A DNA stretch of 64,000 nt from Byssothecium circinans. Taxonomy: Eukaryota > Ascomycota > Dothideomycetes > Pleosporales > Massarinaceae. The translations under genes were made by a program, and so were the position numbers. Where the stretch lies: positions 293,502 to 357,501 of the forward strand of contig ML977010.1 of assembly GCA_010015675.1 (NCBI GenBank), read 5' to 3'. Shown here one piece after another: positions 1-64,000 of the stretch; the first letter of the stretch is position 1, and each line of letters opens with the position of its first letter. The notes under the pieces were generated by a model. It searched no databases. It saw nothing but the letters and a program-made list of their open reading frames with translations, and was not told the DNA's origin.

Positions 1-155
1 GACGTTCCTGTGAGATGTTTAGCCCTGTCCTCACACCATGGTCAAGCAATCGTCGCTTCTAAGCAATATAACTTGAAAATACCGACACAACAACGCAGAA
101 AACCTCAAGAAAGCCTCTTTCTTCCAGGTCCCGTAGAAACCAAATACAAAGCGCT

Positions 156-1162
156 TCAATATCTCCACGCCTCCCACTTCTCCGCAAGCCCCAAAACAAC
201 CGTATAAAGAAACTGCCCAAACCCAAAAACAAACGCGCCAATAGCCAGCGCAACCCCAGACTTTTCCTTGCCGCGTGCGATACCAGCATACATTCCCACC
301 GCGATAAATGTCCAAAGCAAGATGAAAAGCTCACAGTAGATGAAAAACTTGAAGTTGAACCCTTCGACGAACTCTACTCCGTATCCATAGACGAACCCAT
401 CCTTGATAAGACACCTTAACCGGCCTCGGCGCTTTGGAAGCCGGTTGTAGATCTCTTGGCTGTAGACGAGTGCGTCGGAGGATCCCCAAATTCGGGAGCG
501 CGGGTGGTAGAATGTGTGGGTAAGCTCTTCTTCAAAGAGAAGGGGGGGTTCGGGTACGGGCTCGGGAGGTTGGTAGCTGAATACGTATTCGGGTTGCCGG
601 TTATGGAGGTCAGGCATGGTGGACGCGAGGTCATTTGAATCGTAGAACGTGTGTACATTAGACTGGTCTCGGAGTCGGTACTGCAGAGTTTGCATCAGCA
701 TCAAAGCATGTAAGAGGTTGAAAGCATGAGGCATACCTTCACTGGCCGCACGCCTTTAACCGACCATAAAGCTCTCCAACGGCCTCGACGCTTTCGGTAG
801 ATTTGGTTTATATGGACGAAGAGGTGATAGTCGTTTGAGAAAGGTGTTGTTTTGATTGGGATTTGCAGCTTTCCTCGGAGCCCAACTGGAAATATGAGAT
901 GGAGGTACAGGTCCGCCGCTTCGAGATCGGACTCTTCTGGATCGTCATAGGGCTCGTTTTCGTCATCTTCATCGCTTTCTTCCTCGTCTCTGTCGTAAGG
1001 TTGTGAGCGCTGCCGTTCATCGCTGCTCCTTTGATCACGGCTGTTCCTGCTTTGGGACGTGGAGTCGTCTTCCCCGTCGGGTATGCTGGAGGGTTCGAAA
1101 TCCTGGTTCTCCTGTCCGCTCCTATTATGTGGGAGTTGGGTTGGTCTTTGTGTTGTTATTGA
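156..1162 (-). CDS. Fungal 2-TM membrane protein module (distal paralogue), 5' end unresolved
   Basis: No function is known to me. The inferred exons are 1162-737 and 680-156, joined in phase 0 by a GTATGC donor and a CTGCAG acceptor. The N-terminal part is acidic and disordered. A block follows with the pattern DLYLHLIFPVG...FVHINQIYRKRRGRW...VRPVKY. The C-terminal half has two hydrophobic segments (FFIYCELFILLWTFIAVGMY and VALAIGAFVFGFGQFLYTVV) after a GVEFVEGFNFK motif. The same order of blocks occurs in the module just upstream (1260-2625), so the two are tandem paralogues. The upstream exon has no in-frame ATG. Either a short first exon is missing from this model, or the exon is spliced to the upstream module: donor after 1260, acceptor before 1162, both phase 0. 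The exons are well supported; the start is not. Confidence 0.55.
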
Positions 1163-1178
1163 CTGATGAAGAGCGGCG

Positions 1179-2625
1179 TTATGTGTGGAGAGTTTTAACC
1201 CGCAACACTATTCCGATTAGTGAATTCTTTGTGACACTGGAAAAACTATGAGCCCTCACCTGACATCTTCCCCCTTCAAACGTAGAAAAATGAGGTTGTC
1301 CCCTTCCCTCTGCCCAGCACAAAGCAATATCAAGTAAATTGTGCCAACATGCGTATGCTTTTCGAATCACAGGTACGATTACTCTCAAAAGGCCATGGTG
1401 TCGACTAGAATGAGCATCCACCCTGTGGGCAACAGTGACGGTACGCTCCTGAGGTGGGTCTCCTGAGAAATGAGTGAACCAGTGCAACAACCATACAAGG
1501 CCAATGCCAAACACTATCCATGCCCAGGTGAAGAAATCAAACGCGGCGTGCAAGTTGGCCTGGCCAAATGCGACCAATAATATGGAAGCCGCAGTGATAA
1601 GAGCAAGATAGGATATGATGAAGTTGGAGACTTTGGCGATCTTGACGCCTTCCACAAAAAGTAGACCCCATCCTTCACGCGGTCCACAATCAGATCTCGA
1701 GGCGATATCAACAGACTGTTCTGCATCCAAAAGCTTGGGAAGCGTTTTAAAAACAAAATCGTGGGCATGCGCGGAGTCGGGGGTGTTGAACAGATATGCA
1801 AGGAATTTCGGGCCCACCGGTGGAAGGCGACGGGCAGGGCGCGGCTCATAATCATACTCCAGGCGATCAACAGGTGGCAAATCCGGTTCTTTCGAAACTC
1901 TAGTACGACTGCCTCGAAATTCAAACTGTCTGAGTTAGTTGGATTCTCGTTTTTGTTACTTCATACCTTGACATAGTGGATCTCCGTGACACCCACGAAA
2001 TATCGGGTCCAACGCCTAGAACGTAGATACAGGTATCTCAGAGCATGGAAAAGGTCTTCGTCGACTTCGAAGCCTTTGAGTCGCAACACGAATAATTCAT
2101 TGTGTTGTTTGCGAGGCGAGGTGATGGCGAAAACCAAATCGCCAGGGTCCCGGGTGGATACTGGTGAGTGCCCAGGCGCATCAGGTTTGACTGCACGGTA
2201 GGGGTCGTGGCTAGTTTCCTTTTGTTGCTTTGGTATATGGACACCTGAATTCTGTTGCGGCTCTTCTACAACTGGAAGGGATAAGGGCCTCTCGTGTGGT
2301 CGATTTGGCTCGATCGACGGGAACGGTATACCCAGGAAATGAATAGGTGGATTTTTTGGTTCCCTCTTCTTTGTAGCCAGAGTCTTGCTAATTTCACTTA
2401 ACGGCACGTCACTATATTAGCATTTGAAAAGACCCTAAGATAATTGCAGCCAACTTACTCCACTTTGGGAACACATTCGTGCTCAGAACGCGTAACCTTC
2501 TTGCGATTACGAACTTCAGTGCTAGCAATCTGGAAAGCCGAAAGCAGCGACAAGGCTTCGCCTTGATACTGGGGGACGCCATGAAACGCATCCAGCGTAG
2601 CAGAGACCGAATACACGCGGACTTC
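1179..2625 (-). CDS. Fungal 2-TM membrane protein module (proximal paralogue), 5' end unresolved
   Basis: This is a paralogue of the 156-1162 module. The inferred exons are about 2625-2459 (5' end open, no ATG seen), 2411-1967 and 1925 onward. The introns have GTAAGT/TATAG and GTATGA/CAG borders and their phases agree. The last exon either reads to a TAA at 1179 or is spliced after 1260 into the next module. Blocks in order: DLVFAITSPRKQHNELFVLRLKG, RSRRWTRYFVGVTEIHYVKFEF, LPPVGPKFLAYLFNTP, then EGWGLLFVEGVK and two hydrophobic segments (FIISYLALITAASILLVAF and FFTWAWIVFGIGLVWLL). The GDxV...WxRxFxxxxxIhfVKF...EGWGxxxxEG layout recalls a common uncharacterised Pezizomycotina family (from memory of similar proteins). 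I do not know its function. Confidence 0.5.
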
Positions 2626-3440
2626 TTATCTAATTAATATACTGTTACACTGCCTGCCTGCTCATGCACAGCCAATATGAGGTTCTCGTAACTGCAAGTG
2701 CGTCAGTTTAATTTCGCGAATCAACGCTGGAGCGAAGCGAGTGACTCGTCATATGCCAAACTTCATCGGTGAGGCCGGATTCTGCCTTGGGCTCGATCGA
2801 AAGCTGCCCTGGTGGTGCGGCAACACCACTGGCTGTTCCAATGAAAACCAGGAGTTTCGTATGTAGGCCCAGTTGTTGCGCGGTGGCCAAACGTCACTTC
2901 CCCGGTTTCGACCAGCAATCACACAACTCTTATTCCCCAAGTATCCGCCTTGCAGCCTCACCAATCCCAAGTGAGTTTCTAGGCAATAAATTATCAGTGA
3001 AAGGCAGCCCTGACAGACATTTGGAAAGTGAACATCGATCGTGAAACACAAGTAATCACAGCCCATTTCTCTCTCGGGTACATTGAAACCTCTTGCCGTC
3101 CTAAAATCTGCACTGACAAGCTCGCTCCTGCCCTCTAATTTTTGTACAGAGACTTCGTCACCTAGAAACCGGACTGGAATATCGGAAATTACCACTGTTG
3201 TTGAGCGTACAGATGACTCTGTCGATTGTTGAGCCCTGCGTTGTAGATATTTGCAGTAGAGAACCGATTCGCTTCAAGGCACTCCCCCAGCAAACCTTTC
3301 CCCGTCATCTCAGCCTCATGTTTCAAACCACACACTCGAAACTCTACGTACCCGCTCATTCAACCTATTCACCAACACCTCAACAGCTCGTCAACGTTAA
3401 CAATCCAAACAATCCCCCCAATTTCTCCATGCTCGCCACC
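2626..3440. other. No confident gene; possible 5' exons of the upstream module
   Basis: A minus-strand open stretch (3195-2749, 148 codons, no ATG at its start) covers most of this interval. Its translation is Cys/Trp-rich without a recognisable domain. It could hold missing 5' exons of the 1179-2625 gene or be non-coding. I see no clear promoter. Confidence 0.3.
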
Positions 3441-3470
3441 AGCTCCTCTATCTCCTATCGCTATCTCGAA

Positions 3471-5806
3471 GGGACTAAAGATTGCAGCGAAGGTTTTATC
3501 AATGACCCGATGAAGCATAGGTAGACAATAGTAGTTAGATCCGTCATTCCCCCCTGGCTTTACATACTGTACCTGCAGCTGAAATCAAGCTTCCGCCTAC
3601 TTCGTACTATCCAATCACACATCTACCTACTCACTCTACTCTACCCATCAACATCTCTACTGGGCTAAGGATTGCAGTGAAATGTCGCCCGCCCCTGCTT
3701 ACTAGCTCGATACCCTGAGAATTCCGGTGAAAATCTGATGCTGCGGACGCACACCCTACTTCTTCGTCTCACCCATCTCTTCGCCCACTTATTCAACTCA
3801 TGAACAACTCGAGCGAGACATAAGGAAGGAGTGCTGAAGATACCCCTAAAACCCACCCAGTTTAAGTTTAACCCTCCATACTCAACCTCCCTCCTGTCTT
3901 GACCACCCAAGCACTAAGCCCATAAACATCTTAACAAGGCAAAAGACTGCGCAGTGAAAGGTAGCTTTGTGTTACGTGCCTCTGCGCATACGTATACATC
4001 TATTGCCTATCTATTGCCTACTTAAGGAATCGGACAGGACCGGTGAAAACTTTCAGCCCAACGCCCCATATCATATCTACCCAATCACCTATCTACTTAC
4101 TCGATTCATCAACACCTCTGCCAGGCTAAAGAGTGCAGTGAAAAAATGACCACGCACGGTTCACTGTGGGTGCATAAAACGTACCCTGCTTCCATCGCCA
4201 CACTCAGGGAGTATTCAATCGATACCGGTGAGAATCCTCAGCCTGGCGCTACACTACACCCCACACCACCGCCTCATCACGCTTGACCATTCATCCAATC
4301 ACGTCTTCATTCAACTCACCCATGCACCATTACCACCTCCCCCAGGCTAAAGATTGCAGTGAAATGTGCGGGACAAACAAGACATATTGTATCTATGGCT
4401 TAGAATCCTCAGCCTAACACCACACACTACTGCTTTATCACGCTTGTCCACCCAATCACGTCTTCATTCAACCTAGCCATCCACCCATGCACCTATCACC
4501 ACATCCCCTGGGCTAAAGAATGCAGTGAACATACCCCTGTTTCCCCGCATTTGCGCCACTCAAGGGAGCTGACCAGAACAGTGGAAACTCTCAGCCTAAC
4601 GCCCAATCCACGAGTTGAATTTGAATTTCACTGCAATCTTTAGCCCGGGCGAGGTCGTGATGGGTGGGTGATTGACAAAAATTCCCCGCACACCAAAAAA
4701 CTTCCTCGTAACTTTACCTCTACACAACAAAGCAATTTTTGGTATTTTTTTCTTCGTGTATAGGACAGCAGAGCAGACTTACCTGTATACTTCCGTATTT
4801 TAGTGGCTTTACACGAATTTTTATCGTCGTTGCATGCATATTTGGTGAGAGTGTATGAGGCGTGCTGCGCATCAACACCGACTCCCCCGGGCTAAAGATT
4901 GCAGTGAAATGAATACGAGTCACCCCTCCACAACGCGCTATATATAAAGCAGAGCCTCCCCCCGCCTCATCTCACATGCATCACGATATCTGATCATCAC
5001 GTGCCTATTCCACCCCCGTCTAGTCTGGTGCCATCCATCACCTCCCCCGGGCTAAAGATTGCAGTGAAGGAACCCGTGGTCAATGCACCACCGCTCACCA
5101 TGCCTGTCCAATCACGTCTTCATTCAACCCATCTACTCACCCACCCATGCACCCATCAGCCCCTCCCCCGGGCTAAAGATTGCAGTGTGAAATCGGGCTG
5201 AAGAACAATAATGACTTCCATCTGCCTAGTATATAGTGCAGAGCCCCATCACGCCTGTCCAATCACGTCTTCATTCTGCTGACCAACCCACCCCTCCACC
5301 TACCCATGCACCGTTCAACACCTCCCCCGTGCTAAAGATTGCAGTGAAAAACGAAGGACGATGAGACCAAGTTCCTACAAGTATATCAAGCACAGCCTCC
5401 GCCTCATCTCACATGCATTACGCCTGTCCAATCACGTCTTTATTTAACCTACTTATCCTCAACACCTCCCCCGGGCTAAAGATTGCAGTGAAATTAAAGT
5501 AAACAGTCGTTCATTACGACTGTCCAATCACGTCTTCATTCAACCCACCCATTCGCCCACCCACCCATGCACCCATCACCTCCCCCGGGCTAAAGATTGC
5601 AGTGAAAAATGAGCCTCATTTCACCGATCTACGGCATGTGTGTCCACCCACCCATGCACCCACCACCGCCTCCCCGGGCTAAAGATTGCAGTGAAAGGCA
5701 CGGTACGTGCGCATTCTATCTTACGTGCATCACGCCTGTCTAATCACCCGCCCACCCACTCACCCATCGCCCAGGCCACCTTCCCCGGGCTAAAGATTGC
5801 AGTGAA
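3471..5806 (+). repeat. Array of ~14 diverged units with a conserved 20-mer and CCAATCA blocks
   Basis: The 20-mer GGGCTAAAGATTGCAGTGAA, or a 1-3 base variant, starts at 3471 (one base longer), 3662, 4123, 4344, 4510, 4889, 5049, 5170, 5329, 5473, 5587, 5676 and 5787. A weak copy lies near 3938 and one inverted copy at 4627-4646. In the better copies it is preceded by CCTCCCCC. Many units also carry CCAATCACGTCTTCATTCAA or a variant 40-70 bases upstream (near 4295, 4452, 5108, 5259, 5428 and 5524; shorter CCAATCAC at about 3610 and 4081). CCCACCCATGCACCCATC-like filler lies between. Older copies (3.4-4.6 kb) also show a GGTGAAAA/GGTGAGAA block. Spacing in the well-preserved part is 89-160 bases and not fixed. 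The 20-mer sits in different reading frames in successive units, so the array is not one coding sequence. It lies between the 3' end of PAB1 and the 5' side of the membrane-protein modules. Confidence 0.85.
4627..4646 (-). repeat. Inverted copy of the array 20-mer
   Basis: This is an exact reverse complement of the consensus 20-mer, the only perfect inverted copy in the array. The next ~240 bases (4650-4880) are AT-richer and lack array units, which suggests a local inversion or insertion splitting the array. Confidence 0.8.
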
Positions 5807-5810
5807 AAAA

Positions 5811-6738
5811 GCCCTCACGCACTCTCATGGCCAAGACGAGGCTGTCTGCACCATGTATCAAGTAAATATCTGCACTCTTCGATGCAGCCGCATGAGCCAG
5901 ATTGTGTCTCAGTAATTTCTCAACAGCAATAAAGCGCAATCCCTTCCAGTCACAGTCACAATCACAGTCAAAGCAAAACAGCACACAAGAGTGTCGTTGA
6001 AGATTGTTAAAATCTATTGCCACTATCATTCTGCAAGTAGCAAATGCACGACCCTCGACTTCGATCCATGTTCCATTCTCGTATCCATGCTCTCCTCTTG
6101 TCCATATTGGCACCCATGCCCACACCAAAACACAAACACAAAACCCTCTGAACACACACACTATCCACACCAGCCAAGAGCAAAACCAAAAAAGGTAACT
6201 CTGCCTGACAATTATCCACCACCACCACTATCGAAAAGAGCCACCATCCATCCACAAAGCGCTTTGCATATCGCGCGCGACGGTTCGAGGTATCATGGTC
6301 ATCGCAAAGACCGGTGTCCGTCTATAGTACATGTCGTCGTAAGTAAAAGGGGGTAAGGAACCAGAAACCCAACCTGAATGTCGGAACAATCGGAGTTAGG
6401 AAGACAGCTGCATACGTCCAGCGAAGGGGTACACAGCCGTCGAAGAAGCGAAAAAACCATATCAAGGGGGCCAGCCAACAACCATACCGAATCGTGTCTT
6501 TGTCGAGAGAGCGATTGGGGTATACGGAAGTGTTGACACGAGGGGAAGAGAGAAACACCACGACTCGAGAAAAACTTTTGGGTGCAATCATGAGGCCGTC
6601 CACCGAAAGAGAGAGAGACCATAAGCCGTGAACAAAGCGCCATTCGCCGTGTAGTGAATTATCGAACCGTCATCAAGATGTTGCCGAGAAAGTCATGCTC
6701 AGGGCGAGAGTCCTAATCGGCGCCAGCTACAAGCACAG
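5811..6738. other. Intergenic, 3' flank of PAB1
   Basis: No gene is supported. The ORFs here are short, overlap on both strands and have simple composition (CA-rich at 6120-6180). The end nearest 6739 should contain the PAB1 3' UTR and poly(A) signals. Confidence 0.5.
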
Positions 6739-9015
6739 TTAGGCCTTGTCCTCTTTGGAGCTCTCCTTGGAAGCATCTTTCTCCGGCTCACCATCTTTGT
6801 TCTTGACATATTCGTCGTAAACAGTCATGGCTTCGTCGACCTTGGCGCGGAGGGCAGCGTCGTCGGCGGTGCTGTAGATATTAGTATATATACTCTGATG
6901 TAGCGGAGAGAAGAGTACTCACAGGTTGATCAACTCGCTGTTGTCCATCTCAAGGAGCATGCCAGTGATCTTGCCGGCCAACTCGGGCTGCATCTCGTGG
7001 ATCTTGGGGTAGAGAGCCTCGCCGAGCATCTGCTTCTGCTGACCAGCAGGCGCGGTGGTGAGAGCAGTCATGTCGACGCCAGGAGCAGCCGGAATGTTGG
7101 GGCGACCACCTTGGGGAAAGCCAGGCATCGGGGGCTGACCAGGACGGCCCTGAGGAACGCCACCGCGACCACCCTGCGGAGGGAAGCCTTGTCCAGCACG
7201 CAGGCCAGGACCAGCGTTCATGGGGGGAATACCGGGCATGCCAGGCATCGGTCCACGCGAGCCACCACCACCACGGCCACCCATAGCCTGCTGAGCAGCC
7301 TGGGCAAGCTGCATATACTGCTGGTTCATGTACTGAGGAGGGAAACCACCCGGAGCCATGCCAGCGGGCAGGAACATGGGCGGGACCTGCTGGGCATTGG
7401 GAGCACCACGTCCTCCAGGCTGGCTAGGAATTCCACCGGGGAATCCACCGCGACCAGCTTGCTGTGCAGGAACGCCAGCGGCGGGGAAGGGTATCTGTCC
7501 ACGACCGCCCTGAGGAAGGAACATAGGCTGCTGGCCGGGACCCATGAACATGGGAGCCATGCCGCCAAACTGCTGCTGCTGTTGCTGTTGCATACGCAGC
7601 TGGTTGCGAGCCTGGATAGTAGCCTCGAGCTGGTTCTTGCGGACGTCCTTGCGCTGAGCGAGGGCGACATAGAGGGGTTTGCCACCCATCATCTTCTGGT
7701 TCATCTCGGTGACAGCCTTGGTGGCCTCATCCGGGTTGCTGAAGCAGACAAAGCCGAAGCCCTTGGACTTGCCGAGGATCTTCTTCTCGCCCTTGATGGT
7801 GACCTTGTCCTTCTCCGAAGACTCCTTGTCGCCCTCGGTACCCTCTTCGGCCTCCTCACCTTCCTTCTTCTCTTCCTTGTCTTCATCGGACTTCTCGGCC
7901 TGGTCAGCAGGGATGGCATCGCGCATGACTTTGGCAGAGGTGATGGTGCCACAGGGAGCAAACATCTCGCGGAGCTTATCATCATCAACATCATCGTCAA
8001 GGTTCTTGATGTAAAGGTTGACACCTTGGTACTTGGACTGCTTCTCGAGACGAGCGGCCTCATACTGCTTGCGCAACTCCTCCTCACGCTCGTGCTTCTT
8101 CTGGGCGCGGCCAACATATAGCTTCTGTCCACGGAACTCGGTGTCGTTGAGGTTGTCGACAGCAGCGGAGGCGGCGTCGTGCTTGATGTAGTTGACGAAG
8201 CCAAAGCCACGGCTCTTGCCCTGGTCATCGCGTGCAACGGAGGCGGAGGTGATGTCGCCGTACTTCTCGAAGAGCTCACGGAAGTCCTCGTCGCTCACAT
8301 CGAGGTCAATGTTCTTGACGTAGATGTTGGTGAAGTTGGCCTTCATCTCCTCAAACTTGGACATGCGCTCCTTCTTGGGGATGTGGTGGCCGACAAAGAC
8401 CTTCTTTTCGTTCAGCAACATGCCGTTGACGTGCTTGATGGCGTTGTTGGCAGCCTCGGCGGTCTCGTAGTGAACAAAGCCGTAGCCCTTGGAGTTGCCC
8501 ATCTCATCCTGCGCGACCTTGCAGCTCAAGATGTTACCAAAAGCAGCAAAGGTGTCGTGCAGCGCCTTGTTGTCGATGGCATGGTCAAGGTTCTTGATGA
8601 AGACGTTGCCCTGGCCCGTCTTGCGCAATGCGGGATCGCGCTGAGACCACATGATGCGGCACGGCTTTCCCTTGATGACGGTGTAGTTGAGCTCCTCGAG
8701 GGCCTTCTCGCCGTCCTCCGAGCTGTTGTAGTTAACATAAGCGTAACCGAGCGAGCGACGGGTGACGGCATCACGGCAAACACGGATAGAGGCGACCTGG
8801 CCGATGGACGAGAACAGCTCGAAGAGCATGGCCTCGGTGACGGACGGGTCGAGCTCGCCGACATAGAGGGAGGCCGAGTTGGGATGGGCAGGCGTCGCGG
8901 AGGCGGGATTGGCCTCGCCCTGGGCAGCAGGCACGTTGGTGTTGATGGACGTGCCGTTGGTGTCGGCGGCGGCGTCCTGGGCGGGCGAGGCGGAGTTGGC
9001 GACTTCGGAAGACAT
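6739..9015 (-). CDS. PAB1: Polyadenylate-binding protein Pab1 (741 aa)
   Basis: This protein binds poly(A) tails in cytoplasm and nucleus and supports translation initiation, tail-length control and mRNA turnover. Two coding exons, 9015-6923 and 6871-6739, are joined by a GTGAGT...CTACAG intron. The total of 2226 nt is exactly 742 codons. Four RRMs are readable: RRM1 from about residue 49 (LYVGELDP...GYAYVNY), RRM2 from ~136 (NVFIKNLD...GYGFVHY), RRM3 from ~229 (NIYVKNID...GFGFVNY) and RRM4 from ~331 (NLYIKNLD...GFGFVCF). RRM4 has an unusually long acidic/lysine insertion of about 50 residues between its two RNP motifs. A Gly/Pro/Gln/Met-rich linker (~490-660) follows, then a C-terminal MLLE domain ([21 protein letters not shown]...) that crosses the intron and ends in a charged tail. 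Confidence 0.97.
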
Positions 9016-9024
9016 ATTGTATAT

Positions 9025-9135
9025 CTGGCGCGGGTGTCAGTGGTGTCAGTTGGGCGGTCAAAATTTTGCGGGCAGGTGCAGGGTTAGGAGGTGCAGGCGC
9101 GCTCGCTTGGCGGCACAAAAAGTTTGGGCGCTCAC
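9025..9135 (-). other. Probable 5'-UTR intron of PAB1
   Basis: On the minus strand a GTGAGC donor begins at 9135. A CACTGACACC branch-like site and a CGCCAG acceptor end at 9025, only 9 bases before the ATG. This 111 nt intron would sit just upstream of the start codon. It is inferred from splice signals only. Confidence 0.5.
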
Positions 9136-9330
9136 CTAAAGCTGCTGCAAGCTGCGGGAAGATATCAGTGAAGGATGCAGTGGTTAACTGTCTCAGCGAG
9201 CGTACAGGTAGCGCGCGGGGGATCCTGGGGCGTGGATGAGGTGGGAAGTCGATGGACACTGGTCAGCGTGAGAGACCAAGACCGTGAGAGAGTGCGACGA
9301 GCGAGGGATTGGCGGGGGTCGTCGAGACTG

Positions 9331-9366
9331 TGCTTTTTGTAATTTTCTGTATTTTTTTGTGGCTTT
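9331..9366 (-). promoter_or_regulatory. A-rich tract in the PAB1 leader or promoter
   Basis: Read on the PAB1 strand this is CACAAAAAAATACAGAAAAT followed by TACAAAAAGC, an A-rich stretch about 320 bases upstream of the ATG. PABP mRNAs in other eukaryotes carry A-rich leader tracts that PABP binds for autoregulation. If transcription starts upstream of 9366, this could serve that role; otherwise it is a poly(dA:dT) promoter element. Confidence 0.35.
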
Positions 9367-10208
9367 TCTGTTCTGTAGGGTCCCGTGGAGAGACCGAAAG
9401 CTGTTGGGTGGGGGGATGTCGTGGGTTGGGTGAAAGGGTTTGGAGACACAATGCGAAGGCAGGCTGGGGTTTATATTGCGAGAGCAGGAAGATTTCTGGC
9501 AGGTGCGCGGGCCATGGCGCTAGTGCCCGTTTGGGCTGCGCTATCAGCGACACGCGAACCGTTGATGGAAGACGAAGACAACAGAAGGCCAGGAACGCAG
9601 CGACTGCTGGTGACGGTGAGTCTCGATAGATACAATAGTATTGTTTGGCAGCTTCCATTCACATCTATATCCATACATGTATCATGTTACGTTTACGTTT
9701 ACACAGATGCCTGCATCGACATCCGCCCGTCGCTTCCACAGTCCCGTCGCGCCTTCTCCATCCAACGCACGAAAAGCTTACCCGCAATCTCCAGCCTGAG
9801 CAGGCACGATGCCTTCACTCCTTCTCCCCTCTGCAGGAGAGGAAGGAGCGTCTACCTTTACTTGATCTCTCACCTTCACATGCACAGCGAACACCAGACC
9901 CATGGATCATACAAGAGACAACACATGCATCAAGTCATCATCGAAACAGCAGTAACCCTGCCAGCAACGCAGCCAGCCAAACCGTGTATCTCATTCATGC
10001 AGACAAATAATTATCCCTTCCATCATATCATCTCCTCATTGCTCCAAACGATCGAAACCAGGATAAGAATGGGTATCTGTGCCAAACGCAAGACAAAGCA
10101 TCCAAACAACCAATGCAAAGCTCCCCCAAAAGAACCCGTAAATGCACCCCATAATCCGAAATGATACGCCTCACACCCACCACACCAACACCAGCACCAA
10201 CATCCCCC
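9367..10208. other. Intergenic between PAB1 and the 1356-aa gene
   Basis: This interval contains the PAB1 promoter and the 3' flank of the 10209-14373 gene. A plus-strand open frame of up to 259 codons crosses it (first ATG near 9451), but its composition changes along its length and it has no domain. I do not call it a gene. Confidence 0.4.
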
Positions 10209-13200
10209 TCACTCCTTAAGCCCGTCATCCCACCCCCCGCGCTCCGCAAGAAACTCCTCAACCCTGACCTTGCACTCCTCCAACCCCCTCCCCAGCGCCT
10301 CTCCCCACTGGCTCTCCACCAGCCCAACCTTCTCCTTCAAATCATCCGTCAACCTCTTCTCCTCATCTTCGCGAATCGCCCTCATCTCGCGCTCCACACG
10401 CTCTAAATCGTCTCCTTCCAAGATCCTCTGCGTCTCCAAGAGCTTCGAGCTAGCCGTCATAACCCCGGTCTTCACTTCGTGCAGGAGACACAAGAGATTC
10501 GTCTGCGACTCGATGAACTGGTACGCCGAGCGTCCCGCGTGCGCGAGGAGGCTGTAGAGGTACTGCATGGGGAAGTCGTGGTACTGTGGGTTCTCCTCGT
10601 ATTCTTGCGGCGGGATCAAGATCTCGAATCGGGACAGTGAGTGCGGCACCTTCTGCACCACCGTGAGCAGCCCAGGTGCGATATCCCAAAAGGCGGATAG
10701 CTGCGCTTCCACACCTCGCGTGACGTTCTGCTCAATGACATTCATAAAGTCCTCATAACGCTTTAGAATCTCCTTCTCCCAGGTGACCTTCCGGTCCTGC
10801 GCGTCGCGGCGGAAGAAGGCAGTCGCCTCGTTGACCTTTTGCGCGTTTTTCGTCTGGGCGTAGGGTAGCACAATGATGTCTTTGTACAGGTCGTTGCGCT
10901 CGTCTTCGAGCTCGAATAATTCCTTGTGCAACTGTTCGCGCATCTCAAAGAGCCATTTCAGCAGCGTGAGCATCTCGAGTAGCTCCGGTTGCTCGTCGCC
11001 CTCCTCTTGCGTCTGGTTTGGATTCAGTTTCTGCGCATCGTCGCACAGTCGACCCTTCAAGTGTTCCATGGAAGCTGAGACCTTTGTGATGCGCTCGCAG
11101 AACATGGCGTGCAAAGGATTGGCAACCTCGGTCTGAAACTTGTCAAAAATGTTTTGGACAAAATCTTGAGCCCGTTGCCGCTCGCGAGCCTCGAAATCGG
11201 CCTCGGTCTGAGCTGCATCTGCATAACTTAGCACTCCATTTCGAACGTTCTCTTGGATGTTGAAGCGAAGTTCTGCTCGTCGATCAGCCACCCCAGCGCT
11301 CTCCTGCTTTTTCCTGGAGCTGGTCTTGGTATAGAAAAGCTCCTTCGTCGTCTTAGCTTCTTCCATATCAGACAAGCTACGAAGACTGCTTCGAATGGAA
11401 GCGAGATCGGGATGGCTGTTGTTGACTGCCGGGTGATGTCGCGGGTACGGCGGTGGTAGCGTCACCAGTCTCGAAACATCCAGTTTACGCGGATCCGGTG
11501 TCATCGGTGCAGAACTCGGGTTGAAGCTGGATGCCTGTTTGCTAGGAGTTTCGTGTAGCCCGACCTTCTCAGGGGGATATTCGTTCGGCCCGTACGCTGG
11601 GCGGCTGCTGGATTCGGCGCGATACCCAGGCGATGGCTCATCATGACCAGTCCACTGTAGGCTCTCTTGGGCTTCCTTTGGTAGAGACATGTACTTTGAT
11701 TCCCTCTTGCTTCGTTCCAGTCTTCTGCCTCCGACGCCAGATGAACCTCCATCATTACTAGCCTCCCACCACCGGCTTGCCGACCTCCCTCGTGAATCCT
11801 GCTCATCTGGAACAGTGCTCATTGCCATGCTTGGGATAGGCGAAAGAACAGGCTTGTAGTTCCACGACGCATCGCGCTGTCTCTGACCCGGTGCATCGGA
11901 AGGAGAGGCTGGGTCTTGAGTGAAGTTCGTAATCGAAGAAGCCGGACTCGCAGCAGTGGTTGGGACGGAATTGGAGAATCTGGTATCGGGAGATTCACCA
12001 GAGGTGGAAGCTTGTGATCTGCGGCCACTTGGTACGGCCGAGGCACTTTGAGCACTAGGCGTGACCGACCTTCGTCCAGTGCTGCTGTACGATCGCCAAA
12101 GGTCCCTTGTCAATTCCAGAACGTCGCTTGCCATAACATCAAAGGCTGCAGAGTAGCGATCGCGTCGGATTCGAGACTCATTCACGATGAACTCTGAAAA
12201 CAGCTCAAGCCTGTCCTGGTCAGACTGTGCCGCGGCCTCTCGCTCGATGAACTGGCGATGGCGTTCAATGGCAGCTTGTGCAAACGGGTCGCCTTCCCCA
12301 GGTCTCGGTGTGCTTGATGAAGAAGCGGCAATGGAGAGATTCGATGCCTGCGAGTTTGCACGATTCCGAGGTCCTGGACTGTCAGTCAGGTCCAAGCCAC
12401 GATCGTCACCATAATGGCGGAGAGGCGGAGTAGGAAGAGCTTTGGAAGGAAGTGACGGTGGAGCTTTCTGAGAGTGATGAGTATCGAGAGTATCCGTACC
12501 TGGCGAGAACGGCGGCGTGGGGGCAGCGCTGGAAGCAATTCTCTTGTAAGCATCGTGCCTTGGGGTGGTATTGGATGAACCGGGTTCCTCCGCCAGCCCC
12601 GAACTTCGGGGTGATTTCATGGCGCCCGCGCTGCGAGGTGTGTTTTTGTTAACCGCACCACGACGGCTTAGGGCACCATCAGGAGTCCCCAATGGGAGAT
12701 CGGCTGGCTTGGTGACGTTCACTTCCATATCTTGTGCCCATGGATTATTGCTGGGCTCAGTCCGTTCTCGAGCCGCGCGACTTTCACTCCGGCGTTCTCG
12801 AATACCACGAGCGCCTTGGTCCTGTTCCGGACTGCGGTAGAGCGTGCTGTTGGAATGCGATGTTGACTCTGTAGGCCCTGAAGCCGTAGAACTATCTTCA
12901 CTTTCTGCAACACGTCGTTCGGGAGTGCGGATCGTCTGTGGACTAGTATCGATCTGAAGCCCCGCATTTGACCTTGTCTGACTTTGCGCCCGTTCTTCTT
13001 GCCAGCCTATTGGTGTTGGTGGAATGGGGCCTAGGGTACTCTGCCCCGGTCTCCTCGTAGGAGGAGCAGGAAGGTGAACAGACTGCCGGTTAGCCCCCGA
13101 ATCCATCCCACGGCCTAGACTTTGTGACCTTGAACTACTCGGTGGTGGGCCAGGCGGTGGGGGAGGTAGAGGTACGCTTTGCTCCCAATTGGGAGGAGTT

Positions 13201-14373
13201 GGCGAACTCTCAACAGGGGTGCGGGACGCCGAAGCCAGCACACCGGTTGATGCAGCCCTTCGAGAGCCCGGTGCGCCAACTGGAGAGTACGTTTCCGGAC
13301 TCCATCGACGCTCTGGCATGTACTGCTGGGAAGGACGCGGTCCAACGAGCCCGGGTGATGCTGGAGCACGCTGAATCGCCTCACTAGTGTTCAGACGCAA
13401 TGAATCAATGTTGCTTGGCCCAGCGCTATCCGTATGCCTGTTCCGAAACGACGAGAGACTAAACTTGGAGGTCAATTTATCTCGCGAAGCAGAACGTTTA
13501 CTACCTGACGGCGGAGGTGGGGGGAACTGCGGATTTGATGTTGCGCTGGTAGCACTGGTAGGCATCACCACAGACCCAGGCCGACTGTTATAAAAGCCCG
13601 ATACAGGACGAGACACTGGCGAAGGTGTGTAGTCGGATGGCGGAATTGGCGGCGGCGGGGGATGGTTCGCGGGGAATCCATTGCTAGAGAGGTGCGGCGA
13701 CGAATTGAGGTTCTGCGACAGGCTCTGGCTCTGGCCGGGCGAGTATGGCGGCGGCGGCGAAGGCATCGACGCTGCGAATAATGTTAGCCATCATGTCCAT
13801 CGTCGACGCGCATGCTTTCGCGTCGCAATGCGCCATCACCTCCACAGCCAGGCCAGACGACATACCTTCCATACCGGTGACATCCTGCCTCGCCGCCGCA
13901 CTAACCGGCGTCTGCACCACATTCACATTCTGCCCATTCGGCACGAACCCTCTCCCCCACTGCTGAGGATTATACGGCACATTGCCCCCCCTCATCGCCA
14001 TATTCGCGGCACCCACAACGGGACTCGCAGCAAACGACGCAGGTGAAGCAACATAAGAAGCCGGACTGGGCGCGTATAAATTAGACGGCGTCGCGCTCAC
14101 AGGCGTGTTAAGGTGGTGGGCGTGGCCATGCAGGGCGGAGGACAGGTGGGAGGAAGACGGCGCGAGGGCGGTGGTTATGATGGGCGGTTGCACAGCTATG
14201 CGACGGAGTGGGGACGCATGCGGTGTGTGGAGGCGCGATTGGGGACTCTGACTCTGAGTCTGGCTCTGCTGCAACGAGGGAGATGGCGGGGCGCGTGGAG
14301 GCGGAGGGATAGGGAGTCGTGGGGACGGCGGCGGTATGGTATGGTAGTTGTGGTCATTGTCATGGGACGACAT
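10209..14373 (-). CDS. Large disordered and coiled-coil protein (1356 aa), function unknown
   Basis: Two exons, 14373-13866 and 13771-10209, are joined by a GTATGT donor and a GCTAAC branch with TTCGCAG acceptor. The total of 4071 nt is exactly 1357 codons. About the first 850 residues are Ser/Pro/Arg-rich, predicted disordered, with many SP/TP sites and polyproline runs (VPLPPPPPGPPP), suggesting phosphoregulation and SH3/WW partners. The C-terminal ~450 residues are helical and charged (ELFYTKTSSRKKQES..., then long E/K/Q-rich helices such as LLEMLTLLKWLFEMREQLHKELFELEDERNDL), suggesting a coiled-coil assembly domain. I recognise no catalytic motif and cannot name the family. A scaffold role, for example cytoskeletal or membrane trafficking, is only inferred from this layout. 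Confidence 0.85.
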
Positions 14374-15446
14374 GACTTGTCAATGACAGCGGATTCGACG
14401 TCCGTGACCCGTCGAGTCGGTGTGCACTGTGTGTGGTGATCTGATCCACCGTGTGCTATGTTAGGAAGCCCCAAGGTGTGGAGAGACAAAACGATGGATG
14501 GGATAGGTGGTAGACGCGGCAGCCTCAGCGGCTCGAGCGACCAATCTACCCTCTCGTCCGATGTCGATTGAATCAACTGGACTAACTGTCGCTAACGGGA
14601 ACGCCAGTCGCCGAAGATGCACGCTGCAAGTTCAACAAAAAGGAATCCTCCAAAAGTGTGCATAGTATAGTGCCAAACCTACTCTCTTTCAGCAGGTCGA
14701 AGTTGTGGTCTGACCTCTTCATTCGCCATCCCTCAACGACACCAAGCCCCTTTCATGCAAACCACAATGCTCTATCATGCCGTCAACGAATGAGGTTGCG
14801 GGCTGGGGCGTGACAGATGCAAGCCATCCCTGTCGACCGGTCTCTACTGGGCGGCTAAGAATACATACCGAAAAATGTGGTTCGTGCATCCCACCACTTT
14901 TCTCTTTGCAGTTGGGAGAAACAATATCAATCCCGGCTTCTTGCTTCTTTACTCCCGGCGCGACTTCATCTAGACGGCCGACCTTATGCCTTGGAATTAC
15001 TCGTGTTTATATCCGCACGTATCCGTGCCGTGGAATGTTGGAGGCTCCGAAGACTGGGTGAACGACGTTGGGGATCCATCACGACCTGCGATAAAAATAG
15101 CAAAGCAACACCAGCACTAGGCAGCGGGCCGCCACCTCTGCATCACATCAACCACAAACTCTATCTTAGTAAGTCTGCAGCGGCACACTGCACACCGCAC
15201 CCGCAAGGCAAACAAATCTTCGCCGTCTTCGTCTTCGGTGATCGGTGATGATTCATCAACTCCCCGAAGCCCATGACACGAATAGCACCGGGTAGCAATC
15301 ATGCAACGCCGTTGAATGTAACACCAATATCGGGGAGAGGCTGCAGACAGAAGAATCTTGGCCTGGCCCCGGCCCCTTCCGGCGCTGCTTCCGCGCATCA
15401 TGGATCGGGCGTTTTTGAGCTCGCTCACAGCCGGGGTAGAAAATTC
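14374..15446. other. Intergenic, no gene supported
   Basis: The only open frames are short and overlap on opposite strands. This interval should hold the promoter of the 10209-14373 gene at its left side. Confidence 0.45.
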
Positions 15447-15580
15447 ATCTAATTTTAGAAAACACACAACGTAATATATATATTACATGCTAAACTAACT
15501 ATTTCACCTACTACAATGCTCTAGGAGCCTAGTTTAGTACGTAATATATATTTTACGCTGTTCCTTTTCCTAAATTAGAC
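15447..15580. mobile_element. Fold-back / MITE-like element with ~52-bp inverted repeats
   Basis: The left arm (15447-15498) and right arm (15529-15580) are imperfect reverse complements over their whole 52 bases, at roughly 80% identity, and flank a 30-base centre. Both contain a TAATATATAT-type core, a CTAAACTA block on the inner side and TCTAATTT on the outer side. Several differences are transitions, as expected of RIP or methylation decay. The element is AT-rich in a GC-balanced neighbourhood and has no coding capacity. An AAATT at each flank (15441-15445 and 15581-15585) could be a target-site duplication, but the left one is not directly adjacent. It would fold into a long hairpin if transcribed. 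Confidence 0.65.
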
Positions 15581-15852
15581 AAATTTTCCACGCGGGTAGC
15601 TCACGAACGCCGATCCATAGTCATACTTAGGTCTCAAGAGATGCGTTCATCGAAGAGTTCGTTTAATTCGCACGTAGAGACCACATGGTAGACATACCCT
15701 AACATGCCCTTACAGAGGCATCCGCATTTCAGTATGCACACTATACTCATAAACGCCATTTGAAACCGAGGTCATCTATTGCATCGATGTTCCTTTGACA
15801 TGCAGTCCCGTCAAGACCGCTTCACTTCCTCCAGCCCATGTCCACCATCAGC

Positions 15853-16241
15853 TCAGACCTCAGTGATATCCCTCAAACGGCGGACAGTCGACCGCACGGC
15901 GGCAGCGGCAGGGGTCCTACAGCGAAATTAGCGACGTCTAGTTCCCTAAGTCAACCAGTGGACATACGATAGTGTGTATGCGCCGCCTGCGACAGTCTTG
16001 TGGCATCCCTTTCCTTTGCACTCGAAGATGCCGACCGCGTTGCGACGCACGGAGTTCTTGCCGCAGAAGGAACACGTGTAGCGCGCGTGCTGTGAAATCT
16101 CGATCCGCTTGATCTGCTTGCGCAGCGAGGCGCCGTACCTCGTGCCGTACTTGCCGGTGATGCCGACCTCTAAAGGATGCGTTAGAATCGCGCGCAGTGG
16201 GATTGAATCGCTGAAAGCTTACTTTGGGTGCGTTTGGACAT
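15853..16241 (-). CDS. RPL43: 60S ribosomal protein eL43 (L37a), 94 aa
   Basis: Zinc-ribbon protein of the large ribosomal subunit. Three exons, 16241-16223 (only 19 nt), 16169-15968 and 15916-15853, total 285 nt, exactly 95 codons. The introns are GTAAGC...TTTAG and GTATGT...GCTAAT...GTAG. The protein starts [20 protein letters not shown] and carries the paired Cys motif [20 protein letters not shown] followed by KTVAGGAYT, the family signature. The length matches the usual ~92 residues. An early, very short first exon is common in fungal ribosomal protein genes. Confidence 0.96.
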
Positions 16242-17547
16242 GGTGACGGGTTTGCGGGGGTGTTTTGGTCGTGGAGTGGAGTGGGGGATTGAAAGTGTGT
16301 CGCTAAGCGAGCGCACGTGATGTTGGACATAACATGTCACGCGGTTGAAAGAATTCCCCGCACACATAATACTCTCTCACTAAAGACCACCCACCATAAC
16401 TAATACGTTAATTACTCTCCTTTAACTTTAACAAAACATAGAATTGTAAAGCTAGGCCTGCTCTTTTACATAGTAGTAGGAAGAGGTTAAAAGGGCTTCG
16501 TTGGGTGTGAGTAAATATGAGCTGAAGTTGTTTGGTGTGCGGCGAATTGTTTCAATCGCGTGCATGTACAGCTACTCTAAGAACGACGACTAATCAGTCT
16601 TCCCAGATCGTGGAACTAGAAAAGATCCAAAGCAATGGAAAAGCGCACAACTACCCTAGGAGAAGTTCTTCAATTATAGCGGTACTGAGTTCGTTGGGCC
16701 ATTCGCTGTCTTCAACTCTCTACCAACTGTCGACATAGCCTAAGTCGTCATACAAAAGGACGGAACCGTTAAATGCAGAAGATAAATTACCTTTCCTATA
16801 GGCAGGCCCTAGACCACATGCATATGTCTGGTAGGTCCAGATGTCCACAAGGATGCAGGAAACGTGACATGGAGAAGTTTAACGCGCTCCAGCCTCCTGG
16901 CTTGAAATTCTCTTTTTTAGTTTCTGGCTGTATGTAGGTAGGTAAGACGGGTATGCGCTTACTATATGGTATACATGACACTATGATATGATATGATATG
17001 ATATGATATGCCGGTACTTTTAAGCTTACCGCAGGGCTTATGGCGTGCTACGTGCGGACGCTGAGGGAACCCCGGTGAGATGGTGAGCTTTGCTTACTTG
17101 CTTGCTGCCTACCCGAAAAAAAAACAATATGTAAGCATCCATGCACCTGCAGCGCCAGGCGTTAAGAATAGCATCACCACTCACTGCCCAGTCGGTCGGC
17201 CTCATAGCGGCCAAGTCAATTATTCATCTTCGAACCCTAGAAACCCCAGAAATCCCGTTTCATGTTTACCAACAATCCAATATAAAAACCTGCCCCTGCC
17301 CCAGCGCCATGGGACGGACGAACGCCTTGCGACTCGCACCGGCTCGCGCATCCAAACGGTCCTTTTGCAATTCAATGTGTTGCAAGCCACATCGCCTGTT
17401 CCTCATTCGCGATGCCGTACCCATACCCATATCTCCACAACTACCGACTGCCACACTCGTACTTGGACTTATTCATAGCGCGCTCACTCACTCACTCAAT
17501 CGCAATACCCCATCTCCATCGCCGACCTCGAACACAGCACCCAGCAT
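16242..17547. other. Intergenic between RPL43 and FBP1
   Basis: No coding sequence is supported. The interval holds the RPL43 promoter, a pentanucleotide microsatellite and the FBP1 3' flank. Confidence 0.5.
16982..17010. repeat. (ATATG)n microsatellite
   Basis: Nearly six perfect tandem copies of a TATGA/ATATG pentamer. Confidence 0.9.
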
Positions 17548-18853
17548 TTACTTCTGATACCTCTTATGCACATCAATAACCTTCTGCACCTCCAACTCAC
17601 TCCCCATAAAGATACCGCTCCGATCATGAATATGCTCCGGCACAACCTCCAGCATCCGCTCCATACGGCTATTAACCGCCAGCCCGCCCGCTACCCCGTC
17701 AAAAGTCAGCAAAAATTCCTCACCCCAAACACTCCGCCGCATCCGACGTGAAAAGGGGGGGTAACTCACCATTCTCAAAAACCATAGCCATAGGCGCACA
17801 CTCATACAGAATCCTCAACTTCCCCTTCGGACTCTTCTTATCCGCCGGATACGCAAAGATGCCCCCATAAAGCAGCGTGCGATACGCATCCGCAACCATA
17901 CTCCCAATATACCTTGCCGAATACGGCTTCCCGCCCTCCTCTGCGGGGAACTTCAACGCGTTAACGTACTCCTTGACCGGCTCGTCCCAATACAGCGAAT
18001 TCCCCTCGTTCACCGAGTAGATGGCGCGGGACCGCGGGATGCGCATGTCCGGATGCGTGAGGATGAATTCGCCGAAGTTGTTGTCGAGGGTGAAACCGTT
18101 GACGCGTCCGCCTTTCATCGTGATGACGAGTTGCGCCGATGCGCCGTACATGGTGAAGCCGGACGCTACCATCTCGGTGCCGGGTTTCAGGATGTCTTCC
18201 TTCACGCCTGCGGCGCCGGATGGCAGCTTGAAGATGGAGAAGATGGTGCCGACGGAGACGCCGGCGTCTAGGTTCGAGGACCCGTCGATGGGGTCGCAGG
18301 CTACGGCGTAGCGCGCGTTGGGCCATTCGCTGAAGGTGATGCATTCTTCTTCTTCTTCTGAGACGAGCAATTTCACGCGTCCGCAGGAGCGCATCGCGCT
18401 GATGAAGAGGTCGTTGCCGATTACGTCGAGTTTCTTCTGGTCGTCGCCCGTGGCGTTGGATTGCCCGGCTAGACCGGTGAGCTGGGGATTGGAGGGTTAG
18501 CTTTTATGTCTTGCTTGTAGGCGGTGGGGGATGGGATGGGATGGGGTGGTGAGGCGTACGTTGACTAGGGTCGCTCGTCGGATGTAGTGTGAGATGCTCT
18601 TGAATGCGAATTGCAGCGCGTGGCAGAGTAGTCTGTGGGAATCGACAATGTCAGCTTTTCGATCCACCTTCATCTCATTCATCCTCCCCCCCTTACTCCC
18701 ACAATCGCTCTGCAAAACTCACGTAAAATCTCCCGTCGCCTGCGCCTGCTTCGCCTGCTCCTCGGTAAGGAACCGCGTTAAAGTGATAATGTCCGTGTTA
18801 ATCGAGTCCTTTCCCACCGCTCCCGCATCGTCGCCGTTGCCGTTGGTAGCCAT
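17548..18853 (-). CDS. FBP1: Fructose-1,6-bisphosphatase (352 aa)
   Basis: Catalyses the irreversible gluconeogenic step from fructose-1,6-bisphosphate to fructose-6-phosphate plus phosphate in the cytosol, with Mg2+. Four exons, 18853-18723, 18632-18560, 18481-17770 and 17690-17548, total 1059 nt, exactly 353 codons with all phases consistent. The metal/substrate signature DPIDGSSNLDAGVSVGTIF is present. So are the acidic metal ligands downstream of GDDQKKLDVIGNDLF and the conserved C-terminal GGLAVNSRMERMLEVVPEHIHDRSGIFMGS (split here by an intron in FENA|GG). The N-terminus reads MATNGNGDDAGAVGKDSINT. The length is typical. In fungi this gene is usually glucose-repressed; no site here was examined to prove that. 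Confidence 0.96.
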
Positions 18854-20355
18854 TGTGTCTTCCAAAGGTCCTCAGTTCTTAAACGTGAGTACGAAGTACA
18901 AGAAAAGTAGAAGTAGATGGTCTGGGACGGTCAAGGAGAAGTAAACGTCGAAAAATCGTGAAAGTGAACAAGTGAGCAAAGTTCAACGTCAGAGCAAGAA
19001 GCACAGCAAACAGCGGAGAAGAATCGGAGCCGTGTGAGCTAGAACTAAACCTAGCCTGGAGAGTTGGAGCTCGGGATAGGAAGGCTAGAATCGGTCGGGC
19101 ACGCGGATGCAGGATGCTCGAATGCTGGCACTGGGCTGAGGCTGGTCTGGTCTGGCTGGAGCAGATTCGGTAGTCAACGACTGTTTGCTTTGGGTTCCAC
19201 CCTCGGCTTTTGCATTTACGTCACAAGCAGCATCTCTACACCTTTGAGACTACCCATGTGGAGGCCCAATTCAGCAATACCTGCTACGTACAAGGAGTCG
19301 ATCAACGCCCAAGTGGAGTCTTGTCCACCATTCCCATTCCCATTTGTTTAAGAGTCTTTGCTGTATGATGGCCATGCCCCATCTAGTCGTGCTCGTGAAA
19401 GATGCGATTCGCACATGTCCGATGACGATGGAGGGGTCGAGGGTCCTGGTCCGGTGTTTGCGGGGCAGGCTCGGGACACTTGCCGTTCCGATTCATTCCG
19501 ACCCGCGGCTCTGAACCACATGCACCATGCACCATGCACCGTGCACCTCGAACACCCGGCAACACTCTTCACGATCGTGGCAGATGCACATCTCTTCCTG
19601 CAAAATGCGCTGTATGCCATGGCTCAATGATTCCATACAGTGCCTTCAACTAGACAGATCTCAACACAGTCACCACCCCATCAACACACCCAACGATCTC
19701 TCAAGCCTCTGCCTCATAGATACTCACACAGTCAGCCACACCAAGGCTCAAGCGTAAACCCACGATACCACCCGGAAGAACCCATCCATCCCTCCATCCC
19801 CCATCGCCGCAGCAAGTTTATCCGTCCATACATACCGTATAGTACCACCGTCGCCACGCCTTCAGAGGCCAAACACTCGGCACACCTTTCCCCGAGCCAC
19901 CTGCAACTTGTCCCATCCCATCCCATCCCATACAGTACCAGACACGAAGAATCTCACCGCTATATTTAGCACAATAAAGCAACAAACAGGCGATCAGAAA
20001 TCTCAGACAAAAGTAACTTTTTATACACACCCACGCCCCCCTATCGTATACGTACACCTTCATCATGCAATAATACAGCAAAAAAGAAAAAGACCTCGTT
20101 GCCTTGCCGTCGTCCATCCGCAAAAAAAAGGAGGGGCGGAATGGACCGGTTGATGTAATCCAAACGCTGTGATCCACCTGATAGACAAGATAGGAGTTGC
20201 TACGGGGGGAATAAGGTATGCTAAACATGCTAAACATCTAGGGAAAAAACATGAGAGAGAGAGAGAGAGAGGAATAGTACATCTATGACAGCCCTTGCCC
20301 TAGCCCAAACCAACCCAACCCAACCCGCTAACTTGCCACACTATTCATCCAACAT
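18854..20355. other. Intergenic between FBP1 and KGD1
   Basis: No gene is supported. The interval holds the FBP1 promoter and KGD1 3' flank. A small duplicated CACCATGCACC motif occurs near 19518-19545. Confidence 0.5.
20253..20271. repeat. (GA)n microsatellite
   Basis: About nine perfect GA dinucleotides in the KGD1 3' flank. Confidence 0.9.
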
Positions 20356-23300
20356 TTACTCGCCCTTGAGCTTGTCCTGCTTAACGCTAAAAGCCATCTC
20401 CAGTAGATCCTTTTCCTCCTTTTTATGCGCCGCCTTGGTTCCCGTGGCGACGGAAGCACTGGGGTTTCGGCCAGCGTACATGACGTGCCTCCTATTGTGG
20501 TGCTCGGTCTGGTTCAGCAGTGTTTCGATCCTAGGCTGTGTGAAGCTCCATGCACCGGCGTTGAGGGGCTCTTCTTGACACCAGATGATGTTCTGTGCGT
20601 TGGGGTACGAGTCGAGGTTCTCCTTGAGTTGCTCCCATGGGAAGGGGTGAAGCTGCTCGATGCGAGTGATGGCGACATCGTTGAGCTCGCGCGCCTTGCG
20701 CTCGTTGACGAGGGCGGCGTAGACTTGTCCAGTGCAGAGAATGACACGCTTGATCTCTTCCTTGGCGGCGATCTCGCCAGACTCGTGAGCCGGGTCGGGA
20801 ATGATCCATTGGAAGTGAGAATCGCCAGTGAATTCTTCAATGTCAGAGCGGGCCAAGGGGTGACGGAGCAGGGACTTGGAAAAGAAGAGGATGAGCGGCT
20901 TCCGGAACTGTCGGTTCATCTGTCGGCGGAGGATGTGGAACATGTTGGAGGGCTTGGTGAGATAGGCGATCTGCATGTTGCAGTCCTGGTGTTGACGATC
21001 AAGCCTGTCAGGTGAAGGGAAGACACGCGGGTCCTCATTGGCGAGCAGCAGGTAACGCTCCATACGTCCAGAAGAGTGTTCAGGACCCTGTCCATCGTAT
21101 CCGTGAGGTAAGCTTAGGACAAGACCGGATCGCTGCAGCCACTTGGTCTCTCCCGAAGCGATGAATTGATCGATGATAACCTGGGCAGTGTTGGCGAAAT
21201 CACCAAATTGGGCCTCCCACATGACGAGAGCATTGGGCGATGAGAGAGAGTATCCGTACTCAAAACCGAGGCTGGACTTGTAAGCTTACAATCATAGACG
21301 TTGGGTAATTCACTTACACTCCATATTCACTGAGCGACGAGTTCGAAATGGTGAACGACGCTTGATCTTCACTGAGGTGCTGGAGAGGGGTGTATGTCTT
21401 TTCGGTCTCCTGGTCGTGCAACACCGAGTGACGTTGAGAGAAGGTACCGCGCTCGACATCCTGACCAGACACCCGAACGTGATGGCCTTCCATGCAGAGA
21501 GTACCGAAAGCCAGAGCTTCCGCAGTTGCCATGTCGATGTTCTTTCCGTCGGTGACAGTCTTGGTACGACCGGCAAGAATGCGTTTCAAGTTGCGATGTA
21601 CGGTGAAGTCGTCGGGCGAACTACCAATGGCCTCACCAACGTGCTTGAGGGTGGGCACCTCGACGGCAGTAGGCAGATGTGGAAGCACTTCTGTGGCAAG
21701 CTCTTTAGGAGTCTTGAAGCCATTCCAAGCAGAGGTTAGCCATTCCTTAGACGAAGGTTGGTAGTCCTTGCTGCGGTTGAAGCTCTCTTCAAGCATGCCC
21801 CATACCCACGCCTTGTGCTCATCAATGTCCTCCTTGGTGAATGTCTTCTCGTCTAGAAGCTTCTTGACATAGATATCTAATGCGGGAGGGTGCTCGGCGA
21901 TTTTCTTGTACATCAAGGGCTGGGTGAAGAAAGGCTGGTCAGTCTCGTTGTGACCGTGCTTTCGGTAGCAGACCATATCGATGACAACATCCTTCTTGAA
22001 CTCGGCACGGAAGTCGGCGGCAAGCTGGCAGACAAAGTTAAAAGCCTCTACATCATCACCGTTGACATGGAACACGGGCGCATCGATGGCCTTGGCAATG
22101 TCGGAGCAGTATGGGGTGGAGCGGGCGAAGCGGGGGTCAGTCGTGAAACCAACCTGGTTGTTGACGATGAGATGGATGGTTCCTCCGGTGTGGTAACTGG
22201 GGAGAGAGTGGAACCCCATGGTCTCATACACAACACCTTGGCCAGCAAAGGCAGCGTCACCATGCAGAAGCACACCCATGGCGGTGCGAGCATCCTTCTC
22301 ATCATTATTGTAGTGTAGAATGGCGCGGGTCTTACCCAGCACGACGGGGTCCTCGGCCTCCAGATGTGAGGGATTGGCAACCAAGGAGAGCTGCACACGC
22401 TTGCCAGACGGTGTCGGGCGCTCGAAGTTCATACCCAAATGGTACTTGACGTCGCCAGAACCCTCATCACCGGGCTCAGTGGTTCCGGCAAATTCACTAA
22501 AAATGGACTCGTTGGGCTTCCTAACGACATTGCTGAGCACGTTGAGACGGCCACGATGCGGCATACCAATGACAATGTCCTTGACGCCGTAGTCGACACT
22601 GCGGTCGATGAGTGCCTTCATACCCGGAATCAAACTCTCACCTCCCTCCAGACCGAATCGCTTGTCGTTGGGGTATTTGGTGGCAAGGAAGGACTCAAAG
22701 TTGGTCCCCCAGATGAGACGGTCGAGGATTCGGCGCTTCTCGTCCACCGAGTACTTGTATGGGTTCGGAATCTCGACGCGCTCACGAAGCCAGTCGCATT
22801 GTTCCCTGTCCGGAATGTGGATGTACTCGACTCCGAATGCGCCGCAGTAGAGGCGCTCGCAGGCGTCAATGATTTCCCTGAGCTTCATCTTCTTGCGCGT
22901 TTCCGTCTTGAAGCGAGGCAAGATGCCCGGGCCCAGCTCGAACTCCTGGTCTAGATCCTTCTCGCTGAAGTTGTAGTGCGACAGTTCGAGCTCACGCGGC
23001 TTGCTGTACCCAAATGCCTCGGCTTCGCTGCGGATTCCCAGCGGGTCAATCTTGGCCTTGTGGTGCCCTCGGGCCTGGTATGCGCGCACAAGCAGCTGCA
23101 CCTTCAAGTGATTCATGACATCGGAACCCTCGCCGACTTGCATGCCGAGCCCAGGCTGGAAGTCGGGACCCAGGCCGCCGTGGGGCGTGGGCATGATGGT
23201 CGGCGGCGGCTGGAAGGCCTGCGAGACGGGCATGTCGCCAGACTCCATGTTGCGGAAGTAAACCTGCCATGACACGTGCACGCTGGACGGGTCACGCTTC

Positions 23301-23615
23301 CACTGGAGGTACATTTCGTCGACATAGTTGGCCGTGTTGCCCTGGAGGAACGAGTCGTTGGGGTCCTGTCCGTTGTTAGCTCTGTCAGAACCTCAGCCTT
23401 GAAATCGGGGATCCACGCACAACGCCCTTGTCGGTATCCTCTGCGGCGAGGGCATACCTTCGCCGCTGCTGTATCTGAGCGGAGAGCGCAAGCGGCCGGC
23501 GACTTGATGAGATGGCAGAGCGTGAAGGCGATGCGGCAAAGGTAGAGAAGCTAGTCCGGGCCTTTGAGCTCTGGCTAGAGAGCTGCCGCGAACACCGGAG
23601 CGAGAGGCGCAACAT
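20356..23615 (-). CDS. KGD1: 2-oxoglutarate dehydrogenase E1, mitochondrial (1052 aa)
   Basis: The thiamine-diphosphate E1 subunit of the 2-oxoglutarate dehydrogenase complex. It decarboxylates 2-oxoglutarate in the TCA cycle in the mitochondrial matrix. Exons 23615-23421, 23365-21318 and 21271-20356 total 3159 nt, exactly 1053 codons. The N-terminus [20 protein letters not shown] is Arg/Ser-rich and lacks acidic residues, so it is a matrix targeting signal. [17 protein letters not shown] follows. Also visible are [11 protein letters not shown], the ThDP/Mg region [14 protein letters not shown] with [10 protein letters not shown], and the C-terminal transketolase-like pyrimidine-binding and PQEEP-type regions (YTPLQHL..., [24 protein letters not shown]). 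The length is as expected for the family. Confidence 0.96.
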
Positions 23616-24276
23616 TGTGATTAGGAGGAGAAAAGGACGGATGGGGCGATGGAACTCATCCAAAGCAGAATTGGGAGACTGAGGGTCTTTGCGGGTGGAA
23701 TGAAGAAGTCTGAAGAGGCCAGGAGGACAGGCCTTCAGAGCCGGATGGATCGGGTTAGCGCCCGTGTGGCTAGAGCTGCTCACTCGCTGCGGGCCCGGGG
23801 AAATGCCTCAAACACTTCAAAGTTCATCTGCAGAAACGCTGCTGCAATCAACGATTCTTGTCGTTTTATATTCGCTTGGCTCATGAATTCACGCTACACT
23901 GCCTCCGGTGGTACATACTGTCCAGGTGACTGACAGCTGGTGATGAGAAAGGCCTGAAAGTACAGCATCCGCTCATGCTGACGTACATTCTGAACAGTCG
24001 CTCGAGTAGTCGTCCAATCAGATGTATCTCGGGAGGCGATTATGTAAAGAGGCGTCACTTACCACAAGCCCCGGAACCTTCCAAGGAAGAGTGCTGCGAG
24101 ACATGTCACAGATCCGCGGCCGTTGCATGTTTTGGCCATAGGGTTCCGCAGTGCTCTATTTACATGCAAAGGTAAGGCTTAGCGTAAATGGCAGCTCAGC
24201 AATAGGCCACGAGAGGTCTTGATGAAGTGCACCTCCACCGCATCATTGAATCAGTACAGATCTTAACATTTAGGGT
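23616..24276. other. Intergenic upstream of KGD1
   Basis: KGD1 promoter region. No gene is supported. Confidence 0.5.
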
Positions 24277-24992
24277 CTAGGTCGTTCTACATGCAATGCT
24301 GCGGCACATCGCACCCGACGCATCGTTCAGAGGCACCATAAATGGACGTACGCTATGGTCTTCACCGGCTACCATGAGCCGGGCAAAAACAACATCCGTG
24401 CGCGCCATGCCAGAGTGCGGAGAATTTGGTGGCATTGTCTTGGCTGCACGAGGATAGGGAGTGTGAGGCACGAAGGAGCCGTCGGCTTGAAGGGTTGCTG
24501 TGGTTTCAAGGTTTCCATAGCCCAGCTCGGTCAGCAAGAACTCGCCGCATGTATCGAAGCGTTCCAAGGCTTGGAGCAAAGGCAGCAGGTCCGGCCGCTC
24601 AGAAAGAAACGAGCTGATTGTGCCCATGCAGAGGTTCCAGTGAATGGTCAGGATGGTCCACGCACCGGAGTCGAGGGTATATGCTGGTGGAAGATGAGCA
24701 CCAGACCGTCCAAATAGTGGTCTCTGACCATGACGATGAAAGTCCCAGAATTTTGGCTTCAGTGAGCGTGTATCCTCAATCGGCATTCCTAAAACTGTCA
24801 CTATCAGTGTTGATCGCACCTCAAGGGTATTGTAGTTTTTCTCGCCGACTGCCTTAATGAGACTTCGCGCTCGCTCATATGCAAGTTTGATTCTCGCCTC
24901 GACAGATGAGGCTTCTAGCTCACGGTACTGCTGCCAGATGGACTCGAGAGAACTGGCAAGCCATGGCTAAAGAATACGTCCAAGTCGAATCG
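24277..24992 (-). pseudogene. Truncated, frameshifted acyl-CoA oxidase relic
   Basis: The minus-strand translation resembles the N-terminal third of fungal peroxisomal acyl-CoA oxidases/dehydrogenases: a PWL...RIKLAYERARSLIKAVG region, HWNLCMGTISSFLSERPDLLPLL, GEFLLTELGYGNLETTATL, AAKTMPPNSPHSGMARTDVVFARLMVAGEDHSVRPFMVPL. Two breaks are visible. At about 24968 the upstream residues (RFDLDVFF) lie one frame away from the following PWL. At 24277 the frame stops soon after MVPLNDASG, where intact enzymes continue for several hundred residues. There is no ATG in a suitable place and no trace of the C-terminal domain downstream. I conclude it is a non-functional remnant. An unrecognised intron could explain the first break but not the missing C-terminus. 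Confidence 0.75.
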
Positions 24993-25760
24993 TGGGAGAA
25001 CATGATGTGAATATATCGAATATCCCCCTGTCCCTTAGGATAGTTTAATTGGAGAAGTTTTGGGATTAGTGTCGATTCCGTTCTAAGACCTTATCTGAAC
25101 GACGACAAACACCAACAAATTCATGGTACACCTACTGTGTTGCCAAAGCTTCCCATCTACTGGGAGATGTCAACACCTGCCAACGGACGACCATAACGCG
25201 TATGATGTAATAACGCTATCATAAAATAAGCTGACTGCGGCCTTGCCGTACCGGCGCATGGTCTGGGCCTTACATAACACCCACAGCATGCAGTGACGCA
25301 TTTAGCCTATACTGCAATGCATACTGCGATAAGGTATAGGGCACAGCACGTTGGGTGGCACGGTGTCGTCCCGTTATGGCAAAACAGCTGCATATACCGA
25401 TTGATACAAGCTGGATTGTTTGCGTATCCACCATAGTATGCCCTAGTTTAGTGAAATCAGAGTCCAAGAACAAAAGGGAACTATCAGCTGGTACGGGGGT
25501 CAGACTTGGAGTAAGACAGGAAGCTTGGGTGACAATGGTGTTCGGAACGTTCTCGGAGAAAGACACTCCGATCTGCAGTTCTCTGCGTCTGTGTCACTCG
25601 TGTCCTGCAATGTAGCATTGGGGGCCAATTCGTGTTCTAAGCTACTGGCTACTTATATATGTGCACACGCCTGCCAATACCAAGTTCTTCACATTCTTAC
25701 TCTAGTTCATGCATTGATCTCTTGTGCCTGCGAATACAAGATCACGAACCCTCAGCTACG
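24993..25760. other. Intergenic; promoter side of the SDR gene
   Basis: No gene is supported. A TATA-like TTATATAT lies at 25653-25660, about 100 bases before the SDR start codon. Confidence 0.4.
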
Positions 25761-26775
25761 ATGGACTATTCGGACCCTGACGCATTCACCCTGCCCTACC
25801 AGCTGACCAAGCAAGTCCGCCGTGATGTCTATCCACTGTTAGAGCCAACCCAGCCAGAGCTGTCGGCGAAAGGAAAGACAGTGCTCATTACCGGCGTATC
25901 TGGGGGCATAGGCAAGGTAAGCACGATTTCCGGGGACTTGAGTTTCCTTTCCCGTGACCCATACATGTAGGTCATCGCCGAATCGTGGGCCACCGCGGGA
26001 GCTTCTGGCATCGTGATTACCGGGCGCAACGTCGACGTGCTTGAGAGCATCGCCATACGGCTCCAAAGTCTTGCCCCGCCCGGCACCAAAGTCCTCGCCC
26101 AGGCGGCCGACATCACCAACAAAGGCTCTGTCGCGACGCTCTTCGCGGCCGCCAAGGAAGCGGTCGGCAAGGTCGATGTGCTCATCCACAGCGCGGGCAG
26201 TTTGGAAGGGGGCCCCGTGGGCACCACCGATCCCACGAAATTCTTCAACGATTTCCAGGTCAACGTGCTGGGATCGTACCTATTGACGCACCACTTCCTC
26301 GCCCAGGCGGACGGGGTCGGCACCATCGTCAGCTTCACGACGGGCGCCATCGCCAACGTGTTTCCCGGAATGGGAGGCTACACGGCGTCCAAGTTGGCCC
26401 TTGTCCGCATCATGGAAAACCTGCACGTCGAACAGCCGAACATGCGCGTTTTCATGCTCATTCCGGGAATCGTCCAGACTGGGATGACGGTCGATTCGTT
26501 GAAGCCGTATGCTAAGGATAGCCCCGGTCTCAGTGGGGGCTGGACACTCTTCCTGTCTACTCCGCGCGCCGAATGGATGCGCGGCGCCATAGTCAGCGTC
26601 AATTGTGAGTCCGCCTTCCGGTGCTCAAAACTCGCTGCTCTTCTGACATGGGATCGCTTCACAAGGGGATATCGAGGAGATGGAGGCTCACAAGGATCAG
26701 ATTGTTCGCGACAATCTGCTCGGTCGGGCTTTTCTGAACGCCAGGCTCGGGAAGGGTGGGCACCCCTGGACGTGA
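25761..26775 (+). CDS. Short-chain dehydrogenase/reductase (299 aa)
   Basis: NAD(P)-dependent oxidoreductase of the classical SDR superfamily; substrate unknown. Exons 25761-25916, 25971-26604 and 26666-26775 total 900 nt, exactly 300 codons. The donors are GTAAGC and GTGAGT; the acceptors are TGTAG and CACAAG (the last is a less common AAG). The cofactor motif TGVSGGIG is at residues 44-51. The first intron lies right after it, which is common in fungal members. NxAG is replaced by HSAG (125-128). Catalytic Ser173 and the YTASK motif (Tyr189, Lys193) are present. The C-terminus reads VSVNWDIEEMEAHK..., matching the pattern of fungal SDRs of this subgroup. It is divergent from the acyl-CoA oxidase relic and may have been part of a former pair. 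No signal peptide is seen. Confidence 0.9.
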
Positions 26776-27269
26776 GGTGGTGGTTAAGTGCTGCGAGATC
26801 TACTGAGGTAGCCGGCGTAAGTATTCAAAGTCGGTCGCGTCGGGACCAGGTGAAAATATCACTTAGTAACTCATCTATACGACCTTGAGTCTGTGCTTAG
26901 CGATGTTTGTGGAATCTGAGCTCGAATATCAAACGGTATATGCGGCTATACCATGGTAAGTATGTCGGAACTGCTCTCACTTTTAGATTCTATCCCCTTC
27001 TTCTTTCCTCGTCTCTCGTCCTGTATCCTGTCTATAGTTCCTGGTTATTGGTATATCAATGATTATGATAAGATACGTCTTCGCCCTGATAGTCTAATAG
27101 AATGCGTGGCAGTGGTTCGAGTAGCGAGGGTGCCGGATTACCATATGGTAGTCCTTACAAAATCTCGGTTCAGCCCTACGCAGATCCGGGAAATTAGTAA
27201 GCACATGGCACGTGCACTCGCGCATATCATCCATTGCGTCCACCTAATCTCACCACCACGCTCTCCAGC
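26776..27269. other. Intergenic, TFB1 promoter
   Basis: Nothing coding is seen. Confidence 0.5.
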
Positions 27270-29279
27270 ATGTCTGAAGCCGCCGCCCAGTACAAGAAAA
27301 CAGACGGCAAGCTCGACGTCTCTCGGGACGGCCGGACCGTTTCATGGACTGCGAAGAGCGGCAGCCCCAAGCTGGAGATAGCTGTCGCAGAGATCGGCAG
27401 TGAGTAGGCCTCAAAGAATACTCCGCTGTACTCTGCTGACCTCCCTGTAGACCTCCAGCAGACCCCAGTGACAGCCGCGAAAGCCTCGATCAAGATAGTG
27501 GTCAACAAGACGCCTGACCAAACCGAAGCCTACGCCTTCACGTTTACCTCTGCCGCTGCTCGCGATGACCAACAGACCATTACTGGCCTCCTTCGCAAAT
27601 ATATCGAGGCACATAAAGCACAAGCTGCTCCTACTCCTTCCCTGACGCCGGCAGCCGCGACTCCAACCCCCGATGGTGGCGGTGCATCGGCCGCCATAAC
27701 GATTGCTCGGACTGTAGCTGGGACCCCGAGGGCGCAGGAGGGCGAGGACTCCTATGATGATGCCAAACTGATGGCCGATATAGAACTGCAGCGCTCGCTG
27801 CTAAAGTCCAACACGGCGTTACAGCAACGTTTCAATCAAAGCCTCAGCGACAAGCCAGATACAATAACTCTCACCCAGTTCTCGAATCAGTTTTGGGCCA
27901 CGAGATTACACATGCTGCGCTCTCATGCCGTAGAGAGGTCGCAGGGTGCCGGTGCATACAATGTGCTTTCGGTCGTCAAGCCGCAACTCGTGAATGGTGT
28001 GCGCCAGCTTGCCGTGAGCAAAGAGCAGATCCAGCTTCTCTTCAGTCAACATCCTCTTATCAAGAAGGTCTACAATGAGAATGTCCCTAGGATGAGCAAC
28101 ACCGACTTCTGGTCGCGGTTTTTTAGTAGTCGGCTGCTCAAGAAATTGAAGGGAGAGAAGATCACTGACATGGACCCTTTGGACCCCAGGCTGGATACCT
28201 ACTTGTCCCTCAGTGATGACACCGATATTGCCCCGCATCTTGTGATGGACTCAATACCGCATTTCCTCGATGTCGAAGGAAACGAGCAAAATCACAGTCA
28301 GCGTCAGGGAAATAGGCCCGACATGACCATGCGACCAACCGCCCACGACAAAGTCCCCATCCTTCGCGTACTCAACAGTATGAGCGAGAAGATGATGGCA
28401 GAGGTCCCGCCGTCTGATGCCGCTGATCGCCATGGGCCAGCTGGGGTAGACGAGGAGACGTACAAGCAACTCCAGCTTCGTGATCTACAGCTTGCCGATG
28501 AAGACAACCGTGTAATCCTTAATATCAAGGATCAGAGCCAATTCTACTCTGCAGGTCAAGGCCTGCACACCTCCAGCAGCGCAGCTACATATGCAAAGCG
28601 TACGCCAGCTGATGTGCTTCTGGAGATGCAGAACGAATGCAAGAGGATGCCAGCGGGCGAAGGACAGAATGGAGGTATCAACCTCCAATCAGCTATCGGC
28701 ATCGTGGACGACAGTAGTAGCGACGAGGATGCTCCAACGAAGAAGAAGCGCAGGGTCGGAAGCCGATTTGCACGAACTGCAGCCACCTCCCAAATCATGA
28801 AAGCGATCCACAAGCGGCACTTACAAGGCGATGAGTTTCTTTCATCTCAGGCCGATGCCTCCATTGCACAAGCTTTGAAACTAGGCATTTCCGCGCAGGT
28901 CCTTGATAACCTAGCCATGACACACAACACCACTGTCGAGTTCCTACACTACTTCTGGGCCGTCTATTATTCCGGCGACGCAGAACGTGCTAATGAAGTG
29001 GCGAAGTTGATCGAGACATTGGACAAATCGCTCGACAGGATCAAGGCGGTTGCAAATGCTGCAGAGAGCGAGCGCATGGCAGTCATTGAGAGACAGAAGG
29101 CAGAAAATGAAGCATTCTTCCAGCGAACGGGACGAAGGAGGAAGTTCGATCCCAACAACGTCAAGGGAGGAGCGAAAGCGGTCAATGGGATCGTGGAGCC
29201 GCTGCGGCGAGCCATTGACGCAGCGAGGCAACAATACCAGACTGCACTGAACGAGCAGCTGGAAAGGGCTGTTGGATGA
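27270..29279 (+). CDS. TFB1: TFIIH core subunit Tfb1/p62 (652 aa)
   Basis: Subunit of the TFIIH core used in RNA polymerase II initiation and nucleotide excision repair, in the nucleus. Exon 1 (27270-27399) and exon 2 (27451-29279) total 1959 nt, exactly 653 codons, with a GTGAGT...CTGAC...TGTAG intron. An N-terminal PH-like domain (MSEAAAQYKKTDGKLDVSRD...) runs to about residue 110, where the TFIIE/activator-binding surface lies in this family. A Pro/Ala/Thr-rich linker follows, then two BSD domains: LMADIELQRSLL...QFSNQFWATR, and QIQLLFSQHPLIKKVY...NTDFWSRFFSSRLLKKLKG. The C-terminal helical region starts near QFYSAGQGLHTSS. A basic KKKRRVGSRF segment is a possible nuclear localisation signal. 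Confidence 0.95.
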
Positions 29280-30904
29280 ACGCCATAGTCCAACATTGGA
29301 CGACAATCATACGGCGCATTTGTCCGTCATGTCTTCAAATTGGTCCGCTCAAGGCTCTGGTCGTATGCGATCCCTACATTCATCGGAAGTGAAGGGATGT
29401 TTTTAGTGAAGCGGGGCGGCAAGTGATATACAGCCCGACCATCTTTGTATTTCTGCATAGCGATGGCGTTTACTTCCTTTCATTCTAGGCTGCTCAGAAT
29501 CCAATCGATGCACCATTGTTTGATATTTTGTTTCCAAGGTCCTGATCCCGCAATGTCGACAAGTGCCTCTTCATAGAACGGCATCTCATTATGGTCGACC
29601 TTTGTTCGTGTGGTCGTCCTAAAAGCGAAAACTAGGACTGTGAAAGCCACAACGTCGATAAAGCTGAACTATGATGTCATTCGGTCTTCTCGACGAGAAC
29701 GACGACTTCGTACACGTACTGAAGTTCCGATGTAAGTTGATGCCATTGGTATTGATGGCAGTATAAAGGCTTCGATATTTTACCAAATGTCGATCTTCGT
29801 GAAAGCGTGCAAATCGAGAATCAGGCCAAAGATCGGTATTGTGCCGTAAGCATGGCCTGATTTTCTCGGTCAATTGTATAGGAATCGTTCGTTGCGGTTG
29901 TAATCGACGCCTTTGGCGCCAGTCGTCGTGTTTATTAAGATTCATGTCTGCGAGAACGTCTCTCGATGAATTTAGGCAAACTTGACTTAATTTAGACGAA
30001 CGTACTTAGGTATATTCATGGTAGCTGAGTATGTCTACATGTAGAGTATCAGCATATGAGTACATCCACAACTTTACCCCTTTCAACGTTTTGGATTGCT
30101 CTTTCTGGCGGCGACTGGGAGGCCCCACTTGCGATGTACCGGGACCAATCGAATCTTCAAACATCAACTTCATCGATATCTCAACACTCCCACCATTCCA
30201 TCAACACGATCGCGATATCCACCGACAATTATCGACCGCTCATCATGATGCACCCCTACTGAACGTTTGATCGAGAAACGCCCGTCATGTAAGCAAAGAC
30301 CATGCAACGTAGGAAGAGAAGGGACGACTGCCGATCCGACAAAGGTCGCCATACTCTTATTGCAACACCAAACACTTTCGCCGCCCGGAGAGGAACGCTT
30401 TGGCCGATCGCAAAATTTTTCGATTAAAAAGATATCTAGATAAAGAGCTGGGTCGAGCGAGTGGTCACCCGACCCGAAGAAAACCCTGGAGCGAGAGACA
30501 ATTAAAGGCGATTAAGAAAAGAGGATAGTTCAGGAGTGGCAAGAAGCACCGTGACCAGCACTCAAAGAAACCGCTTAGTTTTGGTCTCGCCGGTATTCCC
30601 GGAGAGAAGAAAAGATATATGATGGATAATAACACTAGATAATATAAGGGAACGAACAAACGAGAACAACTGAAGACCGACAGTGTCCGAGGAAGCGGAC
30701 TCTTATAGGGATGAAAGAGCAGAAACATCTACGTTGCTCCGCATCCGTCTACCAACAGAAGGGGGCCCATCGCTCACATCGACAATTTAGGCGGGGCTCG
30801 ACAACCTTCCGCAGGCTCGTGCCGTTCGTAGGGCGTGTGATGGGCTACTGGCGCCACCTCTCGGTAACAGGATCCCAAAATGGGGCTTGTGCACCTGCCC
30901 TTTG
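29280..30904. other. Gene-poor intergenic stretch
   Basis: There are only short, mutually overlapping open frames and no domain. The 30.4-30.7 kb part is purine-rich and AT-richer and could be decayed repeat DNA, but I cannot name an element. Confidence 0.4.
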
Positions 30905-31431
30905 TCAGTCTTTTCCGTCAGACTTCCCATGGTGGGCACTCGGGCTCACCTTCTTGACCTCGTCCTCCTCTATGCCCCTGAGGAGCATCTGGAGCCACAG
31001 CTCTGGGTCTGTTGTCGCGATAGCGGAAGCAGTGCCATAGAAACCACTGTGCCACCCAATTTTCCTGCTCGCTACCTCGAACATACCGGCCCATTGCATA
31101 GTAGGGCCTCGTGTAACGCCCGGCAGTGGCGACGATATTTAAGATTTCGGCGTGCCTGGCCGTCTCCTGAAGCTCATCCCACTTGTATGGCGTCTGAGGT
31201 CTCTGGTTTTGAGAGTAGGTAGTGAGGCAGTTGAAGTTGAAGCTCAGACGGTCTCTTCCATGGGCGGCTTCTTCCTGTTCAAAAGAGAAATAAGCAGAGG
31301 AACGCGGAGATCGTTGAAGGGCTACTGACCAAGAGCAGCCTGTAGATCCGTTCACCACTGGATCCGCTCAACTCAAGTCTCTCCATCACGGCGGCCTTGC
31401 TCTCACTCATGGCAAGAGGTGGGAGAGGCAT
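30905..31431 (-). CDS. Small hypothetical protein, three inferred exons (143 aa)
   Basis: The product is not recognised. An ATG at 31431 opens MPLPPLAMSESKAAVMERLE. The exons chosen are 31431-31330, 31274-31087 and 31046-30905, total 432 nt, 144 codons. Introns have GTCAGT/AACAG and GTATGT/CACAG borders; the second is only 40 nt, at the low end for fungi. The best-looking coding parts are YKWDELQETARHAEILNIVA and GFYGTASAIATTDPELWLQM, amphipathic and soluble-looking. After DEVKK there is a GTGAGC that could be a further donor, so the 3' end may be wrong. It could be a lineage-specific gene or a chance model. Confidence 0.35.
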
Positions 31432-34208
31432 GATGAATAAATTGAGTCGGTGTTGGTACGTGAAGAAGGGCAGTTGAACGTTTATATGCTGATGCAACGG
31501 AGTAGCAGATGTTTGTCTTCGATGGATGGTGAGAGGGGACCAGAGGACGAAGCTCACTCTTTATGTTTCTGAGAGATATATCGAGGACAGCAGCGATACC
31601 AGTGCGTCTCCCGTCAGGTGATCGTAGCACTCAGATGCCCGGCACCTTGACATTAGTACCAAGGCGCTGTCCCGAGGACGCTCTGCTTTCGTTCGGCCCG
31701 CGCTGAAACTTCACCCATCGTTAGCACCCGAGCGGGCATCTGAACTGATCTCGGGCCGCATTAGCCGCTACCTATTGGTACCTCCCCGGTCCAGCTGGAA
31801 AGGACATGCAATAATCCCGGAGTTGTGGCTGCACCCGATCATCGAGTCCAAAGATTGGGCTACATTAGTCTTGGTGCACATCTATTCTCGGTACCTTTAC
31901 CTTTGTATGTTGCACGGGGATAGAGCCTATCTCTAGCGATGGCAGTGTGACTCACACTGTGCTTGTTAATCAACATCAACTCAAACGCCTACCTCTTGTC
32001 ACCAATGGCAGAATATCCTCACCGGCTCGCATCTCAAGCACGCCTGACTTCTGCAGGTATAGGCGACTAGCGGACCAAGAGCTAGGGAATCGGATATGCG
32101 CGCCGCCACGACATCGTCGGGCGCGTATATGATGGTCGAGCAAGCAATCCCAGCTCAGGGAAGGCTCGAGGGGTAACCCAAATGCACATACGAAGACGTC
32201 CCTCATCCGGCGTAGTGCCCACCTTTTTGTCATCGGACACTGTGAGTCTATGAGGCGCCAGCTCGCCTCATCTAGTGTGCCCCAGATGTTCACAGCATAC
32301 GATCTACAGGGCTCAAGGGTGGGAACCATCTCACCCGTTGTTTAGCTCAGACAGCACCTCGCCTCGTGGTCTGATAATCGGTCTCTGCCCTAGCATCAAC
32401 CAGCACGGATTTTGAGATCTCATAGACGATGCCGCTGTCCTTTACAATACTGCCTCGAGAAACAATAACACTCTACGGAAAACACCTTCTCAGCGGTACA
32501 GCAGCTCAGAGCTGTACCCTCAGCCGGAACATCATTCCTGTCCAATGACGGACGAATGGGGATAGGATCGGCGACGCAAAGTGTGCCACCCACCAGCTGG
32601 TGCACCAAATCGAAATTCAAAGAGCGCTTGGACATTAATGGGCGACGTAAGCATCCTACCCGAACTAAAGGCTATCAAATCATCTGCCATGGAATTCCCT
32701 CTCCTGGCTACGGTTACCGATTTCACCTGGTACAGAACCCATTCGAGCCATCCTTTCTCGTCTGCTCAGAGCACAGGTTGACTCCTACAGCTTCTAGAAG
32801 GAACGTGGAAGATTATTTTACGCCACCACATTGCAGTTACATTATTCGAAAGTGGCATACCTCTACTTTATGAGGAATTGCCCACAAACCTAGTGAGCTT
32901 TCTGGATATCAAACTTGGCCATCGCGCATCCAAAGCCGACGACAATATGGATTGAGGTTCTTGGCTACTGTCATTGCATAGACAAAAACAACGTCAACCC
33001 AATCCTGCTTCTTGGAATACCGCCCAGCTTATTCCCTGGAGACTTTCCTCGCCCAACATCGCCCGAATAACCACAATCGCGGGTATCATTCCACACCTAT
33101 GAGAAACCCTTGAGCCGCCTCCACCACACGAACGATTGGAAACTGTGCTCCGGGAACCATACGTGGCTTGGGAATCGTTAGCAAAAGCAGCCGCATTTTG
33201 CAACCCATTTGCCTGCTGCCACGTCAGGCGAGCGCAAAAGCAAACATAAGCTCGGAACACTGCGACTCCGATACCTCCATGCTGCCATGGCGATTTCAAT
33301 GTGTATACTGGGGATGGAGTCTTCCGTATAAAGAATTGATTTTGGGGATCGCCTCAAATGACGTTAATGGAGCACATAGCCAAAAGCTGGCGGGTTTCCT
33401 AGTCCTCAGGGCGGCACCCTTCCACGTCGACGACCAGTGACCAGGGCCCATCGACGTACACATCCATCGCCAAAAGCAAAAGCTTAGAGAACATTGTACT
33501 GTATACTAGTGACTCTCTAGTTAGCTGGCAATGTTCTCTCATCACTAGCCTCGCTACTTTAACGAGCCAGTACCACTCTCCTCAAGCGGTGTCACGTTCT
33601 ACATCCGCGAGGACATTGTACAGTCAATGATCTGCACGCCTATCCACTATAAGTAAGAATGAGCGAGAAATGAGTGAGCTCGTAGCTTGACAGGTTGCAA
33701 CACGCTCGCGTACGTCTGCTGGTTGGTTTTTCTTTTTCGAATTTAGGCAAGGGTCATTCCAGATGACAGGCCGCCTATCTATTTCTATTAGCCAATTCGA
33801 CGTGAGTATCAATTGGTGGAAGTGTGCATTCAAGCTTTGTTCGTACCTCCGACAGGGTCTACTAGGCCTGTAGCACACGGAATATCGGCCACTCGGAAAC
33901 ACGTGCAATGTTGTGCTGTAAGAAAACATTTGCACGCATGGCGGGAAGTAGTTGCCGGCTCCTTCTTACTAGGGTACAGATAATGTTTCGTTTGGGTTGT
34001 TGTTTCCCAACGACTCCAAGGGAAGGCGAAGCAAAGCAAGTGTGCACCTGCACTCCTACGAAACATCAACACCAAACAATCCTCAAGTCGCGCTCCACCG
34101 CTAGTTTTGTCAGTTTCCTTACCCCACCATCGTCTAAGCGCCATTCAACCCGTTAATCTCGGTATACTTTCAGTACCTGCTTGTACATACTCAACACTGG
34201 TGATCAGT
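31432..34208. other. Gene-poor intergenic stretch
   Basis: No supported gene. Open frames up to about 117 codons occur on both strands with high Cys/Trp/Arg content, typical of non-coding translation. The promoter of the 34209 gene is presumably at the right end. Confidence 0.4.
33486..33539. repeat. Short perfect inverted repeat (11 bp)
   Basis: AGAGAACATTG (33486-33496) and CAATGTTCTCT (33529-33539) are perfect reverse complements around a 32-base centre. A related ACATTGTACAG occurs at about 33613. Confidence 0.7.
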
Positions 34209-37158
34209 ATGTCTCTTTCATCCTGCGATACCAGTCTTCTGGATTATGCAAGCGCCACAAATCCTAATCTGGGTAACGCCCGGTCGCCGAACGCCGTCGA
34301 TTCTGCAACCAGGATCTTGGCAGATCCGGTGAGTAGCCAGTTTTATAACGACGACGAGCCAATCCAGGACATCTACACCTACTACAAGGCGTTTGTAAGC
34401 TCGGCATCCCCGGCTGCTGGACGCACAACAACATTCCCATCCCACGATGGTTCCACAACGAATAAGGTTGACCAAGACATCTCGATTGTTCAAGGGCTTG
34501 AAGAGCAGCATGTCAGGCCACGAAGCACCCCTTACAGCCTTGCCGTCCGATTCGCCAATCGCCCTAATGGGGCCCCCCTGGCTACGATCGTTGAACATGG
34601 TTCAGTCTCGACGCTTAATTCTCACGGTTCACTTCTTAGCATTGGCCGGTTTCCTTCGATCCGAGCCGTGGAGAACGTATCGCCTAGGCGTACGAGGCAA
34701 GGAGCTAGGCGAAGTTTGGACGAAAAAGCTCTGGATGGAATACAGGAAGAGACACTCCAAGAGCACAACATCAGTTCGAGGGTCGAAGTCACTGATCTGG
34801 GGAGGCGTCGAGGCCAGTCGGACCCGTTGCACAAAGCCGGCAGTCCAGCTCAGCTTCTAGATCGAGAGCCTCACCAGCTTGACGCACCCCAACTCCCTGA
34901 TATCGCACATGAATTTGAGCATAATGGTCTGAGGGGCTTCCTGCGAGGCTTTCTACAGAACGTGCGAAGCGGTTCTCGTTCCCGGTCTCACAACTCATCC
35001 TCCTCGAGTGCCGCTGACGCTCCCACGGGGGATCGACGGCCAGATCCAGGCCACTTCAGCCCACTCACGTTAAATCCACGCGAGGACGTTTCAATTTGTC
35101 CCGATTCTTCAATTGTAACACGTGCATCAGCCAGCGGTGAACACTCTGGCTTGAATGCAATTTCGCGATCCTCTATTTTTGACACTAACGCAACAAATCG
35201 TAAGAGCGTGAGCACTGGCGCGTCCTCAGCTGGTGTCTATCCGCCCAAGTTACATCTCCCACTTCCCTCTACGAACCAAAAAGGTGATGCACTGGATCAA
35301 TTCTGGACGACTCAGCAGGTAAGTGCTCTATTTTTATGCCTGCCAAAACCGATATATCGCCTCGAACGCTCAGCGGCACCACTTTCGACTACGCCTACCT
35401 TGATTTATTGGATCTTTCAACGATATACTGACTCCGGGATCATAGTACCAGCTAGTATCCCATATACTTCCACCACAAAACCTATCAAACTATCACTCCG
35501 GGAAAGGCGTTGCGTCAACCGTGCGCTCTGTACTCCCGGCACCCCGCGATCCTGCGCCGGACCACGTTCTCGCTGACGCCACAACGCTCCTCCCGCAACA
35601 CAACAGAGAAGAGATATCAGCACAGCATACAGGCCATGGCGTTCCATTTTATCGCCTGGATGCGCCTTCATCGCGCGACATTAACCGTGCCCGAGACGCC
35701 AACCAAAATGCAAGCTTCTGTAGCACGATGTCCACATCGTATTCTGGCACCGTCTTGGGCGTTGACCTCGACCTTCAGCACGACTCTGCGTCGCGCATGG
35801 ACCGTCGCTCCTTGACGCCTGTTTGGTTCACCCCGATTGAGAATACGCCGACGGAGAAGAGTATCGATACTCGGAGAGTGCCGAGAAGGAGCGGGAGCGG
35901 GAGTGGGAGCTGTCCTCGCGCACATGAACAAACTGAGTCGAAGCAACTACCACCCGGTTCCATGACTTCATCTGCATTGTCAGCAATCCTACCCATCGCG
36001 GCCGCAGAAGGAATCGTCCGACCCAACTTCAAAACGCCACAGCTTTCCTTCTTCACCCCCTCAGGCAACTTGATACAAACAGAGGAAAACACATCTCTGC
36101 TACCCACTAAACCGTCATCGTCCTCACAGTGCCCTTACACAGGCGCCCCAACGACATCAACATCATTCTATGGCGGTGACGGTAACGAGAAACCAAGTCC
36201 CGCCTACAATGCACTCTCTGCAGCCATCGGCCTCCCCCCTGCGAGACCGGCTCTTGTACCTGTACCTATGACCACGCCACCCCAATCCAGCGCTCCGCTA
36301 CCGTACCATCTGCGACATCATCATAACTACCAACATCCTGAAGCTTCGCAGATCACGTCTTCGGATGCGGAGGAGAACGAACAGCCGCATCTGCATCCGC
36401 AGAGTATCATTCGTCCCGGCTCTGCGATTAAAGGATGCGGCGGCGTGGTTAGACGCGATAGCTTGACTCCTCGGAGCGGGACACCATTCATCGCTTCGAC
36501 CAACCAAGGTTTTAATGGTTCTAGGGCCACGTTACGGTCTTTGTCTTGCATCTCAATTGGTGGTGGTGGGGCGAGAAAAGAGCATGATAAGAGCAAGGAC
36601 AGGAGCGGGAGCGGGAGCGGGAGGGGGAGCAGGAGCAGGAGAAAGGGGAGTTCATGCAACGATATCGTATCTTCTTCTTCGCCCCTATTGTCGGCGCCCG
36701 CGCAGTCTCGGAAGGGAAATACGCTGAAGAAGCGCCGAAGGGACGGCGTGCTTCTACCTCTACCTCTACCTCCTCCTAAACCCCAGTCCCAACCCCAACC
36801 TCAATCACGATCACAATCACGATTCCAGCCTCACCGGCGGAACGTATCTAGCATAGGCGCCGTCACCAGCCACGCAATGCGCGTCTTCTTCTGCCAGCCC
36901 TACGACGGCGCTGGCAATGTATCCTCCGCAGATATTGCTTGCGGACGCATTCACGTCGGTGATCATGATCATGATCAGTGCCACGACGACGACAACGCGT
37001 ACGAGAGGCGACGCAAAGTCAGGGAGTCGCTTACGCCGAATGTGCGCGTCGTCGATGCGGATACGGATGCGGAAGCGGAAGATGCGGTGGATGGAGGGAG
37101 TGGGAAGGTGAAGGAGAGGAGTGGTAGTGGGGCGAGTTTAGGGGTTGTGGGTACGTGA
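34209..37158 (+). CDS. Serine-rich disordered protein (940 aa), function unknown
   Basis: Two exons, 34209-35318 (370 codons) and 35446-37158 (571 codons), are joined in phase 0 by GTAAGT and ATCATAG. No domain is recognised. The protein is rich in Ser, Arg, Pro and Thr throughout, with RSGSRSRSHNSSSSS, RSGSGSGRGSRSRRKGS and SQPQPQSRSQSRFQ tracts. The Gly-Ser-Arg tract is coded by a purine-only GGGAGC minisatellite at about 36600-36645. A GTACGT directly before the stop could be a donor for an additional 3' exon. Basic KKRRRDG could be a nuclear signal. An in-frame alternative start lies further upstream only if non-ATG. It could be a regulatory or scaffold protein; this is not established. 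Confidence 0.7.
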
Positions 37159-38685
37159 TTTTGATTCACCGATGGTGTTTGGGGGGACGGGGGATGGGGT
37201 GTTTGGGCGGTATGGGCTTGTTGGATACTCGATCATAAGCACCTGGTGTCTGGGAAGGCTAGAATTGAGGCTTACCCGTGGAGATCGAACTGGGTCAGTA
37301 TCCTTGTTGTCGAACGCTCGGAGGCTTGGAGGAGGTATCTATACTGTGATAACAATACATGGGTAGAAGTATTGGTTGCGAGTACGAGTACGAGAAATTA
37401 TATATATAGAGAGAGTATTGAGGCTCTTGTTTTTAGGAATGGCAATGATGGTGATGTTGGAGTGATGCGTAGAGCGTCTGCTACTCACTATGTCTCGTCT
37501 TGAGTGGTCCATCCAATTGCTTTTCTTATTCGATTCGATGAAACCAAATCATTAGCTATATCTCATCGATGTCCTGTTCGTTGACATCTCTATCAGTCAC
37601 TCAAGTCAAAGTCTAAGCTACCGATTCCCTTCAACGTTCTCACTTTTTCCAACCGCAGCCCAAGTGCCCTTCAGCTGCCACACACACACGCACACACACG
37701 CACACACACGCGCGCGACTCGATCAATCCGAGCTAAGACTAGACAAAAGCGCGCCCCGTCGAATTGAAAATATAGGGTACGATTCGATCGACCCCAAAGA
37801 GAAGGAAGGTTCCTGCGACGAACCTACGTCCTGGGCACCACGCACCACATGCTGGAAAGGACGCAGATCTCGCTTTCGCTTCTGTACGTATTCCCCCTCG
37901 ACGCTCACATCTAAGATCTTGGCGAGGAGGGACGGGTGACCAGCGCTTGGTGGGTGGGATAAGGGACGAGCGCAGCGGTGCGGATACGGAATGGATGTGC
38001 TTGAGTTCCGCAGCAACGGGAGTGACGAGTTTGCTAATGTAACCCAAGGACTTTGCTTTTTTTTTTGAGGCCGCGCTCGCTGCTCGAAGCGAGATTTATA
38101 ATACGTAGGTAGACGCATCCGACCATAGCGTCACAATCCTTCATGACACGCTGTGAAAGCGTCCCTGTGGGCGGTCGTGGTAGGTCATATAGTATGTATA
38201 GGCAGACCCACTCACACCTGTACAGCACTAGTTCGTGCTGGCTACAGGGGAAAGAGACGAGACCAGGATTCGACGGATACTTGAGGCTGTCCAGTGTTGA
38301 CAGCGGTTCCGAAGCGGTACAGCATCCGCAATGCAAACCCGAAAGGGAAGTCCTTGCCCGTTTCCCCGCTGCCGTGTTCACGATGATGCGATGCAAGTGG
38401 ATCGAAGATTGCAGCGGAGTCTACGTGGTGTCTGCAGTAGCGCAAACCCTCAGTCCCCCGTATATGCATGTAGACATATGCAGACTGATCAACGTGAGCG
38501 ACAGCGGATGGAGATGCCGGTACCGGGGCAGTGGATGAGATTTCCTTTTTTCTTAGGACGGAAATGAGGGAGCTGGCGACGATCCCTTGTGAGACGCCAT
38601 ACCAGTTTGTCGGGAAAAAAACAAATCCGTCATTGTCGTATCGTGGATGACCGGTGATCCAATACCTTTCCAAACGATGGTCAGC
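37159..38685. other. Intergenic
   Basis: No gene is supported. A CA/CG microsatellite lies at 37680-37717. Confidence 0.45.
37680..37717. repeat. (CA)n/(CG)n compound microsatellite
   Basis: Three CACACACACG-type decamers ending in a CGCGCG run; a potential Z-DNA-forming alternating purine-pyrimidine tract. Confidence 0.85.
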
Positions 38686-40449
38686 TCACGCCTCATTCTT
38701 CCCAGCACCCCATACATCCTTCCAAAACTGCCTGAACCCATATCGTCTCTCCACCCTCTCATCCCTCACCCGCACTTTCTCCCCGACCAATCTGTCCATA
38801 ACACCACTGCCTGCGGCACTTTGTCCCCACCCTTCGACCTTCCTGATTGGCTTTGTAGCCCTGTCTTTGATGGCCTCGGCGAGCTGCGGCGCCACATCCG
38901 CATAGCACGCATTCAATTCGCGCGTGAGAGAGAAGTAGGGCTTCTTGGCTAGATCGGGGGCTTGTAGATTGTACGAACGCGTCTTGGAATTCAAGTCGGC
39001 GATGGCGAGGCTGTGGTAGGCGGACTCGATGCGCTCCCAGTCGGGATCGCGGAAAGGGTATGCGGTAGGCGGTGTGCTGGCATGGGGCGCGGGTGTAGGA
39101 AGAGGAATTTGTATATTTTGGGAAGACGTGCCGTCCGCCTCCGGCTTGTCTGAGGTCAGATTTGTGTTTCGGTCTAATAATGTTGCCTCGGCTGCTATCT
39201 CTTCCGTGACAGGTTCATCCGATGATGCCGACGACGTTGACTGTGGGGGGACTTTGAGTTCACCTGATAGTGAGATCTGCGATAGATGTCCATCAGCATC
39301 CAGAGCGTTCAGTGTCTCCTGTTTCTTTTTCTGCGGATTGACGATTAGCTCGGCTTTGGCATATGCCTCTGCCTTTCGCATTTGCTCCTGCAACGTCCCC
39401 CCTTTGCTTGCAATCATTCGTGCGGCGTGTCTTTTCCATTCCACTCTCAACCGACTCCTAAATTTATTCGCGGTCGCTACAAGCTCCTGCTGCTTTTCAA
39501 TCCACGGCGGGACAATCTCTTGTTTCTGGATAATCTTATTCATGAAGTACTCTGTCGTGTCAAGGAACGGGTTCGAGGCATTGTAGTCCCGCTCGACATT
39601 TTTGCCACGGTTGGGCAGGTTCTTGAACTGGCCACGGGCTATCGCGTCTTCGATGCGCTCGTTCGCGAGGGAGGCGAGGCCTTGTATCGTACCGGGCACG
39701 ATTGAGCGCGCGTGTGGTGAGAAGCGGTCCTTCAGCTCTTGAAAGCGCTTTTGACGCTCTCGTTCATCGATTTCAGAGTCTTTCAGACTGGAGTACAGCC
39801 CGCTTCTATCTCGGGCGTTGGCTAATCGTGTGCCGGCAGCTGCCTTGTTCTTCCGTCCGCTGTCGATTGACCTGGGCATTTGTGCAGAAGGACCCGGCGT
39901 CCTCCCTCCTTTGAACTTTAACGGTTTATGTGCATCGTTCAGCATCCGAAGACTTGCATCATGTATCGACTCAGTTCCTGACCATGGATCTGCGGTGGCG
40001 ATGTCGCGAGTATGGCGGCTTGCGCTCGAGGGGAGCTCTGTCTCCACGAATGCGGAACGGTTTTCGGAGCGAAAGGCCGCGGAGGCCATCCTCTCTTCGA
40101 GCTGACGTTTTAGATCTTCGCTGAAGCCAGCTTCGGAGACGGTTTTCTGTGCGCTGCGACCGCCGGTCTCGAGAGCCTCTTCGCTCATATCGCGGAGGCG
40201 ACGGGTCATGGCTCCTTCATCTTCGTCGCTACGGCTTTCTCGAGATTGCTTCAACTTAAGCTCTTTTCCATCTTCGTTCCCGTTCTCTTCCTCCTCCAAT
40301 TTGCGTTGGGTGGCGGACTCTGCATATCGTCGTACAGATACGGGCGCGAAGCGGCGAACTCGACCCGACCTCGGTGAAGCTGTTTTCAGGCGTTTAGCTC
40401 GCAAGCAGCGAGTGCAAGTATAAGACGACAAAGCAGCAGACGCGGGCAT
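38686..40449 (-). CDS. DNAJC28-like (DUF1992) protein, probably mitochondrial (587 aa)
   Basis: Single exon, 588 codons. Residues about 260-330 (LANERIEDAIARGQFKNLPNRGK...NPFLDTTEYFMNKIIQKQ...PPWIEKQQEL) are the DUF1992 / DnaJ homologue subfamily C member 28 conserved domain. There is no J domain, as is normal for many fungal members. The N-terminus (MPASAALSSYTCTRCLRAKR..., many Arg, no acid in the first 50) looks like a mitochondrial presequence. Acidic and serine-rich segments (50-200) precede the domain. A C-terminal region with NSKTRSYNLQAPDLAKKPYF...RELNACYADVAP is conserved-looking. The family's biochemical role is poorly defined. Confidence 0.9.
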   Translation of the reverse strand: MPASAALSSYTCTRCLRAKRLKTASPRSGRVRRFAPVSVRRYAESATQRKLEEEENGNEDGKELKLKQSRESRSDEDEGAMTRRLRDMSEEALETGGRSAQKTVSEAGFSEDLKRQLEERMASAAFRSENRSAFVETELPSSASRHTRDIATADPWSGTESIHDASLRMLNDAHKPLKFKGGRTPGPSAQMPRSIDSGRKNKAAAGTRLANARDRSGLYSSLKDSEIDERERQKRFQELKDRFSPHARSIVPGTIQGLASLANERIEDAIARGQFKNLPNRGKNVERDYNASNPFLDTTEYFMNKIIQKQEIVPPWIEKQQELVATANKFRSRLRVEWKRHAARMIASKGGTLQEQMRKAEAYAKAELIVNPQKKKQETLNALDADGHLSQISLSGELKVPPQSTSSASSDEPVTEEIAAEATLLDRNTNLTSDKPEADGTSSQNIQIPLPTPAPHASTPPTAYPFRDPDWERIESAYHSLAIADLNSKTRSYNLQAPDLAKKPYFSLTRELNACYADVAPQLAEAIKDRATKPIRKVEGWGQSAAGSGVMDRLVGEKVRVRDERVERRYGFRQFWKDVWGAGKNEA

Positions 40450-41646
40450 GTAGGAAGAGACGATATGCGAGCAATTGAGAGGATATCAGACGGATATGCC
40501 ACTGAGGTGTTGCGAAGAAGAAAATCTAATGGACGTCATCACTCGCCGAAAGGTAAGGCGCGCCAAGAGCGGAACGAATTCCGAGGCGGGACTCTTATCG
40601 ATAGCACACCTCAACTTCGCCTTGCACACATCCTAGGAAATGGAATATCCCGAGACACACGCCTTGCACCACCAGCGGAGATACAGTACGCGCTTCATTC
40701 GAATTGTAAAACCAAAGTCAAAAGCGTGGAAGTCTATGAAACAGCTCAGCTGTAGCTCTACCGCCTCCTGTCTTACCCGTTCCGACACCTCCCTTCCACT
40801 GACATGCAGCCCACATCAGCTCCTCGCTTCTTTTTACCATTCTAGGGACTTGAAGATTCATGCAGATATGGCCCAGAAAGGCGCCCAATAAGTGAAACAC
40901 GAAGGACTTGTGCATGTTTAAGGTGGTTTGGGCCTTGTGGTATTTGGCCTCATGTCGCCCGGAATGCATGGTGGTACCTGAAGACCGAATTGAATTGAAG
41001 TGAAGTGGTCCCGAACAATCGGACTGTGGGACGATGCCTTTCAGGACGGCATGGGTGGAGACGGCGACGAGAGAGGGTGGCACGGGGAGATTGACATCGT
41101 ATATATATAGTTGATGTGAGACATTGTGTCCAGGGTGCAATTCTCCGCGGTGAATTCGGAAGATACCGAACGAGAACCACCGGTATCGGTACAGTTGATG
41201 AGACAGGGTCTACAGAATTCCCATTCTTTTTTTGACAAAATCATATTGATGACTTGCACCGGTTTACAGTATCTATAGATCTTGCGAATGGGTGGACTAT
41301 ATCATCCAATAGGAACGCATTACTTCTCCTAGCGCGCCTTACCCTCCCTCAGATCATCAGACGGTATCACCCATCCATCCCATACTATTATTGCAACATC
41401 TGCTTCTGTATCCCAAGCCCAGCACCCGTATAGCTCATCGGAAGATTTGCACTTGCACGAATGCTCGCACTACATAGGTCCACGTGTTAGATCATGGTGA
41501 TCACGAGGGTTACCAATACGAGATACGAGCGATCAGCCATCGACTCATCGAGGCTGTGACATTTAATATGAATACGGGGCAGCAGCCCGCACTGTTTTCC
41601 TTCGGAAAGTCCCCAGCGTCCAGCTCGCGAATACCGTCAGGAATGA
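40450..41646. other. Intergenic
   Basis: Divergent promoter region between the DNAJC28-like gene and the 41647 gene. No coding sequence is supported. Confidence 0.45.
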
Positions 41647-42838
41647 GATGGCCAATAATGCGATTCACAACGTGAACGGCGGAGTAAGTTATCCCATGGC
41701 TGTGCACCCATAGTATTAATGACAACCTCAGAACCCAAATTCAAACAATTCCCAACTTCAAATCACACGTCTCCCACTCGCGCCCCCCTTCCCGCCCGAG
41801 CCAAACACCCCACGTACAACCTACCACATCTACCCTCACAAAGATTGCCACAAGCGCATAACGCGCGCCCTTAGCCTCCAGAAAGAAAGCCGCTTCAGCA
41901 CCGCGAAGCGTGAAGTCAAGAAGTCGCAACAAGCCGCTAGAGAGAAAGGCATACTCGTCGACGAAGAGGATGGCGATCGCGACGCTTTCTACCTCCATAC
42001 CCCGTATCTAGCGTTCCACAGCCCGCCGCAGGTTTTGTATGCGGGGAAGAATAAGCAAGAGGGAATCCCAAAGGTATTGATACATGGTAGTGGGCCGTGG
42101 ACGACGTATAAACTGCAGTATGGGGACGCGCTTGGTGAAGAGGGTGTGGTGGATCGGAGAGGTGTGGTGGGATGGAAGCATAATGGTGGTTCGAAGCAAG
42201 ATCTCAAAGTAGGCGACACGAAGTTGAAAGGGTACAAAGTCCGCTCATTCAGGTTTTGGGGCGAGAATGGGAAAGCGTGGGTGCGAAAAGTGAACGCCGA
42301 TCGGAAAGCTGGTATCGGGCCTGATCCGGACCACCACCATGAATTAGAAGAAGGCGCAGAGAGGAAGGACCCTGCGAAAGCGGACGGTGCCGTGTATCTG
42401 AAATGGGAGAGTCCTTTTTCGTGGCATACGAGACAATACCACTTCCGCTACGCTGATGTCGACTTCTACTGGAAAGGCACGGGAGCCGTGAAAAAGAACA
42501 AGTGGTGTGGGTTCTGGGCGGGGTACAGCCACCTCAAGCTTATCGCCAAGCAACATGACAAGGAACACTGTCTGGCGATATATGGGTCGTCGGTTTTGGG
42601 GCAGAAGTCTGGCAAGCTTGAGTTGTTTGATGAGGCTATCCTGGGGTTGTATAAGGAGCTTGGTGTAGTTGATCCAGAGGTATTGCTGGAAAGGAGTCAA
42701 GGAGAGACGATGCAGATGGTGAAAGAGTCTGTGCTGTATTATATCATTGTAGCTACGGCTCTGTGTATGATCAATGCGGAGAGGGAGAAGAGGAAGGTCT
42801 TGTGTGAGCTTTTGGACGCTGCTGGCGAAGGTGGGTGA
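41647..42838 (+). CDS. Conserved fungal protein of unknown function (380 aa)
   Basis: The main reading frame has no ATG upstream of its conserved part. A 36-nt first exon (41647-41682, MANNAIHNVNGG) ending at GTAAGT, and an acceptor CCTCAG at 41731, restore it. Exon 2 is 41732-42838; 1143 nt is 381 codons with phase 0 throughout. Conserved-looking blocks are TPRTTYHIYPHKDCHKRITR, PQVLYAGKNKQEGIPKVLIH, KWESPFSWHTRQYHFRYADV and DFYWKGTGAVKKNKWCGFWA. The C-terminus is a predicted helix. The pattern (short query-like beta strands, then a helical tail) resembles an uncharacterised Pezizomycotina family I know only from unannotated proteins. A competing ATG at 41720 opens another frame and does not reach the conserved part. 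Confidence 0.75.
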
Positions 42839-43079
42839 CGATGGTGGAGGGTGAGTTTTTGGCCGATGTCTTCGATATCGGCGATAGGCATGTAACTTTC
42901 CGAATTCTTCTTCAATGCGCATAAAAATATAGTTACTTGAAAAGGGAAAGCTGTTCCTGGACGATGACGTCTCACACGTGTCAGTGGAGAACGGGCCGTG
43001 CGCGACAAGCTTCACGTTTCTGTGACAGCTTGAGCTGTTGAACCACCAACATTTGAATACGCCAACATCCATCCCAACC

Positions 43080-44067
43080 ATGTCCCTCCCAATAATACCA
43101 CGCGTAGCTCTACGCATAAGCTCCCCGAATGGCATTCCAAGCAGGACCAGGGCAATTGCATCCCCGTGTCGACATTTGTACGCTCCCATCTCATCCAACA
43201 CAACACTAAACAACACCCATTGACAATCCCCAGAATCGCACGCACACCGCACCACCACGCCCGCGACTTCACTACCTCCCCTTCTCTCTACAAAAAAGCA
43301 GGAAAAGCCAACAAAGCCCACGCACGCACCGACTCCTCACCACCCGTCAACCCAGCACGCGCTGGCCTGCCCACAGCCACAGACTATGCGTTCGACCTCT
43401 CAAACCTCGAGTCCCAGATCCTAAAAGCGATTGAGAAACTCACACATGACCTCTCCCAACTACGCAGCGGCGGGAGGTTGAACCCGGAAGTGGTAGAGAG
43501 CCTGAAGGTGCAGCTAGGTATCGCGGGCAAAGAAGGCACGGGTAAGGAGACGGTGCGGTTAGGGGATATCGCGCAGGTCGTTCCCAGGGGACGCGTGATT
43601 AATGTGATTTGTGGGGAGGCTGAGGTACGATTCTACCCTATCTTACTCCATCGCCAGTAGAATGGAATTGAAAGGAGAGGAAGAGAGGAATTGGCGTCAT
43701 GTTAACGGTTTCACAGCACATCAAACCCATTTCCTCCGCCATCGCCTCATCGCCACACTCCCTAACGCCCCTCTCTCCCGAATCTTCGAACCCGCTCACC
43801 ATCCAAGTCCCGTTGCCCCCACCAACCGGTGAATCCCGCCGCGCAGCCATCGACGCCGCGGGCAAAGCCGCCGCGGAAGCAGATAAATGGATACAAAGTG
43901 CACGACAGACGCATAATAAGAGTTTGAGGAAGAAGAGTCTGGATAAGAGCGTGTTGCCGGACGATCTGCAGAAAGCGAGTAAGGCGATGGAGGAGGTAGT
44001 TAAGAAGGGGCATGCGGAGGTTAAGAGGATTGTGGAGGGGGCTAAGAAGGTGTTGGAGAGTCAGTAG
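43080..44067 (+). CDS. RRF1: Mitochondrial ribosome recycling factor (279 aa)
   Basis: Releases mitochondrial ribosomes from mRNA after termination. Exons 43080-43177, 43234-43624 and 43717-44067 total 840 nt, exactly 280 codons. Introns have GTACGC...CCCAG and GTACGA...TCACAG borders. The first joins a mitochondrial presequence (MSLPIIPRVALRISSPNGIP...) to HARDFTTSPSLYKKAGK, a typical matrix-processing region. The RRF core is clear: ESQILKAIEKLTHDLSQLRSGGRLNPEVVE at the start and ESRRAAIDAAGKAAAEADKWIQSARQ...ASKAMEEVVKKGHAEVKRIVEGAKK at the end, i.e. the long helices of domain I. Only the presequence splice is uncertain; another donor (CGC|GTAGCT) is also in phase. Confidence 0.92.
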
Positions 44068-44481
44068 GGAGGCGAGATGCATTTCAGGCAGGGGGGTGGG
44101 GGTTGTACGATAGACATTAGACATGGTGAGGGTGAAAAGGTAGTGGTGTGGTCTGTGGTGTGGTGTTCCTGTATAAGAGAAAGCGAGCAGAGCGTAGATG
44201 CGTACAGCGATGTATAGTGACCAGAACTCCTAAAACGATTGGGTATCTAACAGTTCCAGTCCCAATCCCCATTCCCGCTGAAACGCTCCAATGATAAATG
44301 CAGTTTCCATACCCGAATCCTTTTGTACCCAATATTAGACATCCATCATACATCCACAAGGCAGTCCACCTTCAAACAAGCTTTTATCCGAGCGAGCCAG
44401 CTCCGCTTCAATCAACGAACGAGTGGATCGACGTCGTCGTATCGTACATCTCACTCCCATCCCCCATCCCACCAGATCCCT
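44068..44481. other. Short convergent intergenic region
   Basis: Convergent 3' ends of RRF1 and the next gene. Nothing else is seen. Confidence 0.5.
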
Positions 44482-45882
44482 CTACACCGCCGAGCCATTC
44501 ACATAAGTCGCCAACGAGCTCGAACTCGCATTCCGCTGCGCACACCCATACACCGCCCGTTTCGGTGCGTTCAACATCCCGCTCTCACTGCCCCAACTGT
44601 CCTGACTCGAGTGCCGTTTCTCGTTCGTAACGTCCACAGTCGTGTTTTTCTGGATATGTATCTTCGGCGCCGATGATGGGTCTTCACCATGTCCACTTCC
44701 ACCGTTTGCGCCCTTGAATCCGAAGGGGTTCGTCCATTTCCACGACGCTGGTTTGGTTGTACGTATTGTGGTTGCGGGTGCTGAGGCAGAGGTGCTGGGA
44801 CCGGCTTGGTTCGGTTCGACATCTTCTTCGATCACGCCTGGATCGCAACGGAACGTACTAAGCGAGTCCGCGCGCGTCCTCGCTCCTTGCGCGTTCGGGT
44901 CCGGCGAGCGAGGTCGTGGATGCGGACGAGTAGAATGTTGACCGCGATGATGATGGCCGCCGCCCGCCGAGCTCAGTTTCCGCGCAATAATAGCGTCAAG
45001 AACCGACTTAAAGTCGTCCAAGAAGATAGTATCAGACGCGCACTTAAACACCAAAGCGAAGCGCCAGAACGGATTGATGCCCGCGTTCGCCGTAACACGC
45101 GCCGCATTCACCGCAACATCCGTCAGTAAAAAAGCAATAGAGACAAACATACACCCCAACATAACCCCAAACCGCGAATTGATCTTGCACAGATCCCACA
45201 GCTTAAACGCATACGTCTTCTTAATGGCGTCGACGAGTTTCCACGTCGTGAAGATCCACCACGGGTCCCGCAGCAGCGCTTCCCAGGGGCGCATGCGGAT
45301 GTTGACGTCGGAGCCTAGGTTGTTGAAGTACTCGAAGTTAGACCAGGCTTCGGCGATCCAGAAGGGTTGCACGAGGAGGAGGGAGATGATGAAGAGGCGC
45401 GAGCCCCAGGGCGGCAGGAAGGGGCGGATTTTGAGCCAGGAGATGAGGTTGTGGAGTTGGTAGGATAGGAAGAGGAGGGTTGCGGTGGAGGAGAGGTACC
45501 AGCCGTAGTGGGGGTCGGGAACGAATATAAAGGTGCCGTGCCAGAGGGCGAGGATGAGCTTTCTTTGAGATCAGTATCCCATTCATATCGGAACGCAGTA
45601 TGGGGAATGGGTCTTGAGATGAGGGGTTGGAAAGGTAAAACGCATGTACTGTACCTCAAGTAATATCAACTTGTGCAATAATATCCCCCTCCGGTAATTG
45701 CAGAATACAATCAATATCAATACCACTAGACTCCCAACATTGTATCCCTGGCCCCACGCTTCGAGGAACCCGCCTTCGGTCGTCATGCTAGCGCGTGTCG
45801 GTGGTTCGGTCCGTGTTGAAGGCTCTGGGATCCGTTTCCCCAGGCCGTGCCCCAGTTCGTGGGGAAAGAGTGGAGCCATCAT
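44482..45882 (-). CDS. Multi-pass fungal integral membrane protein (434 aa)
   Basis: Exons 45882-45655 (76 codons) and 45558-44482 (359 codons) are joined in phase 0. The acceptor ends in GAAAG, while a nearby CAAAG with donor GTACAT is an alternative. The N-terminal part has one membrane segment (YNVGSLVVLILIVFCNY). After the junction LILALWHGTFIFVPDPHYGWYLSS, further segments follow (LLFLSYQLHNLISWL, LFIISLLLVQPFWIAEAW, FGVMLGCMFVSIAFLLTDV). Motifs HGTFIF, HNxIxWLK, VQPxWxxExxxNFxYFN, PWWIFTT and FKCxxDTxxLDDF(K) match an uncharacterised fungal membrane family that I recognise by pattern only. The last ~150 residues are cytosolic-type, Ser/Pro/His-rich tail. No function is known to me. Confidence 0.85.
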
Positions 45883-47898
45883 GTCAATCTCTCGCAGCAG
45901 CCTTGCGCCGAGTGCAAAGGGGTCAGAAGGCCCATCGGGCTTCCGTCGATGGTATATAAGGATATGCTCAGCTGGGTGTGTGGTAGTACTGGTTGGCAGT
46001 GTCTAAGTTTGGTCCTTGAGAGGTCACTGCCACCGCCGCAGAAGGAGTTCGCGTAGTGAGACGAGGCCTTGCATTACCTCGGAAGGCAGTGTTTTCCGTG
46101 TCGTTGTTGAAACGATGGAGAGATAGCAGAGGAAAAGCACCACGAATTTTTTTTTGGCTCCCTCGTTAGCTATAACTCGGCGAAGTTGGCGGTGAAAGGA
46201 CTCGGTCGCGTGTTCGACCCTGAGCAGGCCGGCGTCTGGTGCCCTACCATCTATGAAACACCATGTCACATCTTCTCGAAGTGTAAGCAACGACGATCGA
46301 GGCGGGCAGGGCCGTCCAAGGATAGAAACCCTGCTACCACTAGAAACAAAGAAGCCGGATGACAGCAGCGACGATCGCCCCGTCATCATGTCCTTGATTC
46401 GAGAAGCGGGAAAAGAAGGTCAGGGTGTAAGCGTGGCAATACTAATCGCTCACCGTCCACGGATTCACGACTCTGGAGTGGTGGTGGCCAGCCCGAGAGT
46501 TTGTCACTGTGAGTGTTGGCGTTGGGTAGGGGTGATGGGGGTGATCTGCGCTGCCACCCGGCGTTGGTGTCGCAGGGCTGATACTTGTCGGAGCGTAGTG
46601 GATACAGGAAGTCAGAATCACGTGCAAATCTCACCCCCGGGGGCCCAGCGAACCAATAAGGCCTAACGATTATCTGAGAAGTGTGTCTATCAGAGAGGGT
46701 GGCGAAAAACGTGATTCCGACTCCACCCGTGCGTGTGAGTATGAAGAAGAAGTTGTAGATGTATTAACCACTAGAGAGATGCCAAACAAACCGGAATAAA
46801 AGAACTGGAAAGTTGTGAGGATTTATAGCCGTCGCAATTATTCAAGCCTTTGAGGTTTTGAAAATTGAAAGGATACTTTGCAGCAAGTTAATGTTTTGTT
46901 ATTTAGAGGAACGGAAATTCATCGCGGTTGTGCGACACCGAAACATGACTGAAGATGAGATGGCGCTCGTAGAACAGGTATTGTGGTCTTCTCACGTAAT
47001 ATGAAGTGAGTGGTAGACGGTGAGGCCGACTATGACGTAGGGAAGGCATTGTCACGTGAGACCTTAGTCATTACCTGTAGGATTTCATTTGTGTGCTTGC
47101 GAACTTGGAAATAACAACACCGCCTTCTCCGCCGTTCAACTCCCTTAACCGTTATGCGGACAGAAAACATGGTAAACTATCGCGGAGTAGCACAAGCACT
47201 ACGTTTGTCGTATAGGCCGCGCAGGCCCGGACTTTGTGCGATAGTTGGGTATACGTGTGCGCTAACTCCCCCAAGTAAGGTCCTGACAGGCTTTCGAGAC
47301 GACTCTGGCATCGTTTGTGCTCTTCGAGATCTCTGCACCAATAGATACCATCATCTATCGAAAGTTGAGTTCGCAAGCCATTCCCAATCGGGTAATTACG
47401 CGAACAGCCCGCCAAGCACTGTAGGATGGGAGGCTTTTTAAGCTTTTGTACAGACAACAAGTACATTTTATAATAAGATCCGTTAAACTGCTTTGGGGGT
47501 GAGAGTCGACTTCATTGGCCAAGTCGCCTATTTGTTTTTGTGGTTGCTTCAAACCAGTGGACACAGCCTCAAGACGCGTAACAGTGGCATGGAGGACTTC
47601 AGAGGTATGAGCGATGAAAAGAGATGGACCTTAAAAGATGTAGCATATAAAGAAGACAGTAAGTCGTTGTGAGCACCTATCTCATCGCTCAATCTCAGCT
47701 CTTCATCGTCTGAGCACCTTTCCAAGCACTTCAAGATCATCATCCCCATCCTTGTCTTCATCATACAATCTCTTGTCAGATATCAAACTGCAGCAGCAAC
47801 AAACCGAATAGCGAAAGGAAGCTTTAGCCGATTGTCCATAACCAGAGTTTTCACAGCGAACTTTTTCCACAACGCGAGGAACAGCATACTTTCACCCA
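45883..47898. other. Intergenic, 2 kb
   Basis: No convincing gene. Small open frames at 46.0-46.7 kb on both strands and at 47.15-47.44 kb (95 codons, plus) lack domains. The right end is the promoter of the RTA1-like gene. Confidence 0.45.
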
Positions 47899-48948
47899 AT
47901 GGCGACATCAACTTCCTCCTCCATCGCCTCCTCCACCACGACCTCTGCGGTACCATCTTGCATCACAGCTGTACCGGGCAAATATGGCTATGTACCACCC
48001 GACGCTTGCAACGCGAACTGGGCCTACGCCCCATCATTCCCAGCCGCAGTAGCCATCTCAACAATCTTCGGCATCCTCACCGTCGCCCATATCGCACTCG
48101 CTATCCGTTTCCGCAAAGGCTTTTCATGGGTCATGATCATGGGCGTTTCTTGGGAGCTCACCGCTTTCATTACCCGCGCCATTGGCGCCCACGACCAACA
48201 GACCTTCGCCTACGCATTTGCTTGCGAGTTCCTCTTTTTACTTGCACCCCTTTGGGTCAACGCATACGTCTATATGACCGCGGGCCGCCTCATCTGGACC
48301 TTTCACCCCGAAAAGAAGATTTGGTTCTTCAAGGCTATCAGTATCGGAAAATACTTCGTCTGGCTTGACATTTTCTCGTTCATCATCCAAGGAACCGGAG
48401 GCACTATGCTATCGGGAGATAGCGCCGACACCATGAAGCTCGGCAAGAACATATACATGGGCGGGGTCGGTGCCCAGGAATTCTTTATCCTCCTTTTCTT
48501 CGCCCTCGTTGTTAAGTTCACTATGGATGTTCAGCGCTTGGAGCCCAAAGGCACCGGATACTTCAGCCAGCGATGGCAGCTAGTCACTTACGCCATCTTC
48601 GCTTCTCTCGCGCTCATTAGTGTCCGTATCTTCTTCCGTCTTGCCGAGTTTTCTGCTGGCACTGATGTGTCAAATCCGCTACCGCACAAAGAGGGCTATG
48701 CGTTGGGTTTGGATGCTGTTCCGATGATTTTGGCAATCGGCGTGTTGGCCGTCTTTCATCCTGGCCTGGCGCTCAAGGGCCCCGAGAGCGAGTTTCCGAG
48801 CAGGAAGGAGAGGCGCGCCGAGAGGAAGAAGGTCAAGGCTGAGAAGAAGGCTAGGAAGGAGGATAAGAAAATGGCGAAGAAGGGCGGGCTTCAACAGGAA
48901 GGACTGTATCAGCCTATGGGGTCAGATGTGGAGCTGAACAGAGTTTAA
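47899..48948 (+). CDS. RTA1-like 7-TM protein (349 aa)
   Basis: Member of the fungal RTA1/Rsb1 family of seven-pass membrane proteins (lipid-translocating exporter / 7-aminocholesterol-resistance type). Individual members are linked to sphingolipid-base efflux or drug resistance; its substrate here is unknown. Single exon, 350 codons. The N-terminus is Ser/Thr-rich and lumenal. Seven hydrophobic segments follow from about residue 46 (AVAISTIFGILTVAHIALAI) to ~300 (AVPMILAIGVLAVFHPGLAL). Family marks include E-x-x-A-Y/F-x-x-R in WELTAFITRAIG, LLAPLWVNAYVYMTAGRLI, DIFSFIIQGTGGTML and RIFFRLAEFSAG. The C-terminal tail is a dense Lys/Arg/Glu run (SRKERRAERKKVKAEKKARK), probably helical and cytosolic. 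Confidence 0.93.
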   Translation: MATSTSSSIASSTTTSAVPSCITAVPGKYGYVPPDACNANWAYAPSFPAAVAISTIFGILTVAHIALAIRFRKGFSWVMIMGVSWELTAFITRAIGAHDQQTFAYAFACEFLFLLAPLWVNAYVYMTAGRLIWTFHPEKKIWFFKAISIGKYFVWLDIFSFIIQGTGGTMLSGDSADTMKLGKNIYMGGVGAQEFFILLFFALVVKFTMDVQRLEPKGTGYFSQRWQLVTYAIFASLALISVRIFFRLAEFSAGTDVSNPLPHKEGYALGLDAVPMILAIGVLAVFHPGLALKGPESEFPSRKERRAERKKVKAEKKARKEDKKMAKKGGLQQEGLYQPMGSDVELNRV

Positions 48949-49074
48949 GCTCACAGTTGTTGGTGGTATACGACTATAGTCTTTCCGTTGTAGTATTTTA
49001 GCGTTGGTATTGTCAATCTATAGATCTCTTCGCTTCCCTTTATGCTATGCACCTCGACTTCTCTTCCCTTCCAC

Positions 49075-50208
49075 TTACTCCACAATCTGTACAACAATTT
49101 TCTTCGCAGAAGTACCCTTCCTCACCAACTCAATACCCTCATTCACCCTCGCCAACCCGCCCTTGAGCACCAAAGCCTCAGGCTTGGACCTCAACTTGCC
49201 ATTCTTTAGCCCCTCGCCCATGAAATCTTGCCAAATGACGTTCCAAATCGGCGGGCCTCCATCGACACCTTGCAGCGGCGCAGGAGCCTTACTACCACGC
49301 GTGACTCCGTCTGGAAGCTCAGGATCCGTCCCGTAGAGCGCTGACATGTACTTTCCGCCACCGAGTGCATGAAGCCACTCTACACTTGATCGCGCAGTAT
49401 CGTCAGCGCCGATAGCATCATACGCACCGAGAACTTGCTTGCCGCGCGCAGCTTCGATTAGTCCCTTGACGACGTCTTTGTCTGTATAGTCAAAAACCTG
49501 CGTAGCTCCGAGATCTTTGACGAAGTCAAAGTTCTTGCTCGATGAAGTTGCGAGGATGGTATAGCCACTCGCAGCGAGAAGTTGAATAGCACTAGCTCCA
49601 ACACTGCTGCTGCCGCCCCAGATGAGAACGACCTTCTCTTTATTTTCGGGCAGAGGCGACCCGGAGATGCTTGGTCTGGGAATCTCAAGGTAATCGTTCT
49701 CAAAGAGACCCCAGGCAGCGGTAGTTAGGCCAAGAGGTAGAGCTGCAGCGTCTGTGAATGCGATGTCGTCGGGAATCTTGCTCGCGAGGAATGCTGGGAC
49801 CACGGTGTAGAGTTGGAAGCTTGCATGTGCTGGATTGCCGGTGGGTAGATGGGGTGCGACTGCGGCGATACGGTCGCCCTTTTTGAAGTTCGTGATGTCG
49901 GTACTCACCTCGACTACGGTGCCGGCGACGTCCATGCCCATGATCTTCCGTCAAAGTCAGCCAGCTTTTGGGAGAAGCGCGCAAGAGAAACGTACATGAG
50001 GAAAAGTGCGAACAGAAATTCCAGTATCTTGTTGCTTGTAGTCGATGGGGTTGATTGCGACGGCATGGTTGCGTATCAAGATTTCGCGCGGCCCAGGTTG
50101 GTTGAGCGGAGCGGTGTCAACTTTCAGAGAAGCTCCGGCGGAAGAGAGGAAGGCAGCTTTGTTCTCTATGATGTAAAAAATGGAGTTCCTTTTTGTTGTG
50201 AGGCTGAG
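49075..50208 (-). CDS. MDR-type zinc-less oxidoreductase (quinone / trans-enoyl reductase-like), start unresolved
   Basis: NAD(P)H-dependent medium-chain reductase; substrate unknown. Exon 2 (49944-49075, 290 codons) follows a 51-nt intron (GTACGT...CTGAC...GGAAG). The upstream exon reads ENKAAFLSSAGASLKVDTAP...GPREILIRNHAVAINPIDYKQQDTG, the standard GroES-like N-terminus. VMGMDVAGTVVEV, the nucleotide motif GGSSSVGASAIQLLAASGY, and FVKDLGATQVFDY follow. No catalytic-zinc Cys/His set is visible, so it belongs with ToxD/enoyl-reductase-like or quinone oxidoreductases. The frame is open only back to 50208 and has no ATG. An ATG at 50234 lies in a frame that stops at 50166, separated by one base at a run of six T. 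A homopolymer error, a real frameshift, or an unseen first exon are the options. Confidence 0.85.
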
Positions 50209-50261
50209 TTAATGGCTTCGTAGTCGCTTTTCATAGTCGTTTTGACATGATTGGGCTTCAC

Positions 50262-50269
50262 TTTATATA
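50262..50269 (-). promoter_or_regulatory. TATA box of the MDR oxidoreductase gene
   Basis: TATATAAA read on the minus strand, about 20-30 bases before the first ATGs (50248 and 50234) and ~55 bases before the open frame. The ATG at 50248 opens only a 5-codon reading frame. Confidence 0.5.
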
Positions 50270-50650
50270 CCACTGAAGATGCTTCTTCTAGTTTCGCGTC
50301 CGAAGCAAACGTCGGAAAATCCGCCATTCTGGAGCACACAATTGGCCAATGTTGGTGTTAGGTGCGAAGTTCGTGTAGGAAGAGAATGAACGTTGATCCG
50401 GCGGATGATTGTTACGCCAGTCGACCATTCCGAATCCGGATGCACTGGCTGACGTGAGCCAACGAGGAATCATGCCGTCTCCACATCGTCTTAACCTCAT
50501 GCGTGAGCCTTCTAACTCTCAATCTCTCCGACTCTCCTCTTGATTACTTTCCACTTCCACTTCATAGAAATCAACCCTGTTGGCTTACGCACACGCTCCA
50601 TCTTCCCTCTGTTTCCCTCACAAAAGACATCACGCTTTAATCATTTCATC
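50270..50650. other. Divergent promoter region (oxidoreductase / bZIP)
   Basis: Shared upstream region of two divergent genes. It includes a 54-codon minus-strand open frame from an ATG near 50323 that joins the frame of the oxidoreductase's upstream ATGs but ends at 50166. Confidence 0.4.
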
Positions 50651-51752
50651 ATGAAGGATCGTCAGTCGACGAATAAGAAGCCATCGTATAAGCGGAAAAT
50701 GACGGATAAGCGACGTGAACAGAATCGTGCCGCTCAGAAGGCATACCGTTCGTCTTGGTAGTGCATCTCGGGCGTGCGCAGTCTACTGACGTAAATGGGC
50801 AGGAGCAAAGTGCAAAGAGCGCGTAGCGCAGTTGGAACGACGAGTCGATACACTGAGCGGTCAATCCCAAAACCAAGGACAAGAAAATACTTTTCTGGAA
50901 TCACGCAGCGAGTCGCTACTTCGATACTCTCCCGAAAACGATGCCGACATTGAAGAAATTGGTGGAATCGTTGAATCCAGCCCGGTACAACCACAGGACG
51001 CGAACCCGAACATGACCGCATTGAAAGCATTGATCAGCAACGGCGATGAAGAGGATGCCGATGGATTACTCCAGTACGCATTACAAGAGCAATTAGACGT
51101 CAACAAAATCCTTTTAGCAGGGCTACGAGCCCTCAAAGCAGAGAAAGAAGGCACTTCAATCGCGCCCTACACACGCAGGGGCGTCGATTGGCGTCCGGAT
51201 CTATGGCCCATGCCAGCTGTCATCACCATGCCGCTTATGCCTGATCCCCTCGCAAGCGGCATTCTACTGCGCCAGCAGGCTCCTCTTGAAGTCTGCTACC
51301 ACAATTGTCGTAAGATCGGTCTTCGATTTGAAGACATGATACAACCGGGCTGCCGATCGCCTTGGTACTCTCCATTGCAAGGCCCAGGTTTCGAACTGCT
51401 CCCGCTCGACGGTGTACCTCCGGATCTGTACCCTACGCCTGCGCAAAGAAATATCATGCATCATCCGTTCTGGGATATTATACCGTTTCCTTGGATTAGA
51501 GAGCGTGCGATTACATTCGCTGCGATGGATTCACCCCCTTTTGACTGGCATGAGTTCAAATATGATATCATAAATGGAGGTATGGTGTGCTGGAAGTCCA
51601 GGAGACAGGAAGAGGGACTTCCTTGGGATCGGAAATGCTGGGAGTTCCGACCCTGGTTTAGACAGAAATGGGGGTGGCTTATTGAGGAGCAGGGGAAGGT
51701 TGAGCAGCAGTCGAAGTGGTGGAGAGCTATGGCGGGTGCGCAGGAAACGTAG
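50651..51752 (+). CDS. bZIP transcription factor with DUF3425-like C-terminus (348 aa)
   Basis: Nuclear DNA-binding regulator. Exons 50651-50747 and 50803-51752 total 1047 nt, exactly 349 codons. The intron (GTTCGT...CTGAC...GGGCAG) lies inside the basic region, a usual position in fungal bZIPs. The basic region is MTDKRREQNRAAQKAYR|AKCKERVAQLE, with the NxxAQxAYR Yap/AP-1-like signature, followed by a short leucine zipper. The C-terminal part (YTRRGVDWRPDLWPMP..., HPFWDIIPFPWIRERAI..., WDRKCWEFRPWFRQKWGWLI) has the HPxxDxIPFPxxRxR and W-rich pattern of fungal DUF3425 bZIPs, often linked to stress or secondary metabolism. Divergent from the MDR oxidoreductase, which it might regulate (inference). 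Confidence 0.9.
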
Positions 51753-52439
51753 AATGTGTTATTAAGAATCACCCACGAGTACCTTTTCGGTATATCTGGT
51801 GGAACGGGGAAGGATTCGGTTGCCGGGGGCCCATACGGTGCGCAAAACGAGTGGAGATGAGCGTTCGGTGCTAAAAGAGCCGCAGTGCAAGAATTCTATG
51901 ACTGTTCCAAAATTGCAACACGTATTTGGATATATAGGATAAATATGGTTACCTATGGCATCCGGATGTTTGTATTGAAGAAGTCAGAACGAGATCTTCT
52001 TTCGGCGTCGGAGAAACTAGTCGCCTAGCGGACTTGGCACTTTCTCACAACCTCATCCTCATTCATGTACGCCGTACGCTTCATCAAGCCATCTCCGCCT
52101 CGAGATCTACCTGGCCCCATTATTCTGCCGTCTTTGAATCCCGCAGCGGCTACCATGTGTCCACGACGATGTGCTATTGTAGTTGTAACCGCTGTCATGC
52201 ATATGGGCTGTGCCGCGTCGGCGCTAAGACGCGAGTTCTTCGATATGGGATCAGCAACCCGACTACCGAGCGCATATAACGCTGGATAGTGCTAAACGAT
52301 AGCTGCGCTTACATATCGATAGGATGAATCAAAGAATCGTCCCCCTCTACAAGACTTCTACCATTTCTCCATATCTGAAGGCTCTCTGACACGACTCTTT
52401 TGCCAGCAAACCACAGCTACTTCCGTAAAATTGACGACC
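51753..52439. other. Intergenic
   Basis: No gene is supported; upstream region of the first DUF3176 gene. Confidence 0.45.
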
Positions 52440-54428
52440 ATGCCAGGCCGCGCAGCCTCTCCTTCCCAAGATACACTACCAGCATACTCGACGTTTGAGA
52501 CGAAAAACGACACGACAAACCGCGGTCTGGATATTCCCCAACGAATCGAGAAGCGACTCGCACGGCTCAATGCATCCGATAACACCGCGAAAAGATGGGC
52601 CGTTGAATTGATCAGTTGGATGATGAGTGCGATATGCATGGGAATTATCATCGGCATCCTCATTTGCATCAAGGATCAACCTTTGTCGAAATGGCCAAAG
52701 GGGCAAACGGTCATCACGGTGCTGGCCAAGGTCTCGGCAGCCACCCTGATTATTCCTACATCGGAAGCCATTGGGCAGCTTAAATGGAACTGGTTTGGCG
52801 GCGACGTTTCCAAAGAGATGGTCGACTTCGAAATCTTCGACAAAGCATCACGCGGCCCTTGGGGATCGTTGATGTTAATAGTCCGTACGAAGGGAAGGTC
52901 TTTGGCTGCTTTAGGGGCGATACTTACTCTGTTGATGTTAGCTATCGATACCTTCTTTCAGCAGGTGGTGGAGCTACCCGAGAGATGGCGAGAAGCGGGT
53001 CAAGGGCAGATCTCTCAAGTGCATCGCTTCGAGCCACGATATAACACCATCACACAAAATGGTGCCAAGATGTCTCTCTTCGACACTACTTTGGCCTCTG
53101 TAACGACGAGATTTTTATGGGATAACGGCACACGACCACTATCTTCGGGCAACGGATCAAGGCAAGACTTCCCCATGTCATGCCCTACGAGCAACTGCAC
53201 CTGGCCTTCTTACAATACACTCGGCTTTTGTAGTGCTTGCAGAGACGCTCCGCAGCTACTCGAATACGCCTGCCTCTCTGCTAGGATCGACTGGATATCC
53301 AACTTGACCGGTTTCGGCACGGAATCGACATATCCGAATGGATCCATGTGCGGTTACTTCATCAATGCGACGAGCGAATTTCCAATTATGATGACAGGCT
53401 ACAACACCGACTCAAATGTGCCATACGCGGGCGAGGCTCTTATTATGCGCGTGTTACCGTTGTTAACCAACCCTACGAGGAAGCCTCTTTTTGGTGGCTC
53501 TATCAACTTCAAGCACATCCGCAGCCCTTTATTGAACGTCGTCATCTCTAGAGCCTCCGGCGGCTTAGAGACGGTGTATCAAAATATAGCCCCTGATACA
53601 TTTGAATGCGTTCTATACTGGTGTGTTAAGAATCTAAAGTCGACAAATGTGTTAGGCACATACACCGAAGAAACCATAAGCACATTCACCAACACCACAC
53701 CTGGCGAATTTCCCTGGAGAAGTTATCCCTATACCAGTAAGGAACTCAATGGAACGGACGTCTACTATCTAGAGAATGTGACAATCACTCCACCCGGGCT
53801 CGAGCAAGAGGACTTTGGATTGCTGAACAAGACCCACTTCTCCGTCCACAGAGCTTTCGACGAATTTGCTCCATCATTCACAACAATTCGTAATGGTTCA
53901 ACACAGTCTACCATTCGATTCAGTTTCAACCTCAATGCGGTGTTGCTTCGAACACCCCGCGTCAATCCGTGGCTATCGCCGAACAATATTACAAGCCACA
54001 TGGATCGTTTGGCCGTTGCGATGACAAACACAATTCGATCATCCTACAGCAGCGATCTAGCTTTCGGTCAAGCCTCTGAAATCGTCGTCTTTGTGTCTGT
54101 CAACTGGGCTTGGTTATCTCTCCCGTTGGCGCTGCTCGTGCTCAGCTTACTCTTCTTAATTGCTACAATTGTCAAAACGTCGAAAGAGAAACACGAAATT
54201 GGTGTGTGGAAAACATCCGCAATGCCGACCCTGATTTACAGCCTTCCTCAGGATGTTCAGAAGAATTTTACCTCCAACGGGCCGGTCTGGAGCAAGGCTG
54301 GTCGTTCAGATGCGAAGGGGATAAGGATCAAATTGATGCCCACAAAAGGATGGAGGGTGTCTGGGCATGTGTCTGCGCCAACCACTCCGGTCATGAGACA
54401 GCGTGAAGTTCCGTCTGGATGGATATAA
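52440..54428 (+). CDS. DUF3176 membrane protein, copy 1 (662 aa)
   Basis: Uncharacterised fungal plasma-membrane-type family. Single exon, 663 codons. A short cytosolic N-terminus precedes TM1 (56-77, ELISWMMSAICMGIIIGILI), TM2 (90-110, VLAKVSAATLIIPTSEAIGQ), the family signature LKWNWF...DFEIFDKASRGPWGSLMLI and TM3 (154-175). A ~400-residue ectodomain then carries the paired Cys block CPTSNCTWPSYNTLGFCSAC and at least ten N-glycosylation sequons (NGT, NCT, NLT, NAT, NVT and others), so it should be lumenal or extracellular. TM4 (LSLPLALLVLSLLFLIATIV) and a short tail ending GWRVSGHVS...PSGWI close the protein. The tail and Cys block are shared with copy 2. First of a three-gene tandem set in the same orientation. 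Confidence 0.92.
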   Translation: MPGRAASPSQDTLPAYSTFETKNDTTNRGLDIPQRIEKRLARLNASDNTAKRWAVELISWMMSAICMGIIIGILICIKDQPLSKWPKGQTVITVLAKVSAATLIIPTSEAIGQLKWNWFGGDVSKEMVDFEIFDKASRGPWGSLMLIVRTKGRSLAALGAILTLLMLAIDTFFQQVVELPERWREAGQGQISQVHRFEPRYNTITQNGAKMSLFDTTLASVTTRFLWDNGTRPLSSGNGSRQDFPMSCPTSNCTWPSYNTLGFCSACRDAPQLLEYACLSARIDWISNLTGFGTESTYPNGSMCGYFINATSEFPIMMTGYNTDSNVPYAGEALIMRVLPLLTNPTRKPLFGGSINFKHIRSPLLNVVISRASGGLETVYQNIAPDTFECVLYWCVKNLKSTNVLGTYTEETISTFTNTTPGEFPWRSYPYTSKELNGTDVYYLENVTITPPGLEQEDFGLLNKTHFSVHRAFDEFAPSFTTIRNGSTQSTIRFSFNLNAVLLRTPRVNPWLSPNNITSHMDRLAVAMTNTIRSSYSSDLAFGQASEIVVFVSVNWAWLSLPLALLVLSLLFLIATIVKTSKEKHEIGVWKTSAMPTLIYSLPQDVQKNFTSNGPVWSKAGRSDAKGIRIKLMPTKGWRVSGHVSAPTTPVMRQREVPSGWI

Positions 54429-56742
54429 TCCTTTGTATATCGTTATCGTTTCTTGTATGTAGCTCTAATGTTTTCCCTTACATTTTGCCTTCATTTTGCA
54501 TGTCGTTCCGTTCTACGCCTGTGCACGTCCAGAACCTCCACTAAACGCGGCCTTCATGCTTGCTCTACATGATGCAATTGAGGCGTAAGGCACCCAGTCT
54601 GTGCGCATGCATGCGTAAGGCTACAGAGAGACGTGTACACGGAGCATTCGCCAGCTACTTTCCCTTCTTACGCACGGATGTTCTCCGACTCAAGCAGCTA
54701 TCATCTTCATAAATATGGAGGGGGATGAAGGACGCTGAAACATAATCCGAAGTGAAACACTACGGAGCGCGGCGGCTACTAGAACGAACGCATCGGCCTC
54801 ACCTCATGCTTTCAAATGACCAGATTTCGATCAATATGCTATGACAATACACTCACAATTCGCGTTAAGGTGCTGAAGAATACATTCTGGGAGTAAAGAA
54901 AACGAAATGGGATATCCGAAGAAACCAACGAAACCTGGGAACCGGTAAGGCTTGCTCATGGTCCTTCGTGACTGGCCTTCTAGATGGCCCATTTTCCCGC
55001 ACTGCAGAAGGAAAAAGAAGCTCCTCATAAGCGCTGTGACGAACGATGATCAATGCGCATTATTTAGTTTACTGTTTCGTCTGTGGGGGGCGGAAGGAGG
55101 CTCAGGCTGGGAAAGAGGGCCGAGTGATGAGGTTTCGCTCATGATATCCAGGCCTTTTCAATGGCCAATTTTCTGCATCGTAGAGGCAAAGCGCAGCGTC
55201 CACGTAAGCTCTGTGGAGACTGATCGAGAGTGCCTTGTCGAAGTGAAGTAACATGGGGATAGAAGTGCTAAAATGTGCCAGCGGGCAGAACTGACGAACA
55301 ATATCGTGGGCTAATCCAAACTCGAGTCACTCTCTGGCGTAATATCTGCTCGAACTCGGTGCTTGTTGTAACTTCATCCGTCGAAACTATCAAACACTAC
55401 CTGACGTAGCATCAATCTGCATACTCACATCCTAGCCCACATAGTCGCCCAGCCACCCAATGCGTTGCGAACGCTTCTCTTGGCTTTGCAACAGCCTTCC
55501 ACGCGTCCTTCCTGAGGGCGAATAAGAGACCTCCTTGCCGCGTTGGAGCGGCTATCGATCGACCGCATGAAGAAGGAATGAGGCTGAAATGGCTCGAAAC
55601 AAAATGCAAAGCGGAAACACTACGGAGCTCTGTCGCTTGGGGATGTTGCCGCCGGTCTGGATGAGAATAAGTAGGCGGGTATGCTGGTGTGCGGCGTAGC
55701 CTTGCCGTCCTGCCAAAGAGAATGAGAGAATCAGAAACTCTTCCGGTAGCATATCCGTGCATCCTTTGACCGGAATCGTAAGCGGCGACTAAAGATGAAT
55801 GCAGGCTGGAGCGGATGTAGGAATCATCTAGAGGTAGATGAGGTGACGAATGGAGTGAATGATCTATCGATACGATCGATCTAAAATTAGCTAGCGGCTG
55901 TTTAGTGGCTTGGCGTCGATCTCCACCTGCACATGCGAAGAAACGAAACATCAAGAAAAACCATCTCAACCATCATCGCCTTCTCACAAGCCATCCTACA
56001 GTAAAGACGGCAACCTCGCGCCGACCGTGACGGCCAGGAGAATAAACAGCGGCACTGTCCATTCCGTTTCGCCTCCTCCACAGCAGCCGCCTGCTTGAGG
56101 GCCGCGCCGCACGCGATGGAATCGTTCCGATGCAAGATTGGGGCGAAGCCCTAAATATATGCATATCGATGGCTGAACGCTTACACCCCTCGGCGCCAAC
56201 AGCACTTGTTGGACAGGTGACCAGCGCTTATATGCCATCTCTGTAGGGCACGAAGCTCGGCCTGAAGGCATCCGATGACCGTGCCACTGCTCGAACGATG
56301 GCATTCTCACTTGAGCCTCTTCTCTTGGCACGATTCCCCAGCCCGCGGGATCGATGGCCGCGCTTACGCTCTGCTCTGAGTGGAGAACTCGATCGGCCAG
56401 TTGCTTTTCCAGAAGACAGCAGGCACTGCCCCGGTCACAAAAGTGTTTGATGTTTCGCACGGTCGTTAATCTTGGACTACGCCATGTATGCGGGCTAAAG
56501 ATATGCCTTGATATTAGCATACAGAGGGTATCATCGCTCCTCTTCACTAACCAAGCTTCACCATCTCACTTCCCGATCCTTTGACAGGAAGTCCATTCTC
56601 TCGACGTCACAATCGAGCATTCTCTTTCCTTTGAAAAGGCCACTCATCTTTTCGCCGCCACTGAAGCAGGTTATTCGGTTGTTGCTGGCTCTTCACAAGT
56701 GGTCATTCTTCACGACTAAATCATTTTTAATTTTCGATCATC
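54429..56742. other. Intergenic between DUF3176 copies 1 and 2
   Basis: No gene is accepted. Minus-strand frames of 185 codons (55969-55412) and 183 codons (56547-55996) have no domain and Cys/Arg/His-rich composition. The interval contains diverged internal duplications. Confidence 0.45.
54955..55232. repeat. Diverged direct duplication, two ~100-base copies
   Basis: 54955-55050 and about 55137-55232 align in the same order with several shared blocks: GCTCATG, GGCCTT, ATGGCC then ATTTTC, a GCA...AGAGG/AGAAGG block, then TAAGC, CTGTG and TGATC. By eye, identity is about two thirds. Confidence 0.5.
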
Positions 56743-59166
56743 ATGGCGAGAACACCGAATTCACAACAATGGCCTCCATACCCACACATCCCAATCTACC
56801 TTGAGACGAGCGACAACAGCGGGACCGCAAGGTCGTATCGCTCCATAGCACCCATCGCCCCAAGCCCAGAAATTCGAACCGAGAAGCGATCGATACAATA
56901 TCTCGCAGCTGCATCGACTCAATTCACCAGCATCCCGACTCCAGCCTCTCCAGTCTCTCCAGCGACTCAATTCACGAATCTTTCTCCCATTTGGCCCATT
57001 CCCGAGCCACTACCACAACCCCCACCAGAGATTGCCCAACAGCCACCGAGGCGACCTGCACTACGTTTCTTCCCATCTTCTCGGCCACGCGTTCAACTGG
57101 GAGTGCCTGTTGACGAACAATCGGAAAAGGCCCAGAAAAGCCCACCACACCCCGGCCGGAGAAGTAGACTTGGACTGGGTATTGAGGATGTTCTTTCACC
57201 ACAAACTCCGATCTCTATCCCATCCTCGGACACAGAAATGGATAAACGGTCCTCGAATATCGCTCAGAGAATTGAAGAAGGGCTCTGGCGCTACAGCCTC
57301 TCTGGCAACGTTATCAAGAGATGGTTACTTGAGATCATATGCTGGTTGGTCAGCGCTGTCTCGATGGCCACCATCGTTGGGTTTTTGATCTACTACAAGA
57401 ATAAGAAAATTCCCAACTGGCCTGGCAGTCTCACTTTGAACGCGTTCATTGCTATCCTGTCAAAAATCTCCGGTGCAGCACTCATCCTTCCTGTTTCAGA
57501 AGCCCTTGGTCAGCTCAAGTGGAGTTGGTTCCAAGGCCATTCGAAGACAATGTGGGATTTTGAGATCTTCGACAATGCTTCCAGAGGTCCTTGGGGAGCT
57601 TTTCTTCTACTTATACGAACCAAGGGAAGAGCGTTAGCCGCACTCGGAGCTATTATAACGCTGTTCTCACTCGCACTCGATCCCTTTTTTCAACAAGTAG
57701 TAGACTTTCCAGATCGATGGTCACTACAAGGAACTGGAGCTATTCCAAGAGTTGTATGGTATGCCCCAAATTATCTTGCAGAATTCCGTGGTGGAACTCT
57801 GCAGGCCCAGAGTGATGCAGAGATATTTTCAGTCGCCAAGAAGTTCTTCTACGACAATGGTACTCAGCCTATTCAAGTCGGCAACGGTACTCGAGCAGAA
57901 CTTCCTATCTCTTGTCCTACCGGCAACTGTACGTGGGCTCCATACAAGTCCCTCGGAGTGTGCAGCAAATGCGTCGACGTATCTAACATGCTCACGTTTC
58001 AATGTATGGATACCACCGTGGATTGGATTGCAAATTTGACTGGTTCGGGGACAGAATCAACATACCCGAATGGAACGGTTTGCGGATACTTCTTCAATGC
58101 GAAAAATGAGTCTGGCCCGCCGATCATGATGTCTGGATACCTTACAACAGCTGTTCAGTCTGAGGCCGGCTCAGCCCGGAAGGGCGAAGTGCTTCTAAGT
58201 CGCTTACTCCCTTTGGTAAGCTCACCTTCCAAGCGCCCGATTTTCGGAGGCTCCGTACATTTCAAGAACGTGCGAAATCCGCTTCTTGACGTTATGATAG
58301 TCTCGGCCGCGAATGGGCTGGAAAGTGTTCTTCGAAACCAGACTCCGATCGCGCAAGAATGTCTGCTCTCCTGGTGTGTCAAAACCATCAAATCTACATA
58401 CTTCCAGGCCATGTACGAGGAAGAAATCCTGGAAACGGTCGAGAACGGTACTGCAGGCCCTTATCCATGGGTTGCCACCCCACTCAAAAATGGGTTCGAT
58501 ACATACTATCGCGAAAATGTGACGATCCAGACACCTGCCGTCGTAAACGGTTCCGATGCGGTTGGATTTGGGATGCAAAATAGTACTTTCTACAAGATCG
58601 ACACCGTATTTAACGAAGCTTTCCCTTCTTTCTACACGACCACGGGCGCACCTAGTGCTAAACCGATTTTGCGATACAGGTTCTACATCACAGGCCTGCC
58701 TTATACACGCAACCTTGATTTCAATCCATGGATTTCTAATAACGTCACTTTGCATATGGAGAAGCTAGCGACAGCTATAACAAATGTTATGCGTTCTAAC
58801 CCAACGGTTGACCGCGTCATCGGGGACGCCTTCAGCATGGAGGCTTACGTTTTAGTTAGGTGGGAGTGGCTAATACTCCCTTTGAGTCTCTTGCTCCTCA
58901 GTTTACTCTTCCTTGTGGCCACAATGAAGAAGACTTCCAAGGAAGGCGTTTGGAAGACCTCCGCAATTGCAACCCTGCTTTACGGGCTGCCCGACGATAT
59001 GCAAAAGAAAATCACCGCTACAGCAAATGAAGGCACACCAAGGGCAAAAGCAAAGGAATTAAAAGTCAAATTACATGCCACCCAGGGCTGGAGGGTATCC
59101 GGAAATCTTTTCTCTCCCGTCACACCGAAACCAAAACAATACCAACCTCCACTAGGATGGATATGA
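56743..59166 (+). CDS. DUF3176 membrane protein, copy 2 (807 aa)
   Basis: Paralogue of copy 1. Single exon, 808 codons. The core matches block for block: ELICWLVSAVSMATIVGFLI-like TM1, LPVSEALGQLKWSWFQG, DFEIFDNASRGPWGAFLLLI, a Cys block CPTGNCTWAPYKSLGVCSKC, many N-glycosylation sequons, TM4 LPLSLLLLSLLFLVATM and a tail ending GWRVSGNLF...PLGWI. It differs by an N-terminal extension of about 160 residues before the core (Ser/Pro-rich, e.g. PIPEPLPQPPPEIAQQPPRR), which copies 1 and 3 lack. Function unknown. Its 3' end faces the secreted repeat gene 247 bases away. Confidence 0.92.
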   Translation: MARTPNSQQWPPYPHIPIYLETSDNSGTARSYRSIAPIAPSPEIRTEKRSIQYLAAASTQFTSIPTPASPVSPATQFTNLSPIWPIPEPLPQPPPEIAQQPPRRPALRFFPSSRPRVQLGVPVDEQSEKAQKSPPHPGRRSRLGLGIEDVLSPQTPISIPSSDTEMDKRSSNIAQRIEEGLWRYSLSGNVIKRWLLEIICWLVSAVSMATIVGFLIYYKNKKIPNWPGSLTLNAFIAILSKISGAALILPVSEALGQLKWSWFQGHSKTMWDFEIFDNASRGPWGAFLLLIRTKGRALAALGAIITLFSLALDPFFQQVVDFPDRWSLQGTGAIPRVVWYAPNYLAEFRGGTLQAQSDAEIFSVAKKFFYDNGTQPIQVGNGTRAELPISCPTGNCTWAPYKSLGVCSKCVDVSNMLTFQCMDTTVDWIANLTGSGTESTYPNGTVCGYFFNAKNESGPPIMMSGYLTTAVQSEAGSARKGEVLLSRLLPLVSSPSKRPIFGGSVHFKNVRNPLLDVMIVSAANGLESVLRNQTPIAQECLLSWCVKTIKSTYFQAMYEEEILETVENGTAGPYPWVATPLKNGFDTYYRENVTIQTPAVVNGSDAVGFGMQNSTFYKIDTVFNEAFPSFYTTTGAPSAKPILRYRFYITGLPYTRNLDFNPWISNNVTLHMEKLATAITNVMRSNPTVDRVIGDAFSMEAYVLVRWEWLILPLSLLLLSLLFLVATMKKTSKEGVWKTSAIATLLYGLPDDMQKKITATANEGTPRAKAKELKVKLHATQGWRVSGNLFSPVTPKPKQYQPPLGWI

Positions 59167-59305
59167 GCATTCTTCTGACATTTGGTTCGCCAGGCTCGAT
59201 GCTGAGTCTGACAGCACTGAGACCATATTAAAGAAGATAGAGAATAAAGAAAAAAAAGAGCATGAAGAGAAAAAGAGAAGAGGACTCTGGCATCCTGCAA
59301 CACGA

Positions 59306-59805
59306 TTACGGACTGCCCGCTGCGAAATCACCCACAATATCTCGTTTGCGCCGCCGACCGGGAGTTCCCCCACGATATCTGTGCCGCCGAATGGGATATC
59401 CCCCACGATATCTCACTTTGTGCTGCCGGCTGGGGAATCNNNNNNNNNNNNNNNNNNNNNNNNNNNNNNNNNNNNNNNNNNNNNNNNNNNNNNNNNNNNN
59501 NNNNNNNNNNNNNNNNNNNNNNNNNNNNNNNNNNNNNNNNNNNNNNNNNNNNNNNNNNNNNNNNNNNNNNNNNNNNNNNNNNNNNNNNNNNNNNNNNNNN
59601 NNNNNNNNNNNNNNNNNNNNNNNNNNNNNNNNNNNNNNNNNNNNNNNNNNNNNNNNNNNNNNNNNNNNNNNNNNNNNNNNNNNNNNNNNNNNNNNNNNNN
59701 NNNNNNNNNNNNNNNNNNNTCTCGCTTTGTGCTGCCGGCTGGGGAATCCCCCCCTAGGAAGTCTCGCTTTGCGCCGTCGACTAGGAAACCTCCTAGGGTG
59801 TCTCG
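59306..59805 (-). repeat. In-frame 39-42 bp minisatellite interrupted by an assembly gap
   Basis: On the minus strand the unit is CGAGACTTCCTAGGGGGGGA plus 22 bases ending in CAAAG (42 bp). One 39-bp variant lies to its right and diverged 33-39 bp variants lie left of the gap. All well-preserved units are multiples of three, so the repeat is translated. The array runs directly into the N block on both sides, showing that the gap itself is unresolved array. Confidence 0.85.
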
Positions 59806-60005
59806 CCGGTTATTGTGATCCACGAGGGCGTATCGAGGCGGGAGAATCGAAGTGCCCACGGCTCTAGCAATGTTCTATATATTCGTTAGCGATTTGCTGG
59901 TAACATCTGGTTCGGACAGGATGAGCTTACTTTGATCGAAGGGACCGGTATGGCAATCGTGGCGATCGCAAGCGATGCGACGAGGAAGATGGACCGACTG
60001 TGCAT
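59413..60005 (-). CDS. Secreted Kex2-processed repeat peptide precursor (KEP-like), gap inside
   Basis: Two exons: 60005-59931 (25 codons, MHSRSIFLVASLAIATIAIP...) and 59874 onward, joined by a 56-nt intron with GTAAGC donor, GCTAAC branch and TATAG acceptor, phase 0. Residues 1 to about 19 are a signal peptide. A ~24-residue pro-region ends at NN, then RR, a unit DTLGGFLVDGA, KR, a unit DFLGGDSPAGST, KR and the next unit, which enters the 280-N gap. Frame is kept across the gap as assembled; the far side ends GDSPAGST-K and a TGA (59413-59415). Dibasic KR/RR sites precede each repeat, as in precursors cut by the Golgi protease Kex2 (alpha-pheromone, repellent, dikaritin RiPP precursors). The cores lack the Tyr of dikaritin cores and the Cys/Trp of typical alpha-pheromones, so the class is unknown. 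No tailoring enzyme is seen nearby. The 178-codon total depends on the gap estimate. Confidence 0.75.
59440..59719. other. Assembly gap (280 N)
   Basis: Run of 280 unknown bases within the minisatellite. Its true length is uncertain and is not a whole number of the units seen at its edges. Confidence 0.99.
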
Positions 60006-62630
60006 GATGTGGACTGGACTTTAGACGGATAGGAGATGAGCTCGAATTAATGAAGGAGTTTGGAGGAATCGGCACGTAACGGGAGATGTGAAAATACTTC
60101 CTGGCACAGCCAAAGAAGAAGTGTAAGAGAAGGGAATTGCGAGTCACGACTAATGGAAACACTGAAGGGCGGGTGGACTACAACCTTTATCAACAACACG
60201 CGAACCTTCAGCGATGGTCTTGTGCGATACTTCGAAACGCGTTCATACCTCCACTATCACATCCCCGGCGCGTACCTTTGATGCGGGGCTATTGCCTGAA
60301 AACCTTCCAACAACGACATGCTGTCACACCGGAGCTAGTGTAATATCAAGTCTCGACAATCATTGGAAGGGTGAAAGAGCGGCATAAAGGTTGCTGCATG
60401 GATTCGGTTGGATGAAACCTGAGGGCAAGCCAAGTGGAACACGGAACGTCCGGCCGGGCTTCGTGGTGGGCTGAATCGATGCGAAATGGTCAAGTTCTGT
60501 GCCAACCCCTCGCAATTACGAGCGCTACGAAATCTCACATTTCCTTTGATGAAATCAATAGACTGCAATCGATTACTTTTGTGCACCTGAATTCCCTGTT
60601 CACTTCAACGTTGCCAACAGTTGCTGACCAATGAAAGCTATGCAACGCATTAGATGCATCTTGGCAGCGGCTTGGACCTGCATACGGGAGGGAAGCGATT
60701 GGGCGAGAGTGATTGGACTGTCGCGCTTTTGACCGTTCGAGCGACCTGTGGAACTTCATCACAATTCAACTGCCCACGTGATTACCCAAATGGCGCTACG
60801 AAGGCCTTTCGATATGGAAGGGAACAGATTTCTATGGTTTAGAAGAGATTTGACATGCAAAGGCATGCTTTCCTGACGTATGAACCCATGCACCGATCAC
60901 ATCATGCACCGATTCACATGCGTAGACCGACATACAGTACATCAACATCCACTACTACTCCTTCGGCAACTTCAAACCAGCTGCCAATGTGATTGCACTA
61001 CCACAAAGAAGTTGACTGCTCGACTAAACGGTTCATAGGTTGTTGGCCTGACGGTTCATAGCAGTTCTAAGGCGCTCATGTCGCCCATGTTGACCGTTGC
61101 CGATAGGTATTGAGCACCATATCAGAGGAACAGGATTGATGGAGTACTATCAAGGCATACCTGAGACGGTCCGATGACTTGCAGCTGCAGGCCTACCGTG
61201 AGCTTCAACCCGAACATGGGGTTCGCAGTTCCTTGCAGCCTCGTCCCGCCTTTCCGCAATACCAGCCGGACTTGAACGGCCTCGCCGCATGCATGCACTT
61301 TCGTCACGACCCCAAGCCACAGTGTCACCTAGAAGATATAACCCACGTTTCTATTCGTCTCTTCCACTACATATTACTTCCTCAGGTCCGGCGCCCGAAT
61401 GTTCACACCGACATTTGCACTTCTTGATAGCTAAGCGCGGAAAACGAGGCACTTGACAAGAAAGCATGACATGGGAAGGCAGTGGGATACTTTCGGGACC
61501 GGTCTATGTGATCAAGACTACATGCGCGTCAGTGAGTCCTCGCCGATGTAGCTAGTTCTGTATAAGCTTGACGATCACATGCGGCGGCCGCAGAAGCGGT
61601 GCGGGTGACTGATATTCGACGGCAATGCCCTTGGGTATCACTGACGAATCATGGGTTTGTGACGAAGCTTGAATCAACGACATGGGGCTTTGAGCGCGCT
61701 GATATTGAGCTAAGATGAAAGAAGAATATGTGATGTACGTACATTTCGAACGTCACTGGTGCTGAAAATAGAATAGGCTCAGTTATTGAAGCTCCACGTG
61801 GTATCTCAGTTTATGTTTCCTCCACAGGACGGAGCGGGGAAAGGAAATCTTCGTATCCGGCCCATTTCTCAACAATGAACATGATATCAGAAATACAAAT
61901 CCAGATTATATTACGGTGCTTGATAATTCGTCGTTAGCCATGGATGATAGCTTTGAGGACTTCTACCAAAGCGTAGGCTCCAGATGCAAGCACGCTTGAA
62001 TTGGATCAAGGAACATATCACGGGCGATGGATGTTGAGGAGCCTCATCTTGGACGTTTCCTCTTTGATCTGTTTACGTAGTCTCAAGGGCCATTAGCAAT
62101 GTATCACCTGTATCAACACAAGAGATACGAATTTCGCTTGTACAGTGGAATAAAACTGAGGATTCTGACACTTCGAAGTCTCGTGGCGATGCTCTGTTGT
62201 GGGGCCTCCGACCTTTGCTGACTGACTCTAATGATTGTTCAAAACGTCACTGACCGAAATCTTCACAACGAGTCCACAGGATAAAGCAGAACTCCATCGA
62301 GGGCATTTCGAGACTCCAAAATTTGCCTTCGTCTCTTAGGACTACTTCGAGCGAGCTTTGCTCCGAGAATCATGAATCATGGGCGGTTCTGGGGATGAAG
62401 TCGCTAACAAAAGCACTCTGATTCGGTCATTATTCAATGCCAACCTTTTTGGAACCCTGGCGGTGAACGATGCGAATGTCTAATTATAGCATTATATCTG
62501 CAGGGGAAAGGTGAAACGAAGATCTAACCGGTGGGTGTGGCGCGTCCGATTCTTATTGGTCTGCTCAACTCAGCTCTCGACGCAGGCAGTATCATTTAAC
62601 CTGGCGAAATGATAGGATTCCAGCAGCGCA
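60006..62630. other. Intergenic upstream of the repeat peptide gene
   Basis: Contains the repeat peptide gene's promoter. No supported gene; the open frames are short (at most about 95 codons) with no domain. Confidence 0.45.
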
Positions 62631-62637
62631 TAGAGTG

Positions 62638-62787
62638 CAGGCGTTACGCCTGAAATTTGCCTGTCGTAGGCGCTTACAGGGGTGCGTCGGCGCTTAGTTG
62701 CGTCGACGTCACGGCGCCTAAAAGCGACTCAGCGGAGATGCAGCAAGACGCTTTGGGTTCTTTTCCTCTGAGCCCAAGGCGTCTTGC
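62638..62787. repeat. Cluster of inverted repeats / strong hairpin
   Basis: Three nested or adjacent dyads in 150 bases. CAGGCGTTACGCCTG at 62638-62652 is a perfect palindrome around TTA. TAGGCGC at 62667-62673 pairs with GCGCCTA at 62714-62720. GCAAGACGCTTTGGGTTC (62743-62760) pairs with GAGCCCAAGGCGTCTTGC (62770-62787), an 18-bp stem with two mismatched positions (wobble-compatible when read as RNA on one strand) and a 9-base loop. The segment is GC-richer than its flanks. Confidence 0.75.
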
Positions 62788-63421
62788 ATTCAGATCGCAT
62801 CCGACTGTGACATGCGCATAATGTCTTTTCGCTTCTTCTCTTTTTGCAGGTTTTTTTTTTTTTCGCATCCACTGTGCTACCATTCCGTGATTGACAGAGC
62901 ACGACGCAGTTCTTGTCGCTTGGGAAAAGACATCGAACATGCCAGTGGTGAGTTCAAAACTCGGATTATCGAACGTAAGGAGGCGGCGCAGCCCTTCAAT
63001 CCCATTTCGAAAAAGTCTGGCCTTCTACAGATTCGCATTTCTACGGTTCCCATCAAGTCTGCAGGTACAGCTTCGTTAGCAGCAAATGATGCCGCAGCGC
63101 CTACAGAAAGGCAGTGCGATGCCCGCAGATCTGGTCATCGCAGGGCATACGTACATGCAGCGGGGAGACATTCGGCGCGTAGGTGCCGCGATCGGCCTCT
63201 CTTCCTGTCTATCTCCGGTTAGCAGTCGCCAGCAAACGCACCGCTATCTTCATCTGTCTGCGCATTGACCGCAAAAGTGTCGTTAGCCGACCAACAGATC
63301 TCCAAACCCCAATGTATCCGAGTCATCCAGATAATAATATGCTTCTTAGAGGGCTGAAGTTTTCTTTCATGTAGCTGTGCTTCATTTTGACCACGCAATT
63401 GCGACATTTGTTCCTGGAGAT
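62788..63421. other. Intergenic upstream of DUF3176 copy 3
   Basis: A T-run of about 14 lies at 62851-62864. No gene is supported. Confidence 0.4.
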
Positions 63422-64000
63422 ATGGCTGCCATACCGCGTCATCTCGCTCGAACCTGGAGTGTACACTCATCCAATCAAACCCACTCCAATCAGTCACCGG
63501 AAACTTCGATGGATAATCCGCCGCCATATACCGAACGGAAATCGTCGCTCGATATCACACAGAAACTAGAAAGAAAGCTTGCCGGGCTCAATGCTTCGGA
63601 AAATGTGTTCAAGAGATGGATCTATGAGATCGTAACCTGGACGATCAGTGCGCTATGCATGGCTGCCATCATAGTCGTGCTAATGAACATCAACAACAGA
63701 AGCTTGGCTGGGCGAACTACTCTGGTCACTACCTATTCAGTCCTTTCTAAGCTGGCTTCAGCGGCCTTACTGCTTCCCACTTCAGAGGCACTAGGACAGT
63801 TGAAGTGGAACTGGTTAGTACTTCTCTCATAGCTATCATTCCCGATCCATCAGCAACTGTTGGTCGTATGCGATGCACATATTGATGCCGAGCGCGTCTT
63901 TCCAGATTTGAAACTGTCTGCTGACTCAGTATGACATAACAGGTTCCGTGGGAAGAGATCTAGGGAGATATGGGACTTCGAAATCTTCGACAAGGCATCC
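63422..64000 (+). CDS. DUF3176 membrane protein, copy 3 (5' part, cut by window end)
   Basis: Exon 1 (63422-63813) and the beginning of exon 2 (63943-64000). An intron of 129 nt (GTTAGT...CTGAC...AACAG, phase 2) splits the Trp codon of LKWNW|FRG. The N-terminus MAAIPRHLARTWSV... precedes a second possible start at MDNPPPYTERKSSLDITQKL. The region after it parallels copy 1 (IPQRIEKRLARLNASDNTAKRW against ITQKLERKLAGLNASENVFK). TM1 and TM2 and the signature DFEIFDKAS are visible. Copies 1 and 2 lack this intron. The rest of the gene is outside the window. Confidence 0.88.

Follow-up and report, generated by a model that had tools for sequence, protein, structure and literature searches.

A probable orphan Kex2-processed repeat protein gene, possibly decaying, in a pleosporalean fungus

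The minus strand of the window, the whole 64,000-nucleotide stretch of Byssothecium circinans DNA analysed here, contains a gene composed of a signal exon, a predicted intron, a pro-region and a tandem array of repeat units interrupted by a gap (Table 1). The start codon is the ATG at 60005. With the predicted intron removed, the frame reads NIARAVGTSILPPRYALVDHNN-RR-DTLGGFLVDGA-KR-DFLGGDSPAGST-KR and then enters the gap. An earlier note on this DNA had described a signal exon, a short pro-region and KR/RR sites, and these are present before the gap, with the signal peptide judged by Kyte-Doolittle hydrophobicity alone. The hydrophobic stretch of exon 1 is rare, as its level is reached by 7 of 1142 ATG-started frames on both strands of the window, the repeat gene itself counted. 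A Pfam search of the pre-gap protein matched no family.

Table 1. Features of the repeat locus and arrays found near UstYa matches. Positions are those of the window unless a scanned locus (L) is given.
Feature	Position	Strand	Basis or remark
Exon 1, ATG start and putative signal peptide MHSRSIFLVASLAIATIAIPVPSIK	60005-59931	minus	sequence reading
Predicted 56-nt intron, GTAAGC...GCTAACG...ATATAG, phase 0	59930-59875	minus	borders and phase
Pro-region NIARAVGTSILPPRYALVDHNN, ends in RR	59803-59874	minus	sequence reading
Unit 1, DTLGGFLVDGA + KR	59764-59802	minus	sequence reading
Unit 2, DFLGGDSPAGST + KR	59722-59763	minus	sequence reading
280-N run within array	59440-59719	minus	perhaps about 6 hidden units, if the stated length is right
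Tail of unit-2-like copy, DSPAGSTK then TGA	59413-59439	minus	24-nt exact match to unit 2
Post-stop unit DIVGDIPFGGT, no KR after	59380-59412	minus	sequence reading
Post-stop unit DIVGELPVGGA (core 59379-59347), next junction 5 not 6 bases	59342-59379	minus	sequence reading
Last unit DIVGDFAAGSP then TAA, other frame	59306-59341	minus	sequence reading
DUF3176 gene (PF11374), convergent with repeat gene, context only	56743-59166	plus	Pfam
Array near UstYa	L023 6358-6720		2 segments
Array near UstYa	L024 6679-7356		5 segments
Array near UstYa, second place	L024 3659-3823		2 segments
Array near UstYa	L032 6012-6689		8 segments
Array near UstYa	L034 2310-2585		3 segments
Array near UstYa	L036 6639-6845		3 segments

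The sequence between the two exons had been referred to as a clean 56-nt intron. Its borders and its phase stand, but the motifs by themselves are weak evidence, because the two strands of the window together hold six intron-like patterns of this loose kind, and 20 shuffles gave an average of 3.25. The intron call therefore rests on its place between the signal exon and the array, and on the phase.

Both complete units 5′ of the gap are closed by AAGCGA (Lys-Arg), and their lengths of 39 and 42 bases are multiples of three. A 24-base word is identical on the two sides of the gap, where 2000 shuffles gave a maximum of 12. Across five units (10 pairs), nearly all DNA shuffles are beaten, the worst pair being reached by 13 of 2000. 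At the DNA level the locus is a tandem array beyond chance. Calling the units near-identical was an overstatement. Identity between the two complete cores is limited to 5 residues, and shuffling the peptides gave as good a score in 86 of 2000 cases. With a pair score of 17 and a self-score of 57, the repeat locus was not flagged by the array scanners at their threshold of 0.40. Visible in frame are two complete cores and a partial one, the remainder being in the gap or past a stop. Tyr, Trp and Cys are absent from the visible cores, those inside the gap being hidden.

The sole N run of the window sits inside the repeat array. A gap within an array is as expected if near-identical copies defeated assembly. 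The reading frame is kept across it (2 + 280 bases = 94 codons) only if the stated gap length is right. The unit-2-like copies on the two sides of the gap agree to 97% across 29 bases, which suggests a homogenised array centre. A uniform centre with diverged edges is likely to account for both the gap and the worn tail of the array.

Several other frames across the array are open too, on both strands, as would suit a GC-rich minisatellite that is open by chance and is not a gene. This openness arises partly because the gap hides stops. The hydrophobicity of the signal exon, the intron in phase, the in-frame KR at the pre-gap boundaries and the divisibility of both complete unit lengths by three all argue against a chance frame, which is the least probable of the explanations considered.

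The signal exon, the dibasic sites and the array beyond chance support the architecture proposed in the earlier note, that of a Kex2-processed repeat protein (KEP). The class is a recognised one, and its definition comes from Le Marquer et al. 2019 (PMC6339444) and Umemura 2020 (PMC7329392). The accounts of these surveys give 1193 KEPs in 226 species (PMC6339444), and 7878 in 1345 strains, with 22% near DUF3328 genes (PMC7329392). Similar to the members of this class, the gene combines a putative signal peptide with 11-12 residue repeats set off by KR/RR, a size inside the 9-24 residue class reported as the most abundant in most Dikarya (PMC6339444). It differs in that two complete in-frame cores are readable, the core was not found elsewhere in the searches made and the 3′ end is worn. 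Both surveys, as their texts describe them, demand three repeats (PMC6339444, PMC7329392), and the visible sequence falls short of this because of the gap.

The array had been taken to end at 59413. The part read from the 60005 side is real, but the worn units that extend to 59306 had been overlooked; these are three more diverged units after the stop (59412-59306). Within about 110 bases lie an in-frame TGA (59415-59413), a junction that lacks KR and a break in the frame, and the stop severs all three 3′ units from the frame. Owing to this wear, the gene may be decaying. A second intron starting from the GTGAG at 59416 was rejected by eye, as the acceptors appeared too close or a branch site was not seen.

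Under decay, the KEP array would once have made peptides, selection would have been relaxed, and little or no functional product would be made now. The stop, the loss of KR and the frame break are in keeping with this, as are the large divergence between units, the failure of the protein searches to find a homologue and the codon positions of the differences. When the first nine codons of the five units are compared, the columns that vary number 5, 6 and 8 at codon positions 1, 2 and 3, with no clear bias, and pairwise differences over the 10 unit pairs number 45, 31 and 55, a weak bias. The signal exon, with its intron borders, is nevertheless open, as are units 1 and 2, and the likeness of the gap-flanking copies points to a homogenised centre. 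The three 3′ units vary in 13 columns, one of which is a second codon position (hypergeometric 0.013 in a small sample), a pattern suggesting that these units were coding as they diverged. Contig ends next to gaps are prone to error, and this is counted against decay. Loss of function on this scale is considered unlikely, if far from negligible.

A protein collection (about 98-312 aa) was searched with the spliced product, its gap filled by X, and 27 candidates came up, 0 at E <= 10. An alignment including the 3′ words (about 42-133 aa, assuming that the range follows from the first row) gave 9 candidates and no homologue; the short rows were aligned poorly by MAFFT, so this search was less sensitive. 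A diverged orthologue could escape both, because each search depends on 5-residue words in common and on a score high enough for a very large database. The suggestion that gene callers had probably missed the gene fits with the lack of a self-match for the repeat protein in a collection that holds fungal proteins, while the protein of the DUF3176 neighbour finds itself at 100%.

The genome searched consists of 48.4 Mb in 109 contigs. Within it, the pre-gap protein matched its own two exons and one weak place only (E 2.3, contig C41). This place was rejected as a paralogue, since the translated match holds a stop and no KR. The 3′ units gave self-matches only, and a degenerate 30-base DNA pattern was present at one place, the repeat locus itself. 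A loose Lys-Arg-Asp-x-x-Gly-x pattern occurred at 23 places versus 16 for a reversed control, two of the 23 being at the repeat locus. Excluding these two, 12 of the 23 were scanned as loci and no array was present. At L013, an array seen with short segments in a looser scan was gone once the minimum segment length was raised.

A new secreted peptide family, as had been proposed, is not established, since the searches turned up no second member and orphans are common in the class, with 2560 of 7878 KEPs reported to be without a homologue (PMC7329392). No title or abstract among those listed in a literature search pointed to the repeat cores; a relative may be listed in the supplementary tables of the surveys.

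A signal peptide and a Kex2-delimited core array are also features of the dikaritin precursors (ustiloxin, phomopsin and asperipin type), which are associated with UstYa oxidases. The genome contains 56 matches to UstYa (DUF3328, PF11807), counted at the level of exons and not of genes. None lies inside the window. The nearest on the contig begins 72,064 bases from the repeat gene. Two further matches, probably to a single gene, come next and end at a distance of 223,960 bases from the repeat gene. A total of 56 seems many for one fungus, the count being from this genome alone.

Twenty 10-kb regions, 17 other loci and the window were scanned for at least two similar segments between dibasic sites. 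Nineteen of the 20 regions surround UstYa matches (33 of the 56 by our own count) and one lies downstream of the window. Of the 19 UstYa regions, 5 contain dibasic-delimited arrays, whose cores mostly include Tyr or Trp (among them DQDDGWKIS, ALEKYYAYDF and DAEVAYPESY). A further core is VPDADTSYERFQDDVN. These arrays are candidate dikaritin precursors. Scan matches in L026 and L029 (two) were dropped by eye as not KEP-like, and one in L034 was dropped as another frame of the array already counted.

The number of UstYa matches and the KEP-like arrays near some of them allow that the repeat gene is itself a dikaritin-type RiPP precursor, with its oxidase encoded elsewhere in the genome. The visible cores are, however, without Tyr, and the arrays beside UstYa look unlike them. 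Tyr occurs in 65.6% of the repeats of DUF3328-linked KEPs, which makes it usual and not strict (PMC7329392). It has also been reported that a DUF3328 gene, where present, averages 3.09 genes from the KEP gene (PMC7329392), as against the 72 kb to the nearest UstYa match detected here. This distance alone merely removes positive evidence, because 6120 of the 7878 KEPs are given as having no DUF3328 gene within 15 genes (PMC7329392). A dikaritin-type product is considered very improbable.

The precursors of ascomycete alpha-type mating pheromones share the same general architecture (PMC6339444), being secreted precursors with Kex2-delimited copies. In the Dothideomycetes, the alpha-pheromone cores described contain two Cys in one group and PYG[L/M]P[I/V]G in a Pleosporales group (PMC6339444). 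The visible repeat cores have neither the Cys pair nor this motif. The Ste13 X-A/X-P signature, as defined in that survey, is absent too, because DT and DF follow RR/KR (PMC6339444). Elsewhere in the genome, a search limited to the PYGxPxG pheromone patterns gave 0 matches, a result that points neither way. A pheromone precursor is given slightly less credence than a dikaritin. The earlier statement that the cores match none of the classes considered was borne out for the pheromone and dikaritin patterns tested, as the visible cores fit none of them and contain no Tyr, Cys or Trp.

The best explanation, held with reasonable confidence, is that the locus encodes an orphan KEP of a pleosporalean fungus that yields linear secreted peptides and is not a dikaritin precursor. 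It is probably an orphan within a known class, possibly decaying, with a putative function. Counting against this reading are the low number of complete in-frame cores and their merely moderate likeness, the failure of the scanners to flag the locus, the worn 3′ part, the lack of a homologue in which the frame could be seen to be conserved, and a codon-position bias that is weak at most over the five units. The precursor would enter the secretory pathway by means of its signal peptide, and the Golgi protease Kex2 would then cut after RR and KR. Basic residues left on the peptides would be trimmed by a Kex1-type carboxypeptidase. Several copies of a linear 11-12 residue peptide of the form D-x-[LV]-G-[GDE]-...-G-x, chiefly DFLGGDSPAGST, would be freed outside the cell. 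One P-domain match was detected in the genome, and the protein concerned carries Peptidase_S8 and P_proprotein. On these domains, this single P-domain subtilase is a candidate for the Kex2 of the fungus.

Knocking out six KEP genes in Coprinopsis cinerea reportedly left the fungus with no apparent phenotype in the conditions of the study, and it was proposed that the role of such genes lies towards the biotic environment (PMC9769878). The peptide of the orphan KEP would most likely act towards other organisms or on the surface of the fungus itself. A more ambitious version of this reading, that of an intact and expressed KEP, is entertained only tentatively. Several copies of a linear Asp/Gly-rich peptide of an undescribed family would be made, with a signalling or antagonistic role, and the worn edge units would frame an array centre kept uniform by gene conversion.

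Most likely, the repeat gene is real but ordinary in kind, with a fair chance of decay. If expressed, it would add one more orphan secreted peptide to a class of mostly unknown functions, and would be a case of assembly gaps in repeat arrays hiding such genes from annotation. The general view is unchanged, as thousands of such precursors, with very varied cores, are already on record in the surveys (PMC6339444, PMC7329392).

The DUF3176 gene that converges with the repeat gene is regarded as context only. The closest named relatives of its protein, in the best 120 of 620 matches, are from Massarina eburnea (70%, full length) and Periconia macrospinosa (70%, covering 80% of the query), both of the Pleosporales, Massarineae. 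The fungus is accordingly placed in the Pleosporales, near the Massarineae. Among the same best 120 of 620, some matches without a species name reach as much as 79% across a portion of the protein. On the plus strand, a 12-kb part of the window holds three DUF3176 genes or parts of genes, the other two being at 52323-54428 and 63350-63832. The repeat gene sits between the second and the third.
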